A stretch of 64,000 nt of DNA from Candidatus Sumerlaeota bacterium. Lineage in GTDB: Bacteria > Sumerlaeota > Sumerlaeia > JAFGJS01. This document shows positions 1-64,000 of the stretch, one piece after another. The position numbers and the translations under genes were made by a program. Location of the stretch: assembly GCA_016928995.1 (NCBI GenBank), contig JAFGJS010000030.1:1-64000 (forward strand). The letters run 5' to 3'. Numbering within the stretch: the first letter of the stretch is position 1; every line of letters starts with the position of its first letter. The notes under the pieces were generated by a model. The model did not search any database, was not told the DNA's origin, and saw only the letters and a program-made list of their open reading frames with translations.

Positions 1-843
1 CGTCGGCGGTTTGCCGATGTCGTGCAGCAGAGCGCTCCAGGCGAGTTCGGGCGTGCGGCGCCCGGCGGGCAATTGCAGCGTGGCGTCCAGCGTCAGGCAG
101 GTGTGCCGCAGCACGTCGCCTTCGGGGTGGAACTCCTTGGGTTGCGGCACGCCGTGCATGGCGGCGACTTCGGGCAGCACATGCTCCAGCACGCCGAATT
201 TTTTCAAGGCCCAGAGCGCCTCGCCGGGGCGAGGTCCGGTGAAGATGCGCGTCAGCTCCTCGGAGGTGCGCTCCGAAGAAACCGCAGCGGTGAGGGGCGC
301 GAGTCGCTGAATGGCGGCGAGTGTCTCTTTTTCGATCTTGAAGCCGAAACGGAAGCAAAAGCGGAAGGCGCGCAGAATCCGCAGGTGATCTTCCTCGAAG
401 CGCATGATGGGATTGCCGATGGCGCGGATCCGCTTGTCCTGCAAATCCTGTTGTCCGTTGACGTAGTCGTACCATTCGTCGGCGATGGGGTCGTACATCA
501 GGGCGTTGATGGTGAAATCGCGCCGCTGGGCGTCCTCACGCGCGCCGCAGTATTGTACATCCGCCGGCCGCCGGCCGTCTTCGTAGGCGCCGTCGCTGCG
601 AAAGGTGGCGACTTCGAAGTGCCGGTTGTCCATCACGACGATGATGACGCCAAACTGCGCGCCGACGGCGTAGGTCTGTTGGAATAGTTTTTGCACTTCT
701 TCGGGCCGGGCGGAAGTGGCGATATCGTAGTCATGGGGCGGGATGCCCATCATCATATCGCGCGCCGCTCCACCGACAATCAGGGCCTGATGCCCGGCTT
801 GTTGCAAAACCCGAATGATTTCAATCGCCGCTGAGTCGATCAT
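1..843 (-). CDS. CCA tRNA nucleotidyltransferase / poly(A) polymerase family (3' part cut by window edge)
   Basis: About 281 codons read inward from an ATG at 843; the gene runs off the left edge, so the C-terminus is missing. The N-terminus has the nucleotidyltransferase GGAARD motif (residues about 22-27) and the DYD metal-binding motif in HDYDIATSA. The RRDFTINALMYDP segment and the LRILRAFRF segment are typical of the CCA-adding and poly(A) polymerase head and neck. The last visible residues, LLHDIGKPPT, are an HD-domain motif as in CCA enzymes carrying an HD phosphohydrolase domain. It would repair or complete the 3' CCA of tRNAs in the cytoplasm. CCA addition and poly(A) polymerase activity cannot be separated from this fragment. 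It is transcribed divergently from the TPR gene at 969. Confidence 0.88.
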   Translation of the reverse strand, partial: MIDSAAIEIIRVLQQAGHQALIVGGAARDMMMGIPPHDYDIATSARPEEVQKLFQQTYAVGAQFGVIIVVMDNRHFEVATFRSDGAYEDGRRPADVQYCGAREDAQRRDFTINALMYDPIADEWYDYVNGQQDLQDKRIRAIGNPIMRFEEDHLRILRAFRFCFRFGFKIEKETLAAIQRLAPLTAAVSSERTSEELTRIFTGPRPGEALWALKKFGVLEHVLPEVAAMHGVPQPKEFHPEGDVLRHTCLTLDATLQLPAGRRTPELAWSALLHDIGKPPT

Positions 844-968
844 GGCGCCGCAAATTTTGCTTGATTTCCTGAGTTCGCTGGCAAAGACTTTTCTGCTTTG
901 ACGGTTTGTAGGGTGCAAGCCGAGTTGAAAAAATTCAACGTAAAAATTTTGCGAAAACGGAGAGCGCC

Positions 969-1523
969 GTGAGCGAGGCAACCAGCAATCCCGAAGTCAA
1001 TGAGGCGCAGGAATCGGCGGAAGAGCCGGTAGGGGCGAACGAGACGGAAAAGCATGAAGCCGAGGAGGCTCATGTTAGTCTGTATGAATTAGAGATGGAG
1101 CGTTTTCGCGCCACGCTGAAGGGCAGCATCGACGCTGCGCTGGATCGTTATGGTTTTACGATGGTCCACAGTTTGAAGCCTGAGGAATATGTGAAGCAGC
1201 AAGAGAGTTTGGGTTTTCCGCCCAAACTGGCCCGCGATTTTTACAATCTGGGCTGCGTCGCCGCGGAGGAAGAGGATTACGAGGAGGCGGTGAAGCACTT
1301 GCAGCAATGCCTGACGATCGATAAGGATTTCATCCCGGCATATTTCAACCTGGGCGTTGTTTTTGAGCTGAAGGGAGACGGCGCCAAGGCGCGTCAGAAT
1401 TACGAGAAGTATTGCAAACGTCTGCTGGAGCAGACGGCGCATCCGGATTATCGCCCAGCGCACATTGAGGAGCGCGAGGCGGAAGTCCGCCAAATCGAGC
1501 ATCATCTCGCCACGTTGAAGTAA
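969..1523 (+). CDS. TPR-repeat protein of unknown function
   Basis: 184 residues from a GTG start with a GGAG-type ribosome binding site 6-7 bases upstream. The first 40 residues are Glu-rich and probably disordered. Residues about 85-155 carry two tetratricopeptide repeats (RDFYNLGCVAAEEEDYEEA and PAYFNLGVVFELKGDGAKA), followed by a charged C-terminal helix. There is no signal peptide or membrane segment, so a cytoplasmic scaffold or adaptor role is likely. No partner is obvious: the cca-like gene is divergent and an amidase follows 140 bp downstream. A near-palindrome around GGATGCATCC (1544-1562) lies just after the stop and could end the transcript. Confidence 0.75.
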   Translation: MSEATSNPEVNEAQESAEEPVGANETEKHEAEEAHVSLYELEMERFRATLKGSIDAALDRYGFTMVHSLKPEEYVKQQESLGFPPKLARDFYNLGCVAAEEEDYEEAVKHLQQCLTIDKDFIPAYFNLGVVFELKGDGAKARQNYEKYCKRLLEQTAHPDYRPAHIEEREAEVRQIEHHLATLK

Positions 1524-1663
1524 GGCGGGAGCGGCGCGTTGCGCCTTGGATGCATCCTAAGGATCCCATAACCGTTTGACTTGCGGCTTGGCTGGCCGCG
1601 ACTGATGAATGCTGAGCCGATGCGGATCATCCGGAGTGGACGTTGAACGGGAAGTTCTCTGAC

Positions 1664-2905
1664 ATGAGCCATCGAAGTTGCAAACCGGCTATGGCGATGC
1701 TGGCGTTATGCTGGCTCGGCGGAGTGTGTCTGCGCGCCGGCGCGACGACGATGGTGGAGGACATCCGTTGGGATTCCAAACCTGCCTATACCCGCTGCGT
1801 GGTCGAGCTCAGCGGTCCGGCCCAATATAAAGCCTATGATCGTTCCAATGACGGCTATGTGTATGTCGATCTGTTCGATGTGCGCGGCCAGCAGGAAAAT
1901 CTATCCATTTCCGTGGATGATGGCGTGGTCAAGGCGATCCTGGTCGTGCAGCACAAGGATCGTCAGATCCTGCGTTTGATTTTTTATCTCAAAATGAAAA
2001 CCCGTTTTAGTGTGCAAACGCTGGAAGATCCGCACCGGTTGATCGTGGATATCGAGCATCCGGCCGACGCCAGCCCGCCTGAAGAGGAGATCGCTCCCGC
2101 GGAAACCCAACCGAGTCTGCTCAACGCCGTGATGGGCGCTCCGCGCAAGAAAGTGGTTGTGATCGATCCGGGCCATGGCGGAAAAGATCCCGGCACAGTT
2201 TCCCGGATCAAGATCGACGGAAAAAAAATCGAAGAAAAGGATCTTGCTCTTAAAACTGCGCTTGAATTGAAGAAGCTGATCGACAAATCGCCCAACATGG
2301 AGGCGCGTCTCACGCGCGAGACTGATAAATATGTTTCGCTGGATGATCGCAACCGCATGGCCGAACATTTCAAGGGCGACCTTTATGTTTCGATCCACTA
2401 TAATGCCGGCAAAAACAGACAGGTGTCTGCGATCACTCGCGGCATGGAACTGTACTTCCTCAGTCCGGAGAAGACTCAGCAAGAATCCGAGCGTCTCCTG
2501 GGCGCGCTGAAGAGCACGGAGAAAAACAACGGCTCATCGAACCTCTCTCAGAATCCTAAACTGCAAAGCCTGCTGGAAAAGATGATCGACGAAAAACTCA
2601 ACCGCCAATTCCGGCTGAGCCGCTTGATGTGCCAGTACATGGAAGATGAGTTCAAGCAGGATAGTTATTTCGGCCAGTATTACCGCGGCATCAAGGACGC
2701 GGGTTTTCGCAGTTTGGTGCGGCAATACACCCGCCCCACGGTGCTGGTCGAGGTCGGCTATCTGACGCATAGCAAGGAGCTCGCTGAGATGGTCAAGCCG
2801 TCCAATCAGCGGTCAGCGGCGATTCATGTGTTTAATGCAATCAATCGATATTTTCATCATCAAGATCCAAACTTCAAACCGATGCGCATCAAGCTGCCTG
2901 AGTAG
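1664..2905 (+). CDS. N-acetylmuramoyl-L-alanine amidase (AMIN + Amidase_3, AmiC-like)
   Basis: Exported zinc amidase that cuts the MurNAc-L-Ala bond of peptidoglycan, usually in cell separation. I place the start at ATG 1664, which gives a clean signal peptide (MSHRSCKPAMAMLALCWLGG); a TTG at 1643 in the same frame, with GGAG six bases upstream, is possible. An AMIN-like domain fills roughly residues 30-130 and targets such enzymes to the wall. The catalytic Amidase_3 domain begins at VVVIDPGHGGKDPG, and the zinc ligands are recognisable: His of DPGHGG, Glu of IEEKDLALK, His of VSIHYNA, and the late catalytic Glu in VEVGYLTH. An insertion between the second His and the final Glu (around PEKTQQESERLLG) resembles the regulatory helix of AmiC-type enzymes. 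nusB follows closely. Confidence 0.9.
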   Translation: MSHRSCKPAMAMLALCWLGGVCLRAGATTMVEDIRWDSKPAYTRCVVELSGPAQYKAYDRSNDGYVYVDLFDVRGQQENLSISVDDGVVKAILVVQHKDRQILRLIFYLKMKTRFSVQTLEDPHRLIVDIEHPADASPPEEEIAPAETQPSLLNAVMGAPRKKVVVIDPGHGGKDPGTVSRIKIDGKKIEEKDLALKTALELKKLIDKSPNMEARLTRETDKYVSLDDRNRMAEHFKGDLYVSIHYNAGKNRQVSAITRGMELYFLSPEKTQQESERLLGALKSTEKNNGSSNLSQNPKLQSLLEKMIDEKLNRQFRLSRLMCQYMEDEFKQDSYFGQYYRGIKDAGFRSLVRQYTRPTVLVEVGYLTHSKELAEMVKPSNQRSAAIHVFNAINRYFHHQDPNFKPMRIKLPE

Positions 2906-2939
2906 GGCGGGGTGCGGCGGTGATCGGCGAGCGAGGGAT

Positions 2940-3422
2940 ATGGGCATCCGGCGAGTGGCCCGGCAACGGGCGCTTCAAATCTTATACGGGGTAGAGATAA
3001 CCGGCCAGCCGTTGACCGAGGCGGTGGAGGGTTTTCTGGCCGTGAGGGCGGAGCTGGAGTCGAACTCGAAGCCGATGGAGCAATTCACTTTCGATTTGTC
3101 CGAAAAATGTCTGGAACATCTGGGGGAGATCGACGCGCGGCTGAAAAGCGCGTTGATCAATTGGCGGTTTGAGCGGCTGAGCGCCACGGACCGGTTGATT
3201 TTGCGGCTGGGCTGCGCGGAGTTGCTTTTTTTCGACGACATTCCGCCGCGCGTCACGATCAACGAGTTCATCGAAATCGCGCGCAGTTTCGGCGACAACG
3301 AGTCGCCGCATTTCGTCAATGGCGTGTTGGACCGCATCGCCCGCGGGGAAAATTTTGATATGAGCAATATGCGTGAAAAGGTGCGTCTCGACGGCGCCGA
3401 AACCGGCCAGGAGACGCCTTGA
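2940..3422 (+). CDS. nusB: Transcription antitermination factor NusB
   Basis: 160 residues. ATG 2940 is preceded by GAGGG and starts the family N-terminus MGIRRVARQRALQILYGVEI; the open frame extends further upstream without a family match. NusB binds boxA RNA with ribosomal protein S10 and promotes rRNA antitermination. The all-helical NusB fold is visible, including the C-terminal signature RLILRLGCAELLFFDD, PPRVTINEFIEIARSFG and the final FVNGVLDRIAR. The stop codon overlaps the ATG of waaA (TGATG), so the two are probably translationally coupled. Confidence 0.93.
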   Translation: MGIRRVARQRALQILYGVEITGQPLTEAVEGFLAVRAELESNSKPMEQFTFDLSEKCLEHLGEIDARLKSALINWRFERLSATDRLILRLGCAELLFFDDIPPRVTINEFIEIARSFGDNESPHFVNGVLDRIARGENFDMSNMREKVRLDGAETGQETP

Positions 3423-4711
3423 TGTTGATCTATACATCCGTTTATCTGGCCGCGCTTCCCATCGTCGCTCCATGGGTGGCGTATCGCATGCTGGTGCGCG
3501 GCAAGTATCGCCGGAGCATCGCCGGGATGCTGGGCGTGCGCAAGCCGGCGATGAATCCCGGCGGCGGCCGCACATACTGGCTGCATGCCGTTTCCGTCGG
3601 GGAGGTCAACGCGGCTTCGGCGATGATCACGAAATTGCGCGAGCAGTATCCCGATGCGCGCATCGTGGTCTCCACCACTACGGAAACCGGGCAGGATCAT
3701 GCGCGAATGACGCTGAAGGATCGTGTGGACGATATTTTTTATTATCCCGTCGATTTCCCCTGGATTGTGCGATCCACGCTGGATCGCGTGCGGCCGACGC
3801 ACTTGCTGCTGATGGAGACGGAGCTTTGGCCCAACATGCTGACCGTGGCGGCGGCGCGCGGCGTGAAACTGTTCATGCTCAATGGCAAGCTTTCTTCGAA
3901 GTCGTTCGGCAATTATCAGCGTTTTCATTGGCTTTTTCGCGAGCCGCTCGCGGGCTTCAGCGCGTTTTGCATGCAGACGGAGATTGACGGCGAGCGGATG
4001 AAGCAGCTGACGCCTCATCCCGAACGGGTGCATGTCACGGGCGATTGCAAGTTTGATGCGCCGATGCAGGAGCTCAGCGCCGAAGAACGCGAGGAAGTGC
4101 TGCGCGGCTGGGGCGTGGAGCCCGAGCGCCCTGTCATCCTTGCCGGGAGCACACACTCCGGCGAGGATGAGATTGTGCTCGACGCCTTCGCTCAGGTGCT
4201 CCTACGGCATCCGGATGCGTTGCTGGCGCTGGCGCCGCGCCATCCCGAGCGTTTCGACGATGTGTATGATCTGATGCGTGAGCGCGGCCTGGCGACGCTG
4301 CGCGCGTCGGATCCGCAGCATGGCCCGGTGGAGCCTCAGGCCGTGCTGCTCGACCGCATGGGCGTGCTGCAGAAGTATTATGGTTTGGGCCGCGTGGCCA
4401 TCGTGGCGGGAAGTTTTGTTTACAGCGAGCGGTTCGGCGGCCATAACCTGCTTGAGGCGGCGATTCACAACATTCCGGTCGTATACGGGCCGCATATGCA
4501 TAAGCAGAAAGAGATCGCGCGTTTGTTCGATGAGCGCCAAAGCGGCGTGCAGACAGCCCCGGAGCAGCTGGGCGCCACACTGGTGGAGTTGCTGAGTGCG
4601 CCGGAAAAGGCCAAAGCGTTGGGGCAAAAGGCGTATGATACTTTCTGCGCACATCGCGGCAGCGCCAAGCGCAATCTGGAGATACTCCTGAAGTTTGATT
4701 CAATCCGATAA
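3422..4711 (+). CDS. waaA: 3-deoxy-D-manno-octulosonic acid (Kdo) transferase
   Basis: 429 residues, usual length for the family. WaaA transfers Kdo from CMP-Kdo to lipid A precursor at the inner membrane, so its presence indicates an LPS outer membrane. A short N-terminal hydrophobic anchor (residues 2-18) is followed by family motifs: WLHAVSVGEV, VVSTTTETG, LLLMETELWPN and LNGKLSSKSF in the N-terminal domain, and AGSTHSGEDE and FGGHNLLEAA in the C-terminal GT-B domain. I use ATG 3422, which overlaps the nusB stop; a TTG three bases earlier is possible but adds nothing. Confidence 0.93.
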   Translation: MLIYTSVYLAALPIVAPWVAYRMLVRGKYRRSIAGMLGVRKPAMNPGGGRTYWLHAVSVGEVNAASAMITKLREQYPDARIVVSTTTETGQDHARMTLKDRVDDIFYYPVDFPWIVRSTLDRVRPTHLLLMETELWPNMLTVAAARGVKLFMLNGKLSSKSFGNYQRFHWLFREPLAGFSAFCMQTEIDGERMKQLTPHPERVHVTGDCKFDAPMQELSAEEREEVLRGWGVEPERPVILAGSTHSGEDEIVLDAFAQVLLRHPDALLALAPRHPERFDDVYDLMRERGLATLRASDPQHGPVEPQAVLLDRMGVLQKYYGLGRVAIVAGSFVYSERFGGHNLLEAAIHNIPVVYGPHMHKQKEIARLFDERQSGVQTAPEQLGATLVELLSAPEKAKALGQKAYDTFCAHRGSAKRNLEILLKFDSIR

Positions 4712-4809
4712 GCGGCATGCCCTTCAAATAATCTGCGATTCAACCCGTGCTTGCATAACAGCGTCTTGGGCTGGTATGTATGCGTGACTACTGTTTGGAA
4801 AGATCATAC

Positions 4810-7038
4810 ATGCGAGCCAAACAAAAAAAAAGTGGTGAGTCGCATCGTTCCATCAATGAGCCGAAGGAAAAGGCTGATTCCTCGGACTCGCAGCTGACGT
4901 TGTCAAAACGGCGCAAATGGCTGTTCCGTCTGGCGGCGATGATTCTGCCCAGTTTGCTGTTGTTCGCGATGCTTGAAGTTGGATTGCGGCTGGGCGGCTT
5001 TGGTTATCCGACACAATTCATTGTCGGGCCAGACTCTCATGGCGTTTTTATGACGAACCGTTTTTTCGGATGGCGTTTTTTTCCTCACGCCATCGCGCGT
5101 GAACCGGTCTATCATGAGCTGACCGCCAAGCCTGACGGCGCGATCCGCATTTTCGTCCTGGGCGGATCGGCGGCGCAAGGCATACCTGAACCTTCATTCA
5201 GTTTTGGCGAGATCCTCGCAGTCATGCTGAGGGAACGTCATCCCGATACGCAGTTTGAAGTTGTGAATGCAGCCATGACAGCGATCAATTCGCATGTGGT
5301 CCGGGAAATCGCCCGCGACTGCGTCGAATATCAGCCGGATTTTTATGTCGTTTATATGGGGAACAATGAAGTCACCGGACCTTATGGTCCTGGCACAGTT
5401 TTTCAGCGCAGCATGATGAATTTGAGTTTCATCCGGGCAAGCATCTGGCTGAAGTCGACGCGCATCGCGCAATTGCTGCATCCGGTCGTCAGCATGTTTC
5501 ATGCCGGCGAAGCGCCGACGACATGGGAAGGCTTGCATATGTTTGTGCATAATCCCGTGGCGTCCGATGATCCGCGTTTGGAGGCGGTTTACCGGAATTT
5601 TCACCGGAACCTGAGCGACATATGCCGCATTGCGCGTATAGCCGGCGCTAATATTATTTTTTCCACTGTGGCCGTGAATCAGCGCGATTATCCACCGACG
5701 TTTTCGCAACACCGCGCCGATTTGAGCGACGATGAGTTGAGCCAGTGGGAATTGCATCAACAAAAAGGCGTTGAGTCGCAGGCGAAAGAAGATTGGGCGA
5801 TGGCGATTGAGCAGTATCAGGCGGCGATCCGGATCGACGATCGCTATGCGGAAACTCAATTTCGCCTCGGTCAATGTATGGAAGCCGCCGGACGTTTTGC
5901 TGAAGCCCGGGATTGCTTCAGCCTGGCTCGCGATCTGGATGCGTTGCGGTTTCGCGCCGATTCACGGATCAACGCCGTGATCCGCGACGCGGTAGATGAA
6001 AATGCTTCGGACAAGCTTCGTCTGGCGGATGCGGAGCAGGCTTTGCAGAGCAACGCCTTGGCGCCTCATGGCATCCCAGGACGTGAATTGTTTTATGAGC
6101 ATGTCCACCTGACTTTTAATGGCAATTATCTTGTCGCTCAAGCGGTCTTGGAACAAATTGAGGCGGTTTTGCCGAAGAACGTGCTCGCAGGTAAAACTCA
6201 AGCGCTTCCATCACGGCGTCAATGCGCGCAAGCGCTCGTGCTGACACCGTGGGATGAATATATGATGATCAGCAAAATCAGCGAGCTGATGTCGCTCCCG
6301 CCGTTTACCGATCAACTCGATCATGCAGCAAGGCAGGATGCGATGCGGAATAAAATGAAACAGCTATACCGGCAAGCGACAATGCCGCAAATGATTGAAG
6401 CCGTCCGCAAGTCCTATGAAGCCGCGATACATGACTCGCCGCGAGATTACAATCTGCGCTATCGGTTCGCCAATCTGGCGTCGAATTTTGGACACCCAGA
6501 GGTTGCCGCCAAGCACTTTCAATTTTTAGCCGAAATGCGGCCCTATTCGTTTGAAATTCACAACCGGCTTGCTTCTGTGCTGGATCTTTGCGGGAAAACG
6601 GAAGAGGCTCATGAGCAATATCGGATCATGCAAGATTTGGAGCCGCTTAATCCTGGATTGCATAACAACTACGGCGTCTTTTTAGCGCGACACGGCCAAC
6701 TTGATGAGGGCGTTGTTCATCTGCGGAAGGCGCTGCAACTGAATCCGGACTATATGGAAGCGTATGTCAACCTTGGCATTACCCTGGATAAACTCGATCA
6801 GCCTGAAGAGGCGATCGTTCAATTCAAGAAAGCCCTGGAACTCAATCCAGAAAACGCGAGTATCCATAACAAGCTGGGAGAGATTCTGGCGCGTCAGGAT
6901 AGAGCGGAGGAAGCGGTTTCTCATTTCGAGCAAGCGCTTGAACGAGAACCGCAGAATGCTCTGTTCAAGAAGAATTTAAGCGACGTTCGGGCAAGTTCCG
7001 TTTCTGGTGAAACCGCCAGGCAGCAACCTTCCAAATGA
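4810..7038 (+). CDS. SGNH-hydrolase-like protein with internal and C-terminal TPR repeats
   Basis: 742 residues from ATG 4810, which has GGAAAG about eight bases upstream; an in-frame ATG at 4780 is less well placed. A basic N-terminal tail precedes one membrane segment (LFRLAAMILPSLLLFAMLEV), so the rest is probably periplasmic. An SGNH/GDSL-type domain begins with FVLGGSAAQG (nucleophile Ser block I) and continues with YVVYMGNNEVTG, where NN fits block III. The closing acid-His block appears to be YEHVHLTFNGNY. A TPR pair (about residues 310-370) interrupts this domain, and at least four more TPRs fill the C-terminus (NNYGVFLARHGQLDEG, AYVNLGITLDKLDQPEEA). Such proteins are often linked to O-acyl modification of surface glycans; the substrate here is unknown. 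Confidence 0.78.
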   Translation: MRAKQKKSGESHRSINEPKEKADSSDSQLTLSKRRKWLFRLAAMILPSLLLFAMLEVGLRLGGFGYPTQFIVGPDSHGVFMTNRFFGWRFFPHAIAREPVYHELTAKPDGAIRIFVLGGSAAQGIPEPSFSFGEILAVMLRERHPDTQFEVVNAAMTAINSHVVREIARDCVEYQPDFYVVYMGNNEVTGPYGPGTVFQRSMMNLSFIRASIWLKSTRIAQLLHPVVSMFHAGEAPTTWEGLHMFVHNPVASDDPRLEAVYRNFHRNLSDICRIARIAGANIIFSTVAVNQRDYPPTFSQHRADLSDDELSQWELHQQKGVESQAKEDWAMAIEQYQAAIRIDDRYAETQFRLGQCMEAAGRFAEARDCFSLARDLDALRFRADSRINAVIRDAVDENASDKLRLADAEQALQSNALAPHGIPGRELFYEHVHLTFNGNYLVAQAVLEQIEAVLPKNVLAGKTQALPSRRQCAQALVLTPWDEYMMISKISELMSLPPFTDQLDHAARQDAMRNKMKQLYRQATMPQMIEAVRKSYEAAIHDSPRDYNLRYRFANLASNFGHPEVAAKHFQFLAEMRPYSFEIHNRLASVLDLCGKTEEAHEQYRIMQDLEPLNPGLHNNYGVFLARHGQLDEGVVHLRKALQLNPDYMEAYVNLGITLDKLDQPEEAIVQFKKALELNPENASIHNKLGEILARQDRAEEAVSHFEQALEREPQNALFKKNLSDVRASSVSGETARQQPSK

Positions 7039-7219
7039 TTCATGTGTTGATTCAAAGAACACCAGGATCGTAGTCGATCTGCATCGGTTCGTACTCGCCG
7101 GATTGCTTTGTTCGCTGGAAATGCCTTGGCGCTCGGTTTGCATAATAAAGAGAGTTTCAAAGATTCTTGCGGTATTGCATAGCGTAGACGGATCACAGAA
7201 TTCCGTGTGTTTTCGATTC

Positions 7220-7298
7220 AATACCGCAACCGTGAGGGAGTGGCCCAACTGGCGTTGTGGCATGGATTTGCGGGCCACTCCCTCACGGTCGCGGTACT
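7220..7298. repeat. REP-like palindrome
   Basis: Two 27-nt arms (7220-7246 and 7272-7298) are inverted copies with 25 of 27 positions matching, separated by 25 nt. The arm core is CCGTGAGGGAGTGGCCC. It sits in the 512-bp gap between the SGNH-TPR gene and the end of the giant surface protein gene. The rest of the gap shows no credible gene. The long stem and isolated position fit a dispersed REP/BIME-like element or a strong bidirectional terminator. No second copy was noticed in this window. Confidence 0.6.
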
Positions 7299-7503
7299 GA
7301 TTAGATCGTTTCTCGAATGCAATGGCTTAATACAGTAGATATTTGTCTCTAGCAGATTGAGATCGTACTTTCGAGAGATGCGCGATGTTGGTTGGAGCTT
7401 CGTGCGCGCTGTCGTTATGGGCGGGATTGCGTTCAAGAAAAAGACGCGCCGCAGATCTTCCGCGACGCGTCGTTGTCATTTCAAATCATCAGTAAGGTTT
7501 TGC

Positions 7504-7535
7504 GACATCGCGCGAGAATGAACTCGCGCGATGTC
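7504..7535 (-). terminator. Stem-loop after the giant surface protein gene
   Basis: Perfect 13-bp inverted repeat (7504-7516 and 7523-7535, arm GACATCGCGCGAG) with a 6-nt loop, beginning 16 nt past the stop of the minus-strand gene. The T-run that would make it a textbook intrinsic terminator is absent on the minus strand, so it may act as a transcript-stabilising hairpin or a weak terminator. Confidence 0.55.
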
Positions 7536-7550
7536 TGTTTGTGCATAACC

Positions 7551-10500
7551 TTATTCGAACAGTGTCCAGAGGGATTCGACGGACGACGGATCGAATGTTT
7601 CCGTTACGAAATAGGTTTCATTCGGATTCGGCGTTCCGCCGGCCAGAGCGCGTGAGAACATGTCGTACGCTTCAGCCGTACTGGACAATTCGATTCCAAG
7701 AACGCCCAGCGCCGTGCCAGGATCCACCGAAACATAATAGGTGGCGCCAAAGCCCAGGATGCTGGCGATGGAAGCGCCGCCTTGCGTGGCGTCGAAGTCG
7801 GAGACATCGACTCCGGTCAACGCATCGCTGAAGGTGACCATGAACGTCATGCCTTCTTCGACCGTCTTGTTGTACGTCGGGACAAGCGGGTCGTAGCGCG
7901 TGACGGATGTGATCACCGGATCGGACTTGTCGATCGCGGTCCAGTTGCCATAGATGTCGCCGTTGCCCACGCCGTTCAGCACAGCAGTGCCGACGAAGGT
8001 TTCGACTCGGTTCATCACAACGTTGTCAACCCCCATGAAGGATCGAGAGGCATACTCACTGCCACTTGTAGTGGAATCGATATTGGTGAACCGGATGCCC
8101 AGCAGATCGCCGGCATAAGATGGTGAAGCCGGGATCGTCCAAGTTGTTAATTGATTCGCCCAAGCGCCGGTTGCGGCAGTCTGTGAGCTAATCAGCGTTT
8201 CCGTGGAAAGAGCGGTGTTCCATGCATAGAGTTCGACCATGCAGGATTCAGGATCCCACACGCCATCTGCGGACCAGCCGGCAAGGGTGTCGAAGGACAC
8301 CTCGTAATAATCGCCGCCTGCGATGACATGATCCGTCACCTGATAGCAATACCCCTGCATGTAACCGATAGTCGAATCGAATCCGTTTTGAAGATAGCCG
8401 TTGCTGTTCTCAACACCGGAGTCCGTTAAGAACGGGCTATGCCACCCGGCGACATCGGAGTCGTATCCACTGGTCCAAAGAGCGACGCCGCCATTGAGAT
8501 CCTCAAAACTCGGATTGACCAGGGTGATCGATGTTGCTGCGCCCATTTCACTCAAGCCGAAATCATCAACACACATGATGCTCCATTGAGTGCCCACATT
8601 TGTCACACGAATGCCCAAATTTTCGCCATCATATGTCGCTGTTGAGGGAACCGTGAAATCCAATGTACGCATCGCATAGACGCCATCGGTGCATGCAAAT
8701 GTTTGAGTCGTAACGACCGTCGATGCATCACCGGCATAGAGCATGATTTCCGTCACAGAATATGGATCCGAAGAAACTAGATTCATATTCCAGAAAGTCA
8801 GATGGTACTGATCGCCAATTGCGATGGGATGCTCAGTGGTTTGCTCAGCATAGCACTCTGTACCGCCATTACCAACAGTGTCTTTCATGATAAAAGCGTC
8901 GTATGTGCCATCTGGTGAAGAGGTACGCCAATTGTCGTGACGGCCTGTGTCACGCCATGCAGGACTGCTCCAGCCAGGCACACAATCCCAATCAAATCCG
9001 CGTCGAACTGCAACATTTCCCCCATTAACATTTTGATTCAAGAAAGAGGGATTCTCCACAGTGATCGGATACTCGTTGCGGATTGTTTGCTGAATAATGG
9101 TGTCGTCATCTTCCAGCACCAGGTTCAGTGAGCCGTCCGACGCGGCGCTGGTGTCGATCGCAACGTCATAGGCTTGGTCCGTCACGGTTTCCGTGACTGT
9201 CGTGATTGCGGCGCCAGTGGCGGTGCCGGCCAGGCTCAACAAGGTCTGGCTGAAGCCGTCCACGGGTTCCGTGAAGGTGACGGAGTAGGTCACAACGTCT
9301 CCATCGGTGACCGGAGCGTCGTCCGTCCAGAGGGTGACGCCGATCAGGGTGGAGTCATAGGTGACCGAAGGATTGCCGGTCGAGGCATAGTTGATGCGTC
9401 CCAAGCCGCTCACGCAGACGCCGGCCGGGATGGTCGGGGCCAGCGTGCCGGTGGTGGCGCCTGTGACGCCTGTAACCAGGACTTCGTACAGTGTGCCTGC
9501 TTGGTTGAGTGCGTTGAGCGCGACGGTCAGCGAGGCGCTGGTCAGTGTGCCGTTCCACGCGACTTCGGATGCCTCTAAGCCGGTGACCGGCTCGGAGAAC
9601 TCAACGTTAAAGGCGATCGGCAGGGCCGCCGTGGGACTTGCGACGTTGCTGCCCAAGGTGATTTCGCAAGTGGGCCGCTCGCCGCGGATTTCCGTCGTGT
9701 CGCCAGTGCCTTCGATGTTAACTTCGACAGGTGTGTTGAGTGAATTGGATACGACCGTGACCGTTGCGGAGTATTCCACGCGGAAACCTGCTGCCGGAGG
9801 CACGAAGGAAACCACCATCGTGGTGCCTTCGCCTGCAGCCAGGGTGAGCGGCATGGCGGGCGGAGAAGTCATTGTGATCGCGGAATCGCCAGCGAAGGTG
9901 ATGCTCGATATCACAGTTGTCTCCGTGCCGCCAGCGCCGATTCTCAGGGTCACTGTGTCGGAGGTGCCTTCAGTTACGACGCCGAAGTCGATTGATGCAG
10001 GATTGGCCGAGGTGTAATTGACCAAAGACTCGAACGCGCCGATGTCGGGTCTGCCGATGCGGGTGACACCGTCAAAGTCGACGGCGGGCGCCGCGTCATC
10101 AGCCACGCCTGCGTTGATGATGGGCGAAAGGCCGCTGATTCTGTAATTGCGATTGGCTTTATCCGCGAATGTCACAGCGTCATAAACCGGACGCGGATCG
10201 ACGAGGCCGTCATAGATGCCGTTCGGCGGATCGACCGAGCCGTCAGCGCCTTCGTACAGGTTGTTGCTGACGTAGGCGTTGTCCAGCACGTCGGCCCATG
10301 TGTTGATGGCCATGTCGAAATCGACGAAGATGTTGTTGAGCACGACTTCGTGTCTGGTGTTGTCATTCTCTTCCAGCCAGAGAGCCGAGTGGACGACGCC
10401 TGGATCAAAATCGACGCCGTTGCCGACAAACGTGTTGTTAATGACCGTCATGCCGTCGGTGTCGCGGATGCAGGCGCCCGCGTCAGCCCACGGACCGGCT

Positions 10501-13238
10501 GTGTTGGAGGTGAAGATGCAGTTGACGACCGTAAGCGCGTCTTGCGCGGTGTATGTCTCGTAGATCGCGCCGCCCCAGCCCGCGCTGGAGTAATTGTTGT
10601 AGAATGTGCAGCTGTCGAAGATCGCCGGAGCTCCACCCTTGACTGCGACTGCGCCGCCGCGATTGTCGTTGGTGCAGTTTTCAAAGGTGCAGGCTTCGAA
10701 GATGTGCGGGCCGAGGGCGTAAACCTGTACGCCGCCGCCCCAGCCGCCGACTGTGTCGCAGTCGTCAAAGCGGCAGTTGACGCATGTGCCCCGTACAGCC
10801 GCGAAGATCGCCGAGCCGTCTTTTTGACCGGAGGCGTAGGATTGCGCGTTGCTGTCATAGAACACGATTGTGTCGAAATAATACGAGCGCGACATCGCAG
10901 GCAAGTTGAAGATGCGGTATTGATCCGCTGTGGTGATGATGCTCTCGTCCGTCTGCTCAACGCGATCAGCAGCAGTGGCTTCCGTGCCGGCGAATCCACC
11001 GTAAACGGCGATGTCGCGGGCCGGCGTGATCTGACCGTCGGAGTTCAGCGTCGCGTCGTATGGATTGTATGCGGTGGCCGAGACTTGCAGGTAGTACGTG
11101 CCGCCGAAATCTTCCATTGCGACGACTGCGTTGATGAAGGACATGGCGTTGGCCCATGTGCTTCCATCGCCGGTCCCCGCGCCAGTGTGCGTCACGTAAT
11201 ACGGAACATTGATTACGTATTCACGCTCGCTGGAGAAGGTCTGGCCGGCCGCGTTGGTCGCGACGCAGAGCAGGTAATAATCGCCAGGCTCCGGATCCCA
11301 TGCCATTTCCCAGTTGCTGCCGTTCAACGTGGCGAAGCCCAGTGAAATGTTCTTGTTGAAGAATTCCATCGTGGTGATGGTGTCGATCGAGCTGGTCGCT
11401 GTCGCGGTCAGGGTGAATGCCGTGCCGCCCGCGACGTTTCCAGCCGCCGGGCTGGTGAACCGCACCCGTTCCGCTTGGGCGACCTGGAAGCCGTAGAGAC
11501 CGCTGTTCGGGCCGGCCGCTCTCCGGTATTCCAGCGAAATGTCGCCGGAAAGGCCCGGGACCGCGATGTACGTGCCGTCTCGAGAGAGGTCAGCTGGCTT
11601 GAACAGGTAATCCCCGTGTGTGTTGGTGTTATTGCCGTAGTATTCGATTCCGTTGTCGTTGACTTCAATGATGCCAGGCTGATTGGAGCCGGTGTCGCCA
11701 TGGAACGCATACAGCGTGTAGTAATCATAGATGGCGCCGACGCCGTTCAGGTCGAGTGTGATGTTTTTATCCGAAGACGCTGGATTGATGGCCAAAAAGC
11801 CGTTGTAAAGCTTTCGGACTGGATCTGTTTCGTCATTATCACCGAAATAGTTCCACATTGCTCCACTGTCGTATGAAAGCGTAATTCCTGTGATCGTGGT
11901 GCCGGAATCATCGCACATTCCGTTCAGGGTTCCCGTGTTATCCACTATCGTGTTGTTCCAATGCTGTTGCGGAATAACGCCGGTTTCATCCGTGGCAGCC
12001 ATGCGTTGACGCAGGATGGGCGTATCTCCGCCCCGGCTGGCCTGGAAATTCAAGCCGATTGAATCCAACGCCACGGCAGGAACCGCTGTGACATTGATGG
12101 AGTCCACATCGATGATATTGGCTGTGCCGCCCTCTTCGACACGGCAAGTGATGGTATAGCTGCCGTATCGCGGAGGCGTCCAGTCAAATTCATACAGACC
12201 GGCTACGGGCGTGGTGTCTGAGTCGACCGCGACTCCATTCACCAGCATCGTCACTTCGGCGATCGTGCCGCCGGTCTCATGTGAAACGTACATGCTGATC
12301 GGATTCGATACGCCCATATCGATTGTGCCCAGATCGATCGGGTCGTTGAATGTGACGGCGATCGGAGGCGTGTTCACCAGCATGTCCGCGCCATCCATAT
12401 AATGATCGCTGATGCGCACTTCGTCGATCAGGGCGTCGGAGAAGTCGACGGGGTTCGAGTTCCACATGCCGCGGAGAACCGACCAACCCACGCCGTAACC
12501 GGCGGGTGGTTGCGGGCCCATCGCAGTGTTCGTGCTGGTCGCCAGGGCGGCTTCGTAAACCTTGGTCGCCAAGGTCTCGCCGTCGGTCAGATTGGCCACC
12601 CAGTATTCCACTGTCGTGCCGTCACAGCGCGCGCAAATGTAATACCAGTTTCCGATTTCGATGATGCCGTCGCCGGACCGGATGTTCTGGTATACGCCGC
12701 CGGCATCGTCATATTCGACCTGGATGGCGCCGGCGGAGGACTGCACTTTGAAGTACAATGCGGATCGTTGTCCATCAACCGCGCTGATGCCGTCGCGGCC
12801 GATCATCGTGTTATGTTCCGCCAGCGAGTTCATGTTGACAAAGACCTCAAGCGTCCATTGGGACAACACCGCGGTCTCGATGTTGACTGTCGGAGCGCTC
12901 AAGGAGGACCGGGTCATCACGTTCGCTTGTCCAGCCGCTTCGGTGTTTTCTACGCAGATCAAGTTCGTGGCGCCCGTATCCGGGATCGTGCCGATCGCGC
13001 TCGGGGCGGCGACGAAGGTCATTTCAGCCGCCGTTTCCGCGTAAAGATCGTTGCCGTTGCCGCTGTAATCCACAGAAGCAGGATTGTCGACCGTGAATGA
13101 TGAACTGCCGACCATCGTGTTTCCAGCTGTTCCATCTTCAAACTGCCAATACGCCAAAACCGCGGCGTACGGCGTTTGGACCAGCGAAAACAGCATCACG
13201 ATCGTAAAGAGAAAGAATGCAATTTTTCGTCTTTCCAT
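7551..13238 (-). CDS. Giant secreted multidomain protein (LamG, Ig-like, beta-helix, anchor-D-like, calx/Big-like domains)
   Basis: 1895 residues with a signal peptide (RKIAFFLFTIVMLFSLVQTPYA) and AGGGA about 10 bases before ATG 13238. Domain order by reading: LamG/concanavalin-like (about 25-285, ending in DEVRISDHYMDG), Ig-like (290-385), a module starting ALDSIGLNFQASRGG (390-590), a second Ig-like domain (590-675), a right-handed beta-helix with Cys- and Asn-rich rungs (680-1070; CRFDDCDTVGGWGGGV), and a choice-of-anchor-D-like domain (1073-1180; ASIDFGVVTEG). Ig-like modules with VEFSEPVTGLEASEV and VTFTEPVDGFSQ follow (1183-1390), then two related 170-residue modules each starting NPSF (1393-1570 and 1573-1743), and a last Ig-like module. 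No LPXTG, PEP-CTERM or autotransporter barrel is seen. Likely a surface adhesin or carbohydrate-binding protein; function is inferred from the architecture only. Confidence 0.82.
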   Translation of the reverse strand: MERRKIAFFLFTIVMLFSLVQTPYAAVLAYWQFEDGTAGNTMVGSSSFTVDNPASVDYSGNGNDLYAETAAEMTFVAAPSAIGTIPDTGATNLICVENTEAAGQANVMTRSSLSAPTVNIETAVLSQWTLEVFVNMNSLAEHNTMIGRDGISAVDGQRSALYFKVQSSAGAIQVEYDDAGGVYQNIRSGDGIIEIGNWYYICARCDGTTVEYWVANLTDGETLATKVYEAALATSTNTAMGPQPPAGYGVGWSVLRGMWNSNPVDFSDALIDEVRISDHYMDGADMLVNTPPIAVTFNDPIDLGTIDMGVSNPISMYVSHETGGTIAEVTMLVNGVAVDSDTTPVAGLYEFDWTPPRYGSYTITCRVEEGGTANIIDVDSINVTAVPAVALDSIGLNFQASRGGDTPILRQRMAATDETGVIPQQHWNNTIVDNTGTLNGMCDDSGTTITGITLSYDSGAMWNYFGDNDETDPVRKLYNGFLAINPASSDKNITLDLNGVGAIYDYYTLYAFHGDTGSNQPGIIEVNDNGIEYYGNNTNTHGDYLFKPADLSRDGTYIAVPGLSGDISLEYRRAAGPNSGLYGFQVAQAERVRFTSPAAGNVAGGTAFTLTATATSSIDTITTMEFFNKNISLGFATLNGSNWEMAWDPEPGDYYLLCVATNAAGQTFSSEREYVINVPYYVTHTGAGTGDGSTWANAMSFINAVVAMEDFGGTYYLQVSATAYNPYDATLNSDGQITPARDIAVYGGFAGTEATAADRVEQTDESIITTADQYRIFNLPAMSRSYYFDTIVFYDSNAQSYASGQKDGSAIFAAVRGTCVNCRFDDCDTVGGWGGGVQVYALGPHIFEACTFENCTNDNRGGAVAVKGGAPAIFDSCTFYNNYSSAGWGGAIYETYTAQDALTVVNCIFTSNTAGPWADAGACIRDTDGMTVINNTFVGNGVDFDPGVVHSALWLEENDNTRHEVVLNNIFVDFDMAINTWADVLDNAYVSNNLYEGADGSVDPPNGIYDGLVDPRPVYDAVTFADKANRNYRISGLSPIINAGVADDAAPAVDFDGVTRIGRPDIGAFESLVNYTSANPASIDFGVVTEGTSDTVTLRIGAGGTETTVISSITFAGDSAITMTSPPAMPLTLAAGEGTTMVVSFVPPAAGFRVEYSATVTVVSNSLNTPVEVNIEGTGDTTEIRGERPTCEITLGSNVASPTAALPIAFNVEFSEPVTGLEASEVAWNGTLTSASLTVALNALNQAGTLYEVLVTGVTGATTGTLAPTIPAGVCVSGLGRINYASTGNPSVTYDSTLIGVTLWTDDAPVTDGDVVTYSVTFTEPVDGFSQTLLSLAGTATGAAITTVTETVTDQAYDVAIDTSAASDGSLNLVLEDDDTIIQQTIRNEYPITVENPSFLNQNVNGGNVAVRRGFDWDCVPGWSSPAWRDTGRHDNWRTSSPDGTYDAFIMKDTVGNGGTECYAEQTTEHPIAIGDQYHLTFWNMNLVSSDPYSVTEIMLYAGDASTVVTTQTFACTDGVYAMRTLDFTVPSTATYDGENLGIRVTNVGTQWSIMCVDDFGLSEMGAATSITLVNPSFEDLNGGVALWTSGYDSDVAGWHSPFLTDSGVENSNGYLQNGFDSTIGYMQGYCYQVTDHVIAGGDYYEVSFDTLAGWSADGVWDPESCMVELYAWNTALSTETLISSQTAATGAWANQLTTWTIPASPSYAGDLLGIRFTNIDSTTSGSEYASRSFMGVDNVVMNRVETFVGTAVLNGVGNGDIYGNWTAIDKSDPVITSVTRYDPLVPTYNKTVEEGMTFMVTFSDALTGVDVSDFDATQGGASIASILGFGATYYVSVDPGTALGVLGIELSSTAEAYDMFSRALAGGTPNPNETYFVTETFDPSSVESLWTLFE

Positions 13239-13309
13239 GGTTAAGTTTCCCTTTCATTTTTTTTATAAGATTTTCACTGGCCGCCTTCAAATGGCTGCCA
13301 AGGTTTGAC

Positions 13310-13325
13310 ACGGCAATTTCGCCGT
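13310..13325 (-). promoter_or_regulatory. Small hairpin in the leader of the giant protein gene
   Basis: ACGGC and GCCGT arms around a 6-nt loop lie in the 285-bp gap between the prepilin-like gene and the giant protein gene, about 70-90 bases before the start codon. It could attenuate read-through from the upstream gene or stabilise the 5' end. I see no strong promoter in this gap, so co-transcription with the prepilin-like gene is possible. Confidence 0.25.
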
Positions 13326-13523
13326 TTTAACTGGGTCTCCTTTCTGATAAAGAATATGCGGCGGAATACGGCAAACATCAAAATGCAACCATGACTGTTG
13401 TTTCAGTTTTTGATAAGACACAACTACACTGAAGAAATACGCCGCGTTCCAATCGCCTTTCATTTTTTCACTTCATGCTTCATCGATATTCATGCATTGC
13501 GTCAAGTTTGAATTTGCATTTAA

Positions 13524-14165
13524 TTAAAAGCAATCAAAGTTCCAGCAAGTGCCCGGTCCCCACATATAGACGTCGCCTGCGCTGACAGTGCCGTTCGTCG
13601 GATCGTACGCCATCGGCAGGTTGTCGTAGGGCGACGGCGGCATGCTTGGACCGAATGTGTTGCCACCATCATATTTCTGATCCGGCCCTAAACTCCGCAA
13701 TTGATATTTAAATGGCGAATCAGCATTTGTGGGAAAGTTCCACGGTGTGTCTCCAACTACTGGTTCGGCATACCCCCACGCCGCCCATTTCGTCCAATAA
13801 TCAAAACCGCCGTCGTTGCTGTCATCCCCGCCTGATGCGATCCAGGCAGCATTGTTTTTGATGACAGTCTCCGCAAAAACATCAAACGGAATAGTGCTGA
13901 TGTAAGCGAGAGGATTAGTGAGGCAAATCAGCCGCTCCCTATAACTTGTGTCCCAATAGCTGTAGGGATAATCGCCTTCGTCCACGCAATACGCTTCCAA
14001 AGCGATGGCTAAGGACCGCATATCCGCCATGGATCTCGAAACTTTCGCTCGCACCTGGAACTCGAGAAAGTTGGGCACCGCGATCGCCGCCAGGATAGCG
14101 ATGATCAAGACGACGATCAGCAACTCAATCAGGGTGAATCCTGATCTTCCTTCAGATCGATTCAT
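13524..14165 (-). CDS. Type IV prepilin-like protein (GspG/pseudopilin type)
   Basis: 213 residues from ATG 14165, chosen because a perfect GGAGG lies eight bases upstream; a further in-frame ATG at 14183 lacks such a site. The prepilin peptidase site is clear: RSEGRSG|FTLIELLIVV with Glu at +5, followed by the hydrophobic N-terminal helix ILAAIAVPNFLEFQVRAK. The C-terminal part contains SLGPDQKYDGG and YDPTNGTVSAGDVYMWGPG, typical of the expanded single-gene prepilin families of PVC-type and related environmental bacteria. No assembly ATPase or secretin gene is nearby, so it depends on machinery elsewhere. The giant secreted protein follows on the same strand, suggesting joint expression at the cell surface. 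Confidence 0.88.
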   Translation of the reverse strand: MNRSEGRSGFTLIELLIVVLIIAILAAIAVPNFLEFQVRAKVSRSMADMRSLAIALEAYCVDEGDYPYSYWDTSYRERLICLTNPLAYISTIPFDVFAETVIKNNAAWIASGGDDSNDGGFDYWTKWAAWGYAEPVVGDTPWNFPTNADSPFKYQLRSLGPDQKYDGGNTFGPSMPPSPYDNLPMAYDPTNGTVSAGDVYMWGPGTCWNFDCF

Positions 14166-14523
14166 GATAGAATCCTCCGACAAATGAAATTTAAATAAAT
14201 TTGGACGTTGCCGTCACATTTCTAATTTTGCGCATTAATGAGCTTAAACCCAAACAATAAACCTGGATTCGGCGTTGTTCACGAGTTAAGGGACGGCGCG
14301 ATGGATTGCGGTGTTTTAGTGATACTATTGGACCAAACCCTTTATGAACACGTGCATACGCATTGCTTGACTTAAAGCATATACCTTTTTCCAGAATTCA
14401 ACACTGAATTCGATTGGCGATGATCCCTAAAATAGACAGCTCGTTCTCTACATTAAGCTCAGAACGACATGAAAAAAACATTTTTCAGAGTAAACTATGA
14501 ATTGCATAAAATCAGCATTTTTT

Positions 14524-14537
14524 AACACGTGTTAAGA
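14524..14537. promoter_or_regulatory. Perfect 14-bp palindrome TTAACACGTGTTAA
   Basis: It lies in the AT-rich 575-bp gap upstream of the prepilin-like gene. A second CACGTG core occurs at about 14347-14352 in the same gap. A perfect palindrome with a CACGTG centre is a plausible dimeric-repressor operator for the prepilin/giant-protein unit. It is about 360 bp from the start codon, so direct promoter blockage would need a long leader. The rest of the gap shows no gene. Confidence 0.35.
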
Positions 14538-14621
14538 TCTATTGGCAAGAAAAAAATCAGCTTTCCTGTAAAAAATCTGCAATTTCATCTGGGGTTTCAG
14601 GAGCGCCCATTTTTGAAGAAT

Positions 14622-14635
14622 GAACGCCGGCGTTC
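14622..14635. promoter_or_regulatory. Perfect 14-bp palindrome GAACGCCGGCGTTC
   Basis: A second perfect palindrome, GC-rich within an AT-rich gap, about 106 bp after the stop of the glycoside hydrolase gene and 457 bp before the prepilin-like gene on the same strand. It may be an operator or a short terminator stem; the minus strand has no T-run immediately after it. Confidence 0.3.
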
Positions 14636-14740
14636 TTTGTTATGTGTATATCTGAAAAATAAGAAGCTACGGCGCATTTATTTTATACGCAGTAACTGAC
14701 GTTTTTTTTCGCACAGTTTTTCAAAGGGGTCTTCATTGAA

Positions 14741-16813
14741 TTAATAAAAAATATGCGGACCGTTCTGCACCTCGGTCTCGATCGGTTTTTCCGCCCCGGT
14801 GGCAATGGCGTAAATCCGTTGATTGGTCTCGCGCATGGCATCGAGCAGCTCCGTGTGCGGCAGGTTGTTCACGTCCACCACGCCGATGTTGTAGTTTTCA
14901 CCATCGAAGCGGCCGGTCACAAGTTGGTCGTTCCATTGAAAGTAATGCATGGCGATGAGCTCCGGCCGGGCGAAGCCGTGTTCGATGTAAGAACGATAGG
15001 CTTGACCGCGTTCATATTGGTTCTTGACGCCGCGAATACCGGTTGCGGGTAGTCCGCGGTCGGTCGAGCCGTGATGGAATTCGCCGATCAGCACGGGTTT
15101 GCCGGAACGCCTGGCGATTTCCCCGGTTTCCGGCGGATGCAGCAGGGAGTAGCCGTTGATCGAGAAGACATCGAAGAACTCGCCGGCGGTGTAGAGCAGT
15201 TCGCTGGAAACCCAGCCGTAGCGCATGCCCATGTCGAGATGATTCGGATCGACGGCGCGCACGGCTTCGTGCGGCACACGCACGTATTCACGGACCATGA
15301 TTTCCGAGAAGGCCATCATGTCCGCGTTGGCCGTTGCGGAAACGACGTCCGGATTGTCGATGGCGATTTCATTCAGCCGGTCCCATGCTTCGACCTGAAG
15401 CCCCCATGCCGCGCTGAGCGTCTGTTCGCTGTTGTATTTTTCCTTGAGCCATTCGATGAACTTGTCCTTGGTGTGGGATCGCACGGGAGCGCCCATCATT
15501 TCCAGCGCCAGGTTCAGAGTTTTGTCGGAGAAGCCCCAGGTCGGCTCGTTGCGCAGGAAATAGCCGATGAGGTATGGATCGTCCTTCAGTTCTTCCATTT
15601 GCCGGGCGAACTGCTTCGAGTTTTCGCGGTACTCCGGCGAGAAGACGTCCGGGAGGTCGCGGTAGATCGCTGTTTGGGTATGCGGGAAGCTGTGCATCGG
15701 ATAGACATAGGGGATTTGCGCCTCTCGCGCGAAGCGGAGATCGGACCAGTTCGCCACGGTGTTGATGCAGCCGTAGCGCATCAGGCCTTTGGTCAGGCGC
15801 GTCCATTCTTCGCGCCAGTTTTTCTCGCCATAGACGCGCTTCAGGTTGATCTCGGTGAAATTGACCTGATTTCTGTGCCAGCGCCGGCGATGGCGGGTGT
15901 TTTCGTCCTCCGCGTCTTCGTCTTCTTTTTCAGGCTCCGGCAGCCATTCGAAGAGGTCGCGCATGCCGGTCCAGGGTCCGCTGTTGCCCGCGCCGATGCA
16001 ATCGACGCCGGCGCTGAGGAAGGCATAGCCCTCGGGATCCACCAGCCACCACCGTTTGCCGTCGTGCTGGGTGCGGAAGAAGCCGGTCGCGTCGAATGGC
16101 AGCTTTTTCCAGCCGCCGTAGCGGCTGAATTCTTCGTTCTGTTCCGTCGCAGCCAGCTTGGCGTTCAGCTCCTTATGGCGTTGGAGCTGGTCGGCTTCGT
16201 CTTTCACTTTGCCGGGCCAGTCGGCGACGGTCCATTGTCCGAAGCGGTCGACAACCGGCTGCTCCACGTCGGGAAGCGGCGGCGGCGTTTCGGTGGTCAG
16301 GTGGACGTTGCTCAGAATCAACGGCGGGTGTTGCGGCGCATGTTCCCAGCGTCCGATGCTCAACGTGACCCGGCCGATGTCGCTGGCGTTCAGCCGGCGT
16401 CCGAAGACGACGCCCTTGAGTTGGCGGGGGTAGCGCGGCATGAAGACGGTCTGGCCGTCGAGGTAGTCCAGTTGCACGATCATGCGGGTTTTGACGCCGG
16501 GCAGCACGCCGAGTTTGAAATAGATTCGGGATTCATCCGGGTAGTCGTGATGGTGGAAATTGACCTGCAGGATCTGGCTTTGACGTGATTCGATGAACAC
16601 ATCGAAGACGAAATACGCGGCTTGCGCCCAGGGAGCGCCGGGCGTGAATTCCAACGCCTCTTGGGAATTTTGAGGATTAAACTCCAGCGCTTCGCCTTCG
16701 AATTGAGCGTGAGTCGAGAGGCGTTTCGTCAAATCTTCTTGCTTGCTGAGTTCGTTCAGGTCGAAGCGATAAAGCACTCCGTTGGCGTCGCCGGCCGGTT
16801 GTGAAATGGTCAT
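14741..16813 (-). CDS. Putative glycoside hydrolase, clan GH-A type (beta-agarase/GH50-like)
   Basis: 690 residues without a signal peptide (MTISQPAGDANGVLYRFDL). An N-terminal beta-sandwich-like region (about 1-190) precedes a catalytic barrel that opens with WWLVDPEGYAFLSAGVDCIG. The acid/base Glu is probably in YFLRNEPTWGF and the nucleophile Glu in VLIGEFHHGS, the usual clan GH-A arrangement after beta-strands 4 and 7. The wording of these motifs resembles proteins annotated as beta-agarase or GH50-like in marine and environmental bacteria, but the substrate cannot be set from sequence alone. The absent signal peptide suggests it acts on imported oligosaccharides, although no transporter is adjacent. 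A weak GGGGA precedes ATG 16813. Confidence 0.75.
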   Translation of the reverse strand: MTISQPAGDANGVLYRFDLNELSKQEDLTKRLSTHAQFEGEALEFNPQNSQEALEFTPGAPWAQAAYFVFDVFIESRQSQILQVNFHHHDYPDESRIYFKLGVLPGVKTRMIVQLDYLDGQTVFMPRYPRQLKGVVFGRRLNASDIGRVTLSIGRWEHAPQHPPLILSNVHLTTETPPPLPDVEQPVVDRFGQWTVADWPGKVKDEADQLQRHKELNAKLAATEQNEEFSRYGGWKKLPFDATGFFRTQHDGKRWWLVDPEGYAFLSAGVDCIGAGNSGPWTGMRDLFEWLPEPEKEDEDAEDENTRHRRRWHRNQVNFTEINLKRVYGEKNWREEWTRLTKGLMRYGCINTVANWSDLRFAREAQIPYVYPMHSFPHTQTAIYRDLPDVFSPEYRENSKQFARQMEELKDDPYLIGYFLRNEPTWGFSDKTLNLALEMMGAPVRSHTKDKFIEWLKEKYNSEQTLSAAWGLQVEAWDRLNEIAIDNPDVVSATANADMMAFSEIMVREYVRVPHEAVRAVDPNHLDMGMRYGWVSSELLYTAGEFFDVFSINGYSLLHPPETGEIARRSGKPVLIGEFHHGSTDRGLPATGIRGVKNQYERGQAYRSYIEHGFARPELIAMHYFQWNDQLVTGRFDGENYNIGVVDVNNLPHTELLDAMRETNQRIYAIATGAEKPIETEVQNGPHIFY

Positions 16814-16986
16814 GATTATCCCCGGATGTTGAGATGTGATGATTCAAATAATGCGATGCTTATGTTTTGATGCCAGCCATGCGCAGATGCAAGCGGAAAC
16901 TCTTGATTGAGGTTGTTCCATATGGCACATTTCAATGTTCGCTCCAGAGGAGCGCATCGTTTCCCCTGTGCAGGATGGAGGCATGA

Positions 16987-18042
16987 GTGGAAAATAGACG
17001 CAGGCGCCGCTGGATTGGTTTGGCCGGTTTGTTGACGGCGCTTTTGGCGTTGGGCGTAGCGGTCGTGTGGTTGCGGAAGTCCGGGAAGGAGGAGCCGTTG
17101 AATTATTGCATCGTGTATCATCCGGATTACAACATCGGGTTGCTTGGGTTGGAGCAGCTGCATCCGTTCGATTCGCGGAAGTATGGCCGTGTGTTCGGCG
17201 CGCTGCAACGGGCGGGAGCGTTTGACGAGGAGGGGCGTCTGCTGTCGCCCGATGAGGCTTCGCGGGAGTTGCTGCTTAAGGTTCACCCGGCGGAATATCT
17301 GGATTCGTTACGCAGCAGCCGTGTCGTGGCGTATTACGTCGAGGTCGGTCCGGTGGCGTTGATGCCCGCGGGGATCGTGGATCGCAATTTGCTGCGTCCG
17401 ATGCGGCTGGCTGCGGGAGGCACCCTGTTGGCAGGGCGGGAGGCGCTGCAGCGCGACCTGGCGATCAACCTTGGCGGCGGATTTCACCATGCTTCGTCCA
17501 AGGAAGGGGGCGGCTTTTGCGTATATGCGGACATCACGCTGGCGATCCGGGCGTTGCGGGAGGAGGGCTTGATCCGAAGGGCGATGATCGTGGACCTGGA
17601 CGCGCATCAAGGCAATGGGCACGAGACGGATTTCATCGGCGATGACAGCGTTTATATTTTCGACATGTACAACGCGGAGATCTATCCGAAGGCGGATGCG
17701 GCGAAGGCGGCGATTGATTGCCATCTGCCGTTGCGCATGAATACGGAAGGCCGGGATTATTTGCGCATACTGCGGGAGAATCTGCCGGCGGCGATCGATG
17801 CGGCCCGGCCGGATCTGCTGATCTATAACGCGGGGACGGATGTCTATGAGCATGATCCGCTGGGCGGTCTGCGTTTGACGCGTGAAGACATCATTCAGCG
17901 GGACGCTGATGTGCTGACCGAGGCGCGCCGAAGAGGCGTTCCGGTGTTGATGCTGCTTTCGGGAGGCTATACCAAGGAGAGTCATGAGGTTATTGCGGAG
18001 TCCCTTTGCGGCTTATTGGGCCTGGTATACAAGCCTGAATGA
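16987..18042 (+). CDS. Histone deacetylase-family (arginase/deacetylase fold) protein, membrane-anchored
   Basis: 351 residues from GTG 16987, with GGAGG about five bases upstream. A basic N-terminus and one hydrophobic segment (IGLAGLLTALLALGVAVVWL) form a likely uncleaved anchor. The catalytic domain has the family's His pair (GGGFHHA, His167-His168), metal ligands Asp205 and His207 (DLDAHQGNG), and a third ligand in YNAGTDVYEHDPLGGL. These match class IV (HDAC11-like) bacterial deacetylases. A zinc deacylase acting on acetylated amines or lysines is likely, and the anchor suggests the enzyme may face the periplasm, which is unusual for this fold. A strong hairpin plus T-run ends the transcript at 18065-18094. 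Confidence 0.85.
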   Translation: MENRRRRRWIGLAGLLTALLALGVAVVWLRKSGKEEPLNYCIVYHPDYNIGLLGLEQLHPFDSRKYGRVFGALQRAGAFDEEGRLLSPDEASRELLLKVHPAEYLDSLRSSRVVAYYVEVGPVALMPAGIVDRNLLRPMRLAAGGTLLAGREALQRDLAINLGGGFHHASSKEGGGFCVYADITLAIRALREEGLIRRAMIVDLDAHQGNGHETDFIGDDSVYIFDMYNAEIYPKADAAKAAIDCHLPLRMNTEGRDYLRILRENLPAAIDAARPDLLIYNAGTDVYEHDPLGGLRLTREDIIQRDADVLTEARRRGVPVLMLLSGGYTKESHEVIAESLCGLLGLVYKPE

Positions 18043-18064
18043 TTGGCGCGAGCCATGCTTAGTC

Positions 18065-18094
18065 CGGCGCGAGAGAACGCCGTTTTTGATTTAT
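18065..18094 (+). terminator. Rho-independent terminator of the HDAC-like gene
   Basis: CGGCG and CGCCG arms (18065-18069, 18078-18082) with an 8-nt loop are followed at once by TTTTTGATTTATT. It lies between two convergent genes and abuts the stop codon of the histidine kinase gene. Confidence 0.65.
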
Positions 18095-20925
18095 TGATCC
18101 AGAGCTTCGCGCACTTTGGCGGTGAAGGTTTTAACCGTGAACGGTTTTGGAATGAAATGTTTGTTTTCCGCCTGAGGCGCATGGGGCAGCGCGATGTTTC
18201 CGGTATAGCCAGACATAAATAGACATCGGATCCCCGGGCAAAGCGATTGGATTTGTTTTGCCAGTTGCGAACCGTGCATCTCGGGCATGATCTGGTCGGT
18301 GATGAGCAGGTCGATTGGGCCGGCGTGCTTTCTGGCGATCCGGATGGCTTCGCTAGGCGTGGCGGCGGTCAACACGCGATACCCGCATTTCGTCAGCATG
18401 AGACTCGTCATTCTCAGGATTGCCGGTTCGTCTTCCACAATCATGATGGTTTCGTGTCCGCGCGGCCCTGGAGCTGCGGCATCCTCCTGCCGTGAATAAT
18501 CGATGTCGCCGATGTGACGGGGGAGATAAATCCTGAATGTAGTACCGTGTTTCAGCTCGCTGTAAACATTGATGAAACCATTATTTTGTTTGACGATGCC
18601 GTAGACGGTCGCCAGTCCAAGCCCGGTGCCTTTGCCGATCTCCTTGGTCGTGAAGAAAGGCTCGAAAATCTTGCCCTGCGTTTCCTGATCCATGCCGTGT
18701 CCGGTGTCGCTCACGGTCAGCAGCACAAAATCGCCCGGTATAAATCCTTCCCGGTCTTCACAGTCGGCGATGTCGAAAGTCACGGCGCCTGTCTCGATGG
18801 TGATTTTACCGACGCCTTCGATGGCGTCGCGCGCATTGACGCATAGGTTGGCCAGGATCTGATCGATCTGGGTGGGGTCCATTTTGACCGGCCAGATTTT
18901 TTCTTTGGGCAGCCAGGCCAGATTGATGTTTTCGCCGATCAGGCGGCGCAGCATGTTGAGCATTCCATTGATGGTTTCGTTCAAATCGAGCACTTGGGGC
19001 GCGGCGTGCTGCTTGCGGGCGAACGCCAGCAATTGCCGGGTGAGTTCGGCGGAGCGTTCGGCGGCGGATTGAATTTCCTGCAGGCAGGCATGCAGGGATT
19101 GATCCAGATTGTTCTGCTGCATTGCGATTTCGATGTTGCCAATGATCACCGCCAACATGTTGTTGAAGTCATGGGCGATTCCTCCGGCCAACTGGCCGAC
19201 GGCTTCCATTTTCTGGGATTGATGCAGCTGCCGTTCAAGTTTTTTCCGCTCTGTGATGTCCTCGGCGATGCCCAGAAGATATTGCGGTTCGCCCCTGTCA
19301 TCCAGGATCGGGATCTTTTTGGTGTGCAGAATTCGTTGCTCATTATTCGAATCCCTGATCGTTTCCTCGGGGATGTCGAGCAGCGTCTTGCTGTTTAACA
19401 CCTCGCGGTCGTCGTTGAGGAATGATTTCGCTAAATCTTCCGGAAAGATATCAAAAACGCTTTTTCCAAGCATATTTTCCTTGGAGAATCCAAGAATTTG
19501 TTCGACAGATTTATTGATCCTCAGATATCGAAGCGTCTGCGCATCTTTTACAATGATGATGTTGGGGATGTTGTCAATGAGACTGCTCAGAAATGCCTCG
19601 CTTTTCTGCAGATCGCGCAGCGTCAGTAAACTGGTCAGCGCGTCGCTTAAGCGCCGGCCGATAGTCAGGAACAGCGTTTCGTCCCGGTCTGTCCAGCCTC
19701 TTACGGACGAGCATTGATGAATCGCGAATAACCAGGGTTTTCCTGTTTTGGGATATAACGCCATGCCCATCATGGTTTTAATTCCCAAACGTTCAGCTAA
19801 CATCGGAGGCGTTTCATGGTCATGACCGGAGCCTAATTTCACGGCTTTATCCGAGTGTTGCATCAGGCGAAACATCCCGGCCATCGCGTCGTCGATGGGC
19901 ATGGCCAGTTCAGGATAGTCGATGTGATCATGATCCGGCTGGCTGCGCGCCATCGGCAAGGTCCATGCTCCGGCGTTGGGATCGCAGGGGAATAATAGAA
20001 AAGCGCCGTCGCTATCGAAGATCGAAAGGACGGCATCGAGCACGTCCCGCATCATCTGCTCGATGTCATTGGCTGACTGGATGACGCGATTGATTCGATC
20101 CAGGTTTTCCAAAAAGCGCAAATGGGCGTTTCGTTCTTCTTCGGCCTGTTTTCTTTCAGTGATGTCCTGGACCGTCCCGACCAGGCGGGTGCATTGTCCT
20201 TGCTTGTTGAACTCAAAATCGCCCCGGCCGTAAATCCATCTCGTCTGGCCGTCGGAAGGGCGAATGATCTGATATTCCATCTCGAACAAACGTTGGCCGC
20301 TGGCGACCTGGCGCGCGAAATACTCGCTGACTTCCTGCCGTTGCACGATGAGCTTCAGCCAATTGTCGCCTGTTTTGGGATAATCGGCGTCGATCCCGAA
20401 AATTTTATCCATCATCGGCGTGCTTCGCCAGGTCTGCGCTTCCGGCCGGTTGACGGGAATATCCAGGACGTAGGATCCGATGAGGCCGATCTCCTGGGAG
20501 CGACTGAGAAAAAATTCCGACCTTTGATAGGCATTGTCCGCCTTTTTGCGTTCGGCGATGCTTCGAGCCAGCCCAAGCAACAGTTTTCTTTCTCCGGCGA
20601 TCACTCCGCATAGTTTGATTTCGACGGGAAGTTCAGTTTTGTCTTTGCGAAGGAGCGCGCTTTCGAACGTATAGGTTTTGCCGGTGAAAAGGTTCTTCGA
20701 ATAAATTTCCTCATGCTGATCGGGTATCAACCGCACATCGATATCCGCAATGGCAAGGTTCAGCAGTTCTTCGCGGGTGTAGCCCAGCATTTCACAGGCG
20801 GCATGATTGACATCCAGAATCTTTCCGGCGTCATGGAGAAAGAAAGCTTCCGTCGAGTGTTCCATCAACGTGCGGAAAAGCACGTTGTCTTCGTCAAACG
20901 GTTTGTTGGAGTCGCTCATACTCAA
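18091..20925 (-). CDS. Hybrid sensor histidine kinase (PAS-PAS-GAF-PAS-HisKA-HATPase-REC)
   Basis: 944 residues, no membrane segment, so a cytoplasmic sensor. A PAS domain comes first (FFLHDAGKILDVNHAACEML), then a second PAS with PAC (GDFEFNKQGQCTRLVGTVQ, ITERK), a GAF-like domain (about 270-440) and a third PAS (PNIIIVKDAQTLRYLRINKS). HisKA has the phospho-acceptor in GGIAHDFNNML (His585), the NtrB/CckA-like form. The HATPase has NLCVNARDAI and GTGLGLATVYGI boxes. A C-terminal receiver carries its acceptor Asp at LLITDQIMPEM (Asp877), preceded by the acidic pair in VEDEP and with Lys in FIPKPF. The C-terminal REC probably passes phosphate to an unlinked phosphotransfer protein; no response regulator gene is adjacent. 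The signal is unknown. Confidence 0.93.
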   Translation of the reverse strand: MSMSDSNKPFDEDNVLFRTLMEHSTEAFFLHDAGKILDVNHAACEMLGYTREELLNLAIADIDVRLIPDQHEEIYSKNLFTGKTYTFESALLRKDKTELPVEIKLCGVIAGERKLLLGLARSIAERKKADNAYQRSEFFLSRSQEIGLIGSYVLDIPVNRPEAQTWRSTPMMDKIFGIDADYPKTGDNWLKLIVQRQEVSEYFARQVASGQRLFEMEYQIIRPSDGQTRWIYGRGDFEFNKQGQCTRLVGTVQDITERKQAEEERNAHLRFLENLDRINRVIQSANDIEQMMRDVLDAVLSIFDSDGAFLLFPCDPNAGAWTLPMARSQPDHDHIDYPELAMPIDDAMAGMFRLMQHSDKAVKLGSGHDHETPPMLAERLGIKTMMGMALYPKTGKPWLFAIHQCSSVRGWTDRDETLFLTIGRRLSDALTSLLTLRDLQKSEAFLSSLIDNIPNIIIVKDAQTLRYLRINKSVEQILGFSKENMLGKSVFDIFPEDLAKSFLNDDREVLNSKTLLDIPEETIRDSNNEQRILHTKKIPILDDRGEPQYLLGIAEDITERKKLERQLHQSQKMEAVGQLAGGIAHDFNNMLAVIIGNIEIAMQQNNLDQSLHACLQEIQSAAERSAELTRQLLAFARKQHAAPQVLDLNETINGMLNMLRRLIGENINLAWLPKEKIWPVKMDPTQIDQILANLCVNARDAIEGVGKITIETGAVTFDIADCEDREGFIPGDFVLLTVSDTGHGMDQETQGKIFEPFFTTKEIGKGTGLGLATVYGIVKQNNGFINVYSELKHGTTFRIYLPRHIGDIDYSRQEDAAAPGPRGHETIMIVEDEPAILRMTSLMLTKCGYRVLTAATPSEAIRIARKHAGPIDLLITDQIMPEMHGSQLAKQIQSLCPGIRCLFMSGYTGNIALPHAPQAENKHFIPKPFTVKTFTAKVREALDQ

Positions 20926-20941
20926 TGCAATGCTCCATGAT

Positions 20942-20996
20942 CCAGCATTTTTTCCGGATAAGATTTTGTAGTATAGTACTCTTATTATAATGCTGG
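20942..20996 (-). promoter_or_regulatory. Likely promoter of the histidine kinase gene with flanking inverted repeat
   Basis: A perfect -10 hexamer TATAAT on the minus strand (20984-20989) lies about 60 bp before the kinase start; no strong -35 is seen. The -10 is embedded in an 8-bp inverted repeat, CCAGCATT (20942-20949) with AATGCTGG (20989-20996). A regulator binding these arms could cover the transcription start. Confidence 0.4.
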
Positions 20997-21097
20997 AAAT
21001 GCGGGAATTTCACAACATCAATCTTTTTTATTAGTTGAAAATACTGTGTCCATATCATGAGAGGGGCAATTTTACAGCGTCATAATTTTTTCGATTG

Positions 21098-21502
21098 TTA
21101 TTTTTTAGCCGCGTTGTGTTCTCTGGCGATCTTGGCCGTAAGATCTTTAATGACATTGAAGATGCCCAGCCCGGCCAATCCAAATAGCAGAGACGTTCCA
21201 ATATTCCGATGGATCAGGGCGTTGATGAAAGCGCCGGTTGTGAATAGAAAGAAAAAAATGACGATCAAGAGGATGATGGCAAGATCCGCCTTTGCCGTGA
21301 CGATCTTGATCTCGCTGTATGCGCGGAGCGGCGTGAAACAAAGAAAGAAGATGCACCAACTGACCGCAGTCACTCCAACGCGCACCCAATATTGAAATGA
21401 ATTTGTCTCCGCATTCCAAAGCAACACCAGAGAGATCATGCTCAAGGCGATCAGCCAGCCGAAAAGCATGATTCGATTCAAATGCCTGGGTTTTGGAGTC
21501 AT
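21098..21502 (-). CDS. Small integral membrane protein of unknown function
   Basis: 134 residues with about four hydrophobic segments (LFGWLIALSMISLVLL, VGVTAVSWCIFFLCF, LAIILLIVIFFFLF, IGTSLLFGLAGLGIF) and a basic C-terminus (KDLTAKIAREHNAAKK). No known motif. Two other overlapping frames across the same bases are open, but only this one gives a coherent membrane-protein composition. It lies between the kinase and the small soluble gene at 21550, all on the minus strand. A role with the kinase is possible but not shown. Confidence 0.6.
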   Translation of the reverse strand: MTPKPRHLNRIMLFGWLIALSMISLVLLWNAETNSFQYWVRVGVTAVSWCIFFLCFTPLRAYSEIKIVTAKADLAIILLIVIFFFLFTTGAFINALIHRNIGTSLLFGLAGLGIFNVIKDLTAKIAREHNAAKK

Positions 21503-21549
21503 TCATCCAGCTCTCTTTGTGTTTTTGGGCGGGTCTTGCGATGCGCGGT

Positions 21550-21966
21550 TTATTCGGCCTCTTTCATGATTTCGCCAATGATTTTCTCGACTTCGGCGAT
21601 GTCCCGGCCTAGCCAGGTGATCGCTTCATTCCGGTCGCGAAAGACGTACATTTGCATGGGATTGTCTATCTCGGTCAGCATTTCGTACATCCGGTTCATG
21701 CCGAATGCGATGTCCGTCGGCGCAATAATCGCAACTTTCGATGGGGGGAGGTTTTTGCCAAGCTGGTCATTCGAGAGTATGCCGATGTCCTTGCTCGAAA
21801 AGTAATTTTCGAGATGAGTATTATCAATGATTGCATCGTAGCTTTTGGAAAAATCCAGGTTTGCTCGAATGATTTTGCGCAATTTCAGAGTCTCTTCCAT
21901 CGATGTCTCGCCCCAATTGCAGACAACGAGAAAATTTTGCTCTGGGAAAATTCGGAACTTGATCAT
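21550..21966 (-). CDS. Small soluble protein, possibly STAS/SpoIIAA-like fold
   Basis: 138 residues from ATG 21966, preceded by AAGGAG at good spacing; the frame is open 20 codons further upstream but without a better start. It begins MIKFRIFPEQNFLVVCNWGE and alternates strands and helices (SYDAIIDNTHLENYF, SKVAIIAPTDIAFGM, MYVFRDRNEAITWLG). The pattern recalls SpoIIAA/STAS-like proteins that read a beta-strand core with Asp-rich turns; this is a guess from secondary-structure rhythm. No catalytic motif is visible. Confidence 0.6.
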   Translation of the reverse strand: MIKFRIFPEQNFLVVCNWGETSMEETLKLRKIIRANLDFSKSYDAIIDNTHLENYFSSKDIGILSNDQLGKNLPPSKVAIIAPTDIAFGMNRMYEMLTEIDNPMQMYVFRDRNEAITWLGRDIAEVEKIIGEIMKEAE

Positions 21967-22140
21967 TGGTTTCTCCTTAATGAACAAACGAAGGTTGGGG
22001 CTCCAGGGATGATGCCGTTGGTTCACTGGTCGCGCCGATCCGCCTACGGGCTGTTCTAAGGGACTGCCGCCGATATTATGATTGTATCAGGCGCGGTCTA
22101 TGTCAAGGACGGCCTATCAGGCATGGGAAATAGATTTTAT

Positions 22141-23046
22141 TTAAACGACCTGAAGCAATTGGCGGAGTTCCGTAATGACGATATCGGGCTGCAGCTCACG
22201 GCAGCGCGCGTCGTTCGGGCGCAGGCGCAACGATCGGGCGTCTCCGGCGAAGAGCGCTATGTGGAATCCAGCCTGGGAGGCGGCCCAGATGTCTTTGAGC
22301 ATGTCGTTGCCGACAAAGAGACATTGCTCCGGTTCGAGCGCGCAGCGCGTCCGCAACCGCGTTGCGAACGTTTCATAGAGCGCGACGGAGGGCTTTCCGA
22401 TGCGCGCATCGAAGCTCCATACGCAAAGGCGCTCGTCGAAGCCGGCGTCGAGATGGGATTGTCTGAGTTCATATTCGAGCATCGGCGGCGTGTAATACTG
22501 GGCGTTGGAGACGATGCCGAGGGGCAGTCCGCGAGCGTGCAACTGCGCCAGCGTTTCGCGCAGGCCGGGCATGGCGCAAGTGGGGTTCATACGGCATTCG
22601 AACAGCGCGCCGAACATTTCGATGGCATTGATGTCAAGTCGCGATTCGCAGAGGCCGTCCTGATGCAACCGTTGGAACACGGCGCGCCAGACTTCTCGGA
22701 TTTCCACTTCGGGATAATCGATCCCTTCGGCGCGGCGGCGATCTTGCGCGGCGCGCACTTCCTCTTCGTAATAACGGGCGCCGGTTTTGCCGATGCCGTT
22801 AGGCGCGGCGATGATGCCTGTTTCGAGCGCGGCCCATTCGATGGCGCTGGCCTTGTCATCGCGGCTGGTCAGGCCGATGTCGCCGGAGCTGGAGATCGCC
22901 AGCGTACCGTATACGTCGAACGCCACGGCGCGGATGCCGTCGAGTTTTTGGAGCTTCGCGGATTGATCCGCCGGCAACGGTTGCATTTTGCGCGCATGCC
23001 GCCGGAAGATTTCGACGAGCCGTTGATGTTGGTTGGCATTATTCAT
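22141..23046 (-). CDS. HAD-superfamily hydrolase, candidate glucosyl-3-phosphoglycerate phosphatase
   Basis: 301 residues. HAD motifs are present: motif I FDVYGTL (nucleophile Asp, acid/base replaced by Tyr as in several dehalogenase-type members), motif II IVSNAQ, motif III Lys in IGKPSVALYE, and motif IV VGNDMLKDI. The ATG overlaps the end of the upstream glycosyltransferase gene by 8 bp, so it is the last gene of the GpgS operon. Glucosylglycerate synthesis needs a phosphatase after GpgS, and no other phosphatase is encoded in the operon. The role is therefore inferred from context; the usual GpgP belongs to other families. Substrate not proven. Confidence 0.8.
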   Translation of the reverse strand: MNNANQHQRLVEIFRRHARKMQPLPADQSAKLQKLDGIRAVAFDVYGTLAISSSGDIGLTSRDDKASAIEWAALETGIIAAPNGIGKTGARYYEEEVRAAQDRRRAEGIDYPEVEIREVWRAVFQRLHQDGLCESRLDINAIEMFGALFECRMNPTCAMPGLRETLAQLHARGLPLGIVSNAQYYTPPMLEYELRQSHLDAGFDERLCVWSFDARIGKPSVALYETFATRLRTRCALEPEQCLFVGNDMLKDIWAASQAGFHIALFAGDARSLRLRPNDARCRELQPDIVITELRQLLQVV

Positions 23047-24493
23047 AAAGCATCAGCATGAAGCGCTCGGGCGCCATGAATTGGTCCAGCAACCGGTGAG
23101 CGGCGAGCGAGCGGACCTGCCCACTCGTTGTGCCGTTCATCAGTTGCAGATAAATGTGCATCAATCGCTCGCCGTATTGCCGCAGGTTGAAATGTTCGCG
23201 CACATTGCGCCGTTGCGATTCAAGATCATCTTTGATTTTGGAATCGAACAATTCAACAGGATCGATCATGGCGCGTGCGGCGGATGGATTCGCAGCAGCG
23301 CGGCGGATGATTTGCTCCTGCGAAGCGATGTCGAGCCGGGCGAAATCAATCCGATTGCCTTCCATTGCTGCCTTCATTGCGCGCTGAACGCTGTCTTCGT
23401 CCGCGTGACGGTTATACGCTTCGGCGAATCGCGCGTAAGCCTCGGACAGCTTGCGCTGGAAGGCGCCGCGATCAATCCAGTCCAAAGGAACGAGCAGACG
23501 CCGGTACATGCGCGAGAGATCGACGCCGCATGCGCCGAATTGCGCCGTGACTTCCGGTAGATCGCGTCCGGCCAGCGGGCGTCCGGCCAGCCATGGCTCG
23601 AGGAACGCCATGCCGAAGCCTTCCTGCACGCTCGTGGTGCAGATCGCCTCGGCCGACGCCATGAATTCGTTGAACGGCAGGTCGGTGTTCAGTCCAGCCT
23701 CGAATTCCACCGGAAGTTTCAGTTCCTGCGCCAGCGCGGTCCAGCGTTCATACAGCGGATGTTCCTTTGGATTCTCCGGCGCCAGCGTCACGGCGTAGCG
23801 GCCGCCGGTTTGATCCAGCGCGGCCCACAGCAGGAACTCGCCGATGTTTTTGCGGCGGATGGCGCGCGTGGGGTAGAGATAAAATCCTTTTCGTATTTCA
23901 GGCCGATGCTCAGGCTCGCACAGTTCCACCGCGTTTGGCAGCAAGGCGTGATTTTCCGCGTTCGCTCCCGCGCCGGCGATGAATGCGTCGTCGCGCGGAT
24001 TCAGCAAGGCGTAGACTACATGCGCCGCCAAGGGATGCGTGATTCGGCCGTATTGCACTGCGTCGCCGCCGCCAAGTTCGCGCAACATCCGCTGGTAATT
24101 GGACGGCCTTCCATCCTCGGCGAAATCGTGGATGTGAAGAAGCAGCCGTTCGCCGTCGTCGGCCAACTGCCGCACGGCGCGCGTGACTGCGGGATTTTTA
24201 CCGAGCGAGTGATTGTGGATATGCCATACGTCCGGCAACCTTCCGAATACATCGTGCGCCGCATCGCGCATGGCTTGCAGCGTGTCTTGCCAGTTCTGCG
24301 ATGTTTCTTCGGCGTAACGCAAACCTTCGACAACCGCGACCGGCGCGGGCCAGTCTTCCGTTGGCGCTTCGCCAGTCAGCACGCAAAACACGACATCGGA
24401 GTTCGGGATAGCTTTCAGAATGTTGCGGATGACGCGCGTCACGCCGCCGCGGCGCAGGTGATGATGAACCAAGGCGACCTTCAACGGCTTCAT
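23039..24493 (-). CDS. GT4-like glycosyltransferase in the glucosylglycerate operon
   Basis: 484 residues of GT-B type. The N-terminus MKPLKVALVHHHLRRGGVTR has the GGVTRV loop of retaining glycosyltransferases. The nucleotide-sugar domain carries YPTRAIRRKNIGEFL and the EX7E motif in SVQEGFGMAFLEPWLAG. The C-terminal 130 residues (from about 355) are unusual, Arg- and Ala-rich helices without a known motif. Its ATG overlaps the gpgS stop (ATGA) and its stop overlaps the HAD gene, so it works in the same pathway. It may add a sugar to glucosylglycerate or act on a regulatory target; donor and acceptor are unknown. Confidence 0.82.
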   Translation of the reverse strand: MKPLKVALVHHHLRRGGVTRVIRNILKAIPNSDVVFCVLTGEAPTEDWPAPVAVVEGLRYAEETSQNWQDTLQAMRDAAHDVFGRLPDVWHIHNHSLGKNPAVTRAVRQLADDGERLLLHIHDFAEDGRPSNYQRMLRELGGGDAVQYGRITHPLAAHVVYALLNPRDDAFIAGAGANAENHALLPNAVELCEPEHRPEIRKGFYLYPTRAIRRKNIGEFLLWAALDQTGGRYAVTLAPENPKEHPLYERWTALAQELKLPVEFEAGLNTDLPFNEFMASAEAICTTSVQEGFGMAFLEPWLAGRPLAGRDLPEVTAQFGACGVDLSRMYRRLLVPLDWIDRGAFQRKLSEAYARFAEAYNRHADEDSVQRAMKAAMEGNRIDFARLDIASQEQIIRRAAANPSAARAMIDPVELFDSKIKDDLESQRRNVREHFNLRQYGERLMHIYLQLMNGTTSGQVRSLAAHRLLDQFMAPERFMLMLYE

Positions 24494-25506
24494 GACTTCT
24501 TTTCCGTTTGCGCATCGTTGTATTCCGGCGGAAGGCTCTTGCCGAATTTCGTGCGGTATTGTTCGAGGGTGATCATCGGCGGACGTTCGTCTTCCACGAT
24601 GTCATGCAGGATTTGCTCGTATTGATTATCGCTGACCTGAAACTGGCGCAGCACGGTTTGCATCTCCGGCATGGCGGCGGTGAAACCCAGGTGCGGCAGG
24701 CGCTTGAAGAAAGTTTGCAGGATGCCGAAGCCCATCTTGCCCAGGCTGCGGGCGCCTTGATTGCGATGCACCCGTTGATCGAGGTCGGTCTGGGCGAAGG
24801 CCGCCAGGCCCCATTGCTGATAGACGTCGATCAAGTGCGACGTTTCCACGCCATAGCCGATGGGGAAGGGGATGCTTTCCAGCACTTCGCGGCGTACGGC
24901 GTATTCGCCCGAGAGCGGCTGAATCAACGCGGTGAGTTCGGGAAAAAAGAGCGAGAAGAGCGGCCGGATCAAAATTTCGGTGACGCGTCCGCCGCCGGAG
25001 GGGCGGATGCCGCTGGAAAACGCCAGGGGGCGGTCGTAGAATGCTTTGACGTATCGCACCTCGGGTTGATAGATCAGCGGTCCAATCAATCCATAAACGA
25101 AGCGCGGATGGATGTTTTTTATGTCGGCGTCCACATACACGATGATGTCGCCGTTCAGCTGATAGATCGCTTTCCAGAGATTTTCACCCTTGCCGCGTTT
25201 CTCGCCGGCTTCGGGCAGGATTTCCGAGGCGAGGTAGGTGTCCGCGCCGAAAGAAGCGGCGACGTCCAGCGTGGCGTCCTGTGAGCCGGAGTCGATCACG
25301 GCCAGTTCGTCCACCAGCGGGTAACGATCCACGAGTTCGGATTTAAAGATGACGATTTCCTTGCCGATGGTCTTCTCTTCATTGAGCGTGGGGATGCAGA
25401 GCGAAATTTTGAGTCCCTGGCGCTGCTTGGCCGCGATCATCTTGCGCAGATCCCAGTATTCCGAGTGGTGGTGCGTGTTTCGCGCGATCCATTCGTTAAT
25501 ATTCAT
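24490..25506 (-). CDS. gpgS: Glucosyl-3-phosphoglycerate synthase (GT81)
   Basis: 338 residues. GpgS joins glucose from NDP-glucose to 3-phosphoglycerate, the first step to glucosylglycerate-type compatible solutes. The GT-A fold is clear: SLCIPTLNEEKTIGKEI, VIDSGSQDAT, and the metal-binding region VDADIKNIHPRFVYGLIGPL, which is diagnostic of this family. GVETSHLIDVYQQWG and DQRVHRNQ are further family blocks. The start overlaps the M20-like gene by 11 bp and the stop overlaps the GT4 gene, so all are one transcript. Related mannosyl-3-phosphoglycerate synthase is less likely given the IHPRFVYGL wording. Confidence 0.88.
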   Translation of the reverse strand: MNINEWIARNTHHHSEYWDLRKMIAAKQRQGLKISLCIPTLNEEKTIGKEIVIFKSELVDRYPLVDELAVIDSGSQDATLDVAASFGADTYLASEILPEAGEKRGKGENLWKAIYQLNGDIIVYVDADIKNIHPRFVYGLIGPLIYQPEVRYVKAFYDRPLAFSSGIRPSGGGRVTEILIRPLFSLFFPELTALIQPLSGEYAVRREVLESIPFPIGYGVETSHLIDVYQQWGLAAFAQTDLDQRVHRNQGARSLGKMGFGILQTFFKRLPHLGFTAAMPEMQTVLRQFQVSDNQYEQILHDIVEDERPPMITLEQYRTKFGKSLPPEYNDAQTEKKS

Positions 25507-26677
25507 CGATGGCCCCCTGGTCGATGGCGATCAAGACGCCGATGATTTGCGCCGCGCCGCGGATGATCGGCTCGATGTAGATAGTCTCGTCGGGCTGGCC
25601 CAGGTTGTCGCATTCTGTAATGCCGAGTGTGACGGCGGGAATGCCGTGGTTGATGAATTCCGAGATTTCCGAGGTGCTGGGGCGGATGATCGGCTCGATG
25701 TCGAGAGCGTCCATGACTGAACGCGTGGCGTGGACCAGCGGGTGGCTGAAGTGGATGCCGCCGGACAGGCGTTGCGCGAAGATGTCCATTTTAACTTCAG
25801 CGCCGCTTTCGCTGGCAACCTCTTCGGCGATCAGCCTGAGCTCTTTTTCGACTTCTTCGGGCACTCTATCCGATTCACTGCGCACTTCGAAGCGCAAGGT
25901 GGCTTTGGTCGCCAAGGTGTTGTATGACTCGCCGCCGTCGATGGAGCCGAGGATGATTGTCGAGCGCGGATCCGTGGGCAGCGGGATTTGATTGAGCCGG
26001 TTGATCACCTGGTTCATCACGCGCACGGCGCCAAACGTGCCGAAAGGATGCCAGGCGGCTTCCTGCGGCACGGTGACGTTGAACTGACCGCGGCGCATGC
26101 CGAGTGATTTATAACTCAAGCGCCCAAGTTTCAAACCTTCCACGCAGATGCCCGCGTCGATCTTGCGATTGACATTGTTGAGGAAGAAACGCTGGCCTTC
26201 AAGGTTGCCGCGCCCCAGGCTGCGCACGGCCCCCATCAGGATCAAGTTGGAGTGGAACTGGTAATTGATTTTTTCCAGGATCAGGGGAAGCGTGGCCAGC
26301 ATCGCCACGCCAAGGCTGTTGTCGCCGACGCCGGGGCCGAAAACGATGTCCGGGAGCACGGTGACGGTGTGGTCCACGCTGGATTTATGCACCGTGTCCA
26401 CGTGCGCTAGGATCAGAATATTCCGCTCGCCCGTCGCGCCGTCGATCACCACCGATCCGTTGCCGGTTTCATCGCAGGTGTAATTGGTCAGGCCGTATTC
26501 CGTGAAGCGGTCCTTGAGGTATTGAATCCGCGCCGCCTCCTGGAACGTGGGGGCTGGGATTTCGCTGATGATCACGAGGCTGGCCAGCAGGTTTTCGCGG
26601 GATTCCTCCAGCGCCTTTTGGATTTCCGGCAGCATCGCTTTAACGCGATCGAAGTTGAAATTGTTTTTTGCGTTCAT
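25496..26677 (-). CDS. M20-family peptidase homologue with degenerate active site
   Basis: 393 residues from ATG 26677 (a TTG 48 bases upstream in frame is unlikely). The fold of M20 dipeptidases is recognisable: LILAHVDTVHK (His92, Asp94), bridging Asp119 in GVGDNSLG, and a dimerisation-domain insertion from about 200 to 310. However, where active enzymes have the catalytic Glu and neighbouring metal-ligand Glu (GEEGLG-like), this protein reads AVRSLGRG, giving Ser153-Leu154. The last metal-ligand His (usually H-x-x-E before the final helix) is also absent, reading GQPDETIY. It is therefore probably not a peptidase. It overlaps gpgS by 11 bp, so a role in the solute pathway, structural or ligand-binding, is inferred. 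Confidence 0.82.
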   Translation of the reverse strand: MNAKNNFNFDRVKAMLPEIQKALEESRENLLASLVIISEIPAPTFQEAARIQYLKDRFTEYGLTNYTCDETGNGSVVIDGATGERNILILAHVDTVHKSSVDHTVTVLPDIVFGPGVGDNSLGVAMLATLPLILEKINYQFHSNLILMGAVRSLGRGNLEGQRFFLNNVNRKIDAGICVEGLKLGRLSYKSLGMRRGQFNVTVPQEAAWHPFGTFGAVRVMNQVINRLNQIPLPTDPRSTIILGSIDGGESYNTLATKATLRFEVRSESDRVPEEVEKELRLIAEEVASESGAEVKMDIFAQRLSGGIHFSHPLVHATRSVMDALDIEPIIRPSTSEISEFINHGIPAVTLGITECDNLGQPDETIYIEPIIRGAAQIIGVLIAIDQGAIDEY

Positions 26678-26814
26678 GCCTTGGGTGTTCAGCCTTCGAA
26701 TCTGTTGCGCAGACCCTTGCTGCAATATTCATTTCTATCACTGATGATTGAGACAGAGCAAGAAAAAGAGTATCGGTGTCTGCAAGAGAAGAAGTGATAA
26801 AACCTGAGCCTGGA

Positions 26815-28068
26815 TTATCTGTGCACGTTGCTGATCAAATGGCGCAGATGGTGCTCGAGCACGTCCTTGGAAAAATACCGGCGGGCGAGCTCGAAATTCG
26901 TCTCCACCATTTTCCGGCGGAACGCCTCGTCCTCCAGCACGTGGCGCGTTTCCTCCACCACAGCGTCGGTCAGGTATCCGTCCATTTCGATGACGCGGAA
27001 TCCGCGCGGTTCGATGTCGCGAATGTAGATTGAGTAGCGATTGACGAGAAGCGGCTTTTTAAAATACATCGCCTCCAGCAACGCGTTGCCGAAGCCTTCG
27101 TAGAGGCTTGGATACGTCACGAGATTCGCGTGCGGATAGACGTCCCAGAGCGAATAATTCTTCATGCCGGTGGCGGGATCCACGCCGCGCTTATCGTGCA
27201 CTTTCTGCGAGACGATGCGCATGTCCACGCCGCTGATGGCCGCGTGATGGCGCAGGTAGCGTTCGTACTCAAGGCCTTCGTCGCCTGAGCCGTGCGAGAT
27301 CACGAGTTTATACTTGTTTGAATCGCCCAGCCGCCGCACGAGCTCGATGGCATGCTCGATCCCTTTGCGGCTGATCACTCGCGTCGGCTGCAAGATGAGG
27401 ATGTCTTCCGGCCGCAAGCCGATGTCCTCGCGGAAGGTGGCGTTGTATTCGTCGATTGGCGGCGCGGGTTCGTCAAAATCGAGCACGTTAGGGATCACAA
27501 CCGCCGGGATGCCGGTGCGAAAGGCCAGATCCTCCTGGGCCGTGCTGTTGATTACGACGTGCTGGATGCTGGGCAGGCGCGGGGGGAAGGCCATCATCAG
27601 GTATTCCGGCACGGCGTTGACCAGGAACCTGCTGCGTTCCCAGTAAAAATCATGGTGATGCGCAATCGTGGGGATGCCGGTCTCCGAAATGTACTCCGTC
27701 AGCGCGAGACCGAGCGGGATGTGCATCGGAATCGTCAGGCAGTTTTGCGCCACCAGCATGTCGATTTTGTATTTTTTAACGAACCGGGCGATGGTCCGCT
27801 TGAGGTAGCGCCGCAGTTGATGAATGTGATAGGTGACTTCCGCGGAGCGGACTTTTGTGTCGTAGACGCGCTCGTTGATCCAGCAGTTTTCCGGGTGCTC
27901 GAAAAAGGCTTCGGGGATCACAAAGGATTGCCCCGGATCGCGGTCGAGCTTGCCGGCGTACCAGAACGAGACGTGCTTTTCGCGCCAGAGCACCTCGGCC
28001 CATTTCGCCGATTCCAGCGAAACGCCGTCGGTTCCGGCGAAGCGTGTGGAGATGAAACCAATATTCAT
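26815..28068 (-). CDS. GT4 glycosyltransferase, candidate mannosylglucosylglycerate synthase
   Basis: 417 residues. The N-terminus [20 protein letters not shown] is typical of a GT4 subgroup that includes mannosylglucosylglycerate synthase of Petrotoga as I recall it. The donor domain has [19 protein letters not shown] and the EX7E motif [14 protein letters not shown]. It is the first gene of the operon, followed by the M20-like gene after a 137-bp gap. Given the partner gpgS, the likely reaction is GDP-mannose plus glucosylglycerate to mannosylglucosylglycerate. The reaction is inferred from family wording and context; glucosyl transfer remains possible. Confidence 0.78.
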
Positions 28069-28186
28069 GAGTGAAAATCCTGTGACGACTCAATATTCAT
28101 TTCATCGGTCAGGCGGCGATCCTTGTTGAGCGAGTTTGCGTGGAAGCGACTGGAGAATCCCTGCGCGTTTCCGTTGACAGGATAAC

Positions 28187-28209
28187 GCTTGAGCCAGTCT
28201 AGCTCAAGC
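28187..28209. promoter_or_regulatory. Inverted repeat between divergent glycosyltransferase genes
   Basis: A perfect 8-bp inverted repeat GCTTGAGC/GCTCAAGC (28187-28194, 28202-28209) sits in the 297-bp divergent gap between the candidate mggS and the GT4 gene at 28366, just after a TTGACA (28173-28178). It could be an operator for either gene. A short direct repeat GAGAGCGGAATCG occurs twice at about 28290-28315. The gap holds no gene. Confidence 0.35.
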
Positions 28210-28365
28210 ATTAATCCATATGCTTTTTATGATTGAGACTTTCGCGCGGCGCCAGCACAATGGGCTCTATCAGCATGGGCGCGCATGGAGAGCGGAATCG
28301 TGGAGAGCGGAATCGGGAGGCTCTTCGCCGCGCGCTGAAAACGGGGAGTGCGAGAGAATTATTTG

Positions 28366-29478
28366 ATGCCGCGTCCGATTCACATCTGCCTGTTTTGCTC
28401 CACTACGGGGATTGGCGGCACGGAACGCATGGCGCTGGCGTTCCTCAGCAGGTGCGACAAGGCGAAATTCAAGCCGCACTTTCTGACGCTGCTCGACGAC
28501 GGCGGCGAGGCGCTGCGCGAGGCGGAAAGACTCGGCGTGCCGCGCTACGGACTCAATTGGCGCGGGCGTTTCAACCTGGGCGCTTTCCGCCGCTTCAAGC
28601 AATACCTGCGCGAAAATCAGATCGACCTGATTCACAACTTCGGTCTGCGCGCGGAGTTGCTCAGCCGTCCCGTGAGCAAGCGTTGCGGCGTGAAGCGCAT
28701 GGTCAGCGGGATCCGCGACACGGATCCGTGGCGCCGTTGGTATCACGTACTGGCCGACCGCGCCACGGCGGGCGCCGTCGATCTGTTCATCGCCAACAGC
28801 GAAGGCGCGCGGCAGGTCTCCATGCGGCGCGAGAAAATTCCGGCGGAAAAAATCATTACGATCCACAACGGCATCGATTTGCCCCGCGGGTCGTATGACG
28901 TAGACGAGATGCGGCAGCGACATGGCATTGCGCCGGAGCGTTCGCCGGTGATTGTGCAAGTCGCGAATCTCGTGCCGCAGAAAAAGGGCCACGATTTGTT
29001 ATTCGAGGCTGTGAAGCGGCTTCTTCCAGACTATCCGCGGCTGCTGGCGATCTGCGTGGGGCATGACAAATCCAATGGCGCGATCCCGGCGCTAGCGAAG
29101 GAGAAGGGCGTTGAAGGCGCCGTTCATTTCACGGGTTATGCGCCGAACGTGTTCGAATGGCTGAGCCTCGCGGACGTCGCCGTGCTGCCGTCGCGTTTCG
29201 AGAGCATGCCCGTCTCGATCCTCGAAGCCATGTCGATGCGGCTGCCCGTCGTGGCCAGCGACGCCGGGGGCATCCCCGAAGTGATCCAGGATGGCGTCAA
29301 CGGCCGCATCATCCCCACCGGTCAAGCCGATCCGCTCTATGCAGCGTTAAAGGAATTGCTCAACGACCCGGAGCAAAGAACCCGCCTCGCACAATCCGCC
29401 CGCCAATCCATCGAAAACGACTTCACCCTCGAAGCCATGACAAGGCGCCTGGAAGAAGTCTATCTTTCATTGATGTAA
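28366..29478 (+). CDS. GT4 glycosyltransferase
   Basis: 370 residues from ATG 28366; a GTG at 28348 in frame is possible but has its purine run too close. Full GT-B protein: CLFCSTTGIGGTERMALAFL at the N-terminus, IANSEGARQVSM, VQVANLVPQKKGHDLL, FTGYAPNVFEWLSLADVAV, and EX7E in SRFESMPVSILEAMSM. It is divergent from the compatible-solute operon and ends 3 bp from the end of the convergent glycerate kinase gene. The sugar and acceptor are unknown; LPS or exopolysaccharide assembly and the solute pathway are both possible. Confidence 0.85.
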   Translation: MPRPIHICLFCSTTGIGGTERMALAFLSRCDKAKFKPHFLTLLDDGGEALREAERLGVPRYGLNWRGRFNLGAFRRFKQYLRENQIDLIHNFGLRAELLSRPVSKRCGVKRMVSGIRDTDPWRRWYHVLADRATAGAVDLFIANSEGARQVSMRREKIPAEKIITIHNGIDLPRGSYDVDEMRQRHGIAPERSPVIVQVANLVPQKKGHDLLFEAVKRLLPDYPRLLAICVGHDKSNGAIPALAKEKGVEGAVHFTGYAPNVFEWLSLADVAVLPSRFESMPVSILEAMSMRLPVVASDAGGIPEVIQDGVNGRIIPTGQADPLYAALKELLNDPEQRTRLAQSARQSIENDFTLEAMTRRLEEVYLSLM

Positions 29479-29481
29479 CAT

Positions 29482-30615
29482 TCAACGACTGCTGAGCCAG
29501 AGGCGGATGAGGTTTTCGGCGGCGTTGCGGAGGAGGGATTTGGCGTTGCGCATGGCGTGCTCCAGCGGCATGGGAGCGTCGCAGATCGAGTGCACGCTGG
29601 TCATGCCGATGGGGCGCAGTTTGTTCACGTTGTCGCCGATGGCGCCGCAGAGCGCGACACAGGGGATGCCTGCGGCTTTCGCGCGGCGCATGACTTCGGC
29701 GGGCGCCTTGCCGAAGCGGGTTTGGCCGTCGATCTTGCCTTCGCCGGTGATCACGAGCGACGCGCCTTGCAGCCGTTCGTCGAGCCGCACGGCGTCCGCG
29801 ATGAGTTCGGCGCCGGGCCGCAGTTCGGCGTTGAGAAAGGCGATGAGTCCCGCGCCGAGTCCGCCGGCCGCTCCGGCGCCGGGGATGCGGCCCACGCTCG
29901 GGCCTAGATCGCGGCGGACCACGCGCGCGAAGTTTTTGGCTCCGGCTTCCAGGGCTTCCAGCATGCGCGGCGTAGCGCCCTTTTGCGGCGAGTAGACCTG
30001 AATGCCGCCCTGCTTGCCGGTCAGGGGATTCGTTACGTCGCAGGCGGCTTCGATCTTCGTCTTAGCAATCACGGGATGGAGTCCGGATAGATCAACGCGC
30101 GCCAGCTTGCTCAACGCGCCGCCGCCGGATTTCAGCGCGTTGCCTTTCGCGTCCAGCAGTTTCGCGCCAAGAGCCTGCGCCATGCCGCAGCCGCAATCGA
30201 CTGTGGCGGATCCGCCGATGCCCACGAGCACACGTCGCGCGCCGCGATCCAGCGCGTCGGCGATCAACTGGCCGGTGCCGTAGGTCGATGTTTTCAGGGG
30301 ATTGCGTTGTTTGGGGGAGAGCAGCCGCAGTCCGGAGACCTCGGCCATTTCGATGAAGGCCGTGCGTTCGGATTCGAGCCAGGCATAGCGGCCCATGACC
30401 GGATCGCCCAGCGGACCTTGTACTTTACGCCGGATCCAGCGCCCGACGCATGCGGCCAGCATGGCCTCGGCGGAGCCGTCTCCGCCGTCCGCCATGGGGC
30501 AGAGCACCGTTTGCGCGTCCGGCATGGCACGATGCACACCCTGCGCCATCGCACGAGCCGTTTCACCGGCGGTGAGCGATTCCTTGAATGCGTTGGGGGC
30601 CAGGACGATCTTCAT
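29482..30615 (-). CDS. Glycerate kinase (GarK/GlxK family)
   Basis: 377 residues, normal for the type I glycerate kinase family, which phosphorylates D-glycerate to 2-phosphoglycerate (some to the 3-phosphate). Family motifs run throughout: MKIVLAPNAFKESLTAGETA, PMADGGDGSAEAM, FIEMAEVSGL, STYGTGQLIADAL, GIGGSATVDCGCGMAQALG, PGAGAAGGLGAGL and ITGEGKIDGQT. Its position beside the glucosylglycerate operon is suggestive, because breakdown of glucosylglycerate frees glycerate that this enzyme could return to glycolysis. It could equally serve general glycerate or glyoxylate use. Confidence 0.93.
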   Translation of the reverse strand: MKIVLAPNAFKESLTAGETARAMAQGVHRAMPDAQTVLCPMADGGDGSAEAMLAACVGRWIRRKVQGPLGDPVMGRYAWLESERTAFIEMAEVSGLRLLSPKQRNPLKTSTYGTGQLIADALDRGARRVLVGIGGSATVDCGCGMAQALGAKLLDAKGNALKSGGGALSKLARVDLSGLHPVIAKTKIEAACDVTNPLTGKQGGIQVYSPQKGATPRMLEALEAGAKNFARVVRRDLGPSVGRIPGAGAAGGLGAGLIAFLNAELRPGAELIADAVRLDERLQGASLVITGEGKIDGQTRFGKAPAEVMRRAKAAGIPCVALCGAIGDNVNKLRPIGMTSVHSICDAPMPLEHAMRNAKSLLRNAAENLIRLWLSSR

Positions 30616-30671
30616 CCTTCACTCCAATCTTGCGCGTAAAGCGCTTGGGCTGGGCGCCGAACACAGAATAA

Positions 30672-30703
30672 CCGGCGGCCTGCGTAAAATGACAGACCGC
30701 CGG
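30672..30703 (-). terminator. Stem-loop after the AURKAIP1-like small gene
   Basis: Arms 30672-30682 (CCGGCGGCCTG) and 30693-30703 pair with one mismatch around a 10-nt loop; the minus strand continues TTATTCTGTG. It lies between the 30-residue gene and the glycerate kinase start on the same strand and probably separates their transcripts. Confidence 0.45.
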
Positions 30704-30768
30704 CATCGTGTGCTTTCCGGCCAGCTCCCAACGTCGCAAAACGACGCCAAGAACGGCGTAAAAAAGGA

Positions 30769-30861
30769 TTACTTTTTCAGTTTGAATTTCATCCGCTTCA
30801 TCAGTTTTTTATACTTGTGTTTGCGGATTTTTTTGCGGCGCTTCTTGATGACGCTTCCCAT
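30769..30861 (-). CDS. AURKAIP1/COX24-domain small basic protein
   Basis: Only 30 residues, more than half Lys or Arg, from ATG 30861 to TAA 30769-30771: MGSVIKKRRKKIRKHKYKK followed by LMKRMKFKLKK. The GSVIKKRRKK-RKHK-KK pattern is the AURKAIP1/COX24 domain, related to mitochondrial ribosomal protein mS38 and found as tiny free proteins in Bacteroidota, PVC and some other bacteria. It is probably a ribosome-associated protein. It lies alone between the glycerate kinase gene and the regulatory region of the Hyf-like operon. Its short length makes automated callers miss it, but codon-by-codon agreement with the family is strong. Confidence 0.85.
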   Translation of the reverse strand: MGSVIKKRRKKIRKHKYKKLMKRMKFKLKK

Positions 30862-31174
30862 CGTAGATTCCATTCTCCAATCATGGCGTTTCCGAATATT
30901 AAGGAACGGATTATAAAAACCTTCGGAAAGCGATGGGCAATAGAAAAATACGCGAAATGTGCGATTTTTTTGATGTTGGATTATTCACGCAGGGGCGGGA
31001 AGCGCTAAGATATCAACGGAAATGGAGATTTGGGGATATTGGGGATGGAGGGGAGATGAATCGCAGAGATCGGATTGAGCGTGTTTTCGTGATGTGAAGA
31101 TTCCTGGCTCTTGATCTGATTGGATCATTATTTCCATCTATCTCCCAGCACGATTCTCTCGCTCGCCGGGGTAT

Positions 31175-31246
31175 TGAGAAATTTGAGCCAATAATTTCTC
31201 AGACCTATACAAGTTTCTTGACATTTCTCAAAATGATCAGTATATT
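31175..31246 (+). promoter_or_regulatory. Sigma70-type promoter with candidate operator for the Hyf/Ehr-like operon
   Basis: TTGACA (31218-31223), a 17-bp spacer and TATATT (31241-31246) form a near-consensus promoter about 80 bp before ATG 31325. Just upstream, TGAGAAATT (31175-31183) and AATTTCTCA (31193-31201) form a perfect 9-bp inverted repeat with a 9-nt loop. A further ATTTCTCA half-site lies inside the promoter spacer (31223-31230). Together they look like an operator; the HTH protein encoded by the first gene is a natural candidate to bind it. The remainder of the 463-bp gap shows no gene. Confidence 0.6.
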
Positions 31247-31324
31247 CCCAATATTCATGATTGTATTGCGATTTTGCGTTGGCGGATCAGAATTCATACT
31301 TTGTTGAATAAAGGAGCGTTAATT

Positions 31325-32014
31325 ATGCGCTTGAAGGTGCGTGATGCGGCCCGGCTCTTGGAAGTGTCGGACAAAACGATCTACCGCTGGGTCAGCCAGG
31401 GCCGGCTTCCGGCGTATAAAATCAACGAGCAGATACGCTTCAACCAGGCGGAATTGCAGGAATGGGCGGCGGCCCAAAAGATCAATGTGAATGCCGGCGT
31501 CCTGGAGCAAGACAAGGAAGCCGGAAAGGCGCCAATCGGTCTGGCGCAGGCTCTGAATCAGGGCGGGATTTATTACCGCATCGAAGGCCGGGACCCGAAA
31601 TCCGTGCTGACCTCAATGGTCAAGGTGGTGTCGATTCCAGAAGAAGTCGACCGTGATTTCCTGCTGCAGATGCTGCTCGCGCGGGAATCGCTCGCATCGA
31701 CTGGAATTGGCAGTGGCATCTCGATTCCACATCCGCGCAATCCGATCATCACCCACCGCGATCATGCGATTGTGTCATTATGCTTTTTGGAAAAGCCGGT
31801 TGATTTCAACGCGCTGGATGGAGCGCCGGTGCATACTCTTTTTTTAATGCTCAGTCCGACGCTTCAATTGCATCTGCGTCTGATCTCCCGGGTGGCTCAC
31901 GCCGTGCATGATCCGCGCTTCATGAAACTGATGCGAGAGCAGGCCACACGTGAGAAGATCTTGCGGTTGGCGGCGGAGATTGACGCCAGCATCGAAGAAG
32001 CCGTCCGCGAATGA
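31325..32014 (+). CDS. Excisionase-type HTH protein fused to EIIA-Ntr-like PTS domain
   Basis: 229 residues from ATG 31325, with AAAGGAG upstream. Residues 1-55 are a MerR/excisionase-type helix-turn-helix (VRDAARLLEVSDKTIYRWVS, LPAYKINEQIRFN). Residues about 75-229 form an EIIA-Ntr/fructose-type PTS domain with the phospho-acceptor region GISIPHPRNP; His136 is the expected site. The ATG of the NuoL-like gene overlaps its stop (ATGA), so it heads the operon. A regulator that reads phosphorylation through a PTS domain to set expression or activity of the membrane complex is a reasonable inference. No PTS EI or HPr gene lies in the window. Confidence 0.85.
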   Translation: MRLKVRDAARLLEVSDKTIYRWVSQGRLPAYKINEQIRFNQAELQEWAAAQKINVNAGVLEQDKEAGKAPIGLAQALNQGGIYYRIEGRDPKSVLTSMVKVVSIPEEVDRDFLLQMLLARESLASTGIGSGISIPHPRNPIITHRDHAIVSLCFLEKPVDFNALDGAPVHTLFLMLSPTLQLHLRLISRVAHAVHDPRFMKLMREQATREKILRLAAEIDASIEEAVRE

Positions 32015-33999
32015 AACTCCTGTTGCTGTTCAGTTTGTCGGCCTATCCGGTCACGGCTGTGCTTTCGCTGTTGCCGGGACGCCGTTCGCAGTTGAGCGGT
32101 TGGATCAATCCGGCTGGCTCCATGCTTGCGGCGCTGCTTGGTTTCTTTCCGGCGATGCATGCGCTGGGAGGCGGCGCGGTCGAGTTCCAGTCGGCATGGA
32201 GTTTCCCCATCGGCTCATTTCATCTGCGGCTGGATGCGCTCTCCGCCTGGTTTTGTCTGCCGATGCTGATGATTTCCGCGCTGGCGGCGAGCTACGGCCG
32301 GGGCTACATGCGCCATTCCGGCGATCAAACGTCAGTCAATCTGCACTGGTTTTTCTTCCAACTTTTATCCGGCGGCGTATATCTGACGCTTATGGCTTGG
32401 GATGCGATTCTGTTTTTGATCGCATGGGAAGTCATGTCGTTATCCGCCTGGTTTCTGGTCATGTTCGATCATGAGAATCCAACGGTGCAGCGCGCCGGTT
32501 GGATTTATCTGGCCGCGACGCAATTGGGAACGGCGTTCCTGTTGATCATGTTCGTCATGCTCGGAGCCGACGGCGGCGGTCTTGACTTTACGTTGTTTTT
32601 AGGAACGAGCCGCGCGGCCGGTCTTGTGTTTATTTTCGCCGTGTTGGGATTCGGCGCCAAGGCCGGTTTCTTCGGACTGCACGTCTGGCTGCCGGAGGCG
32701 CATCCCGCGGCGCCTTCTCATGTTTCTGGATTGATGAGCGGTGTGATGATCAAAATGGGCGTCTATGGATTGCTGCGCATCTTGACCATGCTGCCTGCCT
32801 GGGCGGAGTGGTGGGGCTGGCTGCTGATCGGCGCCGGGGCGGTCTCCGGACTGGGCGGGGCGCTGTTTGCGATGGCGCAGCATGACATCAAACGATTGCT
32901 GGCATACAGCAGCGTTGAGAATATCGGCATCGTCTGCCTGGGATTGGGCATGGGCATGCTGGGCTTCCAGCATCAATGTCATACCATCGCTTTGCTGGGG
33001 ATGGCCGGCGCGATGCTGCATGTGCTGAATCATTCGATTTTCAAGACGGCGCTGTTTATGGGCGCTGGTTCCGTGGCGCATGCGACAGGCGCGCGGGAGA
33101 TCGACCTGCTGGGCGGTTTGCAGAAACGCATGCCGGTCACGGCGGCGATTTTCATGCTTGCGGCCGCGGCGATTTGCGGATTGCCGCCGTTGAATGGCTT
33201 TATCAGCGAGATGCTGATTTTTCTGGCGGCATTCCGGGGCGTGATGCTGGGTCCGGCGCCGGATGTCAGCGTCGCTTTGGGCGGCATTGCCGTCGTCGTT
33301 TCTCTCGGCCTGACCGGCGGACTCGCCATGATGTGCTTCGCCAATGTTTTTGGCGTTGTGTTCCTCGGCGAAGCCCGCCATGCCTGTTGCGAGCATGCGC
33401 ACGAAGCGCCTTGGAGCATGCGTCTGCCGATGTCGCTCCTTGCGGCGGCGTGCGTGTTGGCGGGGCTTGGCGGATTCTGGCTGATTCAGCTCGCCGCTTC
33501 GGCGGCGGTCAGCATTCATCCTGCTGGCATGAATGACGGCGCCGCTGAAATGCTGTTGATGGAAACGGCGGTTTTGCTCAAAGTTTCCGCGCTGGCGCTG
33601 GGCCTGATCGTCGTTTTTCTGCTGCTGAGTTTGGCGCGATCGCGTCTGCTTCGCGACCGCGATGTGCGGAACGTATCGACCTGGGGTTGCGGCTATGCCA
33701 GCCCATCGCCTCGGATGCAGTACACCGGTTCATCATTCGTCCAGCCAGCGCTGCATGCCTTTCGTCTGTTTTTTCGCGTAAAAACCAGCGGTGATCCGCC
33801 TTCGGGCCGTCTTCCGGTCCGGGCACGATTTTCCTCATACATCGCCGATCCGTGGTTGAATGGATTTTATGAACCGTTATTGAAAGCAGCGGCGGCGGGA
33901 GCCGTCCGGTTGCGGCGAATCCAGCATGGACGGGTTCATTATTACGTTTTGTATCTGATTCTGGCGCTCATCGCCATTTTGATCTGGAGTCTGCATTGA
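32011..33999 (+). CDS. HyfB/NuoL-like proton-translocating subunit
   Basis: 662 residues, almost entirely hydrophobic, with many membrane segments. It is a Mrp/NuoL-type antiporter-like subunit of group 4 hydrogenase-type complexes: AWEVMSLSAWFLVMFDHE carries the conserved Glu of helix 5, and KAGFFGLHVWLPEAHPAAPSHVS is the signature of the family with the pumping Lys. DIKRLLAYSSVENIGIVCLG and HVLNHSIFKTALFMGAGS follow. The C-terminal extension (WGCGYASPSPRMQYTGSSF) matches HyfB-type subunits rather than Nuo. Ions would be moved across the inner membrane, coupled to the soluble arm encoded downstream. Confidence 0.9.
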   Translation: MKLLLLFSLSAYPVTAVLSLLPGRRSQLSGWINPAGSMLAALLGFFPAMHALGGGAVEFQSAWSFPIGSFHLRLDALSAWFCLPMLMISALAASYGRGYMRHSGDQTSVNLHWFFFQLLSGGVYLTLMAWDAILFLIAWEVMSLSAWFLVMFDHENPTVQRAGWIYLAATQLGTAFLLIMFVMLGADGGGLDFTLFLGTSRAAGLVFIFAVLGFGAKAGFFGLHVWLPEAHPAAPSHVSGLMSGVMIKMGVYGLLRILTMLPAWAEWWGWLLIGAGAVSGLGGALFAMAQHDIKRLLAYSSVENIGIVCLGLGMGMLGFQHQCHTIALLGMAGAMLHVLNHSIFKTALFMGAGSVAHATGAREIDLLGGLQKRMPVTAAIFMLAAAAICGLPPLNGFISEMLIFLAAFRGVMLGPAPDVSVALGGIAVVVSLGLTGGLAMMCFANVFGVVFLGEARHACCEHAHEAPWSMRLPMSLLAAACVLAGLGGFWLIQLAASAAVSIHPAGMNDGAAEMLLMETAVLLKVSALALGLIVVFLLLSLARSRLLRDRDVRNVSTWGCGYASPSPRMQYTGSSFVQPALHAFRLFFRVKTSGDPPSGRLPVRARFSSYIADPWLNGFYEPLLKAAAAGAVRLRRIQHGRVHYYVLYLILALIAILIWSLH

Positions 34000-34922
34000 T
34001 TTCCCCAGTGTCTATTTCGTCCGTTGCTGCGGCGTTGATACTCTCGCCGTTGCTGCGATCAATCATCAACCGGACAAAGGCCGGATTCGCCGGACGGCAA
34101 GGGCCTCCCTGGCTGCAACCGTATTATGATCTGATCAAGCTTTTACGGAAAGGGGCGGTCTATAGCCGCACGACCACTTGGATTTTCCGGGCCAGCCCCG
34201 TTGCCGGATTGACAATGGCGCTGGGTGCGTTGTGTCTGACGCCGATGGGCGGGGAGAATAGTGTGCTTCACTTTGAAGGCGATTTGTTGTTGTTCGCCTA
34301 CATGCTGGGCCTGTGGCGCTTTTTTACGATTCTCGCTGCGATGGACACCGGCTCCAGTTTCGAGGGAATGGGCGCCAGCCGCGAGGCGTTTTACTCGGCG
34401 CTGGCCGAACCGGCGTTGTTGCTCGGACTCGAAGGCCTTGCGCTGAAAGCCCAGAGCGCCTCGCTGAGCGGGATCTATGCTGCGTTGGAAAACTCCGTCA
34501 GCGCCGGCGGCCATGCGGCGACCTTGATTTTCATCATGCTCGCATTTCTGATTATTTATCTGACTGAAAACGCCCGGATTCCCGTGGACGATCCAACGAC
34601 GCATCTGGAACTGACCATGATTCATGAAGTGATGGTTCTCGATCACTGTGGAGTCGATCTGGCCATCATCGAATACGCCGGCGCGTTGAAACTCTGGATC
34701 CTGGGATTGTTGATCACGGGTTTATTCGTTCCGATTCAAGCCGGCGCGACCTGGCTGAATTTGGGAGCGTCCATTTTGTGCCTCTTCCTGCTGGCTGTTC
34801 TTGTCGGCGTGATTGAATCGGTCATGGCCCGGTTCAAACTCGTGAAGATTCCTCAACTGCTCACCGGGGCGTTTGTGCTGGCGGCGCTATGGGGAGTCTG
34901 GATTGCGAGGACGCAGTTATGA
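33996..34922 (+). CDS. HyfC/NuoH-like membrane subunit
   Basis: 308 residues from TTG 33996, which overlaps the stop of the preceding gene. It is the NuoH/HyfC membrane anchor that joins the soluble arm: GPPWLQPYYDLIKLLRKG is typical of HyfC, TENARIPVDDPTTHLELTM gives the conserved acidic loop facing the quinone-like cavity, and MIHEVMVLDHCGVDLAIIEY follows. About eight hydrophobic segments. TTG is unusual but well supported by coupling and family alignment. Confidence 0.9.
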   Translation: MISPVSISSVAAALILSPLLRSIINRTKAGFAGRQGPPWLQPYYDLIKLLRKGAVYSRTTTWIFRASPVAGLTMALGALCLTPMGGENSVLHFEGDLLLFAYMLGLWRFFTILAAMDTGSSFEGMGASREAFYSALAEPALLLGLEGLALKAQSASLSGIYAALENSVSAGGHAATLIFIMLAFLIIYLTENARIPVDDPTTHLELTMIHEVMVLDHCGVDLAIIEYAGALKLWILGLLITGLFVPIQAGATWLNLGASILCLFLLAVLVGVIESVMARFKLVKIPQLLTGAFVLAALWGVWIARTQL

Positions 34923-35557
34923 TTGTTCAGATGCTGGCGGCTTTTCTGATTCTGATCAATCTGCTGATGCTGGGATCGTCGCGTCTGGGCGTGTTGATCC
35001 GCACAGTCGCGGGACAGGCGTTGTTTTTATGCCTGCTGGTGATTTTTGCGCAGACGGAGCGCTTGACCTGGCATGAGTGGCTGTTTCTCGCCGCGACGAT
35101 CGTTGTGAAGAGTTATGCGCTGCCCAAACTGCTCTGGCGCACATTGCGCGAGGCGGCTATTCGCCGGGACATCGAGCCGTTGGTCGGCTATTCCGGCTCC
35201 CTGTTTCTAGGGCTTGTTTTGCTCGGAGCCTGCCTGCTGGGCGCGTCGCGGCTTCCGCTGCCGGAAGGCCGCGTCAATCCGCTGATCCTCACAGCGATGT
35301 TTTTCACGATTTGCAGCGGATTGCAGCTGGTGGTCAGTCGTAGCAAAGCGATTACGCAGGTGATCGGATATCTCTGTATGGAAAACGGCATTTATGGCCT
35401 GGGGCTGGTCGTGGCGGCAAACAGTCCGTTGATCGTGGAGATGGGCATTCTGTTGGACGTGCTGGTCGGCATTTTCATCATGGGCATCATGATCAACCAC
35501 ATCAATCGTGATTTCGATCATATCGACACGAGCCAGTTGAATACGCTGAAGGATTAA
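34919..35557 (+). CDS. HyfE-like membrane subunit
   Basis: 212 residues from ATG 34919, overlapping the hyfC-like stop (ATGA); a GTG-like in-frame start further upstream would lie inside that gene. Several membrane segments; the N-terminus MIVQMLAAFLILINLLMLGS and the C-terminal part IGYLCMENGIYGLGLVVA with DVLVGIFIMGIMINHINRDF are HyfE signatures, distantly like NuoK. It is a membrane-arm subunit of the complex. Confidence 0.88.
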   Translation: MIVQMLAAFLILINLLMLGSSRLGVLIRTVAGQALFLCLLVIFAQTERLTWHEWLFLAATIVVKSYALPKLLWRTLREAAIRRDIEPLVGYSGSLFLGLVLLGACLLGASRLPLPEGRVNPLILTAMFFTICSGLQLVVSRSKAITQVIGYLCMENGIYGLGLVVAANSPLIVEMGILLDVLVGIFIMGIMINHINRDFDHIDTSQLNTLKD

Positions 35558-35561
35558 AACC

Positions 35562-37025
35562 ATGGAATGGCTATTGCTCGTCACTCCCTTCGCCGGCGGT
35601 GCGTGGTGTTTCTGGATCGTCCAGGATACACTGCGCCGGATCGTGTTGCCGTTGACGGCGGCGATGCATTTTATTTTCACGCTGCTGATCTGGAACGGCG
35701 GCTTGCGCCAGACGACGCATGGTTGGATTGGCGTCGATGCGCTGGGGATGACGTTTCTGCTGACGCTCAGTTTCCTTTTTATGCTTGTCGCCTTCTACAC
35801 TCGCGGTTATCTGGCTGAGCATGCCTGTCCGGAAGAAAGCGGACGGCGCTTGTCCCATGAAGCTGTGTTCACGGGTTCGATGCTGGTGTTTCTGGGCACG
35901 ATGACGCTGGCGATCATGAGTTTGCACACCGGCGTTTACTGGATGGCGATTGAGGCGACGACGCTGGCCAGCGCTCCGCTGATCATCTATCAGCGTTCGT
36001 CCCGTTCACTGGAAGCTGTATGGAAGTATCTGCTGATATGTTCCGTGGGCATCGCGATGGCCTTGCTTGGCAACATCGCCCTGGCTGTTTCCGCCTCCTT
36101 CGAGCTTAAAGCCGGCGCCATGCCGATGACGTTTCAGGCGCTGAATTTGAACGCCGGCGTGTTGCAGCCCATATGGCTGAAAGGGGCGTTCGCTTTTTTT
36201 CTGGCGGGTTATGGGACCAAAATGGGTTTGGCGCCGATGCACACCTGGCTGCCGGACGCGCATAGCGAAGCTCCATCGCCGATTTCCGCGCTGCTTTCCG
36301 GCGCGTTGTTGAATTGTGCTTTTCTGGGCATTCTGCGCGCAAACGGCATTCTGACGCGCGCGGGATTCGGCGATTTCAGCCATCGCCTGCTTGTGCTGTT
36401 CGGTCTGTTTTCGATGCTTCTGGCTGGTTGCCTGATCATCCGTCAGGCTGATTTCAAACGCCTGCTGGCGTATTCCAGCATTGAGCATATGGGGCTGCTT
36501 GCCATTGCGGCGGGCGCCTGCGCCCAGACGCATTTCGGCGCCATGCTGCATCTCGTGAATCATTCTCTGACCAAGGGGATGCTGTTCTTGACAGCCGGCA
36601 ATATTCTCAGCGCGTATCAGACTAAATCCGCGCGGGATGTCAGCGGATTGCTTCGCATCCTTCCGGTCTCCGGGATGTTGTGGATCGCGGGATTCATGGC
36701 CATTTGCGGCGCTCCGCCCTTTGGAATGTTCATCAGCGAAATCTCCATCATGTACGGCCTGGGGCAGGCGCGTCAATGGCTCGTGCTGGGCTTGCTGTTG
36801 CTGGCGCTGAGCGTGATTTTCATCGGCATGTCGCAAATCGTCGCGCCCATGGCCTATGGCAAGCCAAGCATCACGCCGCCTATCGAGCCTGAACGGCATG
36901 GCTCGCTGTGGCGCAATCTGCCGCCGTTGATTCTTTGCGGCGCGATCCTGATGCTGGGCGTTTGGCTGCCTCAGCCGCTCAGCTTGCTGCTTGAGCAGGC
37001 GGCGTCGATGTTGGGAGGCTCGTAA
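35562..37025 (+). CDS. HyfF/NuoN-like proton-translocating subunit
   Basis: 487 residues, the second antiporter-like subunit. Key segments: MAIEATTLASAPLIIYQRS (helix 5 Glu), GTKMGLAPMHTWLPDAHSEA (pumping Lys region), DFKRLLAYSSIEHMGLLAIA and LHLVNHSLTKGMLFLTAG. Such pairs (HyfB plus HyfF) are standard for hydrogenase-4-like and Ehr complexes. Four bases separate it from hyfE and two from the large subunit gene. Confidence 0.9.
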   Translation: MEWLLLVTPFAGGAWCFWIVQDTLRRIVLPLTAAMHFIFTLLIWNGGLRQTTHGWIGVDALGMTFLLTLSFLFMLVAFYTRGYLAEHACPEESGRRLSHEAVFTGSMLVFLGTMTLAIMSLHTGVYWMAIEATTLASAPLIIYQRSSRSLEAVWKYLLICSVGIAMALLGNIALAVSASFELKAGAMPMTFQALNLNAGVLQPIWLKGAFAFFLAGYGTKMGLAPMHTWLPDAHSEAPSPISALLSGALLNCAFLGILRANGILTRAGFGDFSHRLLVLFGLFSMLLAGCLIIRQADFKRLLAYSSIEHMGLLAIAAGACAQTHFGAMLHLVNHSLTKGMLFLTAGNILSAYQTKSARDVSGLLRILPVSGMLWIAGFMAICGAPPFGMFISEISIMYGLGQARQWLVLGLLLLALSVIFIGMSQIVAPMAYGKPSITPPIEPERHGSLWRNLPPLILCGAILMLGVWLPQPLSLLLEQAASMLGGS

Positions 37026-37027
37026 AC

Positions 37028-38515
37028 ATGGCTGGGCAATCCATCGTCCTTCGCAACAATCAGCCGGTCGCGCTGACGGAGATCCCTCGCCTCTCGCTGG
37101 ATGCATTTCGCGCATGGACCGTTTCTCAGGTCGAAGCGGGGAAACGCCTGGCGGTGTTATGTTGTTTTCCTCAGATTCATGGATTTTTGCTTTGCGCCGT
37201 GCTGGCTGATGACGCCAATGGATGGCTGGAACTGGCTGGCGCGGAAGCGGCGCAGGAATTTCCTTCGCTGACTCCGCAATGTGTGCAGGCGCAATTATTC
37301 GAGCGGGAAATTTTTGAAACTTATGGTTTGCGGCCCGTAGATCACCCCTGGCTGAAGCCGGTGCGTTTCCCGTGTGCGAGTCATCATCCCAATCATAAGA
37401 TCGGCGAGATGGATTATTTCCAGGTTGAAGGCCCGGAAGTGCACGAGGTGGCGGTCGGTCCCGTGCATGCAGGCGTGATTGAGCCGGGACATTTCCGTTT
37501 CCAATGCCATGGCGAGCGGGTTTTTCACCTGGAGATTTCGCTGGGCTATCAACATCGCGGCGTCATGCAGGCGTTGCTTCAAGCCTCGGAATCCCAGCGG
37601 CGTCATTTGATGGAAACCGCGGCCGGCGACGCCACCGCCGGCCATACGACGGCTTATTGCAACGCGCTGGATGCGCTGGCCGGGCGCCAGGCGCCGGCCC
37701 GGGCGCATGCCATCCGGGGCATTGCGCTCGAATTTGAGCGTATCGCCTGCCATATCGGCGATCTCGGGGCGATGGCCGGCGACGTAGGATTCCTGCCTAC
37801 GCAGGCATATTGCGGGCGTATCCGCGGCGCGGCGCTGAACATGACCGCCGCCATCTGCGGCAATCGTTTCTCTCGCGGTTTAATCCGCCCCGGCGGAGTC
37901 GCCTATGATCTCGACGATGCGATCATCCGTCATCTGTTGGAGCGACTTGAAGCTGTGCGCGCGGATGCCGTCAGCGCCATCGAATTGCTGTGGATCACTC
38001 CTTCGGTGCTGGAGCGTTTCGAACGCACGGGCGTTGTGTCGAAGGAGATCGCCGAGGAGATCGGCTTGGTGGGCCCTGCGGCGCGCGCCTGCGGCCTGAA
38101 TCGCGATGTGCGCCACGATTTTGCTCGCGGCATTTATCAGTTCCAGCAAATTCCTATCGCATCGGTCGAATCTGGTGATGTTTATGGCCGGGCGATGGTG
38201 CGCTGGCTTGAATTGCTGCGTTCGATGACCTTTGTCCGGGAGATGCTGCTGGCGCTGCCGGATTCGAAAATCATGAGCGAACCAGGCGCCATGAAGCCGG
38301 AAAGCATTGTTGTTTCGCTGGTGGAAGGATGGCGCGGCGAAATCTGTCATATCGCCGTGACGGACGCTCAGGGAGAATTGAGCGGCTACAAGATCATTGA
38401 TCCCAGTTTTCACAACTGGTTCGGTCTGGCCTGTGCGTTGCGCGACGAAGCAATTTCCGATTTTCCGCTGTGCAACAAAAGTTTCAATTTATCGTATTGC
38501 GGTTTCGATTTGTAA
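37028..38515 (+). CDS. HyfG/NuoCD-like large subunit lacking NiFe ligands
   Basis: 495 residues: an N-terminal NuoC-like (30 kDa) domain ending about residue 125, containing EREIFETYGL, then a NuoD/hydrogenase large-subunit domain. In real group 4 hydrogenases four cysteines bind the NiFe site, as CxxC near the start (CGICGFAH) and CxxC near the end (DPCLSC). Here the first site reads AGDATAGH, so both Cys are Ala (199 and 202), and the second reads DPSFHNW, giving Ser460 and Asn463. Therefore no NiFe site can form. This matches Ehr complexes (energy-converting hydrogenase-related), intermediate between complex I and group 4 hydrogenases. The catalytic reaction is unknown. Confidence 0.88.
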   Translation: MAGQSIVLRNNQPVALTEIPRLSLDAFRAWTVSQVEAGKRLAVLCCFPQIHGFLLCAVLADDANGWLELAGAEAAQEFPSLTPQCVQAQLFEREIFETYGLRPVDHPWLKPVRFPCASHHPNHKIGEMDYFQVEGPEVHEVAVGPVHAGVIEPGHFRFQCHGERVFHLEISLGYQHRGVMQALLQASESQRRHLMETAAGDATAGHTTAYCNALDALAGRQAPARAHAIRGIALEFERIACHIGDLGAMAGDVGFLPTQAYCGRIRGAALNMTAAICGNRFSRGLIRPGGVAYDLDDAIIRHLLERLEAVRADAVSAIELLWITPSVLERFERTGVVSKEIAEEIGLVGPAARACGLNRDVRHDFARGIYQFQQIPIASVESGDVYGRAMVRWLELLRSMTFVREMLLALPDSKIMSEPGAMKPESIVVSLVEGWRGEICHIAVTDAQGELSGYKIIDPSFHNWFGLACALRDEAISDFPLCNKSFNLSYCGFDL

Positions 38516-38536
38516 TCAGCGAAGGAGCGTCCGTAA

Positions 38537-39310
38537 ATGCTGTTCGAGATTCTTAAAGCGCGATTTCAGCAAGGGCATCAGACGACGGCCTATCCCGCTG
38601 GACCGCCGCCGCAGTTGTCCGAACGCTTTGCCGGCATGCCGGCGATCGAACGGAGCGCTTGCCATTCTTGCGATGGAATCTGCGCCGGCCTTTGCCCAAG
38701 CCGCGCGATTCAGCGCGATGCAGCCGGCGCCGTGGCGCTCGACATGGGGCGATGCCTGTTTTGCAACGAATGCGCGGAGGCATGCCCCAAGGATGCGATT
38801 CGCTTCACGAGTCAATATCAACTGGCGGCGGCCAAGCGCGAGGATCTGATCACCGATGGCGTCAATGCCGACGCGCGCCTTGCGCTCAACGAACGCGCCG
38901 CCCGGCTTTATGGCCGTTCTTTCGCCTTGCGCGTCGTCAGCGCCGGAGGATGCGGGGCGTGCGAAGCGGATGTCAATGTGTTGACCACGCTGACTTGGGA
39001 CATCGGGCGTTTTGGCCTTCATTACGCCGCTTCGCCTCGACATGCCGACGGACTGTTGCTAATTGGTCCTGTTCCGGAAAACATGGCGTTCGCCGTGAAG
39101 GAGACATACGACGCCATACCCGCGCCCAAGTTCGTCATCGCCGTGGGCGCCTGCGCCATCTCCGGCGGCATGTATGCCGATCATCCCGAATGTCACGCCG
39201 GCCGCCGTCCGATCATCCCCATCGATCTGCATATTCCAGGCTGCCCGCCTCATCCTTTGACGATCCTCGATGGTTTGCTGCGTTTCCTTGGGCGCATTTC
39301 TGAGGAGTAG
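38537..39310 (+). CDS. Fused ferredoxin (HyfH-like) and HyfI-like small subunit
   Basis: 257 residues with AAGGAG before ATG 38537. The first 95 residues carry two iron-sulfur motifs, CHSCDGICAGLCP and CLFCNECAEACP, which should bind two 4Fe-4S clusters. Residues about 125-257 form the NuoB/HyfI-type small subunit with GGCGACEADV, GACAISGGMY and PGCPPHP, giving the four ligands of the proximal cluster. In Hyf or Ech these are normally two proteins; here they are one chain, so electrons would pass through a continuous wire. The cluster ligands are intact, unlike the NiFe ligands of the large subunit. Confidence 0.9.
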   Translation: MLFEILKARFQQGHQTTAYPAGPPPQLSERFAGMPAIERSACHSCDGICAGLCPSRAIQRDAAGAVALDMGRCLFCNECAEACPKDAIRFTSQYQLAAAKREDLITDGVNADARLALNERAARLYGRSFALRVVSAGGCGACEADVNVLTTLTWDIGRFGLHYAASPRHADGLLLIGPVPENMAFAVKETYDAIPAPKFVIAVGACAISGGMYADHPECHAGRRPIIPIDLHIPGCPPHPLTILDGLLRFLGRISEE

Positions 39311-39328
39311 CTATCGGCGCCCCTTGCC

Positions 39329-39365
39329 ACGGTCTTTTCATTTTTCAACATCACCGTCTTTTTTT
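39329..39365 (+). terminator. Possible terminator of the Hyf/Ehr-like operon
   Basis: A short stem ACGGT/ACCGT (39329-39333, 39353-39357) with a long loop is followed by CTTTTTTT. The stem is weak, but the position after the last gene and before the convergent pal gene fits. Confidence 0.4.
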
Positions 39366-39373
39366 GTAGAGGA

Positions 39374-40105
39374 TCAATAGATGAAGAATTCCACGCGGCG
39401 GTTCAGCGCCCAGCCTTCCTCGTTTTCCTCGAGGCTGGCGGGATTTTCTTCGCCGTAACTGATCGTGTAAATCTGCGCTGGATTCACGCCGCGGCCGATG
39501 AGGAATTCCCGCGCGGCGTGGGCGCGCTGCTGGCCGAGGTGGTAGTTGTATTCAAGCGTGCCGCGCGAATCGGCGTATCCCTGGATCTGCACTTGCAGGT
39601 TGGGGTACTTTTTGAAGAAATCGGCGGCGCGTTGCAGCGCCGGCTTCATCTCTTCCGTGATCGAAGCGGAATTGAAGTCGAAATAGACCGGACTGAGCGA
39701 CGGGGTCTGGCGTTTGGCGGTGCGTTGCGGCGCGCGCAGGATCGGATAGGGCGTGTCCACGCTGGCGTCGGCGTTGCGCGGATCATCCGGCACGGCTGTG
39801 AGCGTGGCGCCATCGCCGCCGGGCTGAGCGTCCAGCGTCTCTTCGGCGTTCCATCCGCCCGCGAGCATCTCTGTGTCGTCCTCTTCCGGCAATCCCCATT
39901 GGGTTCGCACGCCTGGAGCGCTGGGCAGGTATTGGTCTTGAATCTCAACCGGCTCGCCGGTGCTCCATTGATACTGCCGCTGCTGCCGGCATCCGGACAG
40001 CGCGCATATGAGCGTCAGCGCGGCGGCCAAGGTCCATCGCACCGTCCCGTTCCACGGGCGATTCCGCGGGTTGATGGTTTGGCGTTTTTTCCTGTCGCTC
40101 ATCAT
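39374..40105 (-). CDS. pal: Peptidoglycan-associated lipoprotein (OmpA/Pal family)
   Basis: 243 residues from the first of two adjacent ATGs at 40105, with GGAG at good spacing; a further in-frame ATG at 40141 is unsupported. A lipoprotein signal ends in ALSGC (lipobox). A low-complexity linker of about 90 residues, rich in Pro, Asp and Glu, leads to an OmpA-like domain with FDFNSASITEEMKPAL, IQGYADSRGTLEYNYHLGQQ and the RRVEFFIY ending. NYHLGQQRA and ADSRG fit the diaminopimelate-binding site. Pal tethers the outer membrane to peptidoglycan and works with TolB, encoded upstream on the same strand. Confidence 0.92.
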   Translation of the reverse strand: MMSDRKKRQTINPRNRPWNGTVRWTLAAALTLICALSGCRQQRQYQWSTGEPVEIQDQYLPSAPGVRTQWGLPEEDDTEMLAGGWNAEETLDAQPGGDGATLTAVPDDPRNADASVDTPYPILRAPQRTAKRQTPSLSPVYFDFNSASITEEMKPALQRAADFFKKYPNLQVQIQGYADSRGTLEYNYHLGQQRAHAAREFLIGRGVNPAQIYTISYGEENPASLEENEEGWALNRRVEFFIY

Positions 40106-40257
40106 GCGTTTCTCCGCGCGCGATGAATCGCGGCGTTGCATTGCGGTTTTGCGGCGCTTCGTATGTCCGTCATGCTCCTCGAATCGATCCTCGATTTTTG
40201 ATTATAAAGTATGAGCAAGAACCAGCGCAAGCGCAAGCGCAAGAAAATAAGCTGGAC

Positions 40258-40284
40258 CCGCCGGAGCATCGATGCTTCCGGCGG
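40258..40284 (-). terminator. Strong stem-loop between tolB and pal
   Basis: Arms 40258-40269 and 40272-40284 pair over 12 bp with one bulged T, around CCGCCGGAGCAT; the minus strand continues into TTATTTTCTTG. It may terminate or attenuate tolB transcripts before pal. A 6-nt repeat (GCGCAA, about 3 copies, 40225-40243) lies in the same gap. Confidence 0.55.
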
Positions 40285-40293
40285 CGGATGCGT

Positions 40294-41730
40294 TTAATCT
40301 ATGCTTAAAAAAGGCGACCAGGCCGGCGAGTGATTCGCGCCTTGATCCGTCAGCCGCGTCACGTTGCTGCCGTCAGCGTTCATCACGTAAATTTGCTGCG
40401 AGCCTGTGCGATCCGAGGTGAAGGCGATCAATTCGCCGTTGGGCGCCCAGGTCGGATCTTCATTGTTGCCTTCATTCGGTCCGCGTCCGGTCAATTGCCG
40501 CCAATTGCGGCCGTCCAGATCGAGGGTGTAGATATTAAAGACCCCATCGGAGCGGCCTGAGATGGCGATCTTGTCGCCCTTGGGCGAGATCACCGCGCCG
40601 TCGTTGTAGGAGCCTTGGAAGGTGATGCGCCGTCGGTCGAGTCCGTCGGAGTCCGTCATCCAGATTTGCGGATTTCCGCTGCGGTTCGAGGTGAAGAGAA
40701 CCTGGCGGCCATTGGGGAAGAACGAAGGCGATGAGTCGATCGCCTTGTGCCGTGTGAGCCGCTGAAGTTTCTTGCCGCTGCGGTCCATTAAATAGATTTC
40801 CGAATTGCCGTCTTTGCCCAGTGTGAGGGCGATGCGCTGGGTTTGCTGGTTCCAGTTCGGCGAGATGTTGAAGCCCGGTTGGCGCGAGATGAACCATGGT
40901 TCGCCGCCCGAGATTTTTACTCCGCATAAATCCCAATTGAAGTCCTTGTCGGATGTGTAATAGATTTCCTCGTTGTTATAGCCCCAGCAGGGGGTGGCGG
41001 CGAGTTTCATGTCGCGGGTCAGGCGCTGTGGATTCGCTCCGTCGGCGTCGATCAGGAAAACTTCTTTGACGCGGGTGCTTTTGGGTTCGGCGCTGTGGAC
41101 GAAGACAAGCTGGGTGTTGGCCACGCCGCGTTTGAAGGTGATGGCGGAAAAAACGTCGTCGCTGATTTTATGCGCCAGCGTGCGCCATTCGTCTTTTTTG
41201 CGCGGGCGGTATTCATTCTCGAAGATTTTGATGTTTTTCGCGGTTTCATAAAGAACGACTTTTGCGCCAATGGCGTTTTCGTCGAGGGAGTATTGCATTT
41301 TCAGCACGAAGTCGGCCTTGAGCGCGCGCCACTCGACAAATTCGATCGCTTCTTTTTGCTGGTCGATTTTGTCCTGTTCCTGCACGTATTTCTGGTCAGC
41401 GGCAGGTTTGAAGTAGCCCGAGATGGACAGATCCCGGTAAATCACCTCCGAGATCGAGCCTGGCGGGATGCGCTTGGTGGATTGCGGCGAGTAATGGGCG
41501 TGCGGAACGGCGATGGAATAGACCGTGCGGATGTCTTCCGCGGAAACTTCGCCGATGTCGATCGGACGGTCGCCGCCGAGCTGAGCCAGCAGCGGACGGG
41601 TGTTTTGATTGATCGCGTTGAGCGCGATGGTTTGGCCGGCATGGAGTCCGGCAGGGCCGCAGAGCAAGACGGCGAGCGTGAAAATCGCCGTCAGCGCGGC
41701 GCAACAGGAACGGGAGCGAGCAATGGGCAT
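40294..41730 (-). CDS. tolB: Tol-Pal system protein TolB
   Basis: 478 residues from ATG 41730, which has AGGTGGAG upstream and opens a signal peptide (RSRSCCAALTAIFTLAVLLC); the frame is open further upstream without a ribosome site. An N-terminal TolB domain (about 50-190) precedes a six-bladed propeller of WD40-like repeats: SSPSFFPNGRQVLFTSNRSG, DGAVISPKGDKIAISG, DPTWAPNGELIAFTSDRTG and HSPAWSPFLS. TolB is periplasmic and binds Pal in outer-membrane maintenance and constriction. tolQRA are not in the window. Confidence 0.93.
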   Translation of the reverse strand: MPIARSRSCCAALTAIFTLAVLLCGPAGLHAGQTIALNAINQNTRPLLAQLGGDRPIDIGEVSAEDIRTVYSIAVPHAHYSPQSTKRIPPGSISEVIYRDLSISGYFKPAADQKYVQEQDKIDQQKEAIEFVEWRALKADFVLKMQYSLDENAIGAKVVLYETAKNIKIFENEYRPRKKDEWRTLAHKISDDVFSAITFKRGVANTQLVFVHSAEPKSTRVKEVFLIDADGANPQRLTRDMKLAATPCWGYNNEEIYYTSDKDFNWDLCGVKISGGEPWFISRQPGFNISPNWNQQTQRIALTLGKDGNSEIYLMDRSGKKLQRLTRHKAIDSSPSFFPNGRQVLFTSNRSGNPQIWMTDSDGLDRRRITFQGSYNDGAVISPKGDKIAISGRSDGVFNIYTLDLDGRNWRQLTGRGPNEGNNEDPTWAPNGELIAFTSDRTGSQQIYVMNADGSNVTRLTDQGANHSPAWSPFLSID

Positions 41731-41960
41731 GAATCTCCACCTTGACATGGAATGTTGAGCGTTGATTGTGTTTAACCAGACTGGACCGCTCCGCAGCGGT
41801 TTGGCTGCATTTTCATCACTGGAGAGTTGACCACTGGAAAAATCTCTGTGAGTCTTGGCCAATCAAGTGCGTTCTGTCAAGGCGGATCGGCGCTTGCGCT
41901 GACTGTGGACGCGTCTCATTTCAGTTACGGAGGCTAATCTCTTAAATCATGGCTCCTTAT

Positions 41961-42034
41961 CAGCACTGAAAGTGCTGCGTACCACAGCCCAGGCCAGAGC
42001 GTAGGCCGCTTGCGGCCGTGAGCGCCGGCCTGGG
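41961..42034. repeat. Compound palindromic element
   Basis: Two hairpins in a row: CAGCACT-GAA-AGTGCTG (41961-41977), then CCCAGGCC (41988-41995) pairing with GGCCTGGG (42027-42034), with a nested GGCCGC-TT-GCGGCC (42004-42017). The layout, a short GAA-loop hairpin followed by a C-rich stem, recalls dispersed repeats I have seen upstream of genes in PVC and other environmental genomes. It lies in the 572-bp gap between tolB and the WecA-like gene. No other copy noticed here. Confidence 0.5.
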
Positions 42035-42172
42035 TAGAGAGTTAAAGCATTCTAGGCTGGCGGGATTTTTGCTCCGCAAAAATCATGACAGCCGTGTTTT
42101 GCAGTTTCGGAGCTGAAGAGAGATGCACCCTTGCGCTGCGGCGGAATGCGAATAGGCATCGGGAATAAAAAA

Positions 42173-42271
42173 TCATCATCGGGATCGGGATCGCTATCGG
42201 TATCGAAAAATCGAAATGATTGTGATTGCATTAATATCGATTCCGATTTCGATAGCGATTTCGATTCTGAT
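42173..42271. repeat. Hexanucleotide (ATCGNN) degenerate repeat folding back on itself
   Basis: About six ATCGNN units on the plus strand (ATCGGG, ATCGGG, ATCGCT, ATCGGT) are followed 40 bases later by complementary units (GATTCC, GATTTC, GATAGC). The 10-bp arms ATCGCTATCG (42190-42199) and CGATAGCGAT (42250-42259) are perfect inverted copies. It ends 32 bp before the likely start of the WecA-like gene and is in frame with it. Confidence 0.6.
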
Positions 42272-42302
42272 GTATTCATGCAAGGATCAGGAAAAAAGGC
42301 AC

Positions 42303-43385
42303 ATGATGCAACTGCTGACATGGCCGGTGTGTCTGGCGATTTTGTTTTTTGAGGCGGTCGGGCTTTCGCTGCTGCTCACGCCAGTGGCGCAACGCTTGGG
42401 GCAGCGCGGTTTTCTTGACGCGCCCGGCGAGCGGAAGATTCATGAAGCGCCGATTCCGCGCAATGGCGGCATGGCCATCGTGGCCGCCTTTCTCATCGTG
42501 CTGCTGGGCAACATCGCGGCGGCGTGGCTCTTTCGCGACGCGCTGATTGAGCGCGTGCCGCATGCCGCGAACCTGGGGCAGAAATGGAAAGAATTGACCG
42601 CCGTGCTGGCTGGCGGCGTGTGGATTTTCGGCGTAGGGCTGCTCGATGACCGGCGCGCGCTGCGGCCGCTGGTGAAATTCGCCGGACAGTTGCTGGCCGC
42701 CGCGCCGTTGCTCATTGCTGGCATCCAGTTGAAAAGTTTCCTGCCCGATGCGGCGGGCATGGCGCTTACGGTGTTCTGGGTCGCGCTGCTGTGCAATTCG
42801 CTCAACTTTCTGGACAACATGAACGGTCTGAGCAGTGGTGTGGGCGTAATCTGCGCGCTGATTTTCGGTTGGATCGCCTATGACAGCGGGCAGTTTTTCA
42901 TGGCCGCGATGTTCCTGATTCTCGCCGGCAGCTACGCCGGCTTCTGGCATTTTAATTTCAACAAGGGCGACATCTTCATGGGCGACGGCGGCTCGATGTT
43001 CCTCGGTTATATGCTGGCGGCGCTGTCGATTCTGACGAACTACTGGGAGGCCGGGGCGCCGTCCGGGTTGCCGGTGCTGATGCCGGTTGTGGTGCTGGGC
43101 GTGCCGTTGTTCGACACACTGTCGGTCTTCTGGATTCGCTTCCGCAGCGGCCAGCCGCTGTACAAAGGCGACATGAACCACTTTTCGCACCGGCTGGTCG
43201 ATCTTGGACTTTCGCGGCGAGGGGCTGTGATGTTCATCTATCTGGTCACGGCCTGCGTCGGCCTCAGCGCGCTGCCATTCAAGGCGCTCAGCCTCGCGCA
43301 GGCGCTGGTCTATTCGCTGCAGATTGTGATCTGGTTCTGCATCATCTACTGGATCGAACGATTGGGGAAAAAGAAGGCGGAATAA
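42303..43385 (+). CDS. Polyprenyl-phosphate glycosyl-1-phosphate transferase (MraY/WecA family)
   Basis: 360 residues from ATG 42303 (ATG 42306 is equally possible; AAAAAAGG precedes both). The open frame continues 29 codons upstream through a simple repeat, which I consider untranslated. Polytopic enzyme that loads a sugar-1-phosphate on undecaprenyl phosphate to start O-antigen, enterobacterial-type or exopolysaccharide units. Motifs: GERKIHEAPIPRNGG, LLDDRRALRPLVKF (catalytic Asp pair), NFLDNMNGLSSG, FMGDGGSMFLG and HFSHRLVDLG, the last as in WecA/TagO rather than MraY. The exopolysaccharide locus starts 1.6 kb further on, so it may prime that polymer. Confidence 0.9.
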   Translation: MMQLLTWPVCLAILFFEAVGLSLLLTPVAQRLGQRGFLDAPGERKIHEAPIPRNGGMAIVAAFLIVLLGNIAAAWLFRDALIERVPHAANLGQKWKELTAVLAGGVWIFGVGLLDDRRALRPLVKFAGQLLAAAPLLIAGIQLKSFLPDAAGMALTVFWVALLCNSLNFLDNMNGLSSGVGVICALIFGWIAYDSGQFFMAAMFLILAGSYAGFWHFNFNKGDIFMGDGGSMFLGYMLAALSILTNYWEAGAPSGLPVLMPVVVLGVPLFDTLSVFWIRFRSGQPLYKGDMNHFSHRLVDLGLSRRGAVMFIYLVTACVGLSALPFKALSLAQALVYSLQIVIWFCIIYWIERLGKKKAE

Positions 43386-43392
43386 CCGCAAA

Positions 43393-43660
43393 CAAATAAA
43401 CGCAAAGACGCAGAGACGCAAAGTTTTTGACAGGATTCACAGGATGGGCAGGATAAAAATGTGGAGATGCTGAGTGGCGCTTCACATCACACAACCCCAT
43501 CAATTCTGTCGATCCTGTTTAAGAGGTTCTTCTGCGGTTGGTATGGATGAAGCGATATGATCATCGTTCACAAGATGCTAGATACTGGATGCTCGATACT
43601 GGATATCGATCGAGCAGTTGCGTTCGTTGTCAGTTCATCCAGTATCTAGTATCCAGCATC
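43393..43660. repeat. Cluster of short-period degenerate repeats in a 406-bp gap
   Basis: Three kinds in a row: period-8 CGCAAAGA/CGCAGAGA units (about 43399-43421), period-9 ACAGGAT-type units (about 43430-43455), and period-7 GATGCTA/GATACTG units (43574-43605) whose inverted copy lies at 43636-43660. CTAGATACTGGATG (43578-43591) is perfectly inverted at 43636-43649. No gene is credible in this gap before the tRNA. Confidence 0.6.
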
Positions 43661-43791
43661 GGATTCATTGGGAGCGCGATCGCAAAAAAACAGCGATAAT
43701 GCCGAATCCACAACAAAACGTGAAGATCCAAAAAAATCAGTTCTTTGTGCCTTTGTATGAGGAAAAAACGCGGTTTTGGGTCGAGTGGAAA

Positions 43792-43867
43792 TGGCGCGCC
43801 TGACAGGACTCGAACCTGTAACCTTTGGTTCCGTAGACCAACGCTCTATCCATTGAGCTACAGGCGC
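43792..43867 (-). tRNA. tRNA-Arg (anticodon ACG)
   Basis: A 76-nt cloverleaf on the minus strand: acceptor GCGCCTG/CAGGCGC, D-arm GCTC-AATGGATA-GAGC, anticodon stem TTGGT/ACCAA with loop CTACGGA (ACG at positions 34-36), 5-nt variable loop, T-arm ACAGG-TTCGAGT-CCTGT, discriminator G and an encoded CCA end. A34 is expected to be edited to inosine by TadA, reading CGU, CGC and CGA. It is divergent from thiL. Confidence 0.96.
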
Positions 43868-43962
43868 GCAAATGCCTTTCGAGCGATTGACTCGAAAGGA
43901 GGGCTAAACCTAAGTCCGTGAGGCGGCGCGGTCAAGACTTTTTTTATGGGATGCGAGGATCG

Positions 43963-45018
43963 ATGACAGAGACGGATAACAATAAAGATACGAATGCGCC
44001 ACACGCCGGCGAGGCGTTGCGCGACGTCGGTGAACGGGGCTTTCTGAAGCGTATGCGGCGCGTCATGGGCCGGCCAGACGCCGCGCTGACCGGCGGGCTG
44101 GATGATGATGCGGCGATGATCCGCAGCGGCAAGCGGCGTCATCTGCTGCTGACCAATGATATGCTGGTCGAGGACACGCATTTCACCCTGGCGACAACGC
44201 CGCCGGAGGCGCTGGGGTACAAGATTGTGGCGGTGAATGTCAGCGATATCGCCGCGATGGCCGGACGGCCGGGGCTGATGACCGTGGGGTTGGGCGCTCC
44301 GCCGTCCATGCCAATGGCGGATTTGGAGGCGTTATATCAGGGGATTCGCCAGGCCTGCCGCCTGTTCGGCGTGACGCTGGCCGGCGGCGACACGGTGCGC
44401 GCGGAGCGGCTGACGCTGAGTGTGACGCTTACCGGAGAATATCGAGGACGCAAGAGCCGCGCGCCGCTGCGCTCGCGGATGAAGCCCGGCGACTGGATCT
44501 ACGCGACTGGGACGCTGGGCGACTCAGCCGCTGGTTTGATGCTGCTACTGGAGGCGGAACAGGGGCGCGAGCTGGACGAGGGCGACCGCGAATTCCTGAT
44601 TCAGCGTCATCAGCGGCCCACGCCGCGTGTGAAAGAGGCGCTGGCGCTGCATGCGGCGCTGGGGCGAATGGCGATGATGGACCTGAGCGACGATCTGCTT
44701 TCGTCGTTGCGGATGCTGGCGGAGCTTTCCGGCGCGGGATTCGAGGCGGAGTTGGATGACTTGCCGTTGAGCGAGCCGCTGCTGCGATTCACGGAGAACA
44801 TCGGCCGGCAAGCCTCGGACCTGGCGCTGCTGGGCGGCGAGGATTTTGAGTTGCTCTTCGCCTGCCCCGCCGAACCCGAGCGCGTGCGAGAGATCCTGCA
44901 TCAGGCAAAAATTAAGACGCTCGTGACGCCGATCGGCCGCGCGACAAAAAGCGGCGAGAAATTCCTGCGTCAAGGCCGCGAAATCGCCGTGAAAAGCAAT
45001 TCCTTTTCACATTTTTAA
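43963..45018 (+). CDS. thiL: Thiamine-monophosphate kinase
   Basis: 351 residues from ATG 43963 with GAGG four bases upstream; in-frame starts at 43951 and 43918 are less likely, the latter lying close to the tRNA. ThiL phosphorylates thiamine monophosphate to the pyrophosphate. Family motifs: GLDDDAAMIR (usually G-DDAA), LLTNDMLVEDTHF, VNVSDIAAMAG, TLAGGDTVRAERL, DLSDDLLSSLRML (usually D-SDGL; the Gly is Leu here) and LALLGGEDFELLF. ATP and metal-binding Asp residues are kept. It converges with the bi-domain oxidoreductase gene, 13 bp apart. Confidence 0.92.
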   Translation: MTETDNNKDTNAPHAGEALRDVGERGFLKRMRRVMGRPDAALTGGLDDDAAMIRSGKRRHLLLTNDMLVEDTHFTLATTPPEALGYKIVAVNVSDIAAMAGRPGLMTVGLGAPPSMPMADLEALYQGIRQACRLFGVTLAGGDTVRAERLTLSVTLTGEYRGRKSRAPLRSRMKPGDWIYATGTLGDSAAGLMLLLEAEQGRELDEGDREFLIQRHQRPTPRVKEALALHAALGRMAMMDLSDDLLSSLRMLAELSGAGFEAELDDLPLSEPLLRFTENIGRQASDLALLGGEDFELLFACPAEPERVREILHQAKIKTLVTPIGRATKSGEKFLRQGREIAVKSNSFSHF

Positions 45019-45031
45019 AAATCGAGCGACT

Positions 45032-47164
45032 CTAGATCCGCACGACAATTCCATCTCGCGCCGATTGGACTGCGGCGAAACTTGCGCGGGTCACATTGGC
45101 CAGTTCCGAGAAGGGGATGAGCGGCGCGCCGCCTTCGCTGACGCGTGTGATGAAGGCTTCCACTTCCGCCTGATGCCCTTTGTCCTGCCGGGATGTCTTG
45201 AACTTGCTCAATCGCGGGAATCCATATCCGCGAGTCAGCCGGAAATTTTCCATCCGCATAATCCGGCCATCGCTGAACACTTCCAGCGTTTCCTTGGGGT
45301 AGGACTTTGCGCCGTTGGAGAAGTAATTGATCGTGCCGACCGAGCCGTCTTCAAAGCCGAGGAGGATGCTCATTTTGTCTTCCCGCACGGCCGGACCTTC
45401 TCCGACCATCATGGCGGAAACGGTCTGGATTTTCGCGCCGGTCAGATAGAGTAGCAAATCAATAAAATGGCACGCCTCGCCAATGATCCGGCCGCCGCCC
45501 GCTTGGGGATCCTGAGTCCAGTGATCGGCCGGAATCGCGCCGCTGTTCACTGTCATGGTTAAACACATCGGTTCGCTGCGGCCGCGAAGCGCGTCTTTCA
45601 TTTTTTGAATGTGGGGGCTGAACCGGCGATTGAAGCCGACCATCAGCTGCCGCTCCGGGCGTCTTTTCACGGTTTGCTCGATGTGCTGCAATTGCGTTTC
45701 ATTGAGCGCCAGCGGTTTTTCGACGAACACATGTTTGTCCGCTTCCAACGCTTCGCTGACCAGGTTCGCATGAGAGGCGTGCCCCGTGATGATGAACACA
45801 GCGTTCACGGCTGGATCTTTCAGCATGGTCCGGTAATCGGTCGAGGCCTGTTCGATGCCGTATTTCTTCGCCGCATGCTGCGCCGCCTGCGCCTTGCTGC
45901 GTACCGCCACGTATTTCATCGCCGCATCGGTCTTGCTGATCGCGGGAATCAAGACGCCCGTGGCGAATCCGCCGGCGCCGATGACGCCCACTGTTGTTTT
46001 TTCTGAACCGGCGCTCTGGCGCTGCGTCACCGCCACGTTGATTTCCCGGCTCACTTCCGCGGGATATTCCAGGATGATCCCCAGCGCGGACGGATCGTTC
46101 TGCACTTTATCATAGGCTTTCAGCGCGTCATTGAGCTGGAAGCGGTGCGTGATCAATGGCTTGACGTTCAAGAGGCCGCTGTTGATTGCGCTCAGGATCG
46201 CCTCGAAATTCCGCCCTTCGGTCCAGCGCACGTAGCTGATCGGATAGTCCTGCCCCTTCTGTTCGTAGGTTTCGTCATACCGGCCCGGGCCATAAGAGCA
46301 GGAGACCTGGAAGGTTAATTCTTTTTTATAGAAATCGTCGCGCCGCAAATTCAATCCCACGACGCCGACAAGGATGATGCGTCCGCGCTTGCGGCATGCC
46401 TCGGCCGCTTGATGCATGATCACGTCCGTTTTGGCCGAGGCTGTGATGATGACGCCGTCGACGCCGGCGCCGCCTGTCGCGGTTAAGGCCGACGCCACGG
46501 GATCGGCGCCCGCGTCGAGATTGACTGCTTTGGCGCCGAAGGTTTCGGCCAGCGCCAGGCGATCCGCGTTCAGATCCACGGCCAACACCTCGCAACCGCT
46601 GGCTCGCAGCAGCTGAGCGGTCAGAAGTCCGATCAGGCCCATGCCAAAAACCATGATTGTCTCGCCGAGTTCCGGCTTGAGCAGCCGTACTCCTTGGAGC
46701 GCGATGCTGGCCAGCACGGTGAAGGCGGCTTCTTCGTCAGGAATGCCTTCGGGAACCTTCGCGCAGAGGTTGCGCGGCGCCGCGATGATTTCGGCGTGAT
46801 TGCCGTTGGAGATCACACGATCGCCAGGCGCCAAATCCTGAACGCCCTCGCCGGCTTCCAGCACGACGCCGCAGTTGCAGTAACCCAGCGGCATCGGCGT
46901 GTCGAGTTTGCGGAACACGGCGTCGAGAGTGGGGAGCAGGCCGTCCGTTTTGATCTTATCCAGAACTTGCTTCACCTTGTCCGGTTGCTGCCGCGCTTTT
47001 TGGATCAGGCTCGCCTGGCTGAACTCCACGAGCATACGTTCCGTGCCCGATGAAATCAGCGAGGCCCGGGATTGAATGAGCGCTTCACCGCGTCCCGCCG
47101 TTGGGGATGGAAGTTCAGCGATTTCCATCTTGCCGGTCTTTAAGTGTTGAAGGATTTGTTTCAT
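45032..47164 (-). CDS. Bi-domain oxidoreductase: zinc-type alcohol dehydrogenase + Gfo/Idh/MocA
   Basis: 710 residues. The first 370 form a medium-chain dehydrogenase with GEALIQSRASLISSGTERM, LGYCNCGVVLEAGEGVQDL, the NAD site VFGMGLIGLLTAQLL and GADP. The second half is Gfo/Idh/MocA: VGVIGAGGFATGVLIPAISK, HVFVEKPLALNE (catalytic Lys of EKP) and GFNRRFSPH. This fusion is recurrent in exopolysaccharide and O-antigen loci and is thought to act on nucleotide sugars or sugar acids. It is the last gene of the minus-strand locus. Confidence 0.9.
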   Translation of the reverse strand: MKQILQHLKTGKMEIAELPSPTAGRGEALIQSRASLISSGTERMLVEFSQASLIQKARQQPDKVKQVLDKIKTDGLLPTLDAVFRKLDTPMPLGYCNCGVVLEAGEGVQDLAPGDRVISNGNHAEIIAAPRNLCAKVPEGIPDEEAAFTVLASIALQGVRLLKPELGETIMVFGMGLIGLLTAQLLRASGCEVLAVDLNADRLALAETFGAKAVNLDAGADPVASALTATGGAGVDGVIITASAKTDVIMHQAAEACRKRGRIILVGVVGLNLRRDDFYKKELTFQVSCSYGPGRYDETYEQKGQDYPISYVRWTEGRNFEAILSAINSGLLNVKPLITHRFQLNDALKAYDKVQNDPSALGIILEYPAEVSREINVAVTQRQSAGSEKTTVGVIGAGGFATGVLIPAISKTDAAMKYVAVRSKAQAAQHAAKKYGIEQASTDYRTMLKDPAVNAVFIITGHASHANLVSEALEADKHVFVEKPLALNETQLQHIEQTVKRRPERQLMVGFNRRFSPHIQKMKDALRGRSEPMCLTMTVNSGAIPADHWTQDPQAGGGRIIGEACHFIDLLLYLTGAKIQTVSAMMVGEGPAVREDKMSILLGFEDGSVGTINYFSNGAKSYPKETLEVFSDGRIMRMENFRLTRGYGFPRLSKFKTSRQDKGHQAEVEAFITRVSEGGAPLIPFSELANVTRASFAAVQSARDGIVVRI

Positions 47165-47207
47165 TTGAGCTCCAATCCCGCGCTTTCATGCCGCCTTATA
47201 ACTTATG

Positions 47208-48374
47208 TCATGCGGGGCCGTTTTTTTTCGAAGCGGCATAGCCGTGAATTGTGATTGGCCGGTTTTGCTCCAGCGCCTCGCGTGTCTTGAGAAAGAGATT
47301 CCCCGTCTCCCAAACGTATTCAATTGAACATCCCTGCGCCCCGGCGTCTGCCGTTGGCCGCGCCATCTCGTAACTGCGCAGGATATTCTCCCGATGCCCG
47401 TGATCGCGAAACAGCGGCGCGATCCTGCGCTTTTTTTCCACCACTTCGATGGTCAGCGTTTTAAAGTCATCCATGGAAATCAACGCATTGCCGCGATGCG
47501 CCGCAAACCGTTCGCGCACTCCTTCGAAGGTGTGGCCTTTCGCTGAGAATGTGATCGCCGCGATGCTTTCGTCGCCAAACACATACGTCACCGCGATGTC
47601 GCAATCCGATTTTTCACCGCGCGTCGGCGTGATGGTCAGCGGATAACGATTCTCCGGCGCGACCATTTGCAGCACGAAGTCCGTCCAGTGGCACAGATTG
47701 CCCAGCACGCGTCCGCCTTCTTCCGGCTTGAAATACCAATGCTCCGGCGCGATTTCATGCCCCGCGATGAACCAGTTGAACATCGCCGGACCGTCCTGCG
47801 CGGCCAGACATTCCATGATCGCGCGCCCCATGCGGCTCATCGGACGGTTGAATCCCAATCCCACTCGTCCTTTGCTTTCCGCCATCGCTGCGCAGAGCCG
47901 CTCGAGCTGCTCTTCACGCACCACATGCGGTTTTTCGATATGCACATGCTTGCCTGCCTTCAGCGCCTGAATCGCATACTCCGCATGCGAGGCGTGGTTC
48001 GACGCGATGTAAATCAGATCAATCGCGGGGTCGTTGATGATTTTTTCCGCGTCATCCGTGTAGTAGCGCAGTCCGTATTTTTCGTACAGCGACGCCGCCT
48101 TGTGCAGGTCGATGTCCATCGCGCCGCGCATCACCCGGTCGTATTTTTTATGCAGATAGTATGCGATGTTGCTGAAGGCGAAATTTCCGCAGCCGATCAA
48201 TCCCACATGCCCGCCGTCTTCGATGCGCTCCGGCAAGGCCGGCAGCGGATCGAAGCGCTTTTTCATGTGGTATTGCCCTTTGATTTTAACCAGCGTGCGG
48301 CTGGGGCCGTAAAGCCGCATGTAACGCAGAGCCTTTTTTATTTTAAATCCCAATTTTTGCGTCGTGTAATCCAT
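47208..48374 (-). CDS. Gfo/Idh/MocA-family oxidoreductase
   Basis: 388 residues. After a basic N-terminal extension (about 50 residues) the Rossmann fold begins at GHVGLIGCGNFAFSNIAYYL; the catalytic EKPH motif is in HVHIEKPHVVREEQ and GRVGLGFNRPMSR follows. It has the same fold as the second half of the adjacent bi-domain enzyme, and the pair probably act in one sugar-modification branch. Substrate unknown. Confidence 0.88.
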   Translation of the reverse strand: MDYTTQKLGFKIKKALRYMRLYGPSRTLVKIKGQYHMKKRFDPLPALPERIEDGGHVGLIGCGNFAFSNIAYYLHKKYDRVMRGAMDIDLHKAASLYEKYGLRYYTDDAEKIINDPAIDLIYIASNHASHAEYAIQALKAGKHVHIEKPHVVREEQLERLCAAMAESKGRVGLGFNRPMSRMGRAIMECLAAQDGPAMFNWFIAGHEIAPEHWYFKPEEGGRVLGNLCHWTDFVLQMVAPENRYPLTITPTRGEKSDCDIAVTYVFGDESIAAITFSAKGHTFEGVRERFAAHRGNALISMDDFKTLTIEVVEKKRRIAPLFRDHGHRENILRSYEMARPTADAGAQGCSIEYVWETGNLFLKTREALEQNRPITIHGYAASKKNGPA

Positions 48375-48386
48375 GCATGCCCGCCT

Positions 48387-49541
48387 CTAATTTCCTCGCC
48401 AATCCACGAGCGCCGAATAGGTTTCATCGGCGCACTTTTCCCAGGAGAACGCGGCCGCGCGATCCCGCGCGCGTTTTCGCAAATCGTTGCTCAATGCCTC
48501 GTTTTCAATGCACCGCCGCATCCGCTCCGCCAAGCCGTCAATGTCTCGCGCGCGGCATTCCAGCGTGCAATCCTGGAAAATTTCCGGCAACGGCGGCCGG
48601 TCCGTGGAGACAATCGCGCAACCGGATGCCATCGCTTCAATCGCGATATTCGGGCATGCCTCGATCTCCGTCGCGATCACGCAAACTCGACAGCGGCGGT
48701 ATAGAGCGGCCATGATTTCCCGCGAAACATGCCCGGCTGCCAGGATTCGTTCGCGCGCAGGCGATGCTTGAATGGTCTGCTCGATCAGGCGTCCATAGCG
48801 CTGGTCGATTCCCGCGCCTGCAATCACAAGTTGGAGCTCGCTGTCCGAAGGACCGGTCAATCGCCCGTACGCTGCGATCACATCTTCGCAACGACGGTAG
48901 GGAAGCAACGAACCGCAGGTCAAGATGAATTCACGGTTCACGCCGATGTCTTTCAAGGCTTTCCCATCATGCTCCTGCGCAGCGTCATCCGGAGCGAAAC
49001 TTGCGTCCCGCCCATGATAGATCCGCCGGACGCGATTCGCATCGACGCCCAATTCCTCGATCAGGCAATTCCGCGCATAGTCCGACACGGCGATGATCCG
49101 ATCCGCTTCACGCAACGCTTTCGCAGATTGCCTACGCAGCGCGCGGTTGCGCAATCCCTGGCGAAAACTGTAGCGATAATTCATGAAGCGGAACGGCTCC
49201 ATATTGCGCAGCATCAGCACTTGCTTCACGCCGGGCGCCTTCGGCCCGATCTGATATGGCGTAAAGAGGACATCCGACTCTAATTCCCGCGCGATGCGCG
49301 CCATGTTTCGCCGTTCCCATACAATCCGCCGCCATCCAGCCGGACGCGCACCCTGGATCAAAACGAGCTGCTCTTTCTGTGTCGATGGCAATAATACAGA
49401 TTGGCTTTCATGCGCCAAGAACTTCAATTCATGTCCGTCTGCCGCATTTTGAAATCGAGCCGCCAGCAAAGGAGCTAGATTACATAGATAAGACACCGCC
49501 CCGCCGCTGACCGAGGATAGGCAATTGATTAGAATTTTCAT
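48387..49541 (-). CDS. GT4 glycosyltransferase
   Basis: 384 residues. N-terminal MKILINCLSSVSGGAVSYLC is a GT4 start with the Gly-rich loop. DRIIAVSDYARNCLIEELGV, FILTCGSLLPYRRCEDVI and the donor-site EX7E in EIEACPNIAIEAMASG are present. Twelve bases separate it from the oxidoreductase downstream and 22 from the GT4 upstream. It should add one residue of the repeat unit. Confidence 0.88.
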   Translation of the reverse strand: MKILINCLSSVSGGAVSYLCNLAPLLAARFQNAADGHELKFLAHESQSVLLPSTQKEQLVLIQGARPAGWRRIVWERRNMARIARELESDVLFTPYQIGPKAPGVKQVLMLRNMEPFRFMNYRYSFRQGLRNRALRRQSAKALREADRIIAVSDYARNCLIEELGVDANRVRRIYHGRDASFAPDDAAQEHDGKALKDIGVNREFILTCGSLLPYRRCEDVIAAYGRLTGPSDSELQLVIAGAGIDQRYGRLIEQTIQASPARERILAAGHVSREIMAALYRRCRVCVIATEIEACPNIAIEAMASGCAIVSTDRPPLPEIFQDCTLECRARDIDGLAERMRRCIENEALSNDLRKRARDRAAAFSWEKCADETYSALVDWRGN

Positions 49542-49563
49542 CGAGGCGTCCTTGCGCGGCGGA

Positions 49564-50805
49564 TCAGTAATGCGTATTATTGTTTGACGGCTGTAAATTT
49601 TTTTCTGTTGTGCGAATTCTACGTAATATTTCCTCCAACGCCGCGCCCCAGGTTGATTCCCAGGTGAAGCGGCGTTTCACGTCCTCGCGCGCCAGACGCC
49701 CCATACGTTCGCGCATTCCGCTGTCATTCGCCAGCAGCAGGATCGCGTCCGCCAAGGCTTTCTCATCCGCCGGTTGGAACAATAATCCTGTTTCTTCGTG
49801 GTTAATCACTTCACGGTTGCATGCGTAATCCGGCGCTATTGTCGCTAATTCCGACGCCATATATTCCTGAATTTTTATGGGACAGATGATGTCCGTTGAT
49901 CCGGGCAGCACGGCGATGTCCAGCGCGGACAAGATTCCAGGCACTTCGTCTTTGGGCACGCCGGGAATCATCATCATCGATGATTGGAGCAAATTTCGTC
50001 TTGCTGCTAAACGATGTGCCTTGTCATATTCTTTGCCCGAACCCACCATGAGGCAGCACACATTGTTTATCCCTCGCTCTTGAATTTTGGCCATCGCCTC
50101 AATAAGGAGGCACGTGCTATGGTACCAGGCATAACTTCCTAGATATCCAATCAGCACCGTATCTTTGGAGATGCCCAGTCGTTTGCGTGTTTCTTCACGC
50201 TCTTGCGCATCGCATCGGAATTGCTGGGGATCGACAGCATTATGCGCGACAATGATCTTGTCGCTATTAATGCCTTGTTGGATCAAATCTACTCGCAAAA
50301 CCTCGGATTCTGTGACGATGAAATCAGCCTCTTCATTTTTCCAATGTTCCATCCTTCGGGCTCGATGCAAGTGCAATGAAAGCGAATATGCGGCGATGTT
50401 ATCCTTCCACTCCAGAACATACGGAACGCCAAATTGGCGCGCCAACTTCAAACCCGCGCAATGCAACCGGCAAGATCGCTCCCACACAATGTCGGGTTTG
50501 AATGCTTTACATTGAAGTTCCAGATGTCGCAGCATCTCCATGTCATGGTGGATATCCCGCCGTTCTGAAACGCTACGGATCAGCGGATTGAGTATTTCGA
50601 CGCGCCGATACCACTGCCGATGAAAAGAATGCTTCCCGTACTCCCGGCTCTGGCTGTTACTCGAATTCGGCAAAATGTCGCCGCCGCAAATGGCTTTTAC
50701 TTCAAAGCCCAACTTTTTCCAACAAGCGAGAAACGAAGAGATTTTTCGACCCGGATTATCGCTGAATATGCTTCGTCCGCCGGCGATGTATAGCACTTTG
50801 CTCAT
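49564..50805 (-). CDS. GT4 glycosyltransferase
   Basis: 413 residues. MSKVLYIAGGRSIFSDNPGR begins the acceptor domain; DFIVTESEVLRVDLIQQGI and DTVLIGYLGSYAWYHSTCLL lie around the domain junction. In the donor loop the usual first Glu of EX7E is not obvious (PGSTDIICPIKIQEYMAS), with IQEYMAS providing the second, as in GT4 enzymes of the WbuB type. Part of the run of four consecutive glycosyltransferase genes. Confidence 0.87.
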   Translation of the reverse strand: MSKVLYIAGGRSIFSDNPGRKISSFLACWKKLGFEVKAICGGDILPNSSNSQSREYGKHSFHRQWYRRVEILNPLIRSVSERRDIHHDMEMLRHLELQCKAFKPDIVWERSCRLHCAGLKLARQFGVPYVLEWKDNIAAYSLSLHLHRARRMEHWKNEEADFIVTESEVLRVDLIQQGINSDKIIVAHNAVDPQQFRCDAQEREETRKRLGISKDTVLIGYLGSYAWYHSTCLLIEAMAKIQERGINNVCCLMVGSGKEYDKAHRLAARRNLLQSSMMMIPGVPKDEVPGILSALDIAVLPGSTDIICPIKIQEYMASELATIAPDYACNREVINHEETGLLFQPADEKALADAILLLANDSGMRERMGRLAREDVKRRFTWESTWGAALEEILRRIRTTEKNLQPSNNNTHY

Positions 50806-50823
50806 TATGCAATTCCCAGGCGC

Positions 50824-51966
50824 TTATGCAGATTTATTTTCAGTGTAGATGGCTTTAAGCGCTTTGATATTGTTTTTTATATTGAATGGGCTTTTCTCAA
50901 TGATGCTCAGGGCTTTGCTCTGTTTCATGATTCGATTCGTGATCTTCGTGTGGAATATCGCTTGCGCCCATTCCTCTGGCGACTGCGATAGAGAGATTCT
51001 TTGTACGAGATGAGAGATGACATCCGCTTCTTTGGGGATTGTATCCGAACAAATGCAAGGCAGACCAGCGGCTTGCGCTTCCACCAGCGCCAGTCCTAAG
51101 CCTTCATATAGTGAAGGAAACAGGAATAGATCCATCGCGCCTAGCATGATTTGCGGCACATCAGTACGAACTCCTGTAAAAAAAACATTGTCTTTAAGCC
51201 CAGATTGAGCGGCTTGGACTTCAATCTTCGACTTAAACTTTCCATCACCCACAAATAAAAAAACAATGCCGGGATCTTTTTTTTGAATTTCTCTAGCGAT
51301 TTCAATAATGAATTCATGGTTTTTTTGGCTATTTCGAAAGCTTCCCACATGGCCTACTACATAAGCGCCTTTTGGCAATCCGAACGATTCTCGCAAAACA
51401 TCCTTTTTCGTCGTTGCTCCAAATATAGAAAAATCCACGCCGTAATATAAAAGTTTCCAGCGTGAATCCTCGCGCCAATGCGGGCCGAAATAGCTGTTGG
51501 CTGCTATTTCTGAACAAGCGAATCCATGTGTGGCGTGAACTTTGCTGTTTTTTTGACTCTGTAGTGCAAACAACCGCTGGAAAAAATTACTTGGCATCGC
51601 CTGGGACATGTCGTTGTGGCTATGGACAATGCGGATGGGCGTTCCAACTTGTTTGGCGGCGGACATAACAGGGCCGTTCCAGTTCACGCAATGCGAATGG
51701 ACAACATCATATGGCCCGTATTTTATTAGTATCGCTTTTAATTCGCGCATATATCTCAACGGCCGGGAGGGTGAGCAACAATGATATAAACTACACCCCA
51801 TATCCTTCAATTCCTCGCCATAATCGCCAGGCTTGTCTGCATGAATAAGAAAGTCCATGCGATATTGATCGCGATCAATGTTACGTAATACATGCATTAA
51901 CCACGTCTCAACTCCTCCGCGATTCATCGAGTAAACGACTTGAAGTATTCTTACAGGCTTAACCAT
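50824..51966 (-). CDS. GT4 glycosyltransferase (EpsF-like)
   Basis: 380 residues. LQVVYSMNRGGVETWLMHVL, IRIVHSHNDMSQAMPSNFF, HGFACSEIAANSYFG, VVGHVGSFRNSQKNHEF and SLYEGLGLALVEAQAAG (EX7E) match the EpsF/CapM-like group common in exopolysaccharide loci. The base composition is visibly more AT-rich than in the Hyf-like operon, as is common for transferred glycan loci. Confidence 0.9.
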   Translation of the reverse strand: MVKPVRILQVVYSMNRGGVETWLMHVLRNIDRDQYRMDFLIHADKPGDYGEELKDMGCSLYHCCSPSRPLRYMRELKAILIKYGPYDVVHSHCVNWNGPVMSAAKQVGTPIRIVHSHNDMSQAMPSNFFQRLFALQSQKNSKVHATHGFACSEIAANSYFGPHWREDSRWKLLYYGVDFSIFGATTKKDVLRESFGLPKGAYVVGHVGSFRNSQKNHEFIIEIAREIQKKDPGIVFLFVGDGKFKSKIEVQAAQSGLKDNVFFTGVRTDVPQIMLGAMDLFLFPSLYEGLGLALVEAQAAGLPCICSDTIPKEADVISHLVQRISLSQSPEEWAQAIFHTKITNRIMKQSKALSIIEKSPFNIKNNIKALKAIYTENKSA

Positions 51967-51988
51967 ATGACTTTTCTAACCGGCTGAT

Positions 51989-53206
51989 TCACTGCTCTGA
52001 TATTTGCGTTCCAAAGCAATGTCCAAATTTTGAAAATAAAGCATCCCTTACAATCCCCATTTGTTTTTCGTAAGTGTTATTCGATGCTGACTGCAATCCG
52101 TTTTGAATGATGGCGATGCGTTTTTTCGGATTATCCAAGAGAAACTCTACAGCCTGGACGATCTCCCGCGAGGATCCTGGCTGAATCAGCAGACCATTAT
52201 GATTTTGTTCAATCATGCCGGAAACGCTGCCGATTCGTGTGGCGATGACCGGACAGCTTTTTGCCATCGCTTCCATAATCACCTTTGGGCGGCCTTCCGA
52301 TGCGACAGACGGCAAGATAAATATATCATGAGATTTGTAATACTCCCATAATCTGGGTCCAAACGGAACTCGTCCCGCGAATTCCACTGCATTGCTCATC
52401 TCAGTTCTTGCGACTTCTGTTTTCAATTTTGCTAACAATGTGCCCTCTCCAACTAAGGTCAGGCAAATATCTCTCCCGCCTTGTCGCAGCAGGCGCACCG
52501 CTTCCAAGAGAAAAATTACGCCTTTTCTAGGGGAAATGTTCCCGACAAACAACAGTCGACAGGGCTTTGATTGGCAAGTATCGCGGAATTCCTCGATATC
52601 GCGCTGTTCAACGAGAAAATTTGCAAAGACGCAGAAATCAGTGCGATTTTGAGCATAGCGCTCAAGCAGCTTTTCACCGACGGCAAATAGTGCGTCGCAC
52701 TGGGCGGTTGTTTCCCTGAAGATCCTGTCTGCACGCCATACAATAAATGGCCGCAGAATACGCTTCAGGCCGATTCGCCATTCCGCGGAGTAGGCCTCCG
52801 CCCAATCACCGTGCAATGAGACGATAGTGTGTTTATTCATTCTTTTTGCAATCCGGACTGCATGCCATCCTTCGTACGATGGCAATCGGCCATAAACAAT
52901 GTCAACATCGCTAAGAAGATCTGCCAGGCGACGTGGAGCCAGACCGAGATTATTCAACAGGGCGCCATATTTATCCTGCGGGCCTCGCAACTCGCGCGCA
53001 TCAGTATGCTCAGGAAGGCGAACCCAATCCTTCTGCCCTTCACGATACTCCACACGAGGCCGCACAAGCGTCGCTCGTTTGAAGCAACGTGTGAAAATTT
53101 CAAGAATACGACACTCTACAGGATTCACATAGCAAGTATCATTTTGTTGCGTATATGGTACATGCGATACGATCGCTACATGGGCGTTCAGAATATCGTT
53201 CTGCAT
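51989..53206 (-). CDS. GT4 glycosyltransferase
   Basis: 405 residues. IVSLHGDWAEAYSAEWRIGL, TAQCDALFAVGEKLLERYAQ, CRLLFVGNISPRKGVIFLLE and SVASEGRPKVIMEAMAKSCP (EX7E) define a GT4 enzyme. It sits 22 bp downstream of the GT4 reading frame order and 25 bp after the polymerase gene, likely in the same transcript. Donor and acceptor unknown. Confidence 0.88.
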   Translation of the reverse strand: MQNDILNAHVAIVSHVPYTQQNDTCYVNPVECRILEIFTRCFKRATLVRPRVEYREGQKDWVRLPEHTDARELRGPQDKYGALLNNLGLAPRRLADLLSDVDIVYGRLPSYEGWHAVRIAKRMNKHTIVSLHGDWAEAYSAEWRIGLKRILRPFIVWRADRIFRETTAQCDALFAVGEKLLERYAQNRTDFCVFANFLVEQRDIEEFRDTCQSKPCRLLFVGNISPRKGVIFLLEAVRLLRQGGRDICLTLVGEGTLLAKLKTEVARTEMSNAVEFAGRVPFGPRLWEYYKSHDIFILPSVASEGRPKVIMEAMAKSCPVIATRIGSVSGMIEQNHNGLLIQPGSSREIVQAVEFLLDNPKKRIAIIQNGLQSASNNTYEKQMGIVRDALFSKFGHCFGTQISEQ

Positions 53207-53231
53207 CGTTCATTTCAACTTCGTAAAAAAA

Positions 53232-54632
53232 TCAAGTCCCTGTATCTATTAACCGATTCATCATGGAAATAGAATTCTGTTTTTGTCTGTAATTCTGTTG
53301 TTCATTTGTTATTACATTTAATGCGTTTATTTTTTGCGTAGCAATGATTAACAATAAAATGACATAGGTGTTGAAATTGCCGGTGCCAAATCCACGCCAA
53401 AATCCCTGTCCGGCAAAACCATTGATCAATACAAATACCATATAAGCGTAAAGCCCTAAAGCAAATTGCACATCGACGGACATTCTGGATTTGCGCATTT
53501 TGTTGAGTCGGTGAATGCCGCAGGCCAAAAAGAGAAGAAACAACACAAAAGCGGCTGTACCTCCTTGTTCGAAAGCAAAGAAATACGAATTATGAATTCC
53601 ATATCCAACCCGGTAACGTAAAGAGTTCAATCCTTCCGATATTGGAGCGACATAAAAACCTGCGCCGATGAACGGGACTGGCAAGCCATCGAACATGTAT
53701 CGATCAATGGAATAGTCAAATCTGATACGATTCATAATGCTGTTTTCTGTATTTCTATAGATCTCGAAGCGTTTGAATCCAAGCGATGCTTGATTCGCGT
53801 CGAAGGAGCGCACATTGAAGCCTGCCAAGTATACAAAGCATGCCGCCATGATCGCGAACACCAGCGATTTGCGCATCAGCATCGGTTTGAGCCACACACT
53901 GACAAGCAAGACAATCGCCGTTCCAGCGATCGCCGCGCGAGACCCGCACGCCAGGGCCGGCCATGCGACAAAGAAGGCCAGTCCGAGGCAAAGCCAACTG
54001 CGCGGCACACTTCGGATGGAAGGAACCAAGGTAAGAGTCATCGCGAATGATAAAACACTGAATAGGCCGATGTGAAAATAGGTCCGTGAAAGCGGACCAA
54101 AGATAGCGCCTTCAAATGACTTTACTGTTTTTCCGCCGGAAATCGCCCATTCAGTGGGTTTGCTGCCATACTGCGGAATGGCATACAGCGCGACAAAAAC
54201 GCCGCCGCAGACTATCAGTTGATGAATGATCTTTTTTTGACGGGCATCCAACGGAATTTGGGTTCCGATATAAATGACAATCAGACCTTCGATATACTTG
54301 GCGGCGAAGAACAATGAAAATTGTCCATATTCCCAAGGGAGAATAGCAATCGTCCACACTGTCGCGCAAAAACAGAAAACCCCCACGATCGAAGCCCAAA
54401 TTCGAAAGAGCCAGGATACCCGTATACCGTGACGCAAATGAGGCAGTACGCCTACGACGCCGATGAGAAACATCACATCGAACAAACGAGGATTCACTCG
54501 GTCATAAGGAGTCGGTTGCCAAAGCGGAAGTTCATAAGCAAAGGACAAGATCAATCCACACAGCCAATAGAATTCCAACCTTCTGGCTTTATGCCTTTGA
54601 AGGTGGGGGGGATTTTCCAATTCTGCTGTCAT
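53232..54632 (-). CDS. Wzy-like O-antigen/exopolysaccharide polymerase
   Basis: 466 residues with about ten or more membrane segments and one long periplasmic loop between about 290 and 345 (FDANQASLGFKRFEIYRNTE, VAPISEGLNSLRYRVGYGIH). This is the pattern of the O-antigen ligase/polymerase (Wzy_C-like) superfamily. HNSYFFAFEQGG is a common motif in such proteins. It would polymerise lipid-linked repeat units in the periplasm. Its ATG shares its first base with the stop of the LamG gene (TGATG), so the two are translationally coupled. Ligase function cannot be excluded. Confidence 0.8.
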   Translation of the reverse strand: MTAELENPPHLQRHKARRLEFYWLCGLILSFAYELPLWQPTPYDRVNPRLFDVMFLIGVVGVLPHLRHGIRVSWLFRIWASIVGVFCFCATVWTIAILPWEYGQFSLFFAAKYIEGLIVIYIGTQIPLDARQKKIIHQLIVCGGVFVALYAIPQYGSKPTEWAISGGKTVKSFEGAIFGPLSRTYFHIGLFSVLSFAMTLTLVPSIRSVPRSWLCLGLAFFVAWPALACGSRAAIAGTAIVLLVSVWLKPMLMRKSLVFAIMAACFVYLAGFNVRSFDANQASLGFKRFEIYRNTENSIMNRIRFDYSIDRYMFDGLPVPFIGAGFYVAPISEGLNSLRYRVGYGIHNSYFFAFEQGGTAAFVLFLLFLACGIHRLNKMRKSRMSVDVQFALGLYAYMVFVLINGFAGQGFWRGFGTGNFNTYVILLLIIATQKINALNVITNEQQNYRQKQNSISMMNRLIDTGT

Positions 54633-55759
54633 CAGCCGTCAGCTCGCATATTAAACAATGTTTGAATTTCATCAGGAGTCAACGCCCGGTCGTATACTCG
54701 GAAATCATCCACAGCCCCTTGATAAGGCCCCCAGCCGTTGTGCCGCATGCCCAGCCGCATGGATTCCGTGGGATTTGAAAAGTCTCCGTCATTGTCTGGA
54801 TTCGTGTTGGCGTACCTTTTGATTCCGTCATACCAATGTTCGATCGTCGTTCCTTGCCGCATAATCGTATAATGGTGAAAGCTGCCATCCAGCGTGCCGG
54901 GCATAATTAAAAACCGGTTGACGGTTCCGTTGTAAAGTTGCATGACCGTCCGTCCGCCATTGCTGGGTTCATATTTTATTTCGATGGTGTGTTTCGAGAG
55001 CGCATACACAACATCGCTGACCGCAGTGGGATTCTGAATCCATACGGCAATCGTGAAATCATGGCCTTCGGCAAAAAGATCGATGGCAAAATCAGCCCCG
55101 AAATCAATCCGGTCATCCACGCCGTCAAACTGCAAGGCCGAAGCGATGACGCCGGAAACGCTGTGCGCAGCGGTGTTCGGATTGCCTCCTGGATCGATAA
55201 AAGTCTGATGCCGCAGGGCTGGCGAGGCGTCATGCACTGTTGAATCAGCGGCATTGTCATCCATTGGCAAATGAATATACAATCCTGGGAATTCCCCGGT
55301 CAACTCAATGTTGCGGATAAAAATGCCGTCCATGAGCGCGGGATTATTGTCATATTGACAAAAACGGATTCGGAATGCCGAGCTGTAAGACAGCCCCCAT
55401 TGCGCAATGGCGGCATCCAAATCGAGTTCGTAGCTTGTAAAGCGATCCGAGCGCAGATGCCGCAAGTCCTGCACCTCATACCAGTCCACGCCATCGGCGC
55501 TGATTGCCACGCCATCGAAATTGGCGTCGCCGGCAAATGGGTTCGGCGGCGGCGCATGGGGTTCATCGCCATATTCCTTCGCCTCAAATGTCAATCGCAG
55601 TTGTTCATAGGCGGTCAAGTCATACGTCAAGGTCACGGCATTGCGGGCATATTCGAAGTCCTGCACTGGATCGGACATATCAATCGACAATCCCGACGGC
55701 GCATGGGAAAGATCGATTCCCGGACCGGATGTTTCGATATGGATCGGTTGGATGTTCAT
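54632..55759 (-). CDS. LamG-domain protein without signal peptide
   Basis: 375 residues. The N-terminal half is a beta-rich domain (LTYDLTAYEQLRLTFEAKEY, DGVAISADGVDWYEVQDL). The C-terminal half is a LamG/concanavalin-type jelly roll with LHLPMDDNAADSTVHDAS, ALQFDGVDDRIDFG, FTIAVWIQNP and GAVDDFRVYDRALTPDEIQ. No signal peptide is visible at MNIQPIHIETSGPGIDL, although such folds are normally extracellular. It directly precedes and overlaps the polymerase gene. A repeat begins 23 bases upstream of its ATG. The function is unknown; glycan binding is the usual role of the fold. Confidence 0.8.
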   Translation of the reverse strand: MNIQPIHIETSGPGIDLSHAPSGLSIDMSDPVQDFEYARNAVTLTYDLTAYEQLRLTFEAKEYGDEPHAPPPNPFAGDANFDGVAISADGVDWYEVQDLRHLRSDRFTSYELDLDAAIAQWGLSYSSAFRIRFCQYDNNPALMDGIFIRNIELTGEFPGLYIHLPMDDNAADSTVHDASPALRHQTFIDPGGNPNTAAHSVSGVIASALQFDGVDDRIDFGADFAIDLFAEGHDFTIAVWIQNPTAVSDVVYALSKHTIEIKYEPSNGGRTVMQLYNGTVNRFLIMPGTLDGSFHHYTIMRQGTTIEHWYDGIKRYANTNPDNDGDFSNPTESMRLGMRHNGWGPYQGAVDDFRVYDRALTPDEIQTLFNMRADG

Positions 55760-55782
55760 TTTTTTTGTTCCTTAAGTAAAAG

Positions 55783-55884
55783 AGGCATTAAGGCAACGAG
55801 GCATCGAGGCATCAAGGCAATAAGGCACTGAGTCTTCCCGAACTGCCTTCAGTTTTGCCTCGATGCCTCGTTGCCTTAATGCCT
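55783..55884. repeat. 8-nt-period repeat with a perfect 29-bp inverted repeat
   Basis: Units of the form AGGCANNN repeat about six times (AGGCATTA, AGGCAACG, AGGCATCG, AGGCATCA, AGGCAATA, AGGCACTG) from 55783. The first 29 nt (55783-55811) reappear as an exact inverted copy at 55856-55884, around a 44-nt loop. The second arm ends at the first base of the four-helix-bundle gene's stop codon. A stem of this length would stop or stabilise the transcript; it may also be one end of a mobile cassette. Confidence 0.75.
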
Positions 55885-56258
55885 TACCACTTTTTCCCAT
55901 TTCTTACCTTCCTGGCTAACGACGCCAGCATCCGTTCAATTTCAGCGAGATCGGCATCCAGTTTTTCAAAGTTGCCACTTTCAAGAAAATGCAGATTGCG
56001 GCATATTTCCAATTGCGTCTGCAACTCATAAACGGAACCAATGGCAATCTGGAGAAAGCGGATATAATCGTTGGTGGAACGGCGGCCATAACCTTCCGCG
56101 ATATTGCTGGGAATCGACACTGCGCATCGTCGCATTTGTGAGACCAATCCGAATTTTTCATCGGATGGGAATGCGCCTGTTTCCATATAAATCCCAGTGA
56201 CCAACTCCATAGCCTTCTGCCAGACGATCAAATCCTTGAACGACCGAATCTCCGCCAT
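55884..56258 (-). CDS. Four-helix bundle protein (S23/IVP family)
   Basis: 124 residues, a complete member of the family first known from 23S rRNA intervening sequences. Diagnostic segments: FKDLIVWQKAMELV, GLVSQMRRCAVSIPSNIAEG, GRRSTNDYIRFLQIAIGS and ELQTQLEICRNL. The protein forms a homo-oligomeric four-helix bundle; its biological role is unknown, and the same fold serves as the Avd accessory protein in diversity-generating retroelements. Here it is free-standing, not in rRNA, and is flanked on both sides by 8-nt-period repeats of one consensus. Confidence 0.93.
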   Translation of the reverse strand: MAEIRSFKDLIVWQKAMELVTGIYMETGAFPSDEKFGLVSQMRRCAVSIPSNIAEGYGRRSTNDYIRFLQIAIGSVYELQTQLEICRNLHFLESGNFEKLDADLAEIERMLASLARKVRNGKKW

Positions 56259-56290
56259 CTTTTCCCAGCCTCCGATTTTGATGGTTACTC

Positions 56291-56347
56291 GTTGCCCTGA
56301 TGCCTCGATCCCTCACTGCCTTGATGCCTAAATGCCTTGTTGCCTTT
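56291..56347. repeat. 8-nt-period repeat upstream of the four-helix-bundle gene
   Basis: On the minus strand the units read AGGCAACA, AGGCATTT, AGGCATCA, AGGCAGTG, AGGGATCG, AGGCATCA, the same consensus as the downstream repeat, and in the orientation of its second arm. It fills the gap between the Fn3 gene's stop (56349) and the four-helix gene. Confidence 0.65.
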
Positions 56348-56348
56348 T

Positions 56349-56957
56349 CTACAAAACCGCCGCCACTGTATTACTCGGCGTCCCTTCTCCCGCCTTGTTT
56401 TGAGCGATGATGCGATACTCCCAGTCCTTGCCGCGCTCCTGATTATTCAAGGTGGCTTCCGTTTCGATGGCCATATTCACAAGCGTCCAATCGCCCGATG
56501 GCCGCTCCCGCCGTTCAATTTTATAAGCCGCCACGGCGCCGCCATCCAGCGGCTTTTTCCAATCCAGAAAGATCCAGCCTTCGCCCTGACGCGGCGCTTC
56601 CAGCGCGCGCGGCTGCCCGGGCGCCTGTAAATCCGTCGGCGCGGCCTTGCCGCCCCAGCCCAATGCGCTCAGTTTCGCATCGTCACGATTCACCGCGTCT
56701 TCCGCATAACGCAGGACCGCTTTCATCGCGGTCGCAAGCTCATGTATTGCAGCACTCTTCACTGCCGTGGCTTGCTCCGCCGCCGCTTGCGCCGCAACCT
56801 GTTCATCGCTGAGTGTGATCAGAGAAGCGAGCAGCGCCTGCAAATCCGTCGAGGAGACCGGCGGCGCGGGAAAATCCGCCGCACTTTCGGTCAAGCCTGT
56901 CACGATGTTCTGGGCCAGCGCCCGGATTTCCGCTTCCCGATCGGGAAATTGTGCCAT
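56349..56957 (-). CDS. Fibronectin type III domain protein
   Basis: 202 residues. Residues 1-105 are a helical, Ala-rich region (FPDREAEIRALAQNIVTGL, TDLQALLASLITLSDEQVAA) ending in DDAKLSALGWGGKA. Residues about 115-202 form one Fn3 domain (PGQPRALEAPRQGEGWIFL, AAYKIERRERPSGDW, WEYRIIAQNKAGEG). This two-part architecture recurs in environmental bacteria. No signal peptide. The function is unknown; the neighbouring LamG gene also lacks an export signal, so the two may belong together. Confidence 0.85.
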   Translation of the reverse strand: MAQFPDREAEIRALAQNIVTGLTESAADFPAPPVSSTDLQALLASLITLSDEQVAAQAAAEQATAVKSAAIHELATAMKAVLRYAEDAVNRDDAKLSALGWGGKAAPTDLQAPGQPRALEAPRQGEGWIFLDWKKPLDGGAVAAYKIERRERPSGDWTLVNMAIETEATLNNQERGKDWEYRIIAQNKAGEGTPSNTVAAVL

Positions 56958-57179
56958 GATACAATCCTCCTGTGGTTAGGTTTGGCATTTGAAGTTTATC
57001 TTGCCGCGAGAGGACTTTACCAAACAAAACACGGGCTTCAACCTTTTTTGTCCTATCTCCAGCAATTATAATTAATGAACGGCGCCGCTCATATTGCCGC
57101 TATTGATTTGTGTTTTATAAACTACTTAATTTCAAGCATATATGATTGATTGGAGATTGTTGGCATCATAAATCATACT

Positions 57180-57431
57180 GAAAATGTCACGTTTTCAACT
57201 GGAAATGCCACATTCCCGGTTGGAAATGTCACATTCCGAACTGGAAATGCCACATTTTCAATTGGGAATGCCATATTTCCAACAGGAAATGCCATGTTTT
57301 TGATTAGGAATGCCGCGTTTTCAACTGGAAATGCCATATTCCGAACAGGGAATGCCGCATTTCAAACGGGAGTTGCTATGTTTCTGATAGGAGATGCTGT
57401 ATTCTTAACTGAAAATGCCGGATTTCCAGTT
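57180..57431. repeat. Twelve-unit 21-bp tandem repeat
   Basis: Twelve uninterrupted 21-nt units, consensus GGAAATGCCACATTTCCAACT, diverged but never shifted in register. Each unit is itself a near-hairpin, GGAAATG...CATTTCC. On the plus strand the register is open from TTG 57150 to TGA 57443 and reads as a heptapeptide repeat G-N-A-x-F-x-T; the minus strand is also open over about the first half and reads a related heptapeptide. No ribosome binding site or ATG supports translation. The repeat occupies most of the 573-bp gap between the Fn3 gene and the next GT4 gene; the rest shows nothing. Confidence 0.85.
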
Positions 57432-57530
57432 CGCGGCGCTTGATTTCAGAAACCGAGTTCGACAATCCTCTCGCACAGTGAGGATAGAATGAGAGTTAAA
57501 GAAAAATTGTGAAATAATCTTATACAGTTT

Positions 57531-58679
57531 TCAATTTTCGAAACGGGAATAGATTTCTTCCAATCGCCGGCCTTGTTGCGCGGCTTCATAGTTTTTTTCA
57601 ATGTGCTTGCGGGCCTGCTCGCCGAATTTCAAGCGTGTCTCCGGCTCTAGCGCAAGGCGGCAGATGAACTCTGTCAACGCATCGCTGTTGCGCTCCGGCG
57701 CCAGCAATCCGGTTTTGTCGTGCAGCACCACTTCGGGGATGTCGGCATGCGTGGTGGAGACCACTGGCAGCCCCGAAGCGCCGGCCTCGATGATCGCCAC
57801 TGGCGCGCCGCCCTCCGTGTCGCCATTGGCGGCCGTCACGCTTGGTGAAAGAAATAGATCCGCCTGGTGCAGCGCATCGAGAAAAAAATCATGCGGCTGA
57901 TAACCCGTCCATGTGATCTCCTGCTCGATGCCAAGCTCGCCGGCCAGCGCATGCAAAGGCTCTTTCAGCACGCCGTCGCCGATTACAGTCGTTGCGATGC
58001 GCAGCTTTGGCAGTCTTTCGCGAGTCTGCGACAAAGCGCGCAAGGCATATTCGATTCCTTTTTTCTCCTTGAATGTTCCGGCGATCAACACGCGCAACAT
58101 GCCCGGCTTCGGTTCGCGCGGCGCGTAAGCGATGCGATCCAGTTCCGTCCCCAAATGATGCACGACGATTTTATCTTCCGGGCATCCCAAGCCGGTGAGG
58201 ATCGCCTTCATGTTCGTTCCCTCGACGATGAACAGATCGCCCTCCTCGAACAAGCGCGCATACCTTCTGCGCCATAAGGGAATTCGAGGCAAGATGCCCA
58301 CGTCGTATCCATAAAATCGTGTGACGAGCGGCAGATGATGTTTGCGCTTTAAGCCCAACGCGAAGAATCCATCCCAGCCGAAATGTGCATGCAGGAATAT
58401 CGGCGGCAACTCGCGCATCGCCGCGGAATAACAACGAAAATCCACTGGCGGCTGGAAGCCCAGGCGCCGCACCAGTCGCTCATAATATGATGTCGGCTTA
58501 CCGGCGCTTTGGGGATTTCGAGAAACAAAAATGCGATCAAGCGGATAGGCATCGAGATTTTTCGTCCGCTGCGTCATGATATATGGTTCATAGCGCTTGA
58601 CGTATTTGAGTTGAGTGTAAAGCCAATTCAGCGTATGGCCCAGATATTCCGGGATCATGTGTGCAATGTATTTAGGCAT
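57531..58679 (-). CDS. GT4 glycosyltransferase
   Basis: 382 residues. The N-terminus IAHMIPEYLGHTLNWLYTQL, then PIFLHAHFGWDGFFALGLKR, LPLVTRFYGYDVGI, VEGTNMKAILTGLGCP, VLIAGTFKEKKGIEYALRAL and EX7E in DTEGGAPVAIIEAGASGLP. The wording resembles WcaL/colanic-acid-type glycosyltransferases of exopolysaccharide loci. Three bases separate it from the methyltransferase gene upstream. Confidence 0.9.
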   Translation of the reverse strand: MPKYIAHMIPEYLGHTLNWLYTQLKYVKRYEPYIMTQRTKNLDAYPLDRIFVSRNPQSAGKPTSYYERLVRRLGFQPPVDFRCYSAAMRELPPIFLHAHFGWDGFFALGLKRKHHLPLVTRFYGYDVGILPRIPLWRRRYARLFEEGDLFIVEGTNMKAILTGLGCPEDKIVVHHLGTELDRIAYAPREPKPGMLRVLIAGTFKEKKGIEYALRALSQTRERLPKLRIATTVIGDGVLKEPLHALAGELGIEQEITWTGYQPHDFFLDALHQADLFLSPSVTAANGDTEGGAPVAIIEAGASGLPVVSTTHADIPEVVLHDKTGLLAPERNSDALTEFICRLALEPETRLKFGEQARKHIEKNYEAAQQGRRLEEIYSRFEN

Positions 58680-58682
58680 GCT

Positions 58683-59420
58683 TTATTCTTTCTTTTTCCG
58701 CGCGACGACCATATACATCCATGTCCATTGCTCAGTCCTGTCGATTTTATCAAGGACATACGCTGTCGCCTGGATCATCAGCGAAAGAATGGAAATGATC
58801 CGGATCCAATGCAAAAATCCGCGATTCAGGCGATTGATGTTGTAGGCAAACAGCTGTCCGAACGTGACCCAGAAGCCGGAAAGCGGCTTGATTTCGATGA
58901 TTTCGAAACCAGCTTTTTCGAAAAGATATTTTAATCCATACTTTGAATAGCGGTAAAAATCCCTTGGCTCTTCATGCAGATGCCAGATGAAAGGAACGGA
59001 GTATATTGCGATGCCGCTTGGCTTGAGCACACGCCAGCATTCACGCAAAGCCTGCTCAGGCTCTTCGAGATGTTCCAGCACAGCGGTGCAAAGCGCGGAG
59101 TCGAACTCACCGTCATGAGCAGGAATGTCATAAGCCGTGCCGAAGCGATCGATATTTGATTTGTTATGAAGGGTCGCCTCATGATCAATGCCAACATGCT
59201 GAGTGATAAAGGGTGAGAGCATCTTTTCGAATGGCTTTATTCCGCAACCGATATCAACCAAAGATCCGCTAAAATATTTTTGGCTCATGCATTGCAGTTC
59301 TTTTTGCAGAATTCCTTGGACGAGCAGATTTAATGAGGAAGCGTTGACTATTCCCAACATTGGATCGTATACCTCGTCATTGTTTATCAAAATGAGTTTT
59401 AACATTTTTTCGGAGTACAT
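58683..59420 (-). CDS. Class I SAM-dependent methyltransferase
   Basis: 245 residues. SAM-binding motif I SGSLVDIGCGIKPFEKML, post-I Asp in HVGIDHEATLH, motif II DSALCTAVLEHLEEPEQALRE and motif III LKPSGIAIYSVPFIWHLHEE. Methyltransferase_11 type. The gene overlaps the upstream acyltransferase gene by 44 bp if the first ATG is used; an internal ATG at 59405 reduces the overlap to 29 bp. In this locus it should O- or N-methylate a sugar of the polymer. Confidence 0.88.
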   Translation of the reverse strand: MYSEKMLKLILINNDEVYDPMLGIVNASSLNLLVQGILQKELQCMSQKYFSGSLVDIGCGIKPFEKMLSPFITQHVGIDHEATLHNKSNIDRFGTAYDIPAHDGEFDSALCTAVLEHLEEPEQALRECWRVLKPSGIAIYSVPFIWHLHEEPRDFYRYSKYGLKYLFEKAGFEIIEIKPLSGFWVTFGQLFAYNINRLNRGFLHWIRIISILSLMIQATAYVLDKIDRTEQWTWMYMVVARKKKE

Positions 59421-59949
59421 TTGCTGGCGTTCCGCCGACTAAAACGTTTTCAGGAACGTCTTTTGTGACAACTGCTCCTGCGGCAATGACAGCGCCATTT
59501 CCGATGGCGACTCCGGGGCTAATGACAGCATTCGCAAAGATCGTCACATCATCACCGATTCGAACGGGAGCGAAGATGTGCCGGTCAAAGCGTTCTGTGT
59601 AATCGGTGCGGCTGGCGAATATTCCAACTCCGGGGCCGCAGTCAAAGTTGCGCCCAATTTCGATTCCGCCAGGACCGCACGCGTAAATCACGCAATTGGG
59701 CGAGATGACGCCATTATCGCCGATTGCGAGGCTGCCCGAATGATCACACCACTCCATGCCGCCAAGGTGCAGAACAGAGCCAAATTGGATGATGACATGA
59801 TCTCCCAGCATGAGGTTGTCAAGATCTCCCTTAATATCGACATTGTCCTCAATGCAACACGATGGAAATTTCTTTTGGATATGCAATCGAATCATTTGTC
59901 TTCGAAGGTCTTGCCGGAACTGTCTGATCATGCAGCGGATGATATTCAT
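59377..59949 (-). CDS. Left-handed beta-helix (hexapeptide) acyltransferase
   Basis: 190 residues from ATG 59949, with AAGGA upstream and coupled to the preceding stop (ATGA); a longer in-frame reading to 60075 lies inside that gene. Hexapeptide repeats fill residues about 35-180 (NVDIKGDLDNLMLGDHVIIQ, GVISPNCVIYACGPGGIEIG, GNGAVIAAGAVVTKDVPEN). The C-terminal VPENVLVGGTPANVLRK is the standard end of WbbJ/Maa-type O-acetyltransferases. It likely acetylates a sugar of the repeat unit. Confidence 0.9.
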   Translation of the reverse strand: MNIIRCMIRQFRQDLRRQMIRLHIQKKFPSCCIEDNVDIKGDLDNLMLGDHVIIQFGSVLHLGGMEWCDHSGSLAIGDNGVISPNCVIYACGPGGIEIGRNFDCGPGVGIFASRTDYTERFDRHIFAPVRIGDDVTIFANAVISPGVAIGNGAVIAAGAVVTKDVPENVLVGGTPANVLRKNVKTHFDKQ

Positions 59950-60962
59950 GATTTGTGTTCCTTGTGTGATTTCTGCGAGAGGACTTTTTTCGCTCTCCTT
60001 AATGCTCCCTTCATTTTGCCTTGCGCTGTCACATAGCCCTTTGCGATAGGCGGCATCATCGTAACCACTGGGCAAGACAGTTGTTGCGCGCCAAAACTTT
60101 CCTTGAACTTCACAACCCCTTCATGGCCTCCGCTAGGATTGAAATCAAACCATTTGTATCCTGCCTGTTTGTAATATTGAATGAGATTAAAATATAGAAA
60201 CTCGTAGGGCTTCATCGTTAATGCATCGGTGTCCGCTATGGCCAGCCATGACACGACATGGCGTCCCATTTTCAAAAAAGGCCCTGCGCAGACTAATTGA
60301 TCCGATGGCGTGAATACGCCCCAAAAATCGCATCCTTCCGATAGACAGACATCGCGAAGAAAATTCAGGTTATATAAACTACTCGCCCTATCCCATCGAT
60401 TGATACAACTTTTATAGATATTATAGTAATCTTCTATAGATTCACGTCCGATTTTGCGTAATTGCAACTGGTTCCTATCCGCGATGCGCACCTTGCGAGG
60501 AATCTGCTTTCGATTCATGCCGGAAATCAATTGTTCCAAGGGTTGTTCCAAATCAAGCGCCTGAGTGAAATCGTTTCTGATCGATCCTGCGCACTCTTTG
60601 AGAAGCGGGTGGAAAGGATTATCGCGCACGTAATAACAGCGTAAAGAGGCAATGAACTCAAGCATAGCCGCTCGGTCCTGTTCGGAAATCGCTCCTTCGA
60701 CCAGATAACCGCCATACGTGCCTAATGGCGATGAGATATAATGACGCCATAACCCTCCGGCGATGCCTGCTGAGGCCAGGGGCAGCAGCACACGCCGTTT
60801 TTCGTCGAGGAGAATCAGTTTCGGCGTCAATCGAAGTTTTCGCGCATGGGCGACCATTTCATACCAAGTGCGAGAATGAAAATAGGTGGCGTGGCAATTG
60901 CGGCTGACAAAATCATCCCATTCATCGTTGGTCGCTGGACGAATCTGTTGGATCACTTGCAT
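59946..60962 (-). CDS. FemAB/GNAT-like acyl or aminoacyl transferase
   Basis: 338 residues from ATG 60962, where the family-like start MQVIQQIRPATNDEWDDFV begins; earlier in-frame ATGs at 61028 and 61007 would overlap the upstream gene and also lack a good ribosome site. It has two GNAT-like halves: ATYFHSRTWYEMVAHA and LILLDEKRRVLLPLAS first, then MNRKQIPRKVRIADRNQLQL and WGVFTPSDQLVCAGPFLKMG. It ends with KWFDFNPSGGHEGVVKFKES, the FemAB/BioF2-like signature. In glycan loci such proteins attach amino acids or acyl groups to amino sugars. Confidence 0.8.
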   Translation of the reverse strand: MQVIQQIRPATNDEWDDFVSRNCHATYFHSRTWYEMVAHARKLRLTPKLILLDEKRRVLLPLASAGIAGGLWRHYISSPLGTYGGYLVEGAISEQDRAAMLEFIASLRCYYVRDNPFHPLLKECAGSIRNDFTQALDLEQPLEQLISGMNRKQIPRKVRIADRNQLQLRKIGRESIEDYYNIYKSCINRWDRASSLYNLNFLRDVCLSEGCDFWGVFTPSDQLVCAGPFLKMGRHVVSWLAIADTDALTMKPYEFLYFNLIQYYKQAGYKWFDFNPSGGHEGVVKFKESFGAQQLSCPVVTMMPPIAKGYVTAQGKMKGALRRAKKVLSQKSHKEHKS

Positions 60963-60988
60963 TTCCTCGTGAGTGTTGTTGCACCGGC

Positions 60989-62326
60989 TTATAATCGACG
61001 TTCCCATTCCCGGCGCACTCTTTTCCATAATTCGCGCGATTGCTTCTCAAGCGTTGGGATGCGTTCGCTCAATTGAGCATGCACGGATTGGCGATTCTTC
61101 CATAGTGATTTGATTCGTTCAATCATCATGTCTGTATCCGCAGGATCACAAATATAATCATCTAGTCCGCACATCATCGCGAAGCCCTTCAATTTATGCG
61201 CTTTGGGTTCCATGCCATAATCGATGATTGCTGTGGGTATGCATTGTGAGATGCCTTGCATCGCGCCATGAATTCGTCCGCTGATAAGCATCGAGAAGTG
61301 ACTGATGATGAAATTATTTCCAGACGCGTTATACAAGCCGTTTATGGTGAATACATCATTGGCGATTTCCTGCGGGATAAGCTCCACAAGCCGTCCGACT
61401 AGTTTATGGTCTGGACTTGGGATGAAATTGCAGTCGCTATCGGTCCTATTTTGATGAGACATCACACAAACTCGAACTTCTAGTCTTTTCACTAAAGCTT
61501 CAACTATACGTATAAAAGGTTCGTATTCCCAATCTTCACGAGGCCATTTATATAATGGAGGTTCTGACATATTGATATTACATAAGATCAGTCCGACTAA
61601 TGGCTTATCATCTGCCGTGATTTTGGGTTCTCGAGTTCGAATTTCATTCACGGACATTGTTTGTAGAGGGCGAAAGCCGACAGATGGGCATGGAAACCAG
61701 ACGAATTTCGCACCTGAGAGTCCGATGTGGTTGAGATTGTGATGACTCAACGGTTCGCGCACGGCGACAAGATCGCATTGTTTCAAAACAAATCGCGCGA
61801 CAAGCAGGCGAAAGGTAGAGCGAAAGGGACCTGGAGAAGATGCGACGAAGCAGATTTTTTTCTCCATCAATCGTGCGATCAGGATCGCCATCGACCAAAT
61901 TAAGAAATGACGAATGCTCTGTGCATTATCACCATACATGTCTCCGCTGAAATCAATCACCAATTCCGCATCAGATAGCGCCTTGAGACGAGGACTGCAC
62001 ATTCGCAGCATTTTCAAATCGATTCGAAAAATGCGTTTGGCGATAAACCATGCCAGCGCGCAAAGAAAGTCTATGCAGCAACGCAGCAGACCTTTATAGC
62101 CAAAGGTCCAAAGAGATTTATCACGCAACACATTGATATCCACGTATTGACTGTAGTCGTCGGTCAATTGGAGTGAAGTCGTGATGGATGAGGTTAGGAA
62201 TTCCTCCTTCAACGTGCGAAAGAAAGGTTCGACAATGACAAAATTACCGAGATTTTCAAATTCCATCGCGTATGGATGCAGGGAGGTCATTCCCGTGACG
62301 AAGATTTTTTTTGGATCCTGGGTCAT
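60989..62326 (-). CDS. Polysaccharide pyruvyltransferase family protein
   Basis: 445 residues. Polysaccharide pyruvyltransferase (CsaB/GumL-like) fold: ELVIDFSGDMYGDN, KICFVASSPGPFRSTFRLLV, CDLVAVREPLSHHNL, LVGLILCNINMSEPPLYKWP and SMLISGRIHGAMQGISQCIP with the conserved SGR-H. It would transfer pyruvate from phosphoenolpyruvate to form a ketal on a sugar, adding negative charge. Its ATG overlaps the aminotransferase stop (ATGA). Confidence 0.88.
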   Translation of the reverse strand: MTQDPKKIFVTGMTSLHPYAMEFENLGNFVIVEPFFRTLKEEFLTSSITTSLQLTDDYSQYVDINVLRDKSLWTFGYKGLLRCCIDFLCALAWFIAKRIFRIDLKMLRMCSPRLKALSDAELVIDFSGDMYGDNAQSIRHFLIWSMAILIARLMEKKICFVASSPGPFRSTFRLLVARFVLKQCDLVAVREPLSHHNLNHIGLSGAKFVWFPCPSVGFRPLQTMSVNEIRTREPKITADDKPLVGLILCNINMSEPPLYKWPREDWEYEPFIRIVEALVKRLEVRVCVMSHQNRTDSDCNFIPSPDHKLVGRLVELIPQEIANDVFTINGLYNASGNNFIISHFSMLISGRIHGAMQGISQCIPTAIIDYGMEPKAHKLKGFAMMCGLDDYICDPADTDMMIERIKSLWKNRQSVHAQLSERIPTLEKQSRELWKRVRREWERRL

Positions 62327-63540
62327 TTCCGTTCCTTGAGAATGCGTTTGGTTGACTCATGGGAAGCGTTCGACTTGAGGCAGATTCGCACTGCCTGGAT
62401 CACATCGTCAACATCCTCGTCCGTCAGCTTCGCCGAGAGCGGAAGGCTGAGCGTTTGCCTTCCGATGCGCATGGCATGGGGATAGTCCTCAGGCTTCCAG
62501 CCGAATGTCTCCTGGTAATATGGATGTTCTGGAATACTTAGGTAATGCACGCCGCTTCCAATGTTTTGTTCATGCATGGCGCAAAGGAATTCATCGCGGT
62601 CGCGGCCTGTTTTTTCCTTATTGATCAACAGCGTGTAAAGATGATGAGCGTGGCGAGTGTCCGGCTCCGGCTCCGCAGGGCGCTCAACCGGCAAATCCGC
62701 GAACGCTTCGTTATATTGATTCCATATTTCTTTCCGCCGCAGCCAATAGGAGTCGATCCGTCGCAGCTGATGCACACCGATGGCGGCCTGAAGATCCATC
62801 ATGTTATATTTGAAGCCGGGTTCTGTCACCCAATAGTGTTTGTATCCTTGATCGGAGAAACGGCTCCAGGCGTCGGCGCTCATTCCATGCAGCGCCAGCG
62901 TCTTCGCGCGGGCGGCGTAGGCTTCGTTTTCCGTCAGGATCATCCCTCCTTCGCCGGTGACGATGTTTTTGGTCACGTAGAAACTGAAGCAACCCAGATC
63001 GCCAAACGTGCCTGTCGTATATCCTTTATATTCTGCTTCAATGGCATGCGCGCAATCCTCGATCAATTTCAAATTGTTCTTGCGAGCAATGGCGCAGAGA
63101 CGATCCATATCGCACGGGCGTCCGGCGAAATGAACAGGCAGAATCGCGCGAGTCTGCGGCGTAATTTTTGCCTCAATCGCCGCCGGATCAATGTTCATCG
63201 TGCGAGGATCCACGTCTGCCAGCACCGGCGTCGCGCCTGTGTGGATGATCGCGTTGATCGTGGCGCAAAATGTCAATGGCGTGGTGATGACCTCGTCCCC
63301 GCGGCCGACTCCAGCCACGATCATCGCCAGGTGCAACGCCGCCGTGCAGGAGTTGACTGCCACTGCGTGCGCGACATTTTTATAGGCCTTGAAATCCGCT
63401 TCGAATCGAGCGACCTTGGGACCTGTGCCAAGCCATCCGGTTTTCATGCTGGCAACCAACTCGTCGATCTCATCTTGTTCGATGATTGGTGATCCGAAGA
63501 CGAGAAAACGATCCTTGGGGCGCACGGGAACAGACGACAT
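62323..63540 (-). CDS. DegT/DnrJ/EryC1/StrS-family aminotransferase
   Basis: 405 residues, a PLP-dependent sugar aminotransferase. GRGDEVITTPLTFCATINAI, LPVHFAGRPCDMDRLCAIAR, LIEDCAHAIEAEYKG and the Schiff-base Lys191 in FYVTKNIVTGEGGM are present, followed by the HLYTLLINKEKTGRDRDEFL segment. It converts a keto sugar nucleotide to an amino sugar, as for 4-amino-4,6-dideoxy sugars. The FemAB-like and acetyltransferase products downstream could act on that amino group. Confidence 0.92.
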   Translation of the reverse strand: MSSVPVRPKDRFLVFGSPIIEQDEIDELVASMKTGWLGTGPKVARFEADFKAYKNVAHAVAVNSCTAALHLAMIVAGVGRGDEVITTPLTFCATINAIIHTGATPVLADVDPRTMNIDPAAIEAKITPQTRAILPVHFAGRPCDMDRLCAIARKNNLKLIEDCAHAIEAEYKGYTTGTFGDLGCFSFYVTKNIVTGEGGMILTENEAYAARAKTLALHGMSADAWSRFSDQGYKHYWVTEPGFKYNMMDLQAAIGVHQLRRIDSYWLRRKEIWNQYNEAFADLPVERPAEPEPDTRHAHHLYTLLINKEKTGRDRDEFLCAMHEQNIGSGVHYLSIPEHPYYQETFGWKPEDYPHAMRIGRQTLSLPLSAKLTDEDVDDVIQAVRICLKSNASHESTKRILKERK

Positions 63541-63568
63541 GACGGGCTCTCCTTGATGATGCGAACCG

Positions 63569-64000
63569 TTATTTTTTCGTGAAAACTAATGCCGCGACTG
63601 AGAAAATCTCATTGATATCCTTCCATACCGAGGGCAAACCGCGCGCGAAAAGCGCGAATACGATTCCTCCAACGGCAAGAGAAGCCACAATAATCCATAT
63701 CATTCCGAACTCGATGAGATAACCGCGCGTGATCCACATTGTCAATCCCATGAGTATGCTGAGCGCGAAGGGATGACAGACATTCGAGAATACATCTCCG
63801 ACACGGATAGGCGAGCGCTTCAACGCGAATGAAAAAACAGGATAGATTAATATATAAGTGCCGATGGTATAACCGGCGGCGACTCCCAATGCGCCCCATC
63901 GCAAGCCGATGATAAAGCAAACGATTCGCACCGTCGTTGAAATGCATGCCCAGGCGAACATCCTTCGTGTTTGGCCCAGCGTAGTATAAATCCAAGCGAT
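63569..64000 (-). CDS. Polysaccharide flippase (Wzx/MATE-like), N-terminus beyond window
   Basis: The frame stays open through the right edge: 143 codons are visible, reading from IAWIYTTLGQTRRMFAWACI to the end. Four or more membrane segments are seen (VRIVCFIIGLRWGALGVAAG, YTIGTYILIYPVFSF, FALSILMGLTMWI, WIIVASLAVGGIVFALFA). The LGQTRRMF and WGALGVAAGY wording is typical of the C-terminal part of Wzx O-unit flippases. An internal ATG at 63961 is not the true start. Confidence 0.82.
   Translation of the reverse strand: MAWIYTTLGQTRRMFAWACISTTVRIVCFIIGLRWGALGVAAGYTIGTYILIYPVFSFALKRSPIRVGDVFSNVCHPFALSILMGLTMWITRGYLIEFGMIWIIVASLAVGGIVFALFARGLPSVWKDINEIFSVAALVFTKK

Follow-up and report, generated by a model that had tools for sequence, protein, structure and literature searches.

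An intact Ehr operon headed by an HTH-EIIA gene in a Candidatus Sumerlaeota bacterium

The window analyzed here, a 64,000-nucleotide stretch of the genome of a Candidatus Sumerlaeota bacterium, carries an intact Ehr operon. Ehr, which derives from a hydrogenase whose nickel-iron site was lost, is an already known family, to which this locus adds a new member; the family has been described as kin of the group 4 hydrogenases, with the NiFe ligands missing and with Mrp-like subunits (PMC6349859, PMC10284858). Ehr complexes span at least 10 phyla, while a recent publication labels them non-functional (PMC13194489). The Ehr literature that we found reports no biochemical activity. The window's large subunit has lost all four NiFe ligands and falls in a well-supported Ehr clade, and the membrane arm keeps its ion-channel residues, which together support the earlier note's view that the locus encodes an Ehr-type complex and not a hydrogenase. 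We consider it rather probable that the window's complex is a ferredoxin-linked, ion-translocating oxidoreductase whose acceptor binds in the former NiFe cavity and which is placed under PTS control by an HTH-EIIA protein. The gene for this protein is linked to Ehr and thus offers a handle on when cells want the complex, so that genetic work in Geobacter or Geothrix could address its physiological role.

Operon organization and subunits

Six intact, co-oriented ORFs, overlapping or closely spaced, occupy positions 32011–39310 on the forward strand. According to Pfam and NCBIfam, their products are HyfB-, HyfC/NuoH-, HyfE- and HyfF-like proteins, a NuoC-NuoD fusion (HyfG/HycE-like) and a ferredoxin-NuoB fusion. 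The earlier note had taken these genes for a complete six-gene complex; the six homologies that it named hold, but it overlooked a seventh gene, the first of the operon (31325–32014, forward strand), which encodes a fusion of an HTH_17 domain (PF12728) and a PtsN-like PTS EIIA domain (PF00359), a likely regulator, and whose stop overlaps the start of the HyfB-like gene. The ORF list places the start of this gene at TTG 31274, while its relatives begin, in the alignment, at ATG 31325, which is preceded by AAAGGAG. A sigma-70-like promoter, TTGACA-17-TATATT (31218–31246, forward strand; 11 of 12 consensus matches), lies about 79 bases 5' of this first ATG but is no more than suggestive, with sigma-70-like sites occurring in the region at chance level. 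Neither repeats in 30600–31400 nor a strict sigma-54 pattern upstream of the operon was found.

The membrane arm, encoded on the forward strand throughout, includes two Mrp/NuoL-like antiporter subunits with channel residues. The HyfB/NuoL-like subunit (EhrA-like; 32011–33999) retains E140, K217, H341 and E400. Among its 84 relatives, a Glu aligns with NuoL E144 in 83 (the remaining one has a gap), and the Lys, His and Glu at the positions of NuoL K229, H338 and K399 are each present in all 84. This antiporter set is near-invariant in the relatives, although the Lys is absent from E. coli HycC. The HyfF/NuoM-like subunit (35562–37025) retains E131, K220 and E393, with the Glu and Lys kept in 79 of 79 relatives. 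In the HyfC/NuoH-like membrane anchor (33996–34922; PF00146), E138, E205 and H203 are invariant (n = 77 relatives), and an invariant His replaces NuoH E218. Since channel residues are kept in these three subunits, Ehr is likely to translocate ions. The HyfE-like membrane subunit (EhrC-like; 34889–35557, with an alternative start at the internal ATG 34919) matches NF008556 at 1.1e-22, below the model cut-off, and is also found in relatives. A second full-length HyfB-like antiporter gene lies 5' of the large-subunit gene in 19 of 80 Ehr loci (e.g., L039, L041 and L068); the window has one.

Electrons would enter through EhrS (38537–39310, forward strand), a fusion of a two-cluster ferredoxin and a NuoB-like small subunit with motifs for three [4Fe-4S] clusters. 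As the earlier note had read from the letters, the ferredoxin part has its two 4Fe-4S motifs intact, and the NuoB-like part keeps all four cluster cysteines (C139, C142, C206 and C236). Its partner is EhrL, a NuoC-NuoD fused large subunit of 495 aa (37028–38515, forward strand).

The subunit set is like that of Geobacter sulfurreducens Ehr (GSU0739–0745: EhrA-1, EhrC, EhrL and EhrS; PMC7894505), with which it was compared by description. The E. coli formate hydrogenlyase hydrogenases 3 and 4 (HycE, Hyf) resemble the window's complex in the whole large-subunit fold and in the HyfB/C/E/F-like membrane arm; however, the window's complex lacks the NiFe ligands, the C-terminal extension after the ligand region and HyfD, and has its ferredoxin and small subunit fused. 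Respiratory complex I (NuoB/C/D/H/L/M) shares the large-subunit fold and the antiporter residues, but the window's operon has neither an NADH module nor the quinone residues H38 and Y87, and the proximal cluster motif of EhrS is a hydrogenase-type CxxC instead of the tandem CC of complex I.

The emptied NiFe site of EhrL

A group 4 [NiFe] hydrogenase possesses two NiFe-binding CxxC pairs, and all four cysteines are replaced in EhrL: A199, A202, S489 and G492 align with E. coli HycE C241, C244, C531 and C534, respectively. The first lost pair was correctly recognized in the earlier note as Ala199/Ala202 before His206. Its second pair, Ser460/Asn463 in DPSFHNW, was misplaced: these residues align with HycE T502/N505, and the PSFxN element around them occurs in complex I too. 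Ser460/Asn463 was accordingly rejected as a ligand pair, the true counterpart of HycE C531/C534 (DPCYSC) being S489/G492 in the C-terminal NKSFNLSYCGFDL. The loss of all four ligand cysteines stands despite this shift, and no set of four conserved cysteines aligns with the NiFe positions. One remaining cysteine of EhrL, C491, sits between both ligand positions of the second pair; it is Ser or Ala in 6 of 85 aligned rows and is therefore not a conserved ligand.

The emptied site is itself strongly conserved. D201, S489, G492, K484, Y490 and E152 never vary among 85 aligned Ehr large subunits, and a cysteine occurs at any of the four ligand positions in only one row. This row, from L043, is the sole Ehr large subunit seen to retain one ligand cysteine (CGDT). 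The invariant D201, flanked by the positions of the first lost ligand pair, constitutes an Ehr signature together with the C-terminal NKSFNLSYxGxDL.

Among solved structures, EhrL matches formate hydrogenlyase HycE best. Its AlphaFold2 model has a mean pLDDT of 91.6 and aligns along its entire length with HycE (Z 43.9, rmsd 2.3, 483 aligned), with complex I second; model confidence is low at 146–148 and 491–495 (the last block), segments that are expected to line the former NiFe cavity. In complex I, the quinone head is bound by Nqo4 H38 and Y87 (PMC7684303). The aligned residues of EhrL are I151 and G200, and a complex-I-like quinone site is therefore not supported.

Relatives of the complex and the HTH-EIIA gene

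Four Ehr proteins were aligned and used to scan GTDB genomes, which yielded at least 573 stretches encoding relatives; the best 80 of these were analyzed. Their record titles point to Planctomycetota, Verrucomicrobiota, Kiritimatiellae, Lentisphaerae, Omnitrophota, Elusimicrobia, Spirochaetota, Acidobacteriota, Myxococcota, Zixibacteria, Gemmatimonadetes, Riflebacteria, Fibrobacteres and Desulfobacterota-type lineages. Most of the sufficiently long loci among these 80 have the gene order HyfB-HyfC-HyfE-HyfF-HyfG-FdB. Within the small phylum of the window's organism, Sumerlaeota (40 genomes), three genomes were seen to encode an Ehr-type large subunit, and the distribution of the operon there is thus patchy.

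In a large-subunit tree of the kind that the earlier note had proposed, all Ehr rows fall into a single clade (100/100), Geobacter Ehr (L068, L077 and L112) among them, and the window's EhrL is nested among the Geobacter-type members. The tree has 43 rows, with thin sampling of the four-cysteine group 4 hydrogenases (six rows); neither MbsL nor the EhrL of Desulfotomaculum ruminis, reported to have four cysteines (PMC3569383), is among the rows. The complex I rows form a separate clade (100/100), and the Ehr clade lies outside all six four-cysteine hydrogenases, with no nesting of EhrL in an active hydrogenase clade. HycE is the nearest of the six to Ehr; the branches joined in this sister relation are long, and we give it no weight. 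The large subunits of the Geobacter/Geomonas Ehr loci, which belong to the same clade and have likewise lost the NiFe ligands, are 52–55% identical to that of the window. More divergent Ehr clusters were also seen. In the Verrucomicrobia locus L083, a second cluster (about 12–20 kb) lies just 3' of the first, and its large subunit is 37% identical and ends in SYSGNDR; L134 (genome G053) and L135 (genome G058) have large subunits 38–40% identical. In L135, a NuoB-like gene comes first, with the match limited to its NuoB part.

The HTH-EIIA gene is present in 42 of the 56 Ehr loci with enough upstream sequence, in many phyla, and absent from the other 14. It lies directly upstream of the cluster in 34 loci, inside it in 6 and divergently in 2. 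In two Geobacter loci it is divergent, in contrast to its place at the head of the operon in the window. Strong homologs occur in four genomes among 61 relatives and adjoin a HyfB-like gene in three of them (the window's genome, G001 and G020), while the contig of the fourth, G022, ends 313 bases after the gene. No HTH-EIIA match was found near the divergent Ehr clusters of G053 and G058. HTH-EIIA distances correlate with large-subunit distances (Mantel r 0.61, as against 0.62 for the HyfF-like subunit), a correlation to which shared host descent contributes.

The EIIA part has the features of a PtsN-like protein, with a PF00359 match and His153 in an IPH motif, and EI and HPr are encoded on C20 of the same genome, their genes side by side. 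Most HTH-EIIA copies retain both the HTH and the IPH motif of the phospho-His; those at L085 4292–4978 and L103 4219–4953 have lost the phospho-His motif and are possibly signal-independent. Since EI and HPr are present and no PF02378 permease was found in the window's genome, a regulatory PTS appears plausible. HTH-EIIA, a likely DNA-binding regulator of the phosphotransfer type, travels with Ehr in many phyla, and the link to the PTS is worth following. Our literature search, which did not cover the founding Ehr papers, found no paper linking EIIA or HTH-EIIA with Ehr or a hydrogenase.

Possible function of the complex and alternative explanations

In the mechanism that we favor, reduced ferredoxin, for example from the PFOR present in the window's genome, would deliver electrons to the ferredoxin part of EhrS, from which they would pass via the proximal cluster to a small acceptor in the cavity that the NiFe site once filled. 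The acceptor would most likely be a quinone or another hydrophobic molecule, and the electron transfer to it would drive ion export; the earlier note had left the acceptor unnamed, rightly in our judgment. HTH-EIIA would be phosphorylated via the EI-HPr relay and most likely regulates the operon at the transcriptional level. A broader proposal, toward which we lean less than away, is that Geobacter-type Ehr represents PTS-regulated energy conservation, in which HTH-EIIA would be a dedicated, phylum-spanning regulator coupling the pump to the cell's PEP/pyruvate status, and in which the invariant [AS]-G-D-[TSA] / NKSFNLSYxGxDL site would serve a substrate chemistry that is neither that of NiFe nor that of the complex I quinone.

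The same complex might run in reverse, with an ion gradient pushing electrons from quinol or another mild donor to ferredoxin and thereby supplying low-potential ferredoxin for biosynthesis. The parts list would be identical, Ehr is found in comammox Nitrospira (PMC10284858), and quinol-to-ferredoxin flow by a complex I variant has been proposed for Nitrospina (PMC3578206). However, Ehr lacks the complex I quinone residues, its sequence gives no clue to the direction, and PFOR can supply reduced ferredoxin in the window's organism; we regard this direction as unlikely.

The sulfane reductase MBS of Pyrococcus is another hydrogenase relative with a lost NiFe site and a Mrp-like pump, and it lacks the complex I quinone residues as well (PMC7684303). 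Its polysulfide reduction takes place at a proximal cluster held by three cysteines (PMC7684303), and an Ehr of this type would be a sulfane or polysulfide reductase with the proximal cluster itself as the catalyst. Against this, EhrS has four proximal cysteines with hydrogenase spacing instead of three in the shortened MBS loop. In addition, proton reduction in MBH involves Glu21, a residue lost from MBS (PMC7684303), but its position is occupied in the alignment by the invariant E152 of Ehr. The two also differ in the large-subunit cysteines, of which Ehr has lost all four and MBS two. An MBS-like activity is very improbable, and the site of Ehr, judged by its residues, matches neither the quinone site of complex I nor the sulfur site of MBS.

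A docked formate dehydrogenase that supplies the electrons of a formate-driven pump, as proposed for Riflemargulisbacteria and Saganbacteria (PMC6349859), would agree with the higher abundance of Ehr subunits in formate-grown Geobacter than in hydrogen-containing conditions (PMC7894505). Nevertheless, no formate dehydrogenase was found in the 92%-complete genome of the window's organism; its only PF00384 (molybdopterin-oxidoreductase) match, some 5 kb away from nuoD, probably represents NuoG, and this arrangement is therefore disfavored for the window's organism. Nor is any neighbor gene common to the 81 loci: clustering of all their ORFs revealed no conserved redox partner gene near Ehr, only small groups besides shadow ORFs of the operon. 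We give formate dehydrogenase docking even less credence than an MBS-like activity. That Ehr is a decayed, non-functional hydrogenase, as a Geobacter evolution paper assumes since the NiFe site is missing (PMC13194489), is scarcely credible, because the near-invariance of the emptied site in 85 sequences from many phyla indicates selection and argues that these complexes work, and the pump and cluster residues are kept.

Two minor observations concern neighboring and unlinked genes. A SulP-like transporter gene, named from a look at the sequence only, lies near Ehr in five loci, including L092 (2336–4243). Elsewhere in the window's genome, HypD and two [NiFe] hydrogenase large subunits are encoded, one of the latter in a cluster (L152, on C134) that also has NuoE-, NuoF- and small-subunit-like genes; the genome therefore encodes a real cytoplasmic-type hydrogenase apart from Ehr.
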